From NCBI GenBank assembly GCA_027922465.2, contig BQMF02000174.1:310001-374000 (forward strand): 64,000 nucleotides of DNA, read 5' to 3'. The position numbers and the translations under genes are program-made. The first letter of the stretch is position 1. Each line of letters opens with the position of its first letter. This stretch comes from Turritopsis dohrnii. Lineage: Eukaryota > Cnidaria > Hydrozoa > Anthoathecata > Oceaniidae. Of this stretch, positions 1 through 64,000 are shown piece after piece. The notes below the pieces were generated by a model. The model did no database searches. It was given only the letters and a program-made list of their open reading frames with translations, and was not told the origin of the DNA.

Positions 1-114
1 TCATCCTATTTGAACAATCATCACTGTGTGACTTTAAAGAACTTGCATCACCCTTTTCTGAAGTATGATAACAATACCTTCACCTATACAGAAAGACACA
101 ACAGCAACACTTAC

Positions 115-907
115 GGATGGCAATGTCCAACACCAACTGTCACAATACCTGCAAACATATCCAAGTAACGTCTGCCATCAATATCATATAGCCATTGTTT
201 GTGACCCTGTAAATGGTCGAAAAAATTGTTGAAAATCATCAATCAGCTATGTATCGAGTGATTATGAGATTACTGCACTGGACAGTTTTGAGACAAGTTA
301 AGTTATTAAAGGTAGTTAAAGAAAGGTTTCAGCTACTAACCTGGTGAATAAAAACAGGTTTTTTATAAAAGGTCAACAGGCCTGGTACCAGATTCTTCTG
401 ACGTATTTCCTGTACTTTCTCATAGCTCATTCCCTAGAGAGTTCATTACAAATGGGTAAGAACTTTCATACATTTTTTCGATTAATATTTCAATAAAGGA
501 GTATTGGAAAATACTCAAATTTGGGAAAACATTTTCATAATTTTTGGTTCAAATGTTAATGTTTATACCTAGCATTCATGTTAAGCATTATGCATGTTAT
601 TATTGCAAACCTATGGAAACTTCAAACTTATCGAAAATGACCATAAGTAACCATTTAAAATTCCTGATACAGATTAGTTATTTTTTGTAAATGCTTTACT
701 TATAAACAAATAGTCATCCAAGGAGGATGATAACTGAACTGAAATGATACATTATTTCAATATGCATAGGAAAGATTGTACCTCATATTTTTCAGGTTCA
801 AAGCTACATTCAGGCATGGAGACGCCACCAACTGATGTTTTTGCAATCCATGACGTGGAAAAACTTCTCTGGATCAACTTGTTTCCTTTGAACAATTGTG
901 ATGCCAT
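115..907 (-). CDS. AGXT2: AGXT2-like mitochondrial aminotransferase, first three exons (gene continues off the left edge)
   Basis: Minus-strand gene with exons 782-907 (42 codons), 341-433 (31 codons) and 115-206 (phase 2 end). All junctions are GT-AG and keep frame. The first exon starts ATG GCA TCA and gives a basic, Ser/Thr-rich leader typical of a mitochondrial targeting peptide, then [12 protein letters not shown]. The next exons give YEKVQEIR...PVFIHQ and [16 protein letters not shown] followed by [15 protein letters not shown]. This order and wording match the N-terminal region of alanine-glyoxylate aminotransferase 2, a class III PLP-dependent enzyme that uses glyoxylate or pyruvate as amino acceptor and also handles dimethylarginine and beta-aminoisobutyrate. 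Only about 103 of roughly 510 residues are here, so the PLP lysine is outside the window. A related class III aminotransferase (e.g. PHYKPL/ETNPPL type) is less likely because of the MPxCxFxPExY start. Confidence 0.85.
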
Positions 908-1694
908 TTTAGTCTGAAAGAGTAATAGTTAGTCAGAAAGTTGATAATACACAAATTCACTTTAATAAACAACAATAAAGAGAACTGCAAAAGAAAGGTG
1001 AAAACAAATCATTTTTTCCTTTGTTTCGCATTTCAAATCAGGCAATGAAAGTTTATTAATGCAGAGTGATAGAAATGTAATGAATGAAACTCTCCCAGCC
1101 CTTTCTAATAATTTTCAAGTTATTGTTTTCGTAACTATCAACACTTTTTTACATCATTCTTTGCTATTATTCTTTAGCTCTTTATCAATTTTTAAATGAC
1201 GAGCATCTTAGAATCTGAAAATTTCACATGAATGTTAGCATCAATTAAAAGTCAGAGAAAATTATCAAATGAGACAAAATTTATCCCTAAAAATCATCAA
1301 ATTCCCTGTTTTACACTAACTCATTTTCACAAAAATCAAAAATAAAGTTTACCAATGAATAAGTTTTAATTGGCTGCAAAAGTTCATATATATATTTTTA
1401 AGACCAGCTATTGTTACATGCTATTTCAGGCATGTAGCATCTGGAAGTGCCTTTGCAAATGGGAGCTTATTTTCTTACTTTTTCTTTTGAAAATTTAAAA
1501 GAATATTGCAAAAATAAAATTTCGAAGTACAATTTGACGAGGTAAATCCTTAACTGTTCATTTTCAGGAAAGAGCAAATGACGAAATGACAATTTATTCC
1601 ATAAAATAAACATAAAAGTTTGTTTACTAGTAAATGATTAAAAGAAAATAATCACTGACAGTTGTGAAAGACTATTTTGAATAACTATCAACTA
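908..1694. other. Gene-free stretch upstream of the AGXT2-like gene
   Basis: AT-rich sequence with no convincing ORF, splice-bounded exon or inverted repeat. The promoter of the minus-strand AGXT2-like gene should lie in the first few hundred bases, but no TATA box is recognisable. Confidence 0.5.
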
Positions 1695-2001
1695 CCTTAA
1701 AGTCACAAAAGTCGTGAACACAAAAAGCCATGAGCAAATTGTCGCGACTTTCGCGACATTTTGTGTACACAACATTTTTCTGTTTTAGCATTTGCGACTT
1801 TTTGTGCTTGTGATTTAAATTTTTTCACGAAAAAATATTACAAGTCAGTTAATGCAGAAAGAGGGTGTGTGGGTGTGTTCTTATTACGTACAGGATTTTA
1901 TGCGTACAAAATTTTTCTCAAAATTGTTTTAATTTACCCAACTTTTATCAGTAAAGGGTGCTTGTGACTATTAATGCTTGTGACTTTTTTAGACTTTAAG
2001 G
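1695..2001. mobile_element. Short inverted-repeat element (MITE-like)
   Basis: The left end ccttaaagtcacaaaagtc and the right end gacttttttagactttaagg are near-perfect reverse complements. The interior is built of variants of gtcgcgactttc and gcttgtgactt. No clear target duplication flanks it, so the superfamily is open. Confidence 0.5.
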
Positions 2002-2470
2002 CACATCATTTCTAAAACAAAGCTGATAATTTGGTTTGTTTTATACTCCTTTTCACCAAACTTTCGTCTAACTTTCTTTTTCTTGAACTAATCATAATTC
2101 AAGCATTGACTTCAATTAAACTTGTTGACTTGTTTTGGCACTTCTAAGAAGCTAACAAGTAAATAAATCAGTATCATTGCATTATAAATGTCAATAGTTA
2201 TGGGACCCCATTACCCAAGTTTCATCAATGATGTACTGAAATACTACACAGCTGAATAAACGATAAAAGGAATTGTACCTTTCCATCTTTTCTAAGTTTT
2301 CTACGAGTTTCTGAAGTACTCTGAAGCTGCAAATCTAAAATAAGATCTTCTATTCTAACATTTTTTCTTATGCACGGATTAGGAGACATTAAGAAAGACA
2401 GCAAAAACATTAGCACTTTTATACTTGTTGTATATACTAATTCATGATTGTGCATACCACTTTTATTTTA
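2002..2470. other. Intergenic; one possible minus-strand exon
   Basis: Mostly featureless. On the minus strand a reading frame ending QLQSTSETRRKLRKDGK stops at a plausible GT donor (gtacaa, near 2277). It is charged and exon-like, but no clear acceptor was found and the protein is not recognised. Confidence 0.25.
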
Positions 2471-2875
2471 AGCACCGGTCAAACGAACACTGTTGCGTCA
2501 ATTGTTGCATTCATAACACACAAATGTTGTCTAATGTTGAACGGCCAAACAACGGTGTTGCATGGCTATACAACAAAATGAACATGTTCATTTTTTGTTG
2601 TAATGTGTTGTAGTAATGTTGCAACCTTTTTTATGATGTTGCATTCATTTGACATATCAAAACAAAATTTTCTTATAACATTTTGAATTTCAAACATCAA
2701 ATTTCAAAAGTCAAATTGAATGGTTAGCATGATGGTATCTATTTTGAAAAGACTCGAAAATGAAATGTTTTAGACAATGTTGCAAGAAAATAACCACCAC
2801 CTCAAACAATTGCAACATTTTTGCAAATGTTGCATCTAATGTTGCGTGAAATGTTGCTTTCCTTTGACCAGCGCT
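2471..2875. mobile_element. MITE with TTA target duplication (PIF/Harbinger-like)
   Basis: The termini AGCACCGGTCAAACG and, reverse-complemented, AGCGCTGGTCAAAGG form imperfect terminal inverted repeats flanked by TTA on both sides (2468-2470 and 2876-2878). A 3-bp TWA duplication is the mark of PIF/Harbinger. The ~405 bp interior is packed with degenerate copies of aatgttgcaa and its complement and has no coding capacity. Confidence 0.65.
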
Positions 2876-2899
2876 TTACAGAGTGAATATTTAATCAAT

Positions 2900-3390
2900 T
2901 TTACAGTCAAGATCTTCTTATGTCTCAGTAAAACCAGGTAGAGGTGAGAAACATCTTTTTCACGATTAGTATCAAAGCACGTGGCATATGACGTCATATT
3001 TTATCACCACAGGGGAATCATTGCATTGCATCCCCAATCGAACATGACATTTTTGGGGAAATCTCGAGAACCAACAGGGATAACTAACATCTTTTGGAGT
3101 TGGCGATACAGGTGATAGGGTGACAAAGTTTTGGGCCTAAATATTTTTGGGTACTGTGGTTATGATGTCATCAAAATCTTAGTAACAGTTGAACATAGAA
3201 AAATGATCCCAATGATTCTTTGATCAGATTTTCAAGCTCCATAACATGGGTATACTTTCTGTTCGTAATTCTATGATTTTATTCTTCGTCACCTATTTTC
3301 AACAGGGGATTTGCACACATTGCAGTCGAAATTAAAAGCTGTAAAAAACTTTTACGCAGGATATATACCAGCCTTGTTATAATAATTGTC
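2900..3390. repeat. ~500 bp interspersed repeat, copy 1
   Basis: Shares ordered blocks with three other places in the first 9 kb: taaaaccaggtagaggtgag, a cacgtggcatatgacgtca segment, cgagaaccaacagggataac, gatagggtgac, gatgtcatcaaaatctt and aacatgggtatactttc. No coding capacity or terminal repeats were recognised. Confidence 0.7.
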
Positions 3391-3431
3391 TTTGTGTGTC
3401 TGTCTTTTATTTTAGGGTGATAGATTTAATA

Positions 3432-3930
3432 ACATTTTACAGCAGGTTCTTCTAATGTCCGTGTAAAACCACATAGAGGTGAGAGACACTTTTTTCATGA
3501 TTATTTTAAAAACACGTGGTATGACGTCAGTTTTTTAAATCTATCAGAGGGGAACCATTTGATTGCATCCCCAATTGAATACAACATTTTTAGGTAAATA
3601 TCTCGAGAACCAAAAGGGATAACTGACGGTTTTTTGGGTCTACGATACAAACGATAGGGTGACCAAAAATTTGGGCCAAAATTTTTTGGGGGACCAGTCC
3701 GTAACATCATCAAAATCTTTTTTCGATGATATCTCTCTAATGATCGATCGTAGCGAAACGATCCCATACACTTTTTAATCAGTTTTTCAAGCTCTACAAC
3801 ATGGGTAAACTTTCCGTTTCCAATTCCGTAACTAAAATTTTTGTCAGAGGGCTTGCACACCTTGATTATATTTTTCCTCACCTATTTTCGACATGCGTTT
3901 TGCATACATCTTGTGCGAAGTTAGACGCAG
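3432..3930. repeat. ~500 bp interspersed repeat, copy 2
   Basis: Same block order and orientation as the copy starting near 2900 (tagaggtgagagacactttt, cgagaaccaaaagggataac, gatagggtgacc, catcatcaaaatctt, aacatgggtaaactttcc). The reading frame on its minus strand is a by-product of the repeat. Confidence 0.7.
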
Positions 3931-5799
3931 TAAATGTTTTTACCATTTTTGCCCCGGCAGCGAGCGAGGAGGAATAGTAGTTTCACGAGATAGGAAAATG
4001 ACAGTTTTCGATTTTGTTCATCATCATAATCATCATCCAACTTTTGTGTTGCTGTAACTCAGTGGTATACAATTAGCAGACTTTGCTTTTTCCCTGTTTC
4101 AAAGCATGGTGAAAGACTGAATATTTTATCGTATCTTTTTCCTCATTTATTTTTCTGTTATACTATGTTTTTTAGGAAGGTTCTATGCTAAAATTACTTA
4201 GACATTTTTCGTATTACTTTTGTGTTTTTTAGTGAAAGGAACAACAAGGATTTTGAAGCACAGCTTGAAATCTGAAATTTTGCCAACCATGCATTTTATT
4301 TTTGTATATACTTTGTGCATATATATTTTATATTGTATAATAGCTATAAATCTTTCATTCAATAAATTCAATGCACTGATCTTTGGTGGATATTTCCTAA
4401 AAGACTTGTGATTGGATTTTTGTGTATGTAAGAAAACAATATTACAAATTGTTGTTCTTCGTCCAAACTGTTCAAACCTAGTATGATCATGATCAGTAAA
4501 ACCTATTTATATTTTTCCTTGTTTTTTTTTTTTTGTAAACTTTTTGGCAATTATTTTTTGAATCAAAGTTTAAAACACAGATTTCTAATGGATTTTTCGC
4601 TTGAATTATTGTTTTTGAAAAAGTTTGTTGTTTTCTTTTGGCTCCTATATAATTTCTTTAACAAATCTTATTTTAATTATAAAATACGTATCCATGGTTA
4701 CAGTTCACATATTTCTTTTATTTGTAACAAATACTTTCTGATATTACTTGTTAAGGCCTTATTTACACTTTTTAAAAGATATATTAGCATCAGTGGGACT
4801 TAGGCTTAAGAGATAACAAAATGTAACAAAATTTTCAGCTGTTTAAGTTTAGATCTATTTGGTTTGCATATTCCAAGTTAGTTTTGAAATACCACTGCGG
4901 CTAGACTATGTCACATCAGCACTTAAAATAACTGCCGGTCACCGGTCATTGGCCGCCATAATGATGTCTGTGACCGTCTGAAAACTTTAATAAACGGCCA
5001 ACATGACCGGCCACTTATTTTGTGAGACATAATAATTATTTACTCCTGTTAAAACCTTTATAGAACCTTCCTATATAAAGAAAAATCACAATCAAATAAC
5101 CATAACAGGTTGTGTAATATGAGTAAAATAAAATGTACAGAAAAAATGGCGTATGTGATGTCTACTATTCTTAAGTGAAAGGGAAAAAAATTAACACTCC
5201 TCCTCCGTGATTTTATTTAAATTAAACAACTTAAGTGAAAACAATGTCGAATTTTTTTGTTACAGAAAAACTCAAACACGTGTTCTCTTATGTCTATTCC
5301 GTACAGGTGTTAGTGCTTATTATCTTAATTAAAAAGATTGACGTACAACGAAAGTATAATTGAAAAAGAAAAAAAAGATCACTCTGTTTTGAAACTTATC
5401 AAAAAAAATAATAAACAATTTTTTCTTGAACTGCCAATGGGGAATTATTCTTCAAATGATTTTAATTTCGAGTTTTTTTTGTGTTATGTCTATTTCCAGT
5501 GTTTTCAAAAACCTGTCCAACCATAGGTCTGCTTATTCTCAGTCTATTGCGGGGGCATTCATTCTAGAACTACTTGCTAGTATATTTTGTTACCTTAAAT
5601 CTGAAGCTACAATTTGATAAACTAGTGAAAGTTGTTGTAAATGTCTTTTGTTCTACTATAATATCTGACGATCTTACGGAGCAAAGATTTCTCGTGGATG
5701 AGAAATGGTGGTCTGTTAATTTAATAGCTGATTCTCTGTTTGTCTGTCTCTCTGTCACACAAAATGGTAGATTGAGCTGTGAGAGAAATGATTTATTTT
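3931..5799. other. AT-rich stretch without recognised genes
   Basis: Long T-rich runs give hydrophobic reading frames that look like chance products of composition. A short region near 4930-5010 has repeated ccggtcaccggtca / gaccggccac words of unknown meaning. Confidence 0.5.
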
Positions 5800-6345
5800 C
5801 TTCTGCGCGACGTCAGTGTGAAGCCATTCCATTGAGACCCAATAGAACGCGACGTTTAGGGAAAATTATCTTGGTAACCAATAGGAATAACTGACGTTTT
5901 TTGGGGTCCGCAATACAGGCGATAGGGTGACGAAAAACTTGGGTCTAATTTTTTTGGGGACGGGTCTGTGACGTCATCAAAACTTTGATCGACGGTATCT
6001 CTGTAATGGTTGGTTGCAGCAATACGATCCCATACAGTACCGTTCAGATGAAATTTTACATGCATGAAAATTATCACATGCATATTTCGTGATTGAACAA
6101 AAGAATGCACATGAATTTGATTATTAAAACACGCAGTTGGTATAACAAGAAAAAATATTTAACTTCGTGTGATAAGAATGGACACATGAACATTCTTTGT
6201 GCAAACATGAGATGTTAAGTCGTAAATCTCATGTATATACATTGAAGTTTCATGCAAACAGTACTGTACATTATTTTGATCAGTTTTTTGAGCTCCACAA
6301 CATGGGTGCACTTATCATTGCCATTTCCTTAAATTTATTTTTGTG
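5800..6345. repeat. ~500 bp interspersed repeat, copy 3, interrupted by a MITE
   Basis: Contains the family blocks ttggtaaccaataggaataac, acaggcgatagggtgacg, gtgacgtcatcaaaactt, cgatcccatac and ccacaacatgggtgcac. Comparison with the copy at 3432-3930 shows that the stretch 6035-6266 is an insertion. Confidence 0.65.
6035..6266. mobile_element. MITE with TA target duplication (Tc1/mariner-like), inside repeat copy 3
   Basis: The ends CAGTACCGTTCAGATGAAA and, reverse-complemented, CAGTACTGTTTGCATGAAA are inverted repeats flanked by TA (6033-6034, 6267-6268). Removing it plus one TA restores the cccatacattat...gatcag sequence seen in the other copies of the host repeat. It is 232 bp and non-coding. 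Confidence 0.75.
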
Positions 6346-6465
6346 AACTGGACGCAGGCTGAACATGAGCGTTTAGTATTGAAAACACAAACTGATCGAA
6401 TTCACATAATCGATGTCGTCGCTTTCTTGGAAAGATCAGTTTCTCTGAAACTACGAGATTAAGAA

Positions 6466-8075
6466 CCGTGAGTTGAGGTGAGATTCAACTCTGTGGGGCG
6501 AGATTCAACATGCCAAAATCAAGCTACATCTGGTCAGTAATTCAAATACATTACATTTTTTAAAACTAAACCAAGTTATACAACACAAAAAAGATTTAAA
6601 GTAATCAAAACATTCATTAATGATTACCATTTAAGAGACTCTGGCTATTAAAATGTCACGATCCATCAATCTCGTTATGTACAGGCTTCAAATGTTTTGA
6701 CGACAAAATAGCCCCGCTGAACAAAACGCGTTTTCCAAAATGGGAATGTTGTTTTAGTTTCTCTGTGAGAAAAATGTTTTCATAAATTTCATTTCGGTTC
6801 GTTAGATTTTGATATACGATGGTAAAAGTTGTTATAAGAAATAGTTTAAAATTTTAGGTTTTGACAACAGGTTTGTATAGAATTTCATAAATGGTCAGTG
6901 GATTTTTGGTGTGAATCACAACTACACCACCGCGGTTGCTTGAAAATGAAAGTGAATGCCTGGTTTCTACATTGCAAATCGGTTAAGTTGAGCCTATTAG
7001 GATGAGTTCTAGTCATAGTCAGAGATTTCAAATCTTGTGACAAAAAGTTGTAGATTGCATTTTAAATGAAACATTGTCAGACAAGTATTAATTCAATATT
7101 AACATCGGAAGCAAAAAGAAATATACGACGCACAATATCATTTTTTGTTATTTTATTTTTTTCCTTTGCGACAATGAAACTGCTTTTTCTCCAGATTTAT
7201 TGTCCAATAATTCTTTTGTGCATATTTAATGGTTGTACACTCAAGATGAAATTTTGCGCTGCAACTATCACACACGATCCAGCGACTTTCACACTCGTCG
7301 TCCCATTTTTGATCACATTTTTTGCATTCCTCTTCCGTTTTACTTTTCAAATCGTTGGGTTGCAGGGCTCTTCCCGGAGTTATATCATTAACGGGGGCCC
7401 CATTGAAGAAGATTTTCCATCTCTCGATGGGAGTTGATGGAGTGTATACGGTGTGCACTTTTTAATCTTTGAACCCTTTACAAAGTAATTGCACAGTCAT
7501 CAATTCTCTCCATCGTTCTCTCCATCATTGCATAAGACCCGCCGATAAGCTTTGTAGGTGCGCTGGGTTGGACGGAAAGATGTTTTAGAGGGCGATATTG
7601 CTCAGTGAAAACCGTCTTTGAAAAATAAATTTTGCACACAGTGATCAATCATCTCCCTCAGTTTGTTTCACTACATAGCTTCCACCCACGCACCCCAAAA
7701 TACGACCCGCGCATTAGTAGCTTTTATAAACACGCTTGTGAAAGAGCGAAAGGTGACTGGGCGGAGGGTGGACATCACTTCATGGAAACCGTCTTTGAGA
7801 AATCCTAATTGGTGGTATAAAAATAAACGTGCACGGCTTATTTACGAAGTCTTTTAACTCGTGTTGGGATTTGAAGAGCTCAAAGGCAATTTACATTCGG
7901 CATTTGTAAAAATATAAAAAAAATTTTATTGTAGAGTGTAGTATAGATTACATCTTGGTTCAGATATGCGATGTTGTTGTTTTGAAATTTCGAATTATTT
8001 TGTTGAATGTTGTGGTCTGGATAATGGTGCTGTTGAATCTCACCCCACTGAGTTGAATCTCACCCCAACTCACGG
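6466..8075. mobile_element. 1.6 kb DNA-transposon relic with long duplicated terminal inverted repeats
   Basis: The left end CCGTGAGTTGAGGTGAGATT... recurs as the reverse complement at the right end (about 8029-8075). Each arm contains two tandem copies of the word GTGAGATTCAAC(A/T). The arms match over about 45 bp with few differences. No certain target duplication was found. The interior holds a PHD-finger fragment on the minus strand. Confidence 0.6.
7153..7458 (-). pseudogene. PHD-finger-like transposase C-terminal fragment
   Basis: The ~101-residue frame contains CKKCDQKW, then ESRWIVCDSCSAKFHLEC and a final YWTINLEKKQFHC. The Cys/His spacing is that of a PHD-type zinc finger (C-x2-C ... 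C-x2-C-x4-H-x2-C ... C). Such fingers sit at the C-terminus of several pogo/Tigger- and jerky-type transposases and of some chromatin readers. It lies inside a 1.6 kb element with terminal inverted repeats, so a transposase tail is the better reading. No DDE domain was found upstream on this strand; the rest of the gene is lost. Confidence 0.5.
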
Positions 8076-8917
8076 AATATAATGTAAAATCTTGCACTGA
8101 AATAGAAGAAATATGCAAGCTTATGAAACAAAAGTTTTGGAAGTAAAAGTTAAGTATAATGTCTGAAGTTATTTTTAAAACAGTGACAAAACTGAGCGAA
8201 GTCACCCTGAACGAAAACCCAATAACTTTGCTTTGGAAATGTTCATTTTTGAAGTAAATGACCCCTCATTTTTTTCTAATGGGAAGATCTATATATCTAA
8301 TGAGCTTAGTCTAATAGCTGTATATTATTGTGTATATTATTGGAGATACCATCATGAAGTCAAATGAGTAAAAAAGCCAACAATGGTATATATCCTCTCT
8401 AAGCTCTGCTGTCACTTTCTATTGAAGCCTATTCTTCTAACTAACCGTCATACACTCTTTGAATTCCATTTGTACCATGTACCTATTGTATTAACCATCC
8501 TCCTAGCTTAAAGTATTATTTGCACCGCCATCACAACAACACACGTGTGAGCAGCAGCAGCAAGACGAGAGAATACGCATCAAAACACCTCCATCAAAAA
8601 AAGTTAAGTCAAAAAGTCAAGATATGGTTATTTCTTTATTTTCTGAAGAACTAAAGGAACTAAACAAGGCTTAACAAACACAATAAGCAGTTATAATTGA
8701 CTTACAAACTTCGTGGGAGCTTCGTCTCCAATGAAAGCCTGCAGCAAAATTTGCAGCTATAAAGTTTCGCAATTCTGGGCTCAACGTTGTTGAGGGGGCG
8801 GTCATTCACAAGGGCGAAGCTTAGGGGGCGAAAATCATCGGCCAATCTGTCTTCTTATATTACGCGTTTTTATTTTGTGTCACTGTTTTATTATGTATGA
8901 CTGTTTTAACTAAATTT
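8076..8917. other. Gene-free stretch
   Basis: Nothing recognised beyond AT-rich sequence and a short cagcagcagcaagacg run. Confidence 0.5.
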
Positions 8918-9060
8918 AACGGTCAAGTTCTTCTTATGACCACATAAAACCACGTAGAGGTGAGAGACACTTTTTTCACGACTAGTATATAGTCCGTTTC
9001 TTCACCCCAATCGAACGAGAAGTTTTTTTGTGGCAAACCAATAAGGGATACGGGTTTTTC
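8918..9060. repeat. ~500 bp interspersed repeat, copy 4 (5' part only)
   Basis: Matches the starts of the copies at 2900 and 3432: ggtcaagttcttcttatg, taaaaccacgtagaggtgag, agacacttttttcacgact, ccccaatcgaac and ccaataagggata, then ends abruptly. Confidence 0.6.
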
Positions 9061-10054
9061 TTTTCTTTTTTGAAAACTGTTAAACTTTATTTTTAGGTAT
9101 AATGTCAATTTACAATAATGCTCATTTGCTGTGATTAAACTTGGAAAATGGCGATGTGGAACCCGAAGACACAAAACACATGAACGAATCAGATGAAAAT
9201 TTATTCCTAATCTGAGTCAATTCATAACGACGCGTTAGCTTAGATTGCCTTTTATTTTCTCGTTCGTTGGCTTTGTGTGCATCATCAGATAGGGTGGTTT
9301 CAGGTAAGATTGATTTGGCAGTGGGATTGAACACCCTTATGTCAAAGAAAGTCATCTGACCAAACAGCAAGAGTGCTGCTACATCAACACGAGCTTCTTC
9401 GGATTAGATCGTACTTGCAAGCGTTTCTCATGTTGAAGGTGTCAAAGTTGGTTCTAAGTGGACGTCGTGGTAGCACTCAGAGAATAATTCGGCAGTGACA
9501 TATCTAAGTTCGTTGTGTTGAATTGCGATAAATCCAGCTTTTTATTATTTTTTTCATTTTTGTGTCAGTCTTCCCTAGTCTTCGTCGGGTTTAAGACGTG
9601 TCTTTATAATAAACAGTAAAACTATTGCTTGTGGTGTGTGAAGCGCATGTCTCTGCTATGATGAAGGTGTTAGTGGATATTGAACAAGAAATTCCAGAGG
9701 AAACATCCGAAGATTATATTAGGGAGATTCGTAAACTCGACGAGCCTGTTACACGAAAAAAATCAATTACTTGTGAGAATTTTGCTAAAACTTTCTACTA
9801 AAACTATACTTCAGAGATTTAAAGCCTTTTGTTGTATCAAAAGAAACATCATTACATTGCACGCTTATTTCAAGTGTTAATGTGAAGTTTCTAATGACTT
9901 TGTAGGGAAAAATTCACGAACAACTCTACTAAGTTGTATATAATTCCCTACAAATCTATAGAAAAATAGTGTCGTGTAAACTAAACATGATTTTTTCGAA
10001 TCCCGCTAATTGATCGCATGTATGACAAGTTAAGTAATGTTGGTAAAGATGGAT
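9061..10054. other. Gene-free stretch
   Basis: Several overlapping short reading frames but no domain, splice-bounded exon or repeat that I recognise. Confidence 0.5.
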
Positions 10055-10056
10055 TA

Positions 10057-10567
10057 CCGTATTTCCTCTAATAAACGCCGCCCTCTGATAAACACCGTCC
10101 TCCTCTATTAAACGCCGCACTTATAGCCGAACATTTGTAGTAAATGCCGCCCTCTAATAAACGCCACCTTCTAATAAACGCCGCATCTTGAAAAGCGGCG
10201 TTTATTAGAAAACAGGCTAAACAAGAATTGGTTGAATAGATAATGGTTTTATTTGTTTACTATCAACAAATTCTTTCACATTTACATGAATTGCTATAAA
10301 GGTTTTCATCTCATACAAGAGAACGGCGACAGTGATATTGCTCTTCTTTGACATTTTTGTGAACATATCTTTTGTGTAAAACATTTTCACACAATCTTTT
10401 GTAACCTTTTTAAGGATAGGGAAACATTATTGTTTAAGTTTGCTTCTGTCCAATTTTTCACTTTGTAATAAACGCCGCCCTCTAATGAACGCCGCCCTCT
10501 ATTAAACGCCGCATCCAAAAACTGGAATTTGTAATAAACGCCGCGGCGTTTAATAGAGGAAATACGG
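10057..10567. mobile_element. MITE of the 'taataaacgccgc' type with TA target duplication
   Basis: Starts CCGTATTTCCTCTAATAAACG and ends with its reverse complement, flanked by TA (10055-10056 and 10568-10569). The interior near both ends repeats ctaataaacgccgccct several times. A partial copy lies inverted at about 58880-59080. The TA duplication suggests mobilisation by a Tc1/mariner-type transposase. No coding sequence. Confidence 0.75.
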
Positions 10568-10858
10568 TATATGAAATAATCGAAGGAAAACTCAAGAAGG
10601 ATCTGCAAAGGTTTGTCTCAGATTTAGTTTCGAGGAATGTAAATAATATCAAAAGAGAAAACATTAGATTATTATTTTCCCGCGTTTGAAATAAGCGGGA
10701 AAAGGTTTTCCCGACGATTCTGAAATCGAGATTTCAGCGCATGCGCATTTACGAAAATGCGCCTCTTGTAAGCCTTTAAAAGAGAAGCATCGAAAGATGC
10801 TACTTTCTCTTGGATTTTACGTTTGTACAGTGTACAACTTCATAAAAGAATCATCAAA

Positions 10859-11362
10859 ATGTCAGAAGAACTACTTGAGAAATTGATTCGAAAGATTGAC
10901 AGTATAAGCAACACGGTAGAAGAATTGAAAGCCGATCGATATGGAGAAAAAAGGCAGCTAAAAGAAGATCTGTCCGAGAAAATATCCAAAAAGATCAAAG
11001 CTTGTGAAACGCCATCCTTCAGGAGAGAGTATAACAAGAGTCAATATCTACACAACAGCAAAGTTAAAGAAGCTCTGGAACAGGCAGATGAAGCAATGAA
11101 AGACAAGGATTTGGATAAAGCCCAGAAAAAGATTGAAGAAGGTAGGAACCACATTGATAAAAGACAAAAATTAGTACGTTTGGCAGACAGGGAAGACGAC
11201 GGATGGGAGGTTGCAAGATGTTATTTGTCCGATAATTTAGCAAACGACTCAGAGGATGAGAAACGTATCCTCAGATCTAGGAGGCAAACAGCTTCAGACA
11301 AAAAACGAAGGAATGATCGTAGAAAGAAGAGCCTTTTTAAGGATTCTGTAAAAAGTTTGTAA
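10859..11362 (+). CDS. DIRS-type ORF1 (gag-like), charged coiled-coil protein
   Basis: A 167-residue protein if started at the ATG of MSEELLEKL (10859); the frame is open 12 codons further up to 10823. It begins with a heptad-like coiled coil (LLEKLIRKIDSISNTVEELK), continues with NSKVKEALEQADEAM and IEEGRNHIDKRQKLVRLADR, and ends in a very basic tail (RRQTASDKKRRNDRRKKS). The 'coiled coil, EGxxxIxxRQKLxxxADR, DDxWxxxxxY, acidic, basic tail' layout is that of ORF1 proteins in animal DIRS elements, presumably the nucleic-acid-binding structural protein. The frame is intact, unlike the polymerase behind it. Confidence 0.6.
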   Translation: MSEELLEKLIRKIDSISNTVEELKADRYGEKRQLKEDLSEKISKKIKACETPSFRREYNKSQYLHNSKVKEALEQADEAMKDKDLDKAQKKIEEGRNHIDKRQKLVRLADREDDGWEVARCYLSDNLANDSEDEKRILRSRRQTASDKKRRNDRRKKSLFKDSVKSL

Positions 11363-11432
11363 ATAGATCAGATTTTTTCCAAAAAACAAGTGTTGATACT
11401 AGGAATATTTTTAATTCTAGAACCTGTTATAT

Positions 11433-13148
11433 GTGGAGAAAGAGGACACTTATATGCTTCTTGTCCAAAAAATAAGAAATGAACTTTGTAATTATAAATG
11501 TAGTGAAGGAAAAGATAAAAATGTGAATGTCGTTGGAAATCTTAGGAAAAGTTCTTCGTTCTGGAAAAATACACTAAAAGCATCTTCTTACGTTCAAAGT
11601 ATAATCGAAAATGGCTATTTCATACCGTTTGAAGAAAAACCCCCAAGGTTTTATGCTAAGACCAAAATTTGTTGAGAAAGCTATTAATGAACTGTTAAGA
11701 AAAGGCTGTATTCAAGAAGTGTCAGAGCAACCTTATTGTTGTAATCCTTTAACCGTGGCCGAGAGGAATGGAAAACTACGACTTGTTATTGATTTGAGAC
11801 ACGTAAATAAATACATTAAGAAAAATAAATTCAAATATGAAGACCTAAAAACATTTACAGAAATGTTTGAAGAAGGCGACTATTTTACAAAATTTGATCT
11901 ATCATCGGGGTATCACCACATAGATATTCATCCAGAACATTATAAGTTTCTCGGTTTTTCCTGGACATTTTCGAATGGCATCACTAAATATTTTCAATTT
12001 GTCGTGTTACCTTTTGGGTTATCGTGGAGATCTTCTGATGTTCCAAGTATTGTATACATAGACGATGGGATAAACGGGGGTAATTCGTACAACCAAGCTC
12101 GAAAATTTGCAACGATCGTCCACCATGATTTAGAACAAGCAGGTTTCGTAGTTAACGTACAAAAAAGTGATTTCGAACCAAAACAGCGGGGAGAATGGTT
12201 GGGAACCGTCATTGATACTGAAACGATGACATTCACAATTCCTGAAAGAAAAACTAAGTAAGTTAAAGATAGTATCAATCTTATTACAAACGAAAAGTTT
12301 TCCAGCGCTCAACAATTGGCAAAAGTTGCAGGTCATCTATCGTCAATGCATCTTGCAATCGGCCCGTTAGTTCGATTATTTACAAGAAACATGTATCGCC
12401 GTATCGAGTCTCGATTAACTTGGTCTTTTCCTATAATCATAGATGACAAAACAAAAACTGAACTTGAATTTTGGCTTCACAACATAGATTTATATAATGA
12501 ATTATCTTACAAACCTAAGCCTGTGACATCCAAAATAGTTTTTACGGACGCCAGTGATGAAGGGTATGGTGGGTTTATCTGTGAGCGTCTCAGCCAAAAA
12601 ATCTGTTGTGGTAAATTCGAAGCATTTCAGAGAAAAAGACAAGTTCAACTGAAAGAGAACTTTTAGCTGTTAAACACGCACTGAAAGGTTTCGGTGAGCA
12701 ACTTCAAAATGAATCCGTTAAAGTCCACGTAGATAATTTCATCGTATCACGTATCTTATCTGTTGGCAGCTGTAAACCAAATTTACAAGACCATGCAATC
12801 GACATCTTTACATTTTGTTTAAAAAATAACATTAAATTACTAGCTGAATGGATACCACGAGAAAACAATACTATCGCTGATAGCCTTAGCCGTTTTAATG
12901 ACACTGATAATTGGGGAATTGATTTCAAAACATTTAGATTTCTTGATCGTTTGTATGGTCCTTTCACCGTGGATTGTTTCGCAGATCATCATAACAAGAA
13001 GTTAAAAAATTTCAATTCAAGATTTTATTGTCCAGGGACTTCAGCGGTAGATACTTTCACGGTTGGTTGGCAAGGCGAAAATAATTGGGTTTGTCCTCCT
13101 ATATCGTATATTGGATCAGTATTAAGACATTTGTCATCATGTTCATGA
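11433..13148 (+). pseudogene. DIRS-type reverse transcriptase / RNase H, broken
   Basis: The coding runs through several frames. 11433-11650 gives the region before the fingers (WKNTLKASSYVQSI). A frameshift near 11650 moves to 11611-12261, with INELLRKGCIQEV, KLRLVIDLRHVNKYI, FTKFDLSSGYHHIDI and the catalytic YIDDG box. Between VLPFGLS and YIDDG about 15 residues of the usual family are missing, an in-frame deletion. An in-frame stop follows at 12259. 12316-12666 carries the RNase H start (VFTDASDEGYGG). A frameshift near 12630 leads to the remainder (AVKHAL, HVDNFI, EWIPRENNTIADSLSRF) and a downstream conserved block (VDCFADHHN, FNSRFYCPGTSAVD). It encodes no functional enzyme as it stands. 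Confidence 0.75.
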
Positions 13149-13193
13149 CACAATCCAGAACAGGATGACAGACCTGTTCTGGATTGTGTCATG
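13144..13193. repeat. Perfect 21-bp hairpin at the 3' breakpoint of the DIRS relic
   Basis: catgacacaatccagaacag(g) at 13144-13164 and its exact reverse complement at 13173-13193 are separated by the 8-nt loop atgacaga. The stop codon of the last retroelement frame lies at the base of the left arm. Confidence 0.9.
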
Positions 13194-13445
13194 TACATGA
13201 TTACAAAATTATGAAAGAAATTGAAATTTTCGTCCAACATCCATTTTATTCTGGAATAGTCTTATGCAAATTTTTTTCCCTTCTGACAGGTTGCCACAGA
13301 AATGTTGGTCTATGACGTAGGCAAACATTCGATAATCTAATTTGAGAAATAATCTTAGAACTTTCACGACCATTATGTAGTTAATAAAGTTCAGTGTTTT
13401 CAACAGATAAAAAATCCAAGGAATCGTTAACTGAACAACTTGTAA
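13194..13445. other. Short gene-free stretch between hairpin and next element
   Basis: Contains a small minus-strand frame (13209-13403) of unknown nature; no recognised domain. Confidence 0.4.
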
Positions 13446-13447
13446 TA

Positions 13448-14380
13448 TACCTTACCTAAAACTTAGTCGGACAAAATTTTAGTCGGACGAAAATGTTAGT
13501 CGGACAAAATTTTAGTCACCTCCAAATATTTTAGTCACTTTTGTCCGACTAATAATTTTGTCCGACTAAAATTTTGGTCCTTTTCTTAAATTTCGTCACT
13601 TACTTAATTTTGGGAGGCAATTAAAAAAAATGATAGTATAATTTTATTTTTCAACTTCAATGTCATATTCCTGATCAGTATAAAAATCTATTTTGATTCC
13701 TGTATTTGTTTCAGGCGTTTCTTCTATTATGGCTGTCTTCTTTTTCTTGTGAACCACCTCGCTATCACTTTCATCGGAAGTTTCTGTTACTACCGGTGCT
13801 TTTCACTTTCCCGTGGATTCCTCATGACTTCACTGTCACTCTCATCTGAAGATTCTTGGATAAACACGTTATTTTCCTCAGCCAAAAAACAATTGACAAA
13901 ATAGCTGACCTTAACCCTAAAAAATGTAACACAATCTATGAATATATGGTTTAAAAATATAAATTGCATAAAATGGTACCAAAGTTATTTTTTTCACTTT
14001 AATAGGGTCTTATAAAAGCAACATCAACAGGAGGAATATAAGCAAACATACTTTCAAGATCGTCCTTCTTTGCTTTTGAAATCAATCTGTCAGCTTTCGA
14101 AACTTTCGCAAACAGGATTTCCGGAGATGCTTTGGCAGATTTTCTTGTTTTTTTTCTTGATTAGTTTAGCCTGTTTGGAAGGATCGGTAAATTTTCCTTT
14201 ATAGAAGACATGGTTTGGAATGAAAACCAATAAGAAGAAGAATTCTGAAAAAAATGATTTGGACCAAATATTTAGTCGGACATAATAATTAGTCGGACAA
14301 AATTATTAGTCGGACAAAATTTTAGTCACTTCCAGAAAATTTAGTCACTTTTGTCCGACTAAGTTTTGTCCGATAAGGTA
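13448..14380. mobile_element. Inverted-repeat element with internal 'ttagtcggacaaaa' repeats and a captured ORF tail
   Basis: Ends TACCTTACCTAAAACTTAGT and its near reverse complement, flanked by TA (or TATA) on each side. Both arms hold three to four direct copies of TTAGTCGGACAAAATTTTAG plus inverted copies. The interior 13900-14230 matches 17880-18560 of the next large element (aaattgcataaaatggtacc, aaatcaatctgtcagctttc, gaagacatggtttggaatg). On the minus strand this is the 3' end of a transposon ORF. The element is therefore a deletion derivative or carries a piece of another transposon. Confidence 0.65.
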
Positions 14381-14382
14381 TA

Positions 14383-15060
14383 CAATTCCTTAGTTTCCTA
14401 ATTTTTTCTAATAGATTTCATAAAATCACACCTTGCTGACAACCTATAATGAATGATGTATTAAAATTTAAGTTAGTTAATTCTCTTTAGATTTAAATTA
14501 AGTTTACACATAAAAACCTTGTAGTTTTGGAAAAATGACTCTTCAAACTAACACCTGGACTTTTTTTGTGGTGCACCGGGTATAACCAAATCTCAAATAA
14601 ATTTATGTTCTACATTTGTCTTCTAAATAATTAAGTTAAGCCCTGCACCTTTTACGTTTAGTTACATTGCTTCACTCTGCAACACATGAGTTGACTGACT
14701 CTGCAACATAATGTGGATATTTTTAAATAAGCACTTTCCTTTTAAACCGCACAAGTTTCTTCTCACAAAATTTACTGAAAGCTTGTTATTAAAAACATTT
14801 TTGTTGCAACAAAGTTGACAATGAAGGCATTCATAGGAATACTGGACCAACCGCACTAATTTAAATTTTCTGTCAGCAGTCATGCTAAACTTAGTTCATT
14901 CACAACAGTTTTTAGAAAGCAATTTTTAGGGGTATTTTCTACTTACAAGTTAAAAAACACGTGAAAGATATTTAAAAAATTGACACCAAAAAAAGTTGAA
15001 CATCATAATGAAAATATTGCACACTATTAACTAATGACAAGCAAAATTTCAACTGAAATC
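14383..15060. other. Gene-free stretch
   Basis: AT-rich; no recognised gene or repeat. Confidence 0.45.
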
Positions 15061-15077
15061 ACTAGATCGTTAGAAAG

Positions 15078-15544
15078 TTAGGGCGGAATCTCCACAGTCA
15101 AGAATCCCTTGTTGTTCTACAGAAAAAAATCAAATATATAGTTTTAAGTTTTGCCACAACTGAGTAACCATGTTGTAAGGCTAAAAAAATGATCAACTAA
15201 ATGAATATCACATCATGAGCAACAAAAAATGTCAGTTATTACTATTTGGTTCTTGATATTTACCTCTAAACATTGCAATTCATTAGTACACAGTATAATC
15301 GTTTCACACTGTGCCAAATTTTTGTGTTGACTAATGGTACATCAACTTAATCCACCATTTGGCATGAAGGCAAACTGACAGATTATATAGATAGACTTTT
15401 TTATGATGTCTGATGTTATATATTCTCTTATCATAAATTTTGAAGCAAAATTAACAAACCTTCTGTGATTGAAGAATGAAGGGTCAAGTTCTCAGGCCCA
15501 ATAGAACAATCAGCCTTAACAATGACCAAATCTGTGTTTTCCTT
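15078..15544 (-). CDS. Tentative small gene, three short exons, product unknown
   Basis: Three minus-strand segments have strong splice signals and coding-like sequence. 15460-15544 follows the acceptor gatttttttcacag and reads KENTDLVIVKADCSIGPENL with donor GTTTGT. 15264-15308 reads CETIILCTNELQCLE with donor GTAAAT. 15078-15116 follows gatttttttctgtag and reads NNKGFLTVEIPP then a stop. The second and third join in frame. The first ends in phase 1 while the second needs phase 0, so a mini-exon or a base is missing, or the first belongs elsewhere. A possible upstream frame lies at 15617-15690 (EGKEFNEKLCNMMQQW). I do not recognise the protein. Confidence 0.35.
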
Positions 15545-15697
15545 CTGTGAAAAAAATCAGCATGTACATCATACAGTCAATGAAAGGTCTATCAGATCGA
15601 ATACAAGTGGCAAATTTTATTTTAACCATTGCTGCATCATATTGCATAACTTCTCATTGAATTCTTTCCCCTCAGCAGATCCGCTAGAATACTCCAA

Positions 15698-15751
15698 CAC
15701 AGTGTAAACAACACAGTGTAAACAACACAGTGTAAACAACACAGTGTATAT
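15698..15751. repeat. Tandem 14-mer repeat, four copies
   Basis: The unit CACAGTGTAAACAA starts at 15698, 15712, 15726 and 15740; the last copy degrades into cacagtgtatatt. Confidence 0.9.
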
Positions 15752-16055
15752 TTTCATAACATATCGACCCTGCACAGAAATTTGTTTTAAATGTAATTGT
15801 TCGTTCAATCTCACAATTTAGATGCAAGATTTTTAAAGCTTTTGAAATCGAAGAGAACTGTGGCAGAAGAACTCACTGTCCATCATCCCCTCCTCCATCA
15901 ATAAACGACTGTCCTGTCGAAAAAACGGTTCTCGAAAATAATACTTCAATGAATTTTCAAGAATAAGCTAAACAACTACTTGCTCTTCCAGTAGCAGAAC
16001 TACAAAGAAAGTACGGTACAAGAATCTACGTTTTCATATGAGGTGGATCAGCTAA
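15752..16055. other. Gene-free stretch
   Basis: No recognised feature except a possible ATG-led minus-strand start (MEEGMMD, about 15905) just before a GTGAGT donor, which could be the first exon of the small gene at 15078-15544. Confidence 0.3.
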
Positions 16056-16783
16056 AGCTTGGTTCCCACCGGGCGATATATTTTTGGTGACAGAAATTGG
16101 CACTCTTCACGATAATTTTCAGGAGATATTTTCTTATCGCCCGATGATAAATTCATGAATCGCCTTGACAAAATATATCGCCAACCCGTTCTCACCAAAA
16201 ATAGTCAAAATCAAAAATTAAAATCAAAATAAAATTCACTTATATAAACAAACAATGGCATGCAGACGTCGTGCTCTTCTTCTTGGATCTTTGACATTGG
16301 CTATTCCGCCGTTGTAGAAGGCGCCAACAAAAAATCAAAACCGCAGACACGTCCACTTCTTTTTTAAAGTAATTTCTTTAAATTATTCCATAGCTGTTTC
16401 CCATTTTCAGGTTATAACTCTTCGGTAATTTCTCCACACGCCTTTTGTTTCACATCTTCTTTTTTATACTCTCTGTCCTGTATGCAAGCAAGGATAAGTT
16501 TTTAACAACTATTTGAATGCTTATTCGAATCCCATTCGAATGCTATGAATTTCTTTTCTTCCCAAATTTCATTCATACTAAATTATCACCAGATTTTGGC
16601 GATAAAATTGTCGCATTTTGATTTTGATTTCATAATACGATAATTTTCGATCGCCTCAAAAATTGGCGATAATTTACTATCGCCTTACAGCGGCGATAAT
16701 TTTCTGTCACCTGAGCATTCACATTTTGATTTATCGCCAAATTTGGCGATAAAATTGGTTTCATCGCCCGGTGGGAACCAAGC
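16056..16783. mobile_element. MITE/foldback element with TAA target duplication (PIF/Harbinger-like)
   Basis: Starts AGCTTGGTTCCCACCGGGCGAT and ends with its exact reverse complement, flanked by TAA at 16053-16055 and 16784-16786. Subterminal regions repeat ttatcgccaa / ttggcgataa words. The 728 bp carry no recognisable ORF. A perfect 3-bp TWA duplication points to PIF/Harbinger mobilisation. Confidence 0.8.
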
Positions 16784-16786
16784 TTA

Positions 16787-17029
16787 AGGTCAGCCAATCA
16801 TTGTCTATCATTACCAAACTACAAACAAAATAAATGACACTATAATATCCGCCTATATTATTCAGCTTCTGCGTTTACTACTTATATTGGTATTTCCGTG
16901 AATCATAACAGTTTACATATTACCGGTAAAAAAGACTAAGTATACATTTTGAATCTACATACTTCTTACGATATTTCCCCATTCATTTTCAAGTCATTTT
17001 TTACACTCGAAATCCAGGTAGTTTTAGGT
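16787..17029. other. Short gene-free stretch
   Basis: Nothing recognised. Confidence 0.4.
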
Positions 17030-18026
17030 TTACCGGGCGCTTTCTTCTGTATGCTGATAGTCCTCATTTTTAGTGCCCGTATGGCGGCTGGCGTTTCTTC
17101 TTTCGTTCTCGCTATCTTTCTTCCAAACCCATTTCAATCTCCAGCGACATATCTTTTTACATACCTTTACATATCTGTTGACATACCTTTTCGATATACG
17201 GACGGTGTATACAATATACGATATACACGACATACGGTGGTATACGATAGGCAAGAAGCACCCTGGTACGAGGGCTGGTTGTCTGGTTATAATCGCTTGT
17301 GATATGTAGCTCATGTCGTCTGCGTATTCCATGTTGATTTCAACATGTTGCGTTTGGGTTGATGCCGCGTAGTTGTCTTCGGACGTTCATCAGGAATTTG
17401 ATTTTCTCTAGTATCTGTCTTTGGCAGAACCTTAGGAGAGAATTATTTTGTTCTATCTCCATTTTTGGATAAAATGAACTCCGATTGTTTTCAAGCTTTT
17501 CAGGATTTTTCCGTTGTTTCTCCGTGAGCTTTCTCCAAAAAAAAAGCGCAAAAACTCCTTCAAACGACAGTCTATCTTGTTTTATCTCCTTATTCGTTAA
17601 AACGCGTTAAAATTATTATGTGCATCTCCAAAAGCCAAGCAAGTACGGCTTATTCTATGTACAGGTTGATATGAGGTTATTGATTTGGCCTGAAACCGCT
17701 GTTAGATTGTCCTCTAAATAGTGGAGATCGTTTGTTTTTATTGTATTTTCAAAATGGCGAACGTGGAAGCGATTTATCAATCATAAGATGCTGATAAAGC
17801 CTTAAAAGTACATTCAAATTCTGTGGTTTAAATATATAGTCATACAAACAAACATACAAAGGACATTAATCAATTGATAAAATAGCCAACCTTCACCCTA
17901 AAAAATTTAACGCAATCTTTAAATATGCAGTTTTAAAATATAAATTGCATAAAATGGTACCAAACTTATTTTTTCCTCTTTAATATAGTCTTATAAAAAG
18001 CAGCATCAATAGGAGGCATATAGGCA

Positions 18027-18405
18027 AAGGTGCTGATTTCGAATTTGACAGTCACTTTGTCAAATTTGGCCAAAATTGGGCAATTCGGGCCAAATTTGGA
18101 CTAAATTATGAAAGTTCTCCAATTTTCATAAAAGTTTGCACAAAGCACAATTGAAAGGTGCTGATTTCGAATTTGGCAGTCATTTTTTCAAATTTGCCCA
18201 AAATTTGGCAATGCTATATTGAGATTTGTGTAATTGTGACACCGTCCTGAAGACGGTATAATAAGTTTTGATCTATTTGTTTTGTATAATTGCGAGTTGA
18301 AATTCTGCTACTGTTATCAACTATTGTATCTCACAGTTCTATGAACAGTATCTACTTGTTAGAATTGTGAGAATGCAATATAGCAAAATTTTCGACTTCC
18401 AAGTC
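18027..18405. repeat. Diverged member of the 128-bp satellite family inserted in the TA transposon
   Basis: Contains two degenerate units with aaaggtgctgatttcgaatt, caaaattgggcaatt and tttcataaaagtttgcac, then a short tail with ccgtcctgaagacggt. Comparison with 14020-14100 shows the host sequence is interrupted here: ataggcaaa at 18020 continues at about 18410 with cctttgaaatcaatctg. Confidence 0.6.
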
Positions 18406-19275
18406 GTCTTGTTGCCTTTGAAATCAATCTGCTAGCTTTCAAAACTTTCGCAAACGGGATTTCTGCAGATTTTTGGGTAGACTTTCTTGTTTGTTGACTC
18501 TTGGTCAGTTTAGCCTGTTTAAAAGGGTCGGTAAATTTTTCTTTATAGAAGACATGGTTTGGAATGTTTTTTGCGATGAATAACTGCTTTAATTGAAAAA
18601 TACGGAACAAATTTATAATTAATCAATGCAGCAACTTGAATGAAGTTCTTAATGTTGTCTGATTGCACTTGTATTACCACAAACGCATGTTTTTGATTCC
18701 ATTTGGTAGCATTTGCACCAACCCGATGGAGAAAATATCTCAACTGGAGAGAAGGCTCTGTCAATTTGACTATGAATATTATCAACTTCTTGAATGCTGG
18801 AACGACCAGGTTCACGAAACCTCTGTTCGATTATAATTATCTCTGAATGTCGAATTATTAACTCTTTAAGGACAGAGCAGACATATAACTTTTTCGATTT
18901 TGTGCGACGCACGAGTGAAACCAAAGTATCTCTCCTTCTTCCAACATAGCTCTTATGCCAAAGCACACAATACCTTTTCTTGTTCAATGAACAATATGTC
19001 CAATCAAGTTGTGATAGCTTTCTTTTGTATTAAAAGTTTCCTACATTAGATTTTGACAAGGTAATAACATTTTCTAAGTCAATACAAACAACAGCTACCT
19101 TTTCATCTCTAATTTCTCGAGCGTTTTTTCGTTCAGCCCTGCTGCCATTTTCAGATGTAACGTGGTTGCTGTATTTTACAGTCAGCTCATGCCAAAGATT
19201 TTTAAGGACAATTTGCAGTTTAAGATTTTGGAGTGCCCAAAGCAACTCCAAGTGATATACACCGAAGCAAAACAT
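18359..19275 (-). pseudogene. Degraded transposon ORF, DUF7869-like
   Basis: Reading down the minus strand: 19275-19030 has ERKNAREIRDEKVAVVCIDL then ENVITLSKSNVGNF; 18987-18649 has VLWHKSYVGRRRDTL, REPGRSSIQEVDNIHSQIDR and FSPVEIFSP; 18610-18410 has FYKEKFTDPFKQAKLTKSQQ. The pattern 'xCxDLxN...NFxYKRxL, GHxxxxxDxxHSxI, YxxxxY' resembles the DUF7869-type proteins found as multicopy transposon-like genes in cnidarians and other invertebrates. That assignment is from memory of the pattern. Frames are broken and separated by stops, so it is a relic. Confidence 0.4.
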
Positions 19276-20100
19276 AAAGGAAAATTGATGTTTTTTTCGT
19301 ACTGATTAAAATATATTTTGTCAGTTAAAGGTGAATTTGCAAGAGCATGGAGTTAAGACAAAATAATTTTAATAAATATCACTTGTTTCGCTACTATTTT
19401 GTTCTATCTCCAATTGAAAACTTTCCCTGGAGGAGAGTGGGTACTAGCAAATTTGAAATAATTTTTGGTCAAGGTCTCCAAATACGATGTATTCAAAAAG
19501 TGCCAAGTACTTTTCCATAGAAAGGTTTCTTAACGATTTTGTGAGCTTATGAAATTTAAAACTTAATTTTCACAGTTTAAGGAAATTGGAGGTAGCACAA
19601 AATAATTCTCACCTAACGAGTGATGATCGAGTATGTTGGTTTTGATGATGGAGTTACTTTGCCAGGGTAGAAGGAAAGTGAATTGGTTTGCGCTTGCAAA
19701 GTCTGCTTGGGGTGCTCTAGTGTCGGTGTCAAATATAGTTCACACTGTAGTTGTTGCCGCATCTGACCATCTGACTTATGGCCATAAGTCTTACACTTCT
19801 CCAGCATCTTTTTAATCATTTGGGTTGATTGTGTTTTGAATATCATTAATATGGGCTTGTTTCTTTGAATACTGTCAAACGCTTTGCTCATGTCTAGTAG
19901 TGTCAGGTATTTTTAATGTCTATTTTTTTTTTTTACATGATGGTTCTTTCGATCACAAGTTTTGGTTGCGAACACACATGTTGTTCTGTTGTAGATCGGT
20001 TTTTTTCTGTATATGAGGCTTGTGTTTTCGGAGTTTGTTGATCGAGCCGTTAACCTATTCTTGACATTATACACATTGCTAATATCTTTCGGCAATAGAA

Positions 20101-21634
20101 TTACGGGTCATAGTTGCGCTATGGGGTCTCTCCTCACGAAAAATGAAAAATGAAACCGCCCTACTCCACGCCCTAACTACTATGACATTTTGCCTGGTTT
20201 GCAAAATTTTAAAATGAAATATGGCAGATCATGTTTAGCTAAATTGTGCACGATTCTGATCGGAATTTTTGATTGTATTTACTACAAATCAATGATTCAT
20301 CTGTTTTTCTGAATTGTGTATTTAGATATTAGAATTAGATTAGCGTATGATGTACATTTTGTATATATGCATTACATCACTGGTAGCAATAGCTTTATAG
20401 CGGCGGACTCTTCGTGGCTGCTGCAGAGATGTTCCACATAATTTTTGTTTATTCATTAGAGGTAAAAACCATCGATTTAGTCAATGCCAATGCATTCCGG
20501 GTGCGTCAAACAATGCTCTGCCATTCTCGTTCGTCTTTGCTGTATCTTTAAAGACACCTTGGACAGATCCTGATAATGCAGTTCTTCATTTTGTTGTATA
20601 TACTCCCTATAATATTGTTGTGCATATCCTACCCCCATTGATTAAACACTAAAACATGCACTCACTGCACAATAGTACAGTCAAGAGTACAGATACAGTA
20701 CAGTCAGGATCGTAGAACCACGATACAAAAAGTTAAAGTCAAAATGACATCAAATACGAACGGCAGTAGCTAGGTAATCTGTCTATTTCTATCATCTTTA
20801 TGTACCAATAATTTTCTATCACCTCATCATATATAAAATGCCAGCAGAAAAAGTGCCAGAGATAGGTTTTCTAGCAAGAACAGCCCTCGTTTTCTAGGAA
20901 ATTCACTGCAGTGAATCGGTGTGTTTTCACTGCAGCAATGGTGAAAGTCGATTAGGATGCGTAATGTCTGGAAGTGGTTTTGTTTTTTTGGCGGAAAAGG
21001 CCTATTCTTGTCTTATTCAATTAAAAAAAAACAGACAAACACAGTTTATGTCTCTAGGGTATTTAGTTTATCTCACTATAAATTCTACTTTTTTCTCATT
21101 TTTTTGTGTGTGCATTTTGGTTGTAGTAATGTGAAATATGACACTTGAATCAATTTTTATAACTCAACTTTTTCAAATCAATTTTATGGCGTATATATCA
21201 CTAGCGATTACTTGGCCAGCTGTAGGTTTTAGTTTTGTTTCTTCCTTTCTGTTGCTTTCAGTTATATACAGTTTTTCACTAGATTTATTTTTCATTTATT
21301 TCATTGTAATTTCAGTTTGAACCATATACTCAATACCCATATACTCAACTCAATGACTGTGTTCCAAACCTATCTATTTTTCCGTGAGAGAGTGATACCA
21401 CTACAACATTTCTGTTCAATATGTCTCTTTAATCTGGTAAATTTCCTTTTCTGTTAAAAATATCTTGTTTTATACCCTTGGAACTGTAGACTCATATCTC
21501 TATTATTTCATTGTATTGTGACTCTCTAGAAAAGAGTTTTAAGACTTGTGTTGTTTATTGAATTTCGCATCCCATCTTTTCTCTCTTTATTTGCTGACAC
21601 TAATTTATTTTGTAGAAAATAACAGCCAGTGAAT
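20101..21634. other. Gene-free stretch
   Basis: Hydrophobic reading frames at 20919-21320 come from T-rich sequence and lack splice context. Two cactgcag words around 20905-20935 form a short inverted pair. Confidence 0.4.
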
Positions 21635-21753
21635 AATTATTATATTAAAAACACATGTTAAAAAATTCATCTAACTTGATAATGTAAGCCTGTGTCTTAC
21701 GAAAAGCTTTGGTTAAGTGGAATTTTTTAACATGTGTTTTTAATATAATAATT
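21635..21753. repeat. Perfect 34-bp inverted repeat (foldback, ~50-nt loop)
   Basis: aattattatattaaaaacac... at 21635-21668 is the exact reverse complement of 21720-21753. The size fits a very small MITE or the processed end of a foldback element. No clear target duplication. Confidence 0.85.
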
Positions 21754-22065
21754 TATTTTGGTTTCCTTGTTTATTTGCTTGTTTGTTTTCTCTGTTTCAG
21801 GTTTTTTTTTGTTTTTTTTTTTTTTTTGAATTTATTTTAACGAGGCCGGGGGGGAACTGGCAGTGTTATTCACTGATGTGGGCCTCCACCAGGAATGTAT
21901 ACCTCAGATTTTATGGCAGAGAACTTGCACATACTAGACTGATAGGTGATTGTGGTTTTTTTTATGTTTGAGGCACTTGTTCATTACATCACATCATGCA
22001 CATATATATCTCATTATACCTTTCGTTGCATATGTTACTTTTTCATATCACATTAGCATTCTACA

Positions 22066-22143
22066 GTGCCAGGATTTGAACCACTACCAACTGTCACCCT
22101 TGTATTACAAGTCAACCGTCTTACCAAGTGAGCTATGTGTAGT
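22066..22143 (-). repeat. tRNA-like sequence (probable tRNA-derived SINE or tRNA pseudogene)
   Basis: On the minus strand TAGCTCACTTGG resembles an A box and GGTTCAAATCC is a B box, with an anticodon-arm-like TTGACTTGTAATACAA between. The T stem does not pair well (about two of five pairs), so a functional tRNA is unlikely. Confidence 0.45.
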
Positions 22144-22387
22144 GATGCCTTATTTCAACCTAAACTAATGGCTATTATATTCACCTTTTTTGAGTCTCAA
22201 TGACTTTTAAGATTTTCCCCTTGTTTGCCTATTTCTTAACTCTATTCATTTTGTATATTGTTGTATCCGGAGAACAAGTTCTTATTCATAATTACTACTT
22301 CTTAATGAAAACGTTTTAAAAAAATGTTTTTGTTTATTTGATTCTTATATATTCTTATATTGTTTTGCATGTTGTTTTATTTTTCAG

Positions 22388-22513
22388 AGAAAGTTGAAAA
22401 GCAGAAGAAATAGTCAATATAACATTGTGTCAAATATTTTTGAGCATGAAATGCTTCTTGAGAGAGCTCTGATATATTTTGGTTTGATTTATATGATTGT
22501 ATCAACAAGAAAG
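22388..22513 (+). CDS. Probable internal exon of an unidentified membrane protein
   Basis: Forty-two codons in phase 0 between a polypyrimidine tract with CAG and a GTATGT donor. It reads RKLKSRRNSQYN, then FEHEMLLERALIYFGLIYMI and ends STRK. It combines a basic stretch with one hydrophobic segment flanked by charged residues. It joins in phase 0 to 23763-23873. Not recognised; the remaining exons were not found. Confidence 0.4.
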
Positions 22514-22772
22514 GTATGTCTATTATTTATTATCTGGTGTGTATGTTTCAAATAAATTCAAATAAAGTATTTTTCTAATTTTTCTAAACTTTTCTAAACT
22601 TAAATTTATTTGGTAACCAATAAAATTATTAGACTTGAAGATAGACACTTTTGCTTCAGTTAAATTTAGAGATAAAAAATGCTTTCGGTAATGAATCCTT
22701 TCCTGTTTCATTTTGTTTAATTTTTTTGAAGTTGTATGTAATTTGCTTATATTCTTATGTGTACCCTATCCT

Positions 22773-23377
22773 GCAGCCTTTCTAATTCGGATTCGTTTAC
22801 CTCGGAAAAAATTGCCGACGCAAAACACGTAAAATCCATTATACATCGGCAAAAGTAGAATTTACGTCGGCAATTTGAAATCCTTTCAATTCGCGAAAAG
22901 TAGCAAAACTGTGCCGACCTGGGAAAATGAATGGGTTTTTTTTATATTAATCAATAGTCCACTAAATCTAACTTATTCTGTTTTGAAAATCATGTCTGAA
23001 TATACTATGTAAATTTCCATTGAAATTCTATCAAAGAAATAATCTCAAAGTTTCTTCCTTTCTTTCCAGCGCGCCAATTTTTCCCAATTCGATTTCTAAA
23101 CAGACGATAAGATTGTCTGTCTATAGAGTAGACACAAGTTTCCATACTCTCACGTAAATCACGCTTTATACTCATTCCGTGTAAGTCATACTGCCTAAAA
23201 TAAGATGGAAGACAAGTTGTGGAACGCGAACCCAGAATTGCCCAAAGAAATTATTTAACAGTTTTCAGTTTGGTTAAAAATTATTTACGTTTGCAAAAAT
23301 ATTGCCGATGTAACTTATACGTCGGCATTTACATTGGCATTTGCAGAGAGAATGCCGACACGAATTAGAAAGGCTGC
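22773..23377. mobile_element. Inverted-repeat element within a probable intron
   Basis: The left end gcagcctttctaattcg is the exact reverse complement of the right end cgaattagaaaggctgc. Subterminal sequences share tgccgacg / cgtcggca words in both orientations. About 600 bp, non-coding. Target duplication not clear. Confidence 0.6.
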
Positions 23378-23659
23378 TCTGGTAGCTTATAAATGGAATA
23401 TCATTTCTTAAATATTTTCAGATATGTGGAATAGCCATTCACTTCGGGTTTTTTTTATTGTAGTTCGCCCCTCTGAAGCCCATATTCTGACTGGCCTATG
23501 GGTATTTCGAGGGGAGGGGTTACTTTCCCACTCCAGTTGAAATTCATCACAATTTGGCACCAATTTCTAACTTATCCCTCACCTAGAGCTGTTGACCTCG
23601 AAACAAGGCTTCATATGGGCTAGTAGCAGTACCACTGCGGACATAGCCAGTAGAATTTG

Positions 23660-23730
23660 TGTTTGAGTCCAAAGGGGGACTCGAACCCCAAGCCTCTGGT
23701 GTGCCAGCCAAACACATTACCGTTGCTGCT
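23660..23730 (-). repeat. tRNA-derived SINE-like fragment
   Basis: On the minus strand: ggcacaccagaggcttgggg followed by ttcgagtcccc, an anticodon-arm-like palindrome ctgg...ccag and a B box GGTTCGAGTCC. No convincing A box or acceptor stem, so a SINE or tRNA relic. Confidence 0.4.
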
Positions 23731-23762
23731 TTTGAATTCATTTTCATGTTTTTTATTTGCAG

Positions 23763-23873
23763 AAAAATGACCTGAGAAAGAAGCTGATGTTGTCAAAATT
23801 AATTCAACCAAAACTGAACAAAAACAATTGCTCGATGCCTCGTTCTTCTCTTGTGTACCACATATTATCTAAG
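23763..23873 (+). CDS. Probable exon following 22388-22513, same unidentified gene
   Basis: Thirty-seven codons in phase 0 after tttttatttgcag, ending at a GTATAT donor. It reads KNDLRKKLMLSKLIQPKLNK then NNCSMPRSSLVYHILSK. If not spliced at the end, the frame stops five codons later (VYLLK), so it could be the last coding exon. A basic, amphipathic tail after a membrane segment would fit a small membrane protein. No family recognised. Confidence 0.35.
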
Positions 23874-24674
23874 GTATATCTCCTTAAATAGAATTGCCTT
23901 CTTCCTGTACATTTTTTATTTGAACCACTGTTCATTGTCAGTGCTAAAGTATAAATATTTTGGCAGTAGCAATTACAATTTTATAAAAATCTTTTTATTT
24001 CATATACCAGTTTATTTATTTTTTGTGTTATGATTTCTATTCCCTGTAAAGTAGATGTGAGTCGATTTTATTTTTTGTAAGTAAATTTTAAGTAAAGTAT
24101 GTATTACACAGATGTTTGTTTTTCTAATTTGTTTGAATGTAACGCAACATCAATTTTAATAAAAATCTGTTTTGTACTTCTGTTTTTCTTTCACTTTCTA
24201 ATAAAATCAAACTTTTGTTTGAATTACTCATCATTTTTCAATTGCTTTTGAAAATGAAAACAAATCAACATCATGGTTATCATATCATTACTGAAGGGCT
24301 TTCAAGGTTAGTCAGATAAGACTAGTTAAAATCAACGTACCAGATGTGGAAGCAAATAACTTTCATTTTTGTCATTTTGTTATTCTTTTTGCTGCTAACA
24401 AGAAAAGGTAAGAATTTCATCTTAGTTTGTTCACACTCTCTTTCTCCTTTTTCCTCTGGCAGCAAAAGTGTACATGAAAGGTGAATTTACTTGACTCTTA
24501 CCTGACAAATTATATTGACAATAACCAACAAATTGCCATTTCTTTTAGCATTGGAAAACACATTATTAAAATATTGATTTCCTTATACTTTTTGATTCAG
24601 TAATCAGTAATCAATGTGCAATAAAAGCTATCACTTTCTTTTTTTGCCCCAAAAGAACCAAAATAGTCATCTAA

Positions 24675-25323
24675 AGCCGATGATACACGAGTCGATTAGT
24701 GGCTTTCGACTGAGTCGTACTTATGTTGTGCATATTAAAAAGGTGATACACGCAAGCGATTTTTTCTTTCTACATCATGTATTCAGACAGTGAAGAAGAG
24801 GTTGCAGCTGCTGCTATTATCATTGTGGCTTGCCAAGAAAAAAAGAAACGTAAAAATAAAGTATGGACAAAATCTTGGCTGAAGAAAAGAAAGCACTTTG
24901 GGGTTTACAACACACTTCTGTGTGAATTTCGACTGGAAGAGGAAGGTGACTATTTTAACTTTTTGAGGATGGTCCCTTGTGAGATCAATGCTTTGTTGCG
25001 TCGTGTTGAAGTGGCTCACACAAAGCAAAATACGGTCATGCGCGATTCCATCCCACCCTACCTTAATGTTTGTTAAGATTTTTATAAACATATCATTTTA
25101 ATCTAGAAGTTTTCATGTGCACATTTTCTGTTAAAAAAAAGAAGCTTTTTGATTGGTTTAAAAAGCTGCGATTAATTGCAGAATTCCAACAGGTTTGATT
25201 TTTTTTTAGTCGAAAGCAACTTGTAGAATCATGCTCACAACATACGATTTGTTCATGATACATGCAGCGATTTGTAGAATTCTACAAATCGAAAGCAACT
25301 AATCGACTTGTGTATCATCGGCT
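24675..25323. mobile_element. Non-autonomous PIF/Harbinger element in intron 1 of Pmp-like copy 1
   Basis: The ends AGCCGATGATACACGAGTCG and the matching reverse complement AGCCGATGATACACAAGTCG extend to ~35-bp terminal inverted repeats. TAA duplications flank them (24672-24674 and 25324-25326). The 649 bp keep the first part of a transposase gene. Paired words gtagaattctac and tttcgactaa lie near the ends. Confidence 0.85.
24777..25076 (+). pseudogene. Truncated Harbinger transposase, N-terminal 99 residues
   Basis: Starts ATG after the left inverted repeat: MYSDSEEEVAAAAIII, a basic run (KKKRKNKVWTKSWLKKRKHF), then LLCEFRLEEEGDYFNFLRM and KQNTVMRDSIPP before a stop. This is the conserved lead-in of PIF/Harbinger (HARBI1-type) transposases: W-x2-x-W-L-x2-R, EL-x-LE-x2-x-x-Y-x-NFLRM, and K-x-x-T-x-MR-x-x-I. 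The DDE nuclease domain is absent, so the element depends on a transposase made elsewhere. Confidence 0.75.
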
Positions 25324-28300
25324 TAAGCTCATTCCAAACAGTACATTGTTTCCTTTTCCAACCTGTTTATAATTGCTTCCTTTAATTCCATCTTCAAGTC
25401 TCTTCTAAATAAGTTGTACTAGAAACACTAACCCAAGTGATACCAGAAACCCAGGATATCAGTAAAACACAAGTTTTACCGGAAATACAAGACATTATTA
25501 TCGATGATTCAGTGATTTTATGTATCATCAATGTCTCTCATAAACATTTTTTGACATAATGGTTATCATTCTCCCTTACCCATTTACTTCAGACCTCATG
25601 GAAAGCTACAAAGTCTGAATAAGATTTTTTTACAGCAATTTTACTGTTTCACCCACCCTTTAATTTTGCACATCTAAGTGCGTAAAAATTAATGGAATTA
25701 AGGTATATTGAAATATGCTGCTACTATATATATTTAGTTCTCCTCCTTGTTCTTGCCCAAACTACCAGCAGAAAGATCCAAAATTCTGGCTGGTAACTTT
25801 GCAGATATGGTATACTGATTGAGTTTTGCTTTGTTTTTCTTTACCCTTAGATTGTCATATAATTGTCATATCAGCTTACAATGGTACTGATGCTTTAGAC
25901 TGTGGTGATGTCTTTGCACCTTGTGGTTCCTTTGGGTATGCAACTACGCTAGTCAATTCTGGTGATATCATCAAGTTTGATAACGTCAACAGTAATGAGC
26001 CTTACTTTATTAATGATTTAACTTTAAATAAATCAGTGGCTCTCAATGCTGTTTGCAGAAGTCGAAATCCTCCTGTGGTTTATGTTCAAGGCTCAGTAAA
26101 AGTGACAAATCCAGCTGACAGTTTTAACATTTCATATATAAAGTTTGTAAGCATCAAAGAAAATTTGTTTACAATCGATAGTTTTCCTGTAACTATAGAA
26201 TGCTGTTCATTCTATAATTTCACAAAAAATGTTTTCCAAGCTGCCACATTTGACAAACCTGTAAACCTTCATGTCAAAAATTCGACATTTGATGAATCAG
26301 CGATTTTTCTGATGACAATTTCTGGAAGCTTAGTATTTGAAAGATCCTTTTTCAGTGGTGATATACTTGTAGCAAATCAGTTCTTGAAAATACCCTGCAT
26401 GCAAACAGTTAGCGTTGTTGTGATAGATTGTATTTTCAGTAATTTGCTCTCTTTTGTTTTGAAAGGATGCTTGGATGTGACAGTTCAGTCTTCAAGATTT
26501 CTCAACATTCCACCAGAAAAACTGTATTTTTCAAGATTACAATCATTGAAGATTCAGTCTTCAACTTTTTTGCAGACATCAATAAGTATTTCAAATTCAG
26601 GAACAATAAAAATTGAAAAGTCAAGCTTCTCTAATAACACGGTTCCTTACAAAGGTGGTTCGTTGTATCTTGGCAGAAATCAATATGTACACATATCAGA
26701 TTGTCATTTTTACAATAACTCAGCGAACTATGGTGGTGCTATATTTTCTAATGGACCATTATATATAGCATTTTCAAACTTCACTTACAATCATGCCTTC
26801 TATTCAGGTGGTGCAATCTACTTCATGAACAATACCATAGAGGAGATTTTAGTTTTGTCGGGAATCTTTATGAAAAGTACTTCCAGATCAACTGGAAGCT
26901 TTGTAACTGTACTTGGAGATATAGAAGTTCTTGACAGTTTCCTTACTCTTGATTCAGTAAGGAATAACAGTCCTGATGTTAATGTTCTAAATTTTCAAAA
27001 TCCTGCTCACATTTTCTCTGCCACCAGACTAACAATCAATTGTCCTGTTGGCTATAATGTTCTTTATGCATTGGCTAAATTCAATAAATATTCTTCTATA
27101 ACATCCGTAGACTGTCAAAGGTGTGACAAAGGAAGTTACAGCCTTGAAAGAGGTTCATTCAAGATACGCTCTAGTGTTCCCATGCAAACTGATTTGAAGG
27201 TCCAAGATGCTAAATGTTATCCATGTCCTGCAGGTGGAAATTGTGCAAACAACATAATCAGCCGAGACAACTTTTGGGGTTACAGAAAATTAATGCATGA
27301 ATTGAAGGTTTTTACCTTGTCCAGCATCATACTGTTGCAGTTCAAAATCAAACAAATGTAAATTTCATAATACATGCAACTATTTTCGTGAGGGACCGCT
27401 ATGTGGTAGCATGTCAGAAGGGTTATGTTTTAAATTATTTTGGACAGAACTGTATGAAAGATAATGGTTGTGCTATATCATTGTTTTGGATAGTTGCTGT
27501 CTTCTATGCCATTCTGTACACTGCCATGGTTGCATATTTTCAAGAAATATCTGCTTTTATCAAAACACTGTTTCTAAACTGTTTTTCATTTCTGAATGTT
27601 AACCACTTTCATTCTTGCAAAGAAAACAGGTGGCATTCACATCAGTAGTGATGATATCCAACCTACAAATTATGACTTGGACTCGGAGCCTATGATATAT
27701 CACAGAGTTGTTTCCCACTCAAATGCAGACCAAGATCATAAGTCTTCCATTGGTGGAGTAAGAGTTAGTTTTGTTCTTCTTTTATCAAGTGGAATTTCTA
27801 TTACAAGTCAGTTCTGTTGATAAAATAAACATTGGATTGTTGCACAACCTTCTAAGAAATAATTTCAGCAACTTTCAACTTTCATATTCACAGCAAACTT
27901 TTCCAAACTTTGTCCACTGAAACACTTGACTGCTTCAACGAAGGAAGTTGTCACATTGGGGTTAATCATCATGATGCTTTTGCATTCTTTTCATCTATTT
28001 TACTGTAATCAAAGTCATCATGTTATGGACTAACAAATAAAGAAAGTCAAACAGAGTCGAACCACTATGGTACCCTTAAAAATAAACTAACCTCATATCA
28101 ATTACGAATAAAAGTGTGTTTTATACAGCTGATTTTGCTTAATTATACTGCAATATCAAGTGCTTCCTTTCGACTTCTTAATTGTGTTCAGATAGGGGAC
28201 AAGTCCGTCCTTTACACTGATGGAGCTGTTACTTGCTACACACCTATTGCAGTATGTCACTATCGTGTTTGTGACTTGTATGGATCGTACCATTTGCTCT

Positions 28301-28945
28301 TGTTCTACATCTGTCCACAATCATGCTAAGAGAAGGTGAAATCAATGTACAACAGTTCTGCACCTGTTTGGTATTTTCACCTCTTTGTTTAATTTTGGTA
28401 TGTAAAGATGAAATAGTTCAAAGAGGTCCTGATGATGATGAAAACTTTGTTTGTCACGAAAGTGAAGTTGTTCTTGATAATTTGCAAGGTCCTTATCGCT
28501 TCTAGGTTACCACACTGGATCATGCAGCAATCACCACTGGGAATTGGTTATCATCATTCGACGTTTAATAGTAGTCGGCAGTTTCGACATTTTTCATTAA
28601 TCCAATACAAAAGTTATTTGTTATATTTCCAATATTGATTGTTTTCTGGTTGCACAGTGCACATGTTTTACCATATCAAACAAAATGGATCAATTCACTT
28701 GGAGCTGATTGTTTTATCACTACTACTGTTCTTTAATGGAACTAATATGTTTTGGTCGTTTGATTATATGATGGACTTGTCTGGCTTTACCAGGGATTGA
28801 ATTGATCGGGAGGATTTTTGCATCATGGTTAGAGGATATTGTGTTGTCCATTCCAATTATTATGTTTCTTTTGATTTTAGTGTTTATGCTTTTTAAAGGA
28901 TTCATAACGTTTTTTGTTTTCTTGTTTCGTAAAAAAAGAGACTGA

Positions 28946-29959
28946 AGTTGTGTACACCCCTTCTCTGTGGCAGCCTGGAATGTTTCGTAATAAATAAGTG
29001 TGTAATATTGACAGACTTACGTGCACAAGTATACGTTTCTCTTTTTAACTCATAAGGCCTCCAATGGAGACGAAATTCCTGCTATCTTGTCATTTTGATA
29101 TCCTATTTCCTATGTTTATCCTGTGAATGTTTCTTTTGTGTTTTTTAAGAATTTAAGGACTGCTGTTGTTTTTATACATGCATGTTTGTTTTTAAAAGAT
29201 GTTTACTTTGTTGGTAGGAATACTTGTTTGCTAAGGTTGACCACAGCATTCTTCTTTCATTGATTTATTTTTCAATTGGAAACTAAAGTGTGTCTCTAAA
29301 ATGTATAGTATGTACTCATATTTTGTTTTTATTTCCCAATACTGCCTTTATGAACGTTTCGAGTGTGAAGTTATTGACATTCATTTAATTTGAGTTCATG
29401 ATCCTACTAATGTATATAAAATTTTAAAGAGAAACTTTAATGGCTTGAATGTTGAACTTTTAAAATGTCGAATGTGATGTTTTTAAGCGACAGACAGAAT
29501 TGGTATGTGAATTTAATTTTTGTTGTTGTTGCTTGTATTAGAGTTCTGTAGGGAACCTTCTTTATTGACCACATGAAAGTGCAATTATGACTTATTGCTT
29601 ATATTTTTGGTTACCTGTATATAAGTATAGTAATCCCATGATTTTTTTGTTATTAGGTTTAATAATAATAGTAGATGAATAAATAAAAACACTTCTTTTC
29701 CAGTTTTATTATTGAAATTTATGTTGCCTACATTATCTTAAATGGATCTGCCACAGTTAGACATTTATTTCCTTTTTCATGTGATTATGCTTCTTTTACT
29801 TAGAAATTTCTTCTTCAATGATCTATTTGCTTGTATATTCTTCCATGATCACATAAAGAATCCTGCATATTTATGTGCACAAGAAAACAGCATTGCTACT
29901 TATAATCTTTTCCTAATTATGATTAAATCTTATGAAATTTTTTCTTGTCATATTTTTAG
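28946..29959. other. Intergenic; 5' end of the next gene expected here
   Basis: No confident exon. Since the C2H2 gene starts in phase 0 at 29960, its first coding exon should lie here, but no ATG with a convincing donor was identified. Confidence 0.4.
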
Positions 29960-31992
29960 GATTTCTATCCAGTTTATCAAAAGTTTTCTGTGGAAGTACC
30001 GCCTAAATGCCCTTTCAAAATTGATCGAAATCTATTTCAAGATATTGAACTGAAAAAAATCAAATTACCATCATCAAACTGGAAATGTGATTACTGTGGT
30101 AAACAGTTTTATACAGAAGAATATTTCATGCCCAATATGGAACGAAAACACAATGAAAATTATGTACAGGTAGATGTCTTGTAAGTTCCATAGGAGTTGT
30201 ACACGTTGCTTTTAAAAAATGACCATTTTTTAGTAGTAGTGTTGCTTAATTCGTTGCTAAGCATAAATTGAAAATATGTATATGCCTCGTTTTGAAAACC
30301 TTTGTGTACCTTTTAGTTGTTTAATTAAGGCATCTAAGTATAAAAGTCTGGAACATTCAACTCTTCACATGGAGCACACAGCCTAGTACTACAACTTACA
30401 GTAGTGTAACAACCTAGTGTATTAATTTTAAAAGCTGTGCTGTAGGTATGCAAGTGCTGCATCATTTCCGAATTTCATGTTGCTAATTTTTCTCTAACAT
30501 TTTGGTACTGTTGCTTAACTTTTTGAGAAAATTTACTAGAGTTTCTTATAAACAACGTGTTGCTTACATAAAAAAAACTGTATTAGGTTTCGACGAAAGC
30601 TTGAATCCATGTCTGTGGAATGTGGAAGTTATAATGAAAATGATATTGTATGACCATGAGTTAGAATTGATTTTGATACCCAACAAAATGCAGTAAGGAT
30701 ATAAAAGTGATAAGTGATAAAATAAAAAAATCAACAGACAATTTGAAGTGTACTGTGTCTATGTTTGTACTATGTATGTTTCATTTTTTGAAATTTATTT
30801 GTTGACACCAGAAATCATGTCTATTTTATCATTTTTGTTTAGAACCGAGAAACAGTGTGTTTGGATAAATACTGTGACATATTTCGTTGTGACTTGCATG
30901 AAAAATATCCTGTCATTCCCTCTGATTTTGGGGCATGTGTTGTCAAAGACGTTAGAAAACTGCAAAGAAAATGCGAGGTAAGGGCATTTCATTTTCAAGA
31001 AATTAATGAAATCAATCAGAATCGCTTTTACTATGTACTTGTCAAATGAAACTTCATCCTTCTACACATGGTCCGAGGATTCATCAGTGCCTTTATTAAT
31101 AGAACACACAACTTAAAAATGTTAGGTAAAAGGAGTGGGTGGGGGAAGAATAAAAAACAGATGAAAAAGAACGGAAAGTAAGTGACGTGGAAACCTAGCA
31201 AGATGCTCAACTATTGAACTAAGCGTTTGAATTCAATTTAGCATCAGATCACTGCTTAAAATTTCCTAAAAATCTGGGGAAACATTCCCATGTTTAACAC
31301 TCTGAAATTGTTTGTTTTTAGCAATAGTTTTTTCGCCAGCCAACAACAAACTTTTCATGGATGATGTCGCTTTTCATCTGATTGTTGTTTTAACTTTATT
31401 ATTATAGAAACTCATGAATCTTTGTTTACCGTCACTGATGCGACACCATGTTTATGGTAAATGATTCTTCACCAGTATACTTCCCATTATTTCAATGTAA
31501 GATATCGTGAAGAAAAAAATCTGGTTTTGTTACATCTATTCAATGTGATGTTTTTAGATGCAATTACAGAATCTCTTTGTGCAACATTGACATGTGAAAG
31601 ATTTTATGAGCCCTTCGAAGATGTAATATACATTTTATTTCTTTAACAACTCCACATAAAGGAACTACTGTTCAAAACTGTTCAAGCAGATCTTACAATC
31701 ACAACCTTCTAGAAAGTCGCCTAAAGAAACAAACAGGAAACTGGAAATTTCTTATGAATTGTTTTTCTTTTTCTGCAATAAACTTTTCACTTTGCATTCT
31801 TTGACAGCTTATCTAATAATGACGAGGAATTGTGAAAACTTTTGCTACCTCTATCAAAGATTTTTCTCTATGTTTTTCTTTCAGATTTCTGTTGTTACAG
31901 TTCTGAAGTGGTTTTTGCTGTCATTGATAACTTGCTCAGTACTGATGTATTGCTGTTCTTTCCTCTGTGAATGCTGGTATGCATCAACGTAG
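29960..31992 (+). CDS. C2H2 zinc-finger protein with C-terminal membrane anchor (5' exon not found)
   Basis: Five exons join in frame: 29960-30169, 30843-30977, 31408-31456, 31558-31622 and 31885-31992 (stop included), all GT-AG. The first holds one C2H2 finger (WKCDYCGKQFYTEEYF ... MERKH). The second has CLDKYCDIFRCDLH, Cys-rich. The fourth has LCATLTCERFYEPFED. The last has one transmembrane segment (VLKWFLLSLITCSVLMYCC) and ends CECWYAST. One finger, then a CLxxxCDxxxCD motif and a C-terminal anchor is a layout I know from a conserved, uncharacterised eukaryotic family also present in plants; that link is from memory. The N-terminal exon is missing from my model. A coding-like tail at 32490-32590 (AERLQYATMSPIS...) is unassigned. 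Confidence 0.6.
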
Positions 31993-33830
31993 TATTTTAT
32001 GTTTCTTTTCAATCAACTGAAGTGATTCTCCCGTAGCAAATAGTGTAGATTTGACTTCGTGAGAGATTTATTTTTCATAATTTTTATCTAGCACAGAATG
32101 CTGATCACACGTGTTTCTGGACGTGTTTCGATACCATCTGACCAGCATTTTTCAAAAACGACTTAATTTCTTTTCATTCACCATGAGTACAATAGCACTC
32201 ATAACGTTTAACACAAAATAACGTTTTTATCATTTGAATAGGTGAAGTGAATGAAGATGAAGTTCTCCTAACTTATTTCTTTCTGAAAGGAAAACCTATC
32301 TGTATTTTTTGCAGTGAGGATCGTGAATTTCATGAATATCGACGAATTGTTGTAGACGAGGATCGTTATGGATACTCTGTGGTGCGTTCGAATCGATACA
32401 GCTCTTCGTCACACCTTCGGCGGAGATAATGGAGTCGAATGAAGTTGAAAAACTGATGAAAAGTTCACAGTGTCCATTCATCATACGCGATTGTTCCTAA
32501 CGATAATCTTGATAATGCTGAAAGATTACAATATGCAACTATGTCACCAATATCGAAGAAGGATGTGGTTATTCCATTAAAGAAGGCCTTCAGTTAATGC
32601 ATAACTCTTACTCAAATTGTTTGTAAGAATCCCCAATTTTGGTACAATATCACCATGAATTTCTACATAGTTGATATCAGCTCACACAATGCATGTAGAT
32701 CAACTGTGGCTGTATAACATGTTGACCTTATGTAACTATAAGGCTGTTTATTGTGGAAATGCAGGTGTAGAAAATCATTCGAAAATGAAAATAAAAGATG
32801 GTTGAACTTAACTGATGTAAATAAGAAGAGAGATTCAGGTCATTGCCGTTAAAGATTTGATAAATCGAAAGTGCAGTGTCGAAACTGGAGTCATGTTAGA
32901 TTGTGTCATTTTATGAAAAGCTGCGAATCACAATGGCGCACGAGAAAATGAACATTGACTAAAAAATACGTACTGATTAGATCCAGCTATACTTATTGAT
33001 TTTGATATTTATTGTTTCCATTTCCTAGTTCCAATTTCAAATTCTTTGCAATATGTTTAAGATTATGTTTTCTGGAGGGTTTAAGAGAGTAAAAGCCTTA
33101 AAGTAAACATCCCAGATGTGTTTAATTTTATTGCCTTGTTAGTTTTCCCTGACAATTTCTTTTAATTGGTATTAACAATTTAATAGTTCATCTAAATTGT
33201 CAAAATTCCAGAAGATTCGTTTGGTCCTCTCTACCCAACTTTTAGTAATAATTCTTGGAAATATTTGGAATAATTGGAAAAATTTGTCTCGAATTTCTGT
33301 TTAAACATCGTGTTATGGTTAAGCCAACAAGTATCGCCTCGTTTTAAAGATTTTAATTATCCCACTGCGCAATGGAAATAATAAGTAAATATTACTAATG
33401 TGATAAGAAATGTAATTTAGTGAAACAATAGCATGTACAGAATCGAAACTTGATCGGAACTTGATAGCAAGGCATTAACACGTTTTAACAGAAATTCGAG
33501 GTAACTATATTCGTCGCATACATCTAGAAAATTTACTTGCGAACTTTTGCTGGCCGCCCTGTTTGACCGTTTGTTTTTGTAAATATCTACTACTGTATGA
33601 ATATTTATGAACCAGTATTCTACGAAAAAATTTTTATAGGTCTTTAACTTCATTTGTCAACATCTTCTGTTCATATCTTGCCTAAATACCCTGTCCTCCA
33701 CCAAAAAAGAAGCAGAATAGATTATTTTTTGCTGGAAATTTCTATATTTTTTGAAGATTTTATGCCGACCATTTCTGGAAAGCTCTCGGAAATCGCCGAT
33801 GTCCGGCAACTATTTCCACCCGTACAATCA
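31993..33830. other. Largely gene-free; possible orphan exons
   Basis: 32247-32429 (NEDEVLLTYFFLKGKPICIF) and about 32475-32597 (NLDNAERLQYATMSPISKKD then a stop) look coding-like but do not join in frame. They may be remnants of one gene or alternative 3' exons. Nothing else recognised. Confidence 0.3.
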
Positions 33831-34025
33831 ACTACAATCCCGGACAAAAATTGTGGCAAAACTGATGTTTTTCATGAAGAATTCAAATACCCCCTCCCCC
33901 AGCATCAATGTTATGAGTTGTGTCCAGCCAGAAGTTCCAACAAACATTGATAACATTGATGGTGGGGGGGCCTCATGACGTGAATTTCATGCTTATTGCC
34001 GCAATATTTTGTCCGGGATTGTAGT
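33831..34025. mobile_element. Short MITE with 'actacaatcccggac' ends
   Basis: actacaatcccggacaaaaa at the left and its reverse complement (ttttgtccgggattgtagt) at the right enclose about 195 bp of non-coding sequence. No certain target duplication. Confidence 0.6.
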
Positions 34026-34721
34026 TATATGCGATCGTCTGTAACATTAATATTGACGTTCCGTTTCCCTGAACCTCAAAAAAACTATTGAGCCCAATTC
34101 TATTATCGCAGAATATGAGCTTCCATACACTCTTCCCAAGATCCTATGTGCACATCCCGCCCATTACACTTCCGTGTAACTCCGTACCAATATGAAAAGG
34201 AGATGTAGTTCAAGTCCTTTTGCTGCTCTCATGCGAATAGTCTTTCTGCATCAGAAGTTCACTTTGTTGGCAAACATCAGTGTTTTCGGCAAATCGGCTT
34301 CTTTTGCTTGACTTAAATTGAAGTTAACATCGTGGTGGAAAATGTCAATAAATCATGTTCAAATGTTTATCATTATTTTAGATTGATCTAAACAAAGAAC
34401 ATCAAACCGTCAGAGTTGAAAAGTTTAATGAAAAACACAATCTTCAGATTTCAACTTCTGTTTTTTGTTAACATTTTAACATTATCAATTTTTTACTTAA
34501 GTGTTAATCCGTTCATCAGTTGCAGATTTTCCCTTCAAATATCCGATTTCCATTCTCAGTGGGAATTTAAATTTGATTCACATTGATTTCGGTTTCATGT
34601 TGATGATGATGAAAATAATTAATGATCAAATGAATTATCTCAAAATAAGTAAATAAATTAAACTCAATGTATAACTGTTTACGTACAAGAAAGATCTTAC
34701 TAAGTACGACTGAACTTCAAG
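34026..34721. other. Upstream region of Pmp-like copy 2
   Basis: Promoter and 5' UTR of the gene starting at 34722 should lie here; no TATA box or other element stands out. Confidence 0.4.
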
Positions 34722-37700
34722 ATGGGATTATGTTTTGTTTTAATGTTGTTTTTATCAATGCCGATGCCAAATGGTGAGATAAGCTGATGTTTCAGAAATA
34801 CCTCACAAGAGTGTGAAAATGCTTATCATTTTGATTCTGAAAATTAAGGCTCTAAAATATCTGAAACATTCTAGATAAAATATGACATTACAATTCAAGT
34901 TTAGCAATATGTTATCAGGTTTGTTGATCCTAGATACTAACTCATTTTTGTTATAACATCAAAGCAGATGATGGAAACATTCAACAACATATTTGCACAA
35001 GAAAAATTCCTTGTATCCCGAAAAATAAAAATTACTTTAACTTTTTGATCAAATTCCCTAAAACAGCATTAAGAAAGAGATGAAATAAATAACTAAAGTT
35101 CATCATTTTGCATGGGTATAACAGATGATTTAACGAGTTTTTTTTATCCTTTTTTTAGATTTTTTTCTTGTTGTTATATCAAGATATGATGGTAATGACA
35201 CTGTGAGTTGTGGTCGGCTGTTTTCACCATGTGCAAGCTTTGAGCATGCAATAAAAATGGCTCAATCTGGCAATATCGTAATGTTTGATAACGTCAACAC
35301 TAATGAGCCTTACTTTATTAATGATTCAACCATAAATAAATCAGTGGCTCTCGCTGCTGTTAACAAAAGTCGAAATCCTCCTGTGGTTTATGTTCAAGGC
35401 TCAGTTAAAGTGCCAAATCCAGCTGACAGTTTAAACATCTCACACATAAAGTTTGTAAGCATCAACAGTAACACGTTTAGATTTGACTGTTTACAAATTA
35501 GTGTAGATGACTGCTCATTTTATAACTTCACAAAAGATGTTTTTAGACCGACAAAGTATTATAACCCTGTATATCTTTACGTTAACAAATGTCTATTTGA
35601 AAAGTCTGATATCTCGCTCAACTTACATACAACAGGGGTACTGGAATTTAAACAGTCAGTTTTCAATGGTGGCATTTCAATCTCAAAAGCTCCATCCAGG
35701 GGAGGCCCGTGCAATGGCGTAGTAACAGTGACAATCGAGGATTCGTTTTTTAGTCAGTATTTATTATTAAGTGATTGCCTTGATGTGACCATAAACAATT
35801 CAATGTTTCTGAAAATTACGCAGGAAAGAATGAAATTTTCTCGAGTAGGAAAACTAATAATTCGGAATTCCAATTTTTCAGAAACATCAATCAGCATTAC
35901 TGGGTCACAAATGACATACATTGAAAAATCGATATTTTCTGATCACACAAGGTTTGGTAACGGTGGTTCATTGTCTTTAGTTGGAAATAAAATTGTGCTT
36001 ATATTGAACTGCGTTTTTTACAACAACACTGCAGGCATGGGTGGTGCAATATGGTCAAATGGCCCATTAAAAATTGCACTTTCTAAATTCATTGACAACC
36101 GTGCACTCTATTCCGGTGGCGCAATCTACTTCAAGAGGAACATTAACAGTGATAAACTAAGATTATCAAGAATCTTTATAAAGAGTACATCGACGTCATT
36201 TGGCAGTTTCTTGACAGCAAATGGACCTTTTGAATTTTTTGATAGCTTCCTATCTCTAGAAGATATCCAGAATAGTTATTCAGTCAACGTTTTGGATCTT
36301 CAAAATTCTTACAGGAATGTCCATGGCATCAACCTAAAAATTAAATGTCCCATTGGTTTTAAAACTACTTTTGTTTACAAAATTTATGCATTATCTTCCG
36401 TAGATTGTCAATTGTGTGAGAAAGGGACGTACAGCCTCCAAAGAGGTTTTCTAAAAATAAAATCCAGCAAACCTTTCCAATTAATCTACAACCGTTTACA
36501 TATCAAATGCTTTTCATGCCCAGCAGGTGGGATCTGTGAGCACAATATTGTCAGTCGAGATAACTTTTGGGGTTATAGGAGAACATTGAGTAATATAGCG
36601 TTTTTACCTTGTCCACCATCATATTGCTGCAGTTCAAACTCAGTCAAATGCAGATACTATAACACATGCAGCAATTTTCGTGAGGGAACGCTCTGTGGTA
36701 CATGCCAGAAGGGTTATGTTTTAAATTATTTTGGACAGACCTGCATGAAAGAAAATGGTTGTATTATATCATTGTTTTGGATAGCTGCTGTCATCTATGC
36801 CATCCTGTACACTGCAATGGTTGCATATTTTCAAGAAATATCAGCTTTTATCAAAACACTGTTCTCAAACTCTCTTTCATTCCCGAATATCAAACTGTCT
36901 CGCTCCCGTCATAGGGATTCTGATAATAATATACAAACTGACTATCATGAATTTCATGATGAAGAAACGATATGTGACACTGCTACAGCTCGTTCAAATC
37001 AAAACAATGGTCGCAAATCCACCATTGGTGGATTGAGAGTTGTTTTGTTTTTCTTCTACCAAGTCGAATTTCTATTGCAGGTCAGTTCTACCGACAAAGT
37101 AAAAGATGGTTTTTTGCAAAAACTTCATGAAATGGTTTCCAAAGCTTTTAACTTTCATATGTTTACTGCAAACGCGTACAAACTTTGTCCACTTAAAGGC
37201 TTGACTACTTTGACAAAAGAGGTTGTGACATTGGCATTAATCGTCATGATGTTTTGCATTGTTTTCATCTATTTTACTGTAATCAAAGTCATCATGTTAT
37301 GGATAACAAATAAAGAAAGTCAAACAGAATCGAACCACTATGGTACCCTTAGAAATAAAGTAACCTCATATCAATTACGAATAAAAGTGTGTTTTATACA
37401 GCTGATTTTGCTTAATTATACTGCAATATCAAGTGCTTCCTTTCGACTTCTTAATTGTGTTCAGATAGGGGACAAGTCAGTCCTTTACACTGATGGAGCT
37501 GTTATTTGCTGCACACCTTTGCAGTATGTAACTATCGCGTTTGTAACTATATGGATCGTACCATTTGCTCTTGTTCTACATCTGTCCACAATCATGCTTA
37601 AAGAAGGTGAAATCAATGTACAACAGTTCTGCACCTGTTTGGTATTTTCACCTCTTTGTTTATTTTTGGTATGTAAAGATGAAATATTCAAAGAGGTCTG

Positions 37701-38206
37701 ATGCTGATGAAAACTTTGTTTGTCACGAAAGTGAAGTTGTTCTTGATAATTTGCAAGGTCCTTACCGCTCTAGTTACCACACTGGATCATCCAGCAATCA
37801 CCACTGGGAATTGGTTATCATCATTCGACGTTTAATAGTATCGGCAGTTTCGACATTTTTCATTAATCCAATACAAAAGTTATTTGTTATGTTTCCAATA
37901 TTGATTGTTTTCTGGTTGCACAGTGCACATGTTTTACCATATCAAACAAAATGGATCAATTCACTGGAGCTGATTGTTTTATCACTACTCCTGTTCTTTA
38001 ATGGAACTAATATGTTTTGGTCGTTTGATTATATGATGGACTTGTCTGGTTTACCAGGGATTGAATTGATCGGGAGGATTTTGGCATGGTTAGAGGATAT
38101 CGTGTTGTCCATTCCAATAATTTTGATTCTTTTGATTTTAGTGTTTATGCTTTTTAAAGGATTTGTAACTTTTATTTGTTATTTGCTTCGAAAAAAGAGA
38201 GATTGA
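34722..38206 (+). CDS. Pmp-like beta-helix multipass membrane protein, copy 2 (one frame break near the 3' end)
   Basis: Exon 1 (34722-34773) encodes a signal peptide (MGLCFVLMLFLSMPMPN) and ends in phase 1 at GTGAGA. Exon 2 begins at 35159 after tttttttag and is open to 37701. The extracellular half is a right-handed beta-helix with Asn-rich repeats (NGGSLSLVGN, FYNNTAGMGGAIWSN, FIDNRALYSGGAIYF), then Cys-rich modules (CQLCEKGTYSLQRG, CFSCPAGGICEHNIVSRDNF, CGTCQKGYVLNYFGQTC). About five hydrophobic segments follow (ISLFWIAAVIYAILYTAMV; LALIVMMFCIVFIYFTVIKV; FIQLILLNYTAIS; ITIWIVPFAL-type). Relative to copy 1, two single bases are missing at about 37687-37700, so the frame moves to 37703-38206, which adds three more membrane segments and ends LLRKKRD. 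It may be a receptor or adhesion protein of the multicopy cnidarian family; function unknown. AATAAA at 38352. Confidence 0.75.
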
Positions 38207-38829
38207 TTTGATATGTTTTTGATGCATGAGCGCATATGTTATTTTCCTAACATTTTTCCTGTAAGAGCTTGTACCCTCCTAAAAACATGTTCTATTTCTA
38301 CTCAGCGTAGATCTGATGAAAAAAACCTTTTTTTCTTGAAGGGAATCTATAAATAAAAACGGAGAGGGCATAGTATTGGAAATTTCAAATGAACTTTGAA
38401 ATTAGTAGACATATATTGTATATATATTGATTGTTTTGATTTACTGTTATTTTAACGAAGACATCTTACGTGGTTGGAAATTTGAGTAGTTTTTGATTAT
38501 GCATATTTAAGAAATGTGAATTTTATGAATGTTAACTCGAAATGAATAAGAAAAGTTGTTTTCACCCTTTAAACTTCTTTTGAAACAAATCCATTGCAAT
38601 TGTTTTGCATATGTTTAGCATATATTTGCAAAATTTCAATTTCTATTTTATTGAAAGATCAGCATCATTCAGTGCAACTCGAATTCTTGATAATGATGCG
38701 TTTGTTATTGGTGATGTGTAAACTGTGGAGGTATAAATTAGAAGGAGAATGAACTCAAAATCTTCTATAATACTATCCGTGATTGTTGAAGTTCTATGTG
38801 TGCGATAACTTAAAAAAAAGAACAAGTTA
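38207..38829. other. 3' flank of Pmp-like copy 2
   Basis: Contains the likely polyadenylation signal at 38352; otherwise AT-rich and featureless. Confidence 0.45.
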
Positions 38830-39186
38830 AGGCCGACCTCCAGTCAACAAATATTGTACGCGCGGACGAACAAAGCCAGTGTATGCACCAGCGTGAAAGG
38901 ATATTGAAAGATCCGCACATAATCCTTAGATGATAAAAAAAATAAACATGGCTGCCAAACTGAACAGAAGAAAATAATAATAATAAAAAATTTTTAGTAG
39001 CATTTGATTAGTTTTAAATGTTTTGATTACATCATTTTTTTTCTGCGAACGTACACTATCGCTTGATAGTAGAGCACTGGTCTACTTACTTGCCAACGAA
39101 ATATGTTAACAGCGTTTGCTTGCACGCATGCGTATAAAATTGTCGTCCATCCGCGCTTACAACATTGGTTAAGTGGAGGCCGGCCT
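38830..39186. mobile_element. MITE with TTA target duplication (PIF/Harbinger-like)
   Basis: Starts AGGCCGACCTCCA and ends with the reverse complement TGGAGGCCGGCCT, flanked by TTA at 38827-38829 and 39187-39189. The interior is more CpG-rich than its surroundings (gtacgcgcggacg ... acgcatgcg). No transposase coding; the minus-strand frames across it are chance. Confidence 0.7.
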
Positions 39187-39189
39187 TTA

Positions 39190-40104
39190 CGCTCAAACAT
39201 TTTGGTATATATGCTAATGCCATACTTAAATCTTTTATACAATTCACATAATTTGAGGGAAAAGCAAACATAAAATATAAAATCATTGGGTTGAAATCTG
39301 ATCGGGATGTGGACTGAAAGAATCTTCTGCGCAAGCGTATAATGGTTCATAAGTTCATAATTCCTTACGTAAGAAAACCAAAACAACATACCGGGAAACC
39401 GGACTAAAAGTGTCACGTAATTATCGTAGATTCCGAATGACAGTCTTAATTTGTCGATACATATTACAAAAAGAAGCGAGGTTCGGCAAACCAGGCTGAC
39501 GATTTCTCATACTTAAACACAAGTTGCCTTTTATGAGATTTTATTACAAAAACCAAATTTCTGCTAGCCCAGCTGATTTTTCCCATGTGAATGTTCTCTT
39601 ATGAGCAATTCTCTTTTATTGAGAATCACTTTCAAGTTCCATACAACATTCATGCCTCGTCGTTTGTCTAGTGGGTTTACAAGGATAATTTTACAACTGA
39701 TAAAATCAAAGGAAAAGAAAACAGTTCATTGTTGAATTGCAAGAAAACTTGTCTTGTTGTCACTTTAAACTGTAGAACTGTAGTATGGGCCTCAACTGAA
39801 GATCACAATATTGACATTGTTTGCATGGACCGAATGTTTTTCCAAAAATCTGAGTAAAGAGTGAAATAGTGTCACTGCCAAAGAAAAGTTCAAACAAATA
39901 AAGGATTTCAACGCTTTAGGCTGTTGGATTGTAGCATGCAAAAAGAATTAGTTAGAATTACCTTAGCATGGAACGCACTGAGCAAATTAGACAAAATTTG
40001 AAAATCAGATGGGATGATGGAATTGAAACGCAAGATTCCAATTTTTCAGTGCTACTGTCGAAGGTGACTTATTTATAGGGTCTGAACTATATTACATTAG
40101 TTCA
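39190..40104. other. Gene-free stretch
   Basis: No recognised gene or repeat. Confidence 0.45.
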
Positions 40105-40345
40105 AATGTGTTTGTAACGAGGCTAGCCCGCTTGCCGGGCTGGCTCGCCTGTGACTGTTTGCATGGGATTTTTTTCAGCACGCTTGCAGGGATCTCGGAT
40201 AAAGTAGCCGAGATTTCGGAAGCGGGTCAGCCCTCCTGTTCATATAAACCAAATTCTTAATTCCTTCTACATTACCATGAAGGCGAGATCTCGGCTAAAG
40301 GACTAGCCCTGCGAACGGGCTGGCTCGGCTTCCATATAAACAGTA
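40105..40345. repeat. GC-rich repeat with 'gagatctcggcta' and 'cgggctggctcg' words
   Basis: A GC-rich island in AT-rich DNA. gggctggctcgcc/gggctggctcggc occurs at both ends in the same orientation. ggatctcggataaagtagccgagatttcgg is a short inverted repeat. The ends gctagcccgcttgccgggct and gactagccctgcgaacgggct are direct copies. Likely a small mobile repeat; no clear boundaries. Confidence 0.5.
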
Positions 40346-43300
40346 CCTGAGAAGGGAACTGGATTACCAGTAGAAGAACTGACGATGATCATGGATGATC
40401 GTGAAGAATGGAATAAACGGGTCTACGATGTTCGAGCTCGAAATAAGTCAAGTATGTCAAATAGTAACAAGATTCGCAAAAATGCGACTATATATTTCCC
40501 CAAAGTTGCAAACATTTTATCAATTATTGTGTGTACATTGATAACCATGAGAAAAATGCATCATTAAATAATTACAGTATAACTACCATCAACCTGATAC
40601 TCAGATTGAATTTAATACCACAAAAAAACTTACTTTGAACTTATTGTGAAATGAAGTTGTTCACGGTCAAATGATAAGGTTTCTCTTAAAAGTTTTTGCT
40701 GAGGAGTTAAAAAGTGACTGAGAAGTTACTATGGACATGTAGCTAAAAATTAGAAGACCTAAATGCGACTAATATTTCCCCTTAAACAACTGCATATCAA
40801 CAACCCCATCAATGTGTAAGACAATTATAATATAATATGTATGATCTTTATTGTTGCAGAAGCTTGACAAGTTTCCTATCCTTTATATATACCATAAAAT
40901 CATGGTAAACAATGTAATTTAACAGAACACTTGCCTTTCGTAACTCGGATAAAACTATCTTACAACATTATGCAATCAAATTTGTATACAGGTTTTCTGT
41001 ACAAAAGAAGAAAAGAAAATTGTTAAACCTAATTTTGATACCACAGTATACTTTCGGGTAGACATATAAGCAAATAACTATCAAAAGCAATCAAAATCTC
41101 TACTAACAAATATTACGTGTAACATTTCAAATTAGGACAGATTTCAAAAAAAGATGGGCTTAAAGTGACAATTTATAAAACTAAATTCAAGTATTCAGAA
41201 TAAACATCTCTGTTGTTCAAAAAAATATGTTCACACTCATTGTTTATTTTGTGGTAAAAACGACCTTCATATATAAATCCCAAATGGAAAAAAAAACTTT
41301 GGTAGTGAAAATACATATCCATAACCAAATCACTACATAGCTGAAAGTAGAAGTTCGTGTTCCGGCTTGCTTTAATTTACAGACTGTCATTCGTATTGTG
41401 TTTTGATTTACATTCGTTGTTTGTACAGGAAAGATGACAGTATATTAAATTTTGCAAAATAAAATATGATATACAGAATCAAAACAGTATACGTGACCAT
41501 AGAATTCATCCATAGTAAACTATGTTTCTGTTGTTGGATTAAATGACTATCCAGGAAAACACACTCGACCAGATTCTTTCAAGTTATTATGTGTCTCAAT
41601 CCTGTGTGTTTTAAAGTATTTCTACGTAATTAGTTTTCTGAACTTCTTATTGGATATACGACATCACGTTTTTACTTGCTGTTTTTGTATGTACTTTTTG
41701 AATTAACAAACTGGTTGAACTGGTTGTTCTCCACATGAAAAGGGTTTCCTTTATGGCTGGTACATTGTGATTTCAGTTCAGTTGGGCTACATTATATCAG
41801 GATGAAAAATAAAAATAAATCTTCAGCCTGGCTATTGATAATGAATTTTCACCTTTGCACTGAAACCACAGCTTCAATGGTTTGTTGTTCGAAGCAAATT
41901 AATTACCAACCATCATAACATTTATCAACACAAAAACAAGACGTCATTGATATATCAATTTTTTCTGGTTTTTACACGTTCATTTCATTCAAAAGATTTT
42001 ACAAAGCTTTTTAAGACAACACTGAACTAAAACGATTCATTTCCATCATCTAACGTTTCATCTATTGAATCATTTTAAAAGCTAGCAGAAAAAAAGCAAA
42101 AATCTTCCACTGCTCCATCTGCACTGACTGAAAAAAATGGCGTGCTGTAGACTAGCCTCTATTCTTATCTACTTTGGCTAGGCGAAAATTCAATACCGAA
42201 CCGCGGCTATAAAAGTGAACGGAGAAGAAGAAGGAGAAGGAAACTGCCGGTTTTAACATATATTTCGCCCTATGGGGAAATATATAATTAGAAAGACTAA
42301 AGATAGTGTAGATCCTCCGAGCTATATGCTACAACATATTCGTGCAATATCCCAATGCATGCACTTAAAGGTGCAACCTTTTATTAAATATTTCATGTTT
42401 TTCCTAGGTAAATGGTAATGCGCAATTTAAAGATGATGTTAAAACAAGGGATTATTATACCATCCCGCTGTAATTGATCATGCGCATATGTTGTGTCAGT
42501 TATATGGATTATTATGCTCATGTTTAAAGATATTTCTATGAACATATTTTTCAATTTCCGCGCCTTAGCAAAGGAAATTGTTTGATTTAGACATTCTATC
42601 TATCTCTCTCCGTAACAGTTTTTTGTCGTTTTCGGAAAGTCCGTTCGGATTTCGGATTGTTTGTTTATTCAGAATAGTTAATGACAGACCCAAAACTCTA
42701 TGCAAAATGTAATACAAAAAGGCCACTTTCAATATTAATTCATAAAAATAATAAGCTTTTTACACTTTTGAAATTATTTTAGAAGTTATTTTAGCCGTTT
42801 TATATTTAAAACTTCCCAATTCAATTGTCTTTAAAATTTCTTTAAAAAGTCAGTAAAATATGCACACCGAACACGTGAAACGTTCTCGAACCGATTTGTT
42901 TTATGTTTTGAGGGTAGGAAGTTGTAAATGTAGAGAAGCTTTGAAGAAGAAGCTTTGAAGAAGAATTTTAAGACTTTATCTACTATTGCAATCGAAATAT
43001 AATCATGAGAACATTACTTATGGAGGAAATATTGATGTTTAGCTGACTCTGGGAAAAATTCTTGAAAAAGAAGGTGAAGGTTGTTTGATAGTAAACGAAA
43101 CTTAGCTACGAAAAAAACTTTCAATACAATATCACAGCAGAAATATGTAGTATCAACATTACTGGTGAATACATCTTATCAATAAATGCATGAAACATGT
43201 TCATTTCATTTAATAAATATTACACCGAAAGTTGAAGATATTGAAAAAACAAACAAATGAAATTGTCATTGCAGCACAAATCACTAGTGAATGAATTGAC

Positions 43301-43728
43301 CCAAACATACATACATACTGAAAGTATAAACATGTGCAAGATATTGGTGAACGATATGTCTTATAAAACTGTTTTTCTGGCTCCGAAACGTCACAGTGAA
43401 TTGAAAAGCGGTAATAAATTAAAGAAGGGAGTAATTTGGGGAATTCCAGACTGTATCAAATTATTCATCACTGTACAATGCTCGGTCAAGTTATCACTTG
43501 TGTGGAACTGATTAGTTTTAAATTCACGTTTAAAAGATTTTAAGATGACATTGTTCAAAATAATCCTGCAAACCGCTCAATGGAGGCACAATGATTTAGT
43601 TTGGATATATGTCAGAAGAAAACAAACTTTGGATGATGATTAGAACCAATTATATACATACAATGTGATCACTAAAGCCTTGTGAAAATTTGAAGTGTAA
43701 TATGTGTAGTAGGACACAATACGTTAAG
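40346..43728. other. Long gene-free stretch
   Basis: Over 3 kb of AT-rich DNA without a supported gene. A TATA-like ctataaaag lies at 42209 next to a purine-rich ggagaagaagaaggagaagg run; no downstream ORF supports a promoter. Confidence 0.45.
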
Positions 43729-43730
43729 TA

Positions 43731-44113
43731 AGGGGATTTTTTTTGCGTGGTTTAAGTTTTGCAATAAATCCACGCAAAACGTCAAGACATGAATGATTCG
43801 CGAAAATAAATCCACGCAAAATTTCATGATTTTATTTGCTCATTTTTTGGCTCTGCGTACCTTTCATATATTAACTATTTACTTGTACTTATGCAAGTAC
43901 CTATTGGTTTTGCAATGTGGCTGGCATGAAAATGGTGATTTTTGCTGCTACTTCTAAGCTATATTATAAAGTACACACATTGCACTTTGTGCCCATTCGC
44001 AAATATAAATCCAAACATTTTCCTTGAGAAGCTCTGAATTGAAAATATTAATCCACGCAAAACGCTCTCAAACCTTAGCTCACAAAAATTAGTCCACACA
44101 AAAAAAATCCCCT
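43731..44113. mobile_element. MITE with TA target duplication (Tc1/mariner-like)
   Basis: Starts AGGGGATTTTTTTTGCGTGG and ends CCACACAAAAAAAATCCCCT, flanked by TA at 43729-43730 and 44114-44115. Several internal copies of atccacgcaaaa in both orientations. 383 bp, non-coding. Confidence 0.8.
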
Positions 44114-44236
44114 TAAGGTATATCATGTTCGAAAAGAACATTTTCATGCAGATCCTAACAAAGTTTTATTGTGTCATTTGTCTCTTCGGGCACATTGGTG
44201 TTATTTATAGACTCCATAGAAGTGGTAATATGCAGA

Positions 44237-44401
44237 CAGTGGTGGATCTACAGTGTAGTCGCAACTTGTGGAGAAGCACATTAACATAAGTTGTGAATTC
44301 AATTCATATTATCAATGGGATTATTTGAACCTTTTTCTTTTATGTTTGAATTGCTAACACTCTCCTACACAAGTTGTGGCTTACCTCTGGATCCGCCACT
44401 G
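44237..44401. mobile_element. hAT-like MITE
   Basis: The ends cagtggtggatctacag and, reverse-complemented, cagtggcggatccagag are inverted repeats of the CAGTGGCGGATC type common in hAT MITEs; caacttgtgg/ccacaacttg extends the arms. The expected 8-bp duplication is not evident. Confidence 0.55.
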
Positions 44402-44462
44402 GCGAGTTTAGTAGAAATAGATTTTCGTATTGCATGTTATGTTGATTTAAGTTATGTATAAT

Positions 44463-44905
44463 TTTTATCTTCTTGTAATCCTGTTAAATGCCATGGATTA
44501 AAATCTTTGAAATGCCCAAGTTTCTCCTGCTCCTGCTCCTGCAAGTTATGAACAATTCCATGTAATGTTTACTTAAATATATTACCAAATTCACATGGCA
44601 AAATTTGGAAGGTGTGCACAAAGAACAATTGGAAGGTCCTGATATTAAAGTTGGCAGTTACTTGCAGATTTTTCCCTGATTTTTCCCTGATTTTCAAATG
44701 ATTCTGGTTCACTTCTATCGAATATCATTTTATTCTTCATGTGAACCATAAGTCATATTTTGGGGATTGTGATAGACCTGTTCTCATGTAAGCAACAAGA
44801 AAATAATGGATAGCAATTCAGATATCTTGAAAATTAGCCTAAAGCTATTTCCTCTAGGCCTGATGCGGAAATTGTTCAAGCCCTGAGGCTTCTAGTTGTT
44901 TCTTA
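44463..44905. repeat. Satellite-family member, single degenerate unit with head and tail
   Basis: Head (gccatggattaaaatctttgaa ... tttctcctgctcctgctcc), one unit (ggtgtgcacaaagaacaatt, gaaggtcctgat...aaagttggcag) and the 'ctgaggcttctagttg' tail occur in the same order as in the big array at 46470-58205 and at 60548-60840. Confidence 0.55.
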
Positions 44906-46469
44906 ATTTTGTTAAAGTAACTTTTACAATATGAATATTTCAAAAAGAAGATGACTGTACAACCAATTGCTCCACTAGAAAGGAAATTTCATTATCAAGT
45001 AGTCGAGCAGCTCAAACAAAAGAAAACTGCAGTTGACTTATTTTAATAGCTTATTAATTAGTCAAATTAACAACATTCGTCTTTGTAAATATTGTGAATC
45101 TTAGTAATAGCATGAGTTGACCTTTGCTTCGTGTGATCAGCCATATGAGCGTAGCTCTCTGTTACGTTCACACGAGTGGCCACGTGGATATTTTTTTTTT
45201 ATTTCAAATTAAGGTAGTGGGCTTGAAGCAGTTCGCGATACACAGTTTTTTTTATAAGAATTCTTTTTATAAGAATCACGAGGCTCAAAATTATGGAAAT
45301 TTAAGAATATCCTAAGAATCACCTTAAGACTCAAAGTGTGATGAGAAATCTCAGGAAGGTCAGAAAGGCTTAATTTACATGTAGCCGTGATAAATAACGC
45401 TCTTTTTGTTGCTCTTTGATTACTCTTGTTTTTTCCTGTTATTATCGTTTTCCATGTTTGTTATTTTTGTTAAGAATAAGTTCAAAATGAATACTGTTTT
45501 CCATATTTTCCATGTTTCCTCTCTCTTTTACCGTTGCAGTTTATCTAATATGCCTTGTTCAGCTTCATTGTACACTGTTTTTTCCAGAAATATTTAAGAA
45601 TCACTTAAGAATACCTCAGGCTCACATTTGAAGAATTGTTAAGAATCAGGCTTAAGCCAGTTTATGTAATTGTTATCAAAAAATACAAGCGAGTGAATGT
45701 GACAGTTGTGGACTTTTGTTCGGAGAACATTTCATTTATCTAATGGCGGTTAAGTTCTACTAAACCCTCGTTAATTGAGGGGCGTTTCGCTGTGCACTGC
45801 CTTTGCTTGCTGCTTGGTCTGCCATTTTGTTTGCGATCAAAGTCGATGTTGTCTGATAGGAGCATGGACGTTAGTCTGGTCAATTGTTCTTATTCGCGCT
45901 GCGCCAGTCACATGGCCTCACCCTCCTCTCCATTTGGGGTCGGAGCTGAGCTTTACTTGGTTCTTTTCATCGTTCGGTTCTCCCGCTTTATTGGCCTTGG
46001 GTTTTGTTTTAGGAAGTTGTGTTGAGTGATATTACTCACAGGGTTATTATATTTGCGTTGACTTAGTATTGTGTATTTATTGTTTACGACTGTATACATT
46101 ACTTATATCTGTGTGTTTGTGCATCTAGCGTTATTGTTCGTATGTAATTGTTTAGAACTTTGTATATAAATTCTTGTTTCAGAAGAGAATGGATGTCCGG
46201 GGTGTATTTGCTAAGTTTAAAGTATTATTGTTAGGGCATCTATCCTTGTTGACAACGCCCGGTCGTATTAGTTGACGATTGGTTATATGTATTTGTGGGT
46301 TTATAGTTATTCTGTCCTTGTTGACAGCATACTAGTTCATGTGAGTGTCATCATGTCCAAGTTGACAGTTTCAGTTCGGTGTGATAGTCTTTGTTGAGTC
46401 CTGGTTGACGTCTGTCCTTGTTGACTTTTACAAATCGGTTTTGCGAATGTACCACCTGATGGTCCCTCA
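44906..46469. other. Gene-free stretch with two unusual sub-regions
   Basis: 45240-45660 holds repeated ttaagaatcac/cctaagaatcacc words. 45730-46440 is more GC-rich and contains several spaced copies of tgtccttgttgac-like words (46234, 46311, 46352, 46395, 46417). It could be a solo terminal repeat of a retroelement; no boundaries or primer site seen. Frames at 45775-46029 are not supported as genes. Confidence 0.35.
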
Positions 46470-47509
46470 ATTCGACCAAATACGTTTTCTTATTGACTTT
46501 AGGACACCCATGGTGGAGTAAAGTATTTAAAATACCCGTGTTTCTCCTCCTCCTCCTCCTCCTCCTACTACTACTCCAAGTAATGAACGTTTTCGTGCAG
46601 CGTTTACATGAAATCTTTGCCGAATTCGCAAACTTGGTCAAATTCGGACTTCCAGCTGACCAATTTTCATGAAATTTTGCACAGATCACAATTGAAAGGT
46701 GCTGATTTCAAATTTGACAATAATTTTGTCAGGTTTGACTAAAATTGGGCAATTTAGACCAAATTTCGAAAATTCTTCAATTTTCATGAAATTTTGCACT
46801 GGTCACAGTTGAAAGGCGCTGATTTCGAATTTGACAATGATTTTGCCAGGTTTCACTAAAATTGGGCAATTTCGGCCAAATTTGGGCCAAATTTCGAAAA
46901 TTCTTCAATTTTCATGAAATTTTGCACGGGTCACAATTGAAAGGTGCTGATTTCGAATTTGACAATGATTTTGCCAGGTTTGACTAAAATTGGGCAATTT
47001 AGGCCAAATTTGGGCCAGATTTCGAAAATTCTTCAATTTTCATGAAATTTTGCACGGGTCAAAATTGAAAGGTGCTGATTTCGAATTTGACAATGATTTT
47101 GCCAGGTTTGACTAAAATTGGGCAATTTAGGCCAAATTTGGGCCAAATTTCGAAAATTCTTCAATTTTCATGAAATTTTGCACGGGTCAAAATTGAAAGG
47201 TGCTGGTTTCGAATTTGACAATGGTTTTGCCAGGTTTGACTAAAATTGGGCAATTTAGGCCAAATTTGGGCCAAATTCCGAAAATTCTTCAATTTTCATG
47301 AAATTTTGCACGGGTCAAAATTGAAAGGTGCTGATTTCGAATTTGACAATGATTTTGCCAGGTTTGACTAAAATTGGGCAATTTAGGCCAAATTTGGGCC
47401 AAATTTCGAAAATTCTTCAATTTTCATGAAATTTTGCACGGGTCAAAATTGAAAGGTGCTGATTTCGAATTTGACAATGATTTTGCCAGGTTTGACTAAA
47501 ATTGGGCAA
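46470..47509. repeat. 128-bp satellite array, left part, with unique head
   Basis: Begins with the family head (ttgactttaggacacccatg ... ctcctcctcctcctc), then units whose ggtgctgattt word starts at 46701, 46818, 46946, 47074, 47202, 47330 and 47458. The spacing is 117 then 128 bp five times. Later units differ by only a few bases. Interrupted at 47514 by a RAG1-like transposon. Confidence 0.95.
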
Positions 47510-47513
47510 TTTA
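47510..47513. repeat. Left target duplication TTTA of RAG1-like element 1
   Basis: TTTA here and at 52289-52292. Neighbouring satellite units read gcaatttaggcc without the insert, so exactly these four bases are duplicated. Confidence 0.95.
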
Positions 47514-47966
47514 CACGGCTGTTTCGAACACTTAGTTTCGCGAAACTCAGACTGAGCATGCGCAATTTTCCGTTTCAAAATATGAGATTGTCTCCTTTGG
47601 CATTTCTGCTCCACCATCTGTGGGGATTTTAAGGGCCAAAAACTTACCCATAACTTAATATGAGAGACAAAATAAACCACCCACGATGGAGTTTATTGTG
47701 TACACTTTCCATAAAAAATATCATAGTAGTCAAATTTTAATGACAAGCCCGCGAATTTTACAATTTAGAAAAGCTCCTGAAAATCTGGGTGAATAACTAT
47801 TCCACTTCTTTGTAGTTTTTTGCAGACATCTGAAGTTTTGCCACAAGAGGAATAACAATACAGATTACAACATAATAATTATCTTTCCTTTAAATTTTAT
47901 TACACATTGCAAACATTTTTTTAAAAAAAGTTACGAAGCTTCAAAGTACAGCTATTTTCACCTGTC

Positions 47967-50900
47967 ATGGCGGACAACACCACACTTCACGAAATTGCTT
48001 TAGAAAAACTTTGTCGTGTTTGTGGAAATATGCTTTCCTACAGAGTAAAGTATGCTACATCAGAGCACATTAACAACCTTTGCTCAGCTTTCAATACAGA
48101 TTTCGCAAGAGATACAGTTAACATTCACCCCAAATATTTTTGCAACAACTGTCTAGCAAAAATGAATAACTTATTGAAACGTGGCTCCATTCACCAGTTA
48201 ATTCCTGTAGAATGGAAAGAGCACATCACAGACAACTGTGGCACGTGCGACTTATTTAAGAGCAAAGGAAAAGGTGGAAGACCCAGCAAAAGTCGAAAAA
48301 AAGGTCTCCCTATCAAACTCTTGAAAGTAGAACACAACTGGTCACCATCGTTAATCAACGAACTACATGTCATGTCGCCACAGCAACTTATTGATTTAAA
48401 CCTGACAGATTTTTCAATCTCAATCAACAATCATATCAGACCTTACATCTGCGAAATTTGCCAAGACTTGATCAAAAGGCCTTTGTATATTGTTAACTGC
48501 AACCATACTTTCTGTGGAGTTTGCCTAACATCACATTTAAAAACAGATAGCAATTGCCCTTCTTGCCACAATTATATTTCACCCAATATCAACTCGATAC
48601 AATCAGGACAAGTTCTTATTAACACCCTATTGATGCAGAATATAATGTGTTCCACTTGCAAAATTAATTTTTCAATAAATGGTTTCAAAGGTCACATTTG
48701 CAGAAAACCAGTCCTGACCACTAGTGACATTCTTAACATTAATCCCCATCAAGAAGTTCCTCAAGAGGTGATGGAGTGTATTACTCATGTTGTTGAAATT
48801 CAAATGGAGAAGTCGCAGTTACCTAACAATAGCATACAGCTTCCTACAAAAGGCTCTAAGGTAAAATACTTTACCATACTTAGACCAAAAAATCTAAAAC
48901 AAATCAGTTTTGTTGTGAATGTGAGTGTGTATATGCATGTTTTTTTAAAATAAAAAAACACATCTATACAAATAAGAAAATGACGTACAACAATACCATA
49001 AAAAAATAATTGATTTTCATGTCTGTAAACTATCCCAGTGGGCAAAAAGTCACTGCAGAGAAGTGCATTTGCTTTGAAATACTGTATAAACTTGTGCAAG
49101 ATAGACTCCACCACTTTGATTTTCAAAAAATATGCCCGCTGGGAAGGCAGTCCATGAACACAATATTTACTATTATATTTAATCTGCACAGATTTAAACA
49201 CTTATGTAATTCTTATAGCCACTGACGATGACACAGATTCGCATCCCTACGAAGCATTCAGATGTATCGAGCAGAAGAAGCGTGGAATGTAGGACAAAAA
49301 CAGCTAAAGAAGTGATGTCTATGATAGCTGGCCCCAGTAATGGTGCAATTTCAACCCAAACTACTGCAATTATTCAAAGTCTAGACAAAAATGAACGTGA
49401 AAATATTGTGAAAAAACTGAAAGTACAAGCTACCATCCCTCCACAGCATGTCGCTACAATGAAGTCGTCCCTCAATATTCCCTGGAATCAGTTTCGACAA
49501 ATTTCTCGTTGGTTGAATACTTTCAACGTCAAAATATCATCTGAAAAGGAGACTAGAAAAATTGCAACAGAATGGGTAGGGGCTGGTTTGAATGCTGAAT
49601 TAGCGCCATTAACTAAAACTAATGGCACAAAATTGGAAGTCATCCTTATTCCATGGGCCTATCTTTACAACTTGGTTGGTCATTGCCTCAAACGTGTGTC
49701 GCTGTTAGAAAAACGTCATCTTCTAGTGCAGCACAGTTTCATTAATATAAGTGAAATCCACATCAAAATAGGTGGAGACCATGGAGATAACAGCTTCAAG
49801 ATGGGTTATCAAATCGTAAATGTGAGAAATCCCAACAGGCCAGATAATACAGTCATATTTTCGATATTTGAAGCCAAAGACACCACCAGCAACCTGCGAA
49901 TATGCTTAAAACGGTTTAAAACACAAGTTGCAATGTTACAGAAAGCAAAGTTTCAGAACCAAAACTTCCGTGTGTTCATGTATGGCGATTATGCGTTTCT
50001 TTGTGCTATGTACGGATTGTCTGGTGCGAATGGTAAGTGTCCAATCTACAATAAAAAGCATAAATATCCCAAATCTGTACTAAATAACATATCTATAAAT
50101 ATCCCTCTACTGCATTATAACAATTTCAGGTCGTCATCCATGCTTGTGGTGTTTAGCGACACAGGAGGACATGCAGTCTCCGGCTTTTGCAAGAGGAAGT
50201 TTTGAGCCTCGGACCCTCGAAAACTTGAAAAATCACCATGAGGCCTATGTTTATGCAGGAAAAAACGTTAAGAATGCTAAAAATCATTTTAATGTAATTG
50301 AAGAGCAATTCTTTAATATACCACTTAATCAGGTAAAGTTTTGTTTAATATATAATTAAGAAGCATTTTAAATGAAGAAAAAATTAAGATGAGACTCACA
50401 TTATTCTTTAAAGGTTGCCATTCCGGGATTGCATCTTTCGTTGGGGATTTATGGAAAAATTTTCAACATGTTGGAAATGGAATGTCATTTGCTTGACATT
50501 GAAATGGCCACACTAAAATCAACAAATGTGCAGGGAACAAAAGACATAGAATATCAACTTTACATTGAAAAAAGAGCAGATCTGGAGGAAGCAAAGGAGG
50601 CAATAGTAGATGAGATCGATTTGATAAGAGAGGAACTGGGATATCACCTGATAGCTGGTGGAAGTCAAGATGTTGTTTCCACATATTATATTCCCAGAGT
50701 GAATGAGCTTGAATCTGAAAAGAACAAAATCGAAAATTCAATCAATGACCTTATCAAGAATTTACCAACTGGTTCTGGTCCGTGTGCTTTGTCTCTTGAT
50801 GCCAGTTTGCAGAAAATAAATATCGAAAGACAAGCATACCATGGCAAAAGCTTCATTGGGAATCATGTCCATAAGTTGCTAAAAGTAAGATATGATAAAT

Positions 50901-51626
50901 TGTTAATGATAGGACTCATTTCATAGAGAAGCTTGAGGTCAACTAAAAGTTTATAAGAAATTTTTTATTTTAGAAAGAAAATACCATACATATATGTAGT
51001 GGGATCATCAAAGCTGTTCAGAATCATACAGACGATGAACACATTCTTGAAAAAGCACAGGCAATGTGCGATAAATTTACAAAGTTAATCGAGAAGTATT
51101 CTGTTTGTGACAACATTTTCAATAGCTCCAGGGAGTTAAGTGCAAGTGAAATTGACTCCCTTGGTAAGAATAATTCTTTAAGAAAATTCACAAAATATTA
51201 CCACTGTTGTAATATATTTTTTATTTTCCTTTTTAGAAATTGCGATCAATTCATTTTTAAACTTTTTGCGACTGAACTGGCCTAAAATCAATATCAGTCC
51301 AAAGTTACATATTATAGAAGACCACGTCGTGCCATTTGTTAGACAATGGAAATCAGCTTGCGGAGTTTACGGTGAGCAAGGTGGGGAAAGTCTTCACCAT
51401 CAATTTAAGCAGATGAAAGCCAGGTGAATATTTCAACTCATTACTTATATACACGGAACACTATGAATTTTATCAAAGTTTCAAATGCATATTTAACCTT
51501 AGGTACGTAGGAGTGAAAGATCCAGTAAAACGTCTAGAATATACAATGAAACAGCATTTGCTAGCTTCATGTCCTGATGCACAAGTAATCAAACCAAAAG
51601 TGAAGAAAAGGAAACGAGAAGAATAG
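47967..51626 (+). CDS. RAG1L: RAG1-like transposase, 960 residues, seven exons, intact frame
   Basis: Exons 47967-48860, 49219-50032, 50130-50332, 50414-50884, 50974-51163, 51237-51423 and 51503-51626; all introns GT-AG and frame-consistent. N-terminal zinc region: LCRVCG (C16, C19), IHPKYFCNNC (H54, C59, C62), C91/C94, then a basic GGRPSK stretch. RING finger C162-x2-C165, C178, H180, C183-x2-C186, C197-x2-C200, followed by C228/C231, H243/C245. Core: GGDHGDNSFKMGY (D485 or D488), YGDYAFLC (D555) then HPCLWC (C574, C577), PGLHLSLG, KLHIIEDH (H882, H887) and YGEQGGESLHHQF (E904) with MKARY. These line up in order with RAG1 Asp600, Asp708, its CxxC and HxxxxH zinc ligands and Glu962 (SEGNES...MNAR). 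Expected to act in the nucleus, cutting at the element ends and, via RING, perhaps as a ubiquitin ligase. Confidence 0.9.
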
Positions 51627-52287
51627 TTTAGAATAGTTTCCTTAGGGGGACGAAAATTTTGTTAGAGTAGAACGTCAGAGTGAGTAATCGTATAAAAATC
51701 AGCGAATAACACTAAGTGAGGATGTTTTTTGATATTATAGCTAATCACTTAAATCAGAAGTAAATAATAGAGGTATTATTTATTCAGTTTTGACTTTACG
51801 CAACAACAAATCTTTAGTTTGTCACGGAATTTCATAGAATTGTATATATGAAAATCAGGAAAGTTTGAGATATTGTAAAAAGTTTAAAAAAAATGTTTGC
51901 ACTATACCTTTTGGAAATATCTTTTATTAGCCATCTAACTACCATACAACATCAGTCAAATCCATGAGAAAACTTTGAAAGTTGAAAAATTGACCCTCGT
52001 TTACCTTGACATAAATTTCAAGTCAGAAACAAACGATTAAAGTCATAGCCATGCCAAAGCCTTACGCTCGCTCCCTGAACCTTAGATTCCTGTAAGCGAA
52101 GAAATGTGAACATGTGGTGAATCGTTCTGATATATTTTGCAACCAGTGAAATGAGAGATTTTCCAAAATTGGAAATACAAACTTAGTACCTAGGAATGTA
52201 TAAAACCACGCGTGTTTCTACCATCTTTAAAAAAAGCCGTCGGACTTGGCGCATGCGTAAACTGAGTTTCGCTTCCGAAACAGCCGT
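51627..52287. other. 3' non-coding region of element 1, conserved in element 2
   Basis: The block around 51840-51990 (gaaagtttgagat, cataccttttggaaat) and 52180-52235 (acttagtacctagg, ccacgcgtg) recurs at 57350-57490 and 57685-57735 of element 2, although no frame is shared. Likely 3' UTR plus subterminal sequence. Confidence 0.6.
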
Positions 52288-52288
52288 G

Positions 52289-52872
52289 TTTAGGCCAAAT
52301 TTGGGCCAAATTTCGAAAATTCTTCAATTTTCATGAAATTTTGCACGGGTCACAGTTGAAAGGCGCTGATTTCGAATTTGACAATGGTTTTGCCAGGTTT
52401 CACTAAAATTGGGCAATTTAGGCCAAATTTGGACCAAATTTCGAAAATTCTTCAATTTTCATGAAATTTTGCACGGGTCAAAATTGAAAGGTGCTGATTT
52501 CGAATTTGACAATGGTTTTGCCAGGTTTGACTAAAATTGGGTAATTTAGGCCAAATTTGGGCCAAATTCCGAAAATTCTTCAATTTTCATGAAATTTTGC
52601 ACGGGTCAAAATTGAAAGGTGCTGATTTCGAATTTGACAATGATTTTGCCAGGTTTGACTAAAATTGGGCAATTTAGGCCAAATTTGGACCAAATTCCGA
52701 AAATTCTTCAATTTTCATGAAATTTTGCACCGGTCACAATTGAAAGGTGCTGATTTCGAATTTGACAATGGTTTTGCCAGATTTGACTAAAATTGGGCAA
52801 TTTAGGCCAAATTTGGACCAAATTTCGATAATTCTTCAATTTTCATGAAATTTTGCACGGGTCAAAATTGAA
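52289..52872. repeat. 128-bp satellite array, middle part between the two RAG1-like elements
   Basis: Right TTTA duplication of element 1 (52289-52292), then units at 52365, 52493, 52621 and 52749, spacing exactly 128 bp. Ends with TGAA (52869-52872), the left duplication of element 2. Confidence 0.95.
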
Positions 52873-55800
52873 CACGGCTGTTTCCGTAGCCTATAAATTG
52901 GAAAGTAAGACTGCGCATGCGTGACTTTTCTAAATCAAAACAAAATGCGTTCTCGTTTTCACTTTTGCTCTCCCCACCATGTGCTTTTTGAAAAGCCTAA
53001 ACCTAGTCTAAACACAATGTTAAATACAAATATAAGCACTAAGGTAGAGTTTCACAAGTACATTTTCAAAGTAGCTACTCATAGCAAACAAAATAATTTA
53101 TTTTTGGCGCGAATTTTAAATTTTAACAACATCACTGAAGATCCTAGTGGAGAACCTCGCCCATAGCAACCAGGTTTTCAAGCACTCTCAAAGTTTTAAC
53201 AACGAAAAGGTAAATACGACCAATATAACCAACAAATTACCTCACATTTTAGCAAAATTCTATGTTGCTAACATTTTTTAGAAAGAAGTTACAGCATCCC
53301 AAAGTTCAGCTATTTCAACCTAAAAATATGGCGGACAACACCTTCCACGAGCAGTGTTTAGGTAGACTATGCCGGATATGTGGACATATATTGTCAGATA
53401 GAGTCAAGCATGCAACAGAAAAGCACACGAGTGACTTATGTACTGCCTTTAAGGACGACTTTCACAACGATAAAGATGGAATACATCCCAAATTTTTCTG
53501 CAACAACTGCTTTGCAAAGATACAAAATTTTTTACAACGTGGATCCATACACACACAAACCCCTATTCACTGGCAAATACATACCAATGACAAGTGCAAG
53601 ACATGCAGTCTTTTCAAGGAGAAGGCTAAAGGAGGTCGTCCAAGTAAAAAAGGGAGAAGAGGCAGACCTATTAATTTACCTACACCAACAACATGGACTT
53701 CCATCATTAAGAATCTGCAACATTTATCACCCTCGCAAACTCATAACTTGACCCTCAAGGACTTTTCTATCACACACAACACTCATATAAAACCGTACAT
53801 ATGTGGGATATGTGAGGACCTGGTCAAAAAACCCCTGTATGTAGTGGCCTGTAATCACACATTTTGTGAAGTCTGTCTCACATCTCACTTACAAAAGGAG
53901 AGTAATTGTCCAACATGCAATATAAGTGTTCTGCCTGACGAAAAATCGATACAGTCAGGTCAAGTTCTCCTGAACACACTGATAATGCAGAAAATCTTTT
54001 GTCACTCATGCAACGCACATTTCAACATCGACCGTTTCAAAGGGCATTACTGCAACAAATCATCTGTTTTGACCACAAGTGATATCCTCAACTTAAGTTC
54101 TACAGAAGAAGTTCCGCGAGAGGTTTTGGAATGTGTGACCCACGTTGTTGGAATTCAGATGCAGAAATCAAAATTACCAAACAATAGCGTACAGCTACCA
54201 ACTAAGGGCTCTAAGGTAAATATAATCATACTTGGGTCAGAAATTAAAAACAAGCCAGTTTTTGTGTGAATGAAACACCATGTACATGCATGTTTTGTTG
54301 AAAACTTTTAAACTAATAAAAATAATTCCTCTGGGGGACCACACAAAATATATACAATAGCTAATAATCTATTACTGTATTTTAGCCCCTTACTATAACA
54401 CCGATTCGAGTCTCTACAAAGCATTCAAATGTGTCTAGCAGAAGAAGTATCCAGGCTAGGACCAAGACAACAAAAGAATTGCTGTCAATAATATCTGGTT
54501 CGTGTGAAGAGGCCATTTCAACTCAGACAGCTGCTGTTGTGCAAAGTCTTGATGAGAATCATCGCTCAAGCATTATAAAAAAATTGAAAGAACAGACAGT
54601 TATTCCAGCGGAACATGTTGCGGCAATGAAATCGTCATTGAACATACCCTGGAATCAACTACGCAGCATTTCACGATGGCTCAGTACATTTCAAGTCAAA
54701 GTGTCATCAGAAAAGCAAGTCAGGAAAACAGCAGCTGAATGGGTTGGACTGGTTTATATGCAGAACTTGCACCTTGCACAAAAACTAACAACAACAAAAT
54801 AGAAGTGGTACTTGTTCCGTGGGCATACCTATATAATTTAGTTGGACATTGCTTAAAAAGGATACACCAACTCGAAAAGTGTGATCTGCTTGTTCAGCAT
54901 ACTTTTATCGAAAAAAACGAGATCCATGTCAAAATAGGCGGTGACCATGGCGATAACAGTTTCAAAATGGGGTATCAAATTGTAAATGTCGATAAACCCA
55001 ATCGGCCAGATAACACCATAGTCTTTTCCATATTTGAAGCAAAGGACACCAGTAACAACTTGCGGACATGTTTAAAAAGATTTCAGCCACAAGTATCATT
55101 ATTACAGAAAACCAAGTTCCGAGACAAAGATTTGCGTGTCTTCATTTATGGTGATTATGCGTTTCTGTGTACCATGTACGGAATATCTGGTGCAAGTGGT
55201 AGGTGAAAAATCTAAAAAAACTGTAGTCTTCGATTATCATAATAGTGAAATTTCATAACTTTATCAATTCCAGGTCGCCATCCTTGTTTATGGTGTTTGA
55301 TCACGCACGATGAAATGCAATTCCCAGCATTCATTCGAGGAAAGTTAACATGCCGAACCTTACCCGACCTGAAAAAACATCATCAGGATTTTATGAATGC
55401 TGGAGGGAAAGTAAGGAATGCAAAGAAACATTTCAATGTTATAGAGAAATATTTTTTTGATGTGCCACTCAATCAAGTAAGTCTTACAACAAAGCTTTAT
55501 TTACTTTTAAATTTTAAGGATGTTGTGTACCTTACACTACATCTTAAAGACATTTTGGAAAAATGTTCACAACTGACTTTAATTAATAATACACAAAAAA
55601 CAACAACAACAAACACACACACACACACATAAAATTTGAACTTGAACATATTTTTCAAATTTCTCAAATGTTTTCTATCAGGTAGCGGTACCAGGATTGC
55701 ACCTTTCGTTAGGCATTTACCTGAAATTATTCAACATGTTGGAAAAGGAGTGCCACATGCTTGATATTGAATTGGCTGCAACAAAATCAATAAGACCAGT

Positions 55801-57802
55801 TGACTCGACTGATGCATATTCGAAGTTCTTAAAAGAACGAGAAGATCTAGAAGAAAAGAAAGCAATGGTGCTAGAAGAGATTGCTTCAGTAAAGGAAGAA
55901 TTAGGCTATCACCTAATTGCTGGAGGCAACCCTAATCTTGTCACCACTTATTACATACCTCAGGTTTGTAGGATTTGTAGTTTATATTATAGAGTTTATG
56001 ATTATATATTCATTTGTCTCGTTTTGATGCACGATTGACTTTTACCAATCCTTAAACCTTAGGTTGATGAACTGGAAGCTCAAATCGAAGAAATGGAAAA
56101 TTCCATAAATAAGTTAAATGAAAACTTACCAACTGGTGTTGGTCCATGTGCCTCATCCCTTGATGTTAGTCTGCAAATGATTAACATTCAAAGACAAGCG
56201 TACCATGGGAAGAGCTTCATTGGAAACCATGTACATAAACTGCTAAAAGTAAGATTTCAAAATGATGAACAAGGTTACATTGTTGAGGTTACTAGGTTAT
56301 GTGAATGTTCATTTTATTTTAGAAAGAAAATGCAACTCACTTATGTGATGGTATTATCAACGCCATAAAAAGTGAAACAAATGACGAGCTTATCAATCAA
56401 AAAGCAAAAGAAATGTGTGATAGATTTGCTAAATTGTTTGAAAAATATTCACTCTGCCATAATATCTTTAACAGCTCTGGTGAGTTAACTACCAGTGAAG
56501 TCAACAATCTGGGTAAGAGGAAATGTTTGTTTTAAATAATTGATTTCATGAGACTGGAAATTAATAAAATACATATTGCATTTTTAGAATTATCGATAAA
56601 TTTGTTCTTTCAATTTTTGCGTTTACACTGGCCTAATGTAAACATAAGTCCCAAGCTTCACATAATGGAAGACCATCTTGTGCCATTCATCAGAAAGTGG
56701 AAATCGGCTTTTGGGGTCTACGGTGAACAAGGTGGAGAGAGCTTACATCATCAGTTTAAACAAATGAAAGCAAGGTAAAGTCATAATGCAGAATTGTGTA
56801 CGATATTTCTTTTATTAATCAAAACAAATGAATAGTTTATCTTGTTTTCCAGATACAACGGAGTGAAAGACCCAGTTAAACGGTTGGAATACACCATGAA
56901 CCAACATTTATTGTCTTCATCTCCTGAAGCACAAATAATTAAGCCACAAAAGAAAAAAAGAAAGTTAGAAGAATAACAACTTCAAATTCAGTTGATCTGA
57001 TTTTTGTACAGTTAACATCTATCTAACTCTTATATGTTTATATTTTATTTATTTCTAATGTTTACCATTTGATAGTTACCATTTAATATATGACTGGCCT
57101 TAGAGTGTTTTATTCGACTCAGTTCTTATCTCAACAAATTGTGCAACACATTTAATTTGTTTTCACAACAACAAACATTTGTGAGTAAATTTTTGGAAAT
57201 CCAATGTCAGTGGAGCTAAATCATTGTATTTATGAAGCCTTATTATTCACAGGAAGAGTTCAGTTTACTACTTTTTCAAAACTAAACACAACTAGATCGT
57301 TTTTGTAAATATGTTTTTATGTAATCACGAGGTCAGTTTATGAAATGTATGAAAAATGAGAAAGTTTGAGATGTTACACTAACTTGAAAAAAAATGTTAG
57401 CACCATACCTTTTGGAAATGTTTTTCATTGACAACTGAATGTTCCAATAACATCTGTCGCGTCCATGGGAAAACTTCGAGAGTACTAAAAAATGTCTCAA
57501 ATCTAGGTTGTACACAGATCTCATAGCAAATTGGAAGTAAGAACTAAATATGCAATCCACAGCTTCGACGACCACTTCAGCCCGCTGAATTCTTTCGTGA
57601 TGAAAGAGTCAAACCATGTGGAAAACGTTCGGTTATAATTTGGATCCACTGAGTTGAGTATAAATGCCAAAAAAGGATATAGAACTTAGTACCTAGGGAA
57701 AATAAAAACACGCGTGGCTGACCGCCATTTTTAAAGCCGTAAATGAAAAACCGTCAAATGACACGCATGCGCAAACTGAGTTTCGCGTGCGAAACAGCCG
57801 TG
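52873..57802 (+). mobile_element. RAG1-like DNA transposon, element 2
   Basis: 4930 bp bounded by CACGGCTGTTTC and its reverse complement, flanked by TGAA on both sides (52869-52872, 57803-57806). The empty site reads aattgaaaggtg in other satellite units. Same orientation as element 1, 584 bp away. Inner motif GCATGCG lies at offset 43 on the left and 33 on the right, as in element 1. It carries a diverged copy of the same gene with one frameshift and one additional intron, so it is a separate subfamily member, not a recent duplicate. Confidence 0.92.
53328..56976 (+). pseudogene. RAG1L: RAG1-like transposase, second copy, one single-base frameshift
   Basis: Exons 53328-54215, 54386-55198, 55274-55476, 55682-55963, 56063-56248, 56323-56512, 56588-56774 and 56853-56976. 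The start is the MADNTFHE codon, aligned to element 1, although the frame is open up to 53262. N-terminal zinc region (LCRICG, IHPKFFCNNC, CKTC), basic GGRPSKKGRRGRP, RING (YICGICEDL, CNHTFCEVCL, CPTC), GGDHGDNSFKMGY, YGDYAFLC, PGLHLSLG, KLHIMEDH and YGEQGGESLHHQF are all kept. Exon 2 is 813 bp against 814 in element 1; one base is lost near 54747 after AAEWVG. With that base the total would be 958 codons. The intron 55964-56062 is absent from element 1. Everything else is open, so the break is either very recent or a sequencing error. Confidence 0.85.
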
Positions 57803-58205
57803 TGAAAGGTGCTGATTTCGAATTTGAGAATGATTTTGCCAGGTTTGACTAAAATTGGGCAATTTAGGCCAAATTTGGACCAAATTTCGAAAATTCTTCA
57901 ATTTTCATGAAATTTTGCACGGGTCAAAATTGAAAGGTGCTGATTTCGAATTTGACAATGATTTTGCCGGGTTTGACTAAAATTGGGCAATTTAGGCCAA
58001 ATTTGGACCAAATTTCGAAAGTTCTTTAATATTCATAAAAATTTGTGCAAAGCACAAATGGAAGATGTTGATTTTGAATTTGCCAGTCATTTTGTTAGAT
58101 TTGACCGTAATTTGGCAATTCGGCAAGTTTGTATTTTTGAAACCAGATATGTATTGTTGTGTTTTGTCCTGAAGTCTTCAAGCCAAGAGGCTTCTTGTTG
58201 TGTCT
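57803..58205. repeat. 128-bp satellite array, right end and tail
   Basis: Right TGAA duplication, then units at 57811 and 57939 (128 bp apart), one diverged unit (about 58040-58130) and the family tail with cctgaagtcttcaagccaag and aggcttcttgttgtg. Confidence 0.9.
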
Positions 58206-58879
58206 TAGCTTGTCAGTTAACAGTGAGTCATTAATTTGTTGAATCTACAAACCAAACCTTTCATATTGTTATATTGTTGACTTTACTTATGTAATGTTGT
58301 TTTTCCCTGTGTCAGCATATAAAACATTTTTCTCACCGAAAACTGAAATATATGTAAATATTTGGTCAAACGAAGGATTGATATTGGTGAGACAGGGAAT
58401 GATCATGTAAGCTATATTGAAAAGCCAAATTGGCTCTGGATTATTACAGGTATTTGCGTTGAGTCAATTGTAATGATCTTTACTCTAACTTGTGGGCTTC
58501 GTTACTTGCGAAGACGCTTCAGTGAGTAGCTCCTACCAACACAGAGTACAGTTAAACAGGTAAAATATGGAAACATCATGACTCATATTTGTGACACGGA
58601 TGTCAATAAGAGCTCTATCGTATCGAAACATGAGAAGCTTTTAGACTTTTGAATTTTCAGATTCAGGATGCTTTCCTGGCCTGATTTGAACCTACTGTTT
58701 GAAAAACATTCACCATTTACCTTTTAATTTTTTTTATTTCATATTTCATTCATATTATATGGCTTTGATTACGTGATGTATTGCCAGTACTTTATATGAA
58801 ACAAACAAGCGCATTTTTCTGTGCTTGCTTATGTTTTTTAGAAGTATCAAATCATCTACATCTGTTAGTTCATATCTGT
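58206..58879. other. Mostly gene-free; one possible membrane-anchor exon
   Basis: A frame ending at 58529 reads WLWIITGICVESIVMIFTLT then CGLRYLRRRFSE and stop: one transmembrane segment with a basic stop-transfer. It could be a terminal exon of an unseen gene; no clear acceptor found. Confidence 0.25.
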
Positions 58880-59080
58880 ATGTACGTATACGTATGCGGC
58901 GTTTTTTTACAAATGACAAATTTTGGATGCGGCGTTTAATAGAGGGCGGCATTCATTAGAGGGCGTCGTTTATTGCATGAGATAAAAACATACTTTAAGC
59001 AACAATATTTTCTTTCCTATAAAAGCTTTGCAAAAGATTGTATGAAAATGTTTTACACAGATATGTTCACATTATGCAAA
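58880..59080. repeat. Partial inverted copy of the 'taataaacgccgc' MITE
   Basis: gatgcggcgtttaatagagg, gcattcattagagggcg and the following aagattgtatgaaaatgttttac are the reverse complement of 10375-10530 in the MITE at 10057-10567, with one end missing. Confidence 0.65.
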
Positions 59081-60224
59081 AATTAAATTTTCCCACGACT
59101 TCTCTGCACCCGACCCAAACGTTTCTCCGAGTTTTTGTTCCCTGATCAATACTTTTCTGGTTTTTGCGGTTTATCTTGATTATTTTTTTCTTATATTCTT
59201 ATATAGAAAGTATTTAGTCAGGAAAAAGCGACTAATTTCAAAATTTAGTGAGTAATTTAAAAAATTGATGGGAGAAAAGTGACTTACGTTGTCTTCGTGA
59301 ATGTCAGAAGATTCGTGCATATGATAAAAATGGTAACATAAGTGTTTAAAGGTGATAAAGATAAATGATATTGATTGGCGCTTTTGCTAAATATGATGCT
59401 CAAGGAAAATCATTATTAGATGATGTTTTGTGATGACCATGTTGAAAATGTATAGTTTTTCAAATTACAATATTTTGCTATAATTTTTATAATCTCTTCT
59501 TCTTCAGTAGCTTTCTCACTCATTTTTCGATAATATTACTCAGCTCATTACTATCAAGTGCTACTCAGAAAAAATACGACATATTATTTTTTAAGCCAAC
59601 AGCATTGTGCAAAATTTAGGAAAGTACAATAACATCTTTGTGTTTGCCCTCTTTGCTTATATATATTTGCAAAAAATTTGTGATTAACATGTTGATAACC
59701 TTTTGAAAGTGGCCGTCATATGTTGACAACAATTTCAAATTTGTTATGTAAGAAATCAACAACAACAAAAAAATTATTAAAGTTGCCAATAGCATCAATT
59801 TGAAAGTTTTGCAACATTTCTCAATTCTTCTGACTACAAACGTTCGCAGTAAACGTTCGTTTACTGATCGACGTTAGCGACAGATGTGCAACGGTTGGAT
59901 CTGAGATAATAGATTCGAAAATAATGATTCGTTGTTTATTGAGACCTCCATATGAGAAATGGAATCCGGAAAGAAGGCATATATGATCACTACTGCTTTC
60001 GTGATGCAATAGGATTCCAGTCTAAGTTTGGGTTGACTCCTAAATTTTAAGAAACTCAAGAAATATTTTCAGAAGTTATATGTAAGAGGCTACCCACTGT
60101 CAATAAATGTTTATATCAAAACAAGAGTTCCTAGAATACAAAAAAAAGGAGTTTCTAAAATATAAATGAAATGCAAAAACATATTCTGAAAGAAATGGTC
60201 TTTTGGTCTGAATGCTTCCAACTT
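59081..60224. other. 3' flank of the choloylglycine-hydrolase-like gene
   Basis: AT-rich and without a supported gene. A TTTATT at about 59935 could serve as minus-strand AATAAA for the gene ending at 60225. Confidence 0.4.
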
Positions 60225-62444
60225 TTAGAGTTCTTCTTTTCCTTCTACATTTTCCATTTCATCTGTGACATTGATCAACCCGTCCAAGAAGTCGCCGTTT
60301 AATGCCACTCTTTTACTGCTAGTTTTTGAAGCGTTGTTCAATTCAACCTTGCGAATGCTCATAAAATGTTGGTCTCGGAAATAGAGGATATTGTTAGTCA
60401 AATCTTTGACGACAGCCCATCGCACTGGAGATCCACCACTACCTATTTCAATCAAACGTGAATAAATATAAGCGTGATTGGATTACATAAACTGAAAATC
60501 GTCGATCGGGATAAATATGATTCTATATGAAGAAATTTAAACATCTAATTCATTGACTTTAGGACACCCGTGGGGGAGTAAAGTCTTTAAAATAAGCGAG
60601 GATTTCTCCTTCTCCTATTACTTCAAGTTTTTTTGTGCCATGGTTACATAACATCGTTATCAAATTCTCAATTCGGGCGAAAATTCTTCAATTTTCATAA
60701 AGTTTTGCACAAAACCAATTGAAAAGTGTTGATTTCGAATTTGGTGGTCATTTTTCAGATTTGACCAAAATTTGGGGAGGTTCTTTACGAAACCTGAAAT
60801 CTTTAAGTCATGGACCTTCTTTTTTATATTTATATATTTGTAATAATGATATATTTAGTTCAACTAACCATTAGGAACACCTGATGCGTTCAGTATTTGC
60901 CATGCTTTATTTGCACCACTTTTAGCATCTTTTGGCTTTTCTCCAAACTGAACCAAGGCAGCCGTTCTGATGAAACGACTCGTTGTAGTGAAATCACCAG
61001 GCATACCAAGCCCGCCACTCGCTGAACCAAAACCTCCAAAACTTTCTTTTCCCTCTCCATTAATGTTATCATATTCTCTTTTAGGATGTCCTACACCTTG
61101 CAAATTAACATGATTGTGAAGATTAGTCATGTGCCAGTCGTATGGTGGTTGGTTTGTAAAAACGCCAATAGTATTTTCATGAATTTTGCGCCCTTCTTTG
61201 GTGTATTCTATCACCAACGCATTTCCTGATCTGTCAACAACACTCCAATGTAATGGGAAGATGTACTCCATCGTTTCACCCGGTTTTTCTGGATCGGGTA
61301 ATATAGATACTTCAGTCCAAACAAATGGAAACTCGTCATTGTCAATTGCAACGCGAATCTCTTGTGTGTTGCTATATCGAGCTAAATTAAGTTGGATTAT
61401 GCATACAATTTTGTGTTTAGCTCACATAAGCTCCTACTTGAAATTAAATACTAGTAGGAATAAACCATGAACACCAAGAGCGCTACTTATTGAATATTTC
61501 CCAGTCGGCAAAATCGACAAAAAGTCACTGTGACGGAGAGAATTTTTATTGAAATTGTGTGCATATTTATATAGAAATGCACACCTTCGCAGAGATTTCT
61601 TAACAAATGTGCTGACTGGGTGAAGATAAGAACATGAGGTCATCTCATCGAGTGTGAGATGTTTTTAAACATGCGTGATACTTACACAACATAAACTCTG
61701 AAAGTTGCAGGTGTGACAGTGCGTTTCCGCATTTTGTTACCGGAATCTCACTTGCGCTGGGATATTTTGCATAACCTTGGAAATACAGAACACCAACTGA
61801 TAAGCCATCAGCGTTTTGTCCATCCATAATTCCTCTCGGAAGATAATTTTCGTTAGGTGTAATGAATGACATTGCGTTTTTGGAGTGCCATCTTAGTAGT
61901 GTGTTCCCATAACAACTTGATCCAGAAGGAAAAGGATGAGCTTGAAAGAGAGTTCGTTCTGGTGCAGTTCGCACATCATACTTGAAATCGAAACCAAACA
62001 TATTTGTGCGTCCAACGAGTATTGTCCTGTCTTCTGTTGGAAGGACAAACTCTGTACATGCATAAGTACACTGTACCATGCAATACATGACAACGATCAC
62101 AGCAACGAAGATCTAAAAATAGAACATAACATAATTTTATTTCTATGTGTTTTATTTCCGTTTGCTAATTGAACCGGTACAGATAGCCAATATCAATATA
62201 GGACAGCTGTGATAGGTGCCTCAACGTTGGAGCATAACCTTTCTGATAAGTAAATTGGATCGAAGTAATCGGAAACAGATGGCCTCTCCGATACAGTTTT
62301 CGGATCACACCGATAACTGTACAGCTGTCTAGTGGAAACTAGATTTTTGAAGATTTCTGCAATAGAACTATATACTATCAACACTTATTTTTGCAACCTT
62401 CTCTTATGATAAATAAAACATAGAGAAAAAAGTTTAACCTTCAT
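60225..62444 (-). CDS. Secreted choloylglycine hydrolase / penicillin-V-acylase-like Ntn hydrolase
   Basis: Minus-strand exons 62439-62444 (only ATG AAG), 61686-62112, 60869-61381 and 60225-60442; all GT-AG and in frame, 387 residues. Residues 1-20 (MKIFVAVIVVMYCMVQCTYA) are a signal peptide; cleavage after Ala20 would leave Cys21 of CTEF as the new N-terminus, the nucleophile position of this family. Other family marks: LVGRTNMFGFDF, NADGLSVGVLYF, NALVIEY, FTNQPPYDWHMTNL (conserved Asn) and SRFIRTAAL (conserved Arg). Enzymes of this family cut amide bonds of conjugated bile acids, penicillin V or N-acyl amides; a secreted or lysosomal amidase is inferred, substrate unknown. Intron 3 (60443-60868) carries a satellite-family repeat. 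Confidence 0.88.
60548..60840. repeat. Satellite-family member in intron 3 of the hydrolase gene
   Basis: Starts with the head cattgactttaggacacccg and tttctccttctcctatt, then a single degenerate unit (ttttgcacaaaaccaattga, gtgttgatttcgaatttgg), and ends with a shortened tail. Same order as in the array at 46470-58205. Confidence 0.65.
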
Positions 62445-62521
62445 TTTGACCAATAATGACGACTTCTGTCTTCTTCGCAATTTCTGTTATGGAACTGTGA
62501 ATGAGATGCATTTTGATTATC

Positions 62522-62529
62522 TATTTATA
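62522..62529 (-). promoter_or_regulatory. TATA box of the choloylglycine-hydrolase-like gene
   Basis: TATAAATA on the minus strand, 78 bp before the ATG at 62444, leaving room for a start site about 30 bp downstream and a ~45-nt leader. Confidence 0.5.
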
Positions 62530-63040
62530 CACATCAGTGACGTGCAATTTAATTACGTAATTTTGAGGAAAAACAAATAAAACAAATGTTTGCTTAGGAA
62601 TAATATTATTAAAAAGTATAAAAAAGCAACACAAAGTTTTTTTGAAAGCTTTGCGGCTTAAGCCATTTCAGTGAAATCAATAAACATTGTTTTATCTGCG
62701 ATTAAAGGAGGATGTAACGGTATCCAAGGTCAAGTGACATGATTACAGTAGAATAGTGAAATATGAAAAGCTTAAACAGGAATACTGATGCATACACTTG
62801 TACACTGCTTCTGTATGTACTTTATTTCGATGATTTCTTTCATTTGCTTCAAGAAGCTAGATATCGTTTGCAATTTGTCATCACTCCTAAGATCATTTTC
62901 AACATGAAAAAATCTTGTTGAAAGAAATAGACGAGCAAAGCGGAACCATCAGTTCTATGAGAAAGCAACTAAAAGTATGACGTAAAATAAATATTCGCAA
63001 AAGTGTGCACTTAAGAAGCATCCATTGTTATGCTTATTTT
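62530..63040. other. Gene-free stretch upstream of the hydrolase gene
   Basis: No recognised feature. Confidence 0.45.
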
Positions 63041-63042
63041 TA

Positions 63043-63453
63043 AGCTTTTTTCACATGCACGTAAAATTTTACGTAAGCTCAAGAATGTTCATTCATTCTC
63101 TTCTTAAGGAAAAGTTTTCGTAAGGTCTTACGGACGTTCATGAGCCCTTACGACGATTTCCAAAAAATTTTGTTTTTAAGAAAATCGTCGTAAGCCTCCG
63201 TAAGCCTCAAGAAGAAAAAAACGTTCGAAAAATTAGATCGAGCGTTCGAAATGACGTCTTTTGTTCGAAATTACATCATTTTTTGCTAATGATCTATTTC
63301 CAAACGTTCCAAATGTACATTGTATTTTTTATTGCAGCAAATTTTAGTGCATGTGAATGAAAATCTCCGTCAAGGCATTTTTTCTTCGTAAGAACTTACG
63401 AAAAAAGGTTCGTGAGGTGTTACGACAAAAATTACGTGCATGTGAAAAAAGCT
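63043..63453. mobile_element. MITE with 'agcttttttcacatgcacgtaa' ends and TA duplication
   Basis: AGCTTTTTTCACATGCACGTAA at the left is matched by its reverse complement at the right; TA flanks both sides (63041-63042, 63454-63455). The interior has several cttacg/cgtaag words in both orientations. 411 bp, non-coding. Confidence 0.75.
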
Positions 63454-63455
63454 TA

Positions 63456-64000
63456 ATAAGGGATAGTTTTCTTTACACATTACACCCACTACTCCATACA
63501 CGCGATCTGCATCATAGGCGGATTTAGAACATAGTCAAAAGAGTTCAGTTATCAAAAGAAGAAAAGGGAAACGTGCAACTACTAAACAATAATTGAGACT
63601 GAAAAGAAAATTCGTGTCAGTGTCTGTTCCGCTAATCTGAAGATATCAAATTACTTAGAAAAAAACTCGAATATTCCTGGTTAGAAATCGTTAAGACATC
63701 CTCACGAATTTGGAAGTTACCAATAGCAACTATTGCTACACCATAAAGTTACTGTTTCTAATTGTAAGTTATTGATTGTTTTTTCAAAAATAAAAAGATT
63801 TCTACATGAAATAGAAAGTGCTGTAGAATTTACAGAACGGTCGTCGCCATGACCGATTATAGAGAGGCATCTTGCTCATTAATTTTTAAACCTGGTGAAG
63901 TATTTATGAGAACAGCATTTGCGATCGTCATTTTGTGATATAAGTGATATACACATAGCGAACCTAATTTTTCGCTGGTGGACCATTGTTTTGGAAAAGT
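63456..64000. other. Gene-free right edge
   Basis: Nothing recognised. Confidence 0.4.

Follow-up and report, generated by a model that had tools for sequence, protein, structure and literature searches.

The question raised by this locus is to which lineage a transposon belongs when a single gene joins the N-terminal region of RAG1 to a DDE transposase core. The DNA analysed, here called the window, is a stretch of 64,000 nt from Turritopsis dohrnii, and an earlier note on it had read the element at 47514–52288 as RAG1-like. We put a probability of about 93% on this element (copy 1) being an autonomous cut-and-paste transposon of the Chapaev group (CACTA–Mirage–Chapaev–Transib lineage), of a sub-type with the RAG1-shared Chapa domain and a RING finger, the assignment being made by DUF1280, TSD, ends and motifs, with Chapaev members compared by their published description. 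Chapaev transposons combining Chapa and RING are said to go back to Kapitonov and Jurka in 2007.

Copy 1 is a complete transposon of 4775 bp on the plus strand, with the TIR CACGGCTGTTTC exact at its left and right termini. Both it and a second copy sit inside one 128-bp satellite array (46751–58045), which they split into the segments 46751–47513, 52289–52872, and 57803–58045, entering it at different phases. Because copy 1 lies in this satellite, the TSDs can be tested cleanly against empty sites: the flanks were joined, one TSD was removed, and the resulting 36-base string was sought in the array. The joined flanks of copy 1 occur at four places in the array with no mismatches and at 11 with two at most, and those of copy 2 at six and nine places, respectively. 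The TSD is exactly 4 bp, not 5, in both copies: TTTA for copy 1 (47510–47513 and 52289–52292, from comparison of the flanking sequence) and TGAA for copy 2 (52869–52872 and 57803–57806). All four ends carry CAC...GTG termini. The exact TIRs and 4-bp TSD, the empty satellite units, and the open frame bear out the view that this is an apparently intact single-gene transposon. The earlier note had mentioned neither the second, frameshifted copy nor the 4-bp TSDs and empty sites, nor the offset of the inner end blocks described below.

Copy 2 (52873–57802, plus strand, 4930 bp) belongs to the same family and has the same termini as copy 1, and a protein search of the whole window found these two copies only. 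A 1-bp difference in exon 2 breaks its frame, and the exon 4 region seems to hold an additional intron.

The transposase gene of copy 1 has seven exons, all on the plus strand, GT-AG introns, and a single stop-free frame of 960 aa; splicing the exons reproduced the coordinates, exon number, and protein length given previously. Exon 1 (47967–48860) encodes the RAG1-type N-terminal (Chapa) zinc domain (48012–48248), a GGRPSK basic motif, a C3HC4 RING finger (residues 162–200, 48450–48566), and a C2HC finger (residues 228–245); the residues of the N-terminal zinc region are C16xxC19, H54...C59xxC62, and C91xxC94. The core starts in exon 2 (49219–50032), which carries D485 (49777–49779) with D488, D555 (49987–49989), and the DUF1280 match. 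Exon 3 (50130–50332) contributes C574xxC577, exon 4 (50414–50884) the LH motif and a stretch that aligns with the long helices in a model of the sponge relative P0008, and exon 5 (50974–51163) leads to exon 6 (51237–51423) with H882x4H887, E904, and E908; exon 7 (51503–51626) includes the stop codon. Read from the sequence, the core thus shows DDE with C(2)C, LH, and H(4)H motifs, and all the elements claimed before, from the N-terminal zinc region and RING to Glu904, are present and in order. To these we add E908 as a second candidate: both glutamates are kept in relatives that reach that far, and either may be the catalytic residue. D485 and D555 are 70 residues apart; the corresponding distance in RAG1 is 108 residues.

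The GGRPSK motif (48273–48290), which resembles an AT hook, comes after the third CxxC and before the RING, and copy 2 also has RRGRPI. In the profile alignment, mouse RAG1 has GGRPR at positions 389–393, after its RING.

No RAG2L partner was seen on either side of the transposase gene, where no stop-free stretch exceeds 56 codons, nor on the minus strand, where eight of the nine overlapping ORFs of at least 60 aa were scanned and gave no Pfam match up to E 0.1; the ninth, outside that scan, straddles the left end of the element.

Exon-by-exon alignment of the two copies gave 65–78% DNA identity, and 625 of 948 aligned residues are identical. Over these 948 codons, pN is 0.196 and pS is 0.788 (pN/pS 0.25), calculated from nine pieces that cover nearly all of the coding region, the short stretch at the copy 2 frameshift being left out. 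The frame of copy 2 is open within all nine pieces, and pN is below pS in each of them (0.241 and 0.805 in the RING exon). Synonymous change is saturated, indicating that the frame has been under selection for a long time. Purifying selection between the copies would also be expected of a domesticated host gene, a reading to which we give next to no weight and which we reject, since there are two TIR/TSD-bounded insertions at different satellite phases, one of them frameshifted. As a Chapaev-group transposon, copy 1 has an intact sequence and is possibly active; copy 2 is broken.

Relatives of the protein were found in one named sponge. A first protein search gave five, two of them labelled Ephydatia muelleri, and a profile search, which scored only the 7999 candidates sharing most words, gave 85, each of which has Ephydatia muelleri as its label or an Em name from EukProt that we take to mean the same sponge; as the databases seem poor in animals, absence from others carries little weight. 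A viral-contig scan matched 39 stretches, none of which is a relative. Parts of the N-terminal zinc region, RING, and core are combined in several of the Ephydatia gene models, many of which are incomplete, so that this layout also exists outside the window: in P0001 the zinc region and RING are followed by an incomplete core, and in P0006 only the later part of the zinc region precedes RING and core.

These models bear on whether the two halves of the protein belong together. An N-terminal gene like N-RAG-TP of Aplysia, which a passage of a review describes as composed entirely of RAG1 N-terminal-like sequence, might have come to lie beside an unrelated transposase by chance or artefact; the whole RAG1-like N-terminus is indeed in exon 1, with an intron between it and the core. 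However, in each copy exons 1 and 2 meet in phase 0, the intron between them beginning with GT and ending with AG; each element encloses the two parts within the same TIRs, and the sponge models join them as well. We reject a chance join as highly improbable. The element shares with N-RAG-TP a RAG1-like N-terminus in a mobile element but differs in having a core in the same frame.

Comparison with RAG1 and Transib profiles, which the earlier note had proposed, gave different answers for the N-terminus and the core. The Pfam scan of the window protein matched PF12560 and RING; no model named Chapa is among the matches, and the Chapa domain is therefore identified through RAG1. With the RING excluded, a profile of relatives matches the RAG1 N-terminus with E 8.2e-12. 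The window protein alone finds as its best solved structures other RING proteins (COP1, E 6e-8) and reaches RAG1 through the RING only (E 0.0013), so the N-terminal match needs the profile of relatives. In NCBIfam, exon 1 matched rad18, via the RING, far below the cut-off, exon 2 gave one chance-level match, and P0008 matched no family.

The core, on the other hand, matches PF06918/DUF1280 (E 2.8e-13; 50.5 bits against a cut-off of 25), and the 14 families that the window protein matches with E up to 1 do not include the RAG1 core profile PF12940. Among the best 60 of the 152 matches to a profile of 26 relatives, alignment with RAG1 is confined to the N-terminal/RING part, reaching profile position 363 of 924 at most, and neither the RAG1 catalytic part nor HzTransib appears; homology of the core to RAG1 thus rests on fold and literature. 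As to fold, the predicted core of P0008, a relative of 820 aa that lacks the N-terminal zinc domain, is nearest to RAG1/RAGL/Transib. Judged from the model of this sponge relative, the core of the window protein seems to be RAG1-folded; the fold match cannot separate Chapaev from RAG1L/Transib, because no Chapaev structure is among the fold matches listed.

The N-terminal homology and this predicted fold are what would favour membership of the RAG1L/Transib lineage, that is, a "TransibVDJ"-like element with N-terminal domain, RING, and RAG1 core but no RAG2L. Against it stand DUF1280 in place of PF12940, the restriction of the 26-relative profile matches noted above, and a TSD of 4 bp, not 5. 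We consider this membership very unlikely and reject it on TSD length and PF12940. What stands of the original reading is the RAG1-like N-terminus joined to a DDE core; the RAG1-like or Transib identity does not.

The Chapaev-group assignment is in good agreement with published descriptions. DUF1280 is the Chapaev transposase in a passage of PMC3985635, and passages of PMC4079192 give generally 3–4 bp TSDs, CAC...GTG termini, and a DDE transposase with C(2)C, LH, and H(4)H motifs as Chapaev features. Chapaevs with the Chapa domain, followed by RING in two subgroups, are mentioned in part of Kapitonov and Koonin 2015 (PMC4411706), which also describes Transib as lacking the RAG1 N-terminal region. 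The element shares with Chapaev the DUF1280 core, ends, 3–4 bp TSD, Chapa, RING, and a single protein with no RAG2L found; since these passages describe Chapa and RING Chapaevs with the same hallmarks, it is of an already known kind. With RAG1/RAGL (ProtoRAG) it shares the succession of N-terminal zinc region, RING, and a further zinc finger, DDE with CxxC and HxxxxH, and the core fold predicted for P0008, but differs in having no PF12940 match, a 4-bp rather than a 5-bp TSD, and no RAG2L found. RAGL, RAG, and Transib mostly have 5-bp TSDs, and RAG1L–RAG2L pairs were found in three cnidarians, according to a passage of PMC7204232. Unlike Transib, with its 5-bp TSD, the element has the N-terminal region and a 4-bp TSD.

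The ends of the element are bipartite and unequal, a feature without mention in the Chapaev passages. Each consists of a shared terminal block of 12–13 bp, in copy 1 CACGGCTGTTTCG at 47514–47526 (plus strand) and its counterpart at 52276–52288 (minus strand), followed by an inner block (GCGAAACTCAG...GCATGCGC in copy 1). In both copies, counting from the tip, the left inner block begins with nt 27 and the right one with nt 17, a difference of exactly 10 bp; the blocks lie at 47540–47563 (plus strand) and 52249–52272 (minus strand) in copy 1 and at 52899–52922 (left) and 57763–57786 (right) in copy 2, the borders having been chosen by us from two copies only.

We compared left and right ends at offsets from −25 to +25, against 2000 shuffles of the right end that kept base composition but not dinucleotides. 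Within each copy, the best offset was +10, with 20 of 25 bases matching (next best, 13 and 12), and none of the 2000 shuffles reached this value in either copy. The same offset was found between the left end of copy 1 and the right end of copy 2 (21/25 bases; 0/2000 shuffles) and between the left end of copy 2 and the right end of copy 1 (17/25 bases; 16/2000 shuffles). The left spacers of the two copies are equal in length and agree at 3 of 13 bases; for the inner blocks, 18 of 24 bases agree on the left and 22 of 24 on the right. As the copies share ancestry, the offset counts as one event retained, not two.

In that the spacer keeps its length while its sequence drifts, and in the difference of about one turn of the helix between the ends, the arrangement is reminiscent of 12/23 signals, although its spacers do not measure 12 and 23. 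Asymmetry of the 12/23 kind is ascribed, outside V(D)J recombination, to some Transibs only, and a 27/31 arrangement to amphioxus ProtoRAG (passages of PMC8355894), and invertebrate RAGL is expected to be rather insensitive to asymmetry (passage of PMC7204232). The passages of PMC4079192 on Chapaev make no mention of asymmetry, spacer, subterminal, or TIR; the bipartite unequal ends are possibly new.

The Chapa/RAG1 N-terminal zinc domain weakly resembles Drosophila ZAD dimerisation domains: the profile match is weak (E 0.014), zf-AD is matched, also weakly, in three of seven members, and ZAD gives the top fold matches of an N-terminal model that is itself poor (mean pLDDT 54). For this model, Foldseek gave no match with E up to 0.001, and VIA-align gave ZAD, RING, U-box, and spliceosome entries, with no RAG1 among the 50 matches listed, an absence that is not evidence. 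A literature search linking RAG1 and ZAD found no paper, and the likeness of the RAG1 N-terminal domain to insect ZAD is possibly new.

The following mechanism can be proposed. Host splicing would yield one 960-aa transposase, which may dimerise via Chapa/RING and bind the terminal and inner end blocks. Cleavage at CAC would be the work of the putative D485/D555/E904-or-E908 site, with a CxxC/HxxxxH zinc site in support, and joining of the ends to target strands 4 bp apart would produce the 4-bp TSDs. Like that of RAG1, the RING may have ubiquitin ligase activity directed at its own protein. A tentative and rather doubtful extension is that the ends are functional asymmetric signals (a fixed CAC block with an inner block one helical turn farther on one side), paired long with short under a 12/23-like rule, and that Chapa is a ZAD-type dimerisation domain.

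Elsewhere in the window, two similar-looking long ORFs (25823–27361 and 35134–37701) have weak PMP-repeat matches; the latter, of 855 aa, has 12 relatives, the sole named metazoan being Hydractinia (31% identity over 73%). At 11605–13148, fragments of reverse transcriptase and RNase H, together with a weak Dam-methylase match, probably represent the remains of a retroelement, and minus-strand ORFs at 60864–62112 match choloylglycine hydrolase (CBAH), one strongly and one just below the curated cut-off.

Taken together, the locus provides an intact, selected transposase that joins the RAG1 N-terminus to a RAG1-type core fold, as modelled in a relative, outside the RAG1/Transib branch, in line with the old union of N-terminus and core proposed in 2015 (Kapitonov and Koonin 2015, PMC4411706). 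What the RING and the RAG1 N-terminus do in a transposon can be studied in it, and with its unequal ends the question of how asymmetric signal pairing arose can be put to the test in a system other than RAG. If the doubtful extension, with functional asymmetric signals and Chapa as a ZAD-type dimerisation domain, were true, both the pairing of unequal ends and the RAG1 front end would predate the RAG/Transib branch or have originated twice.
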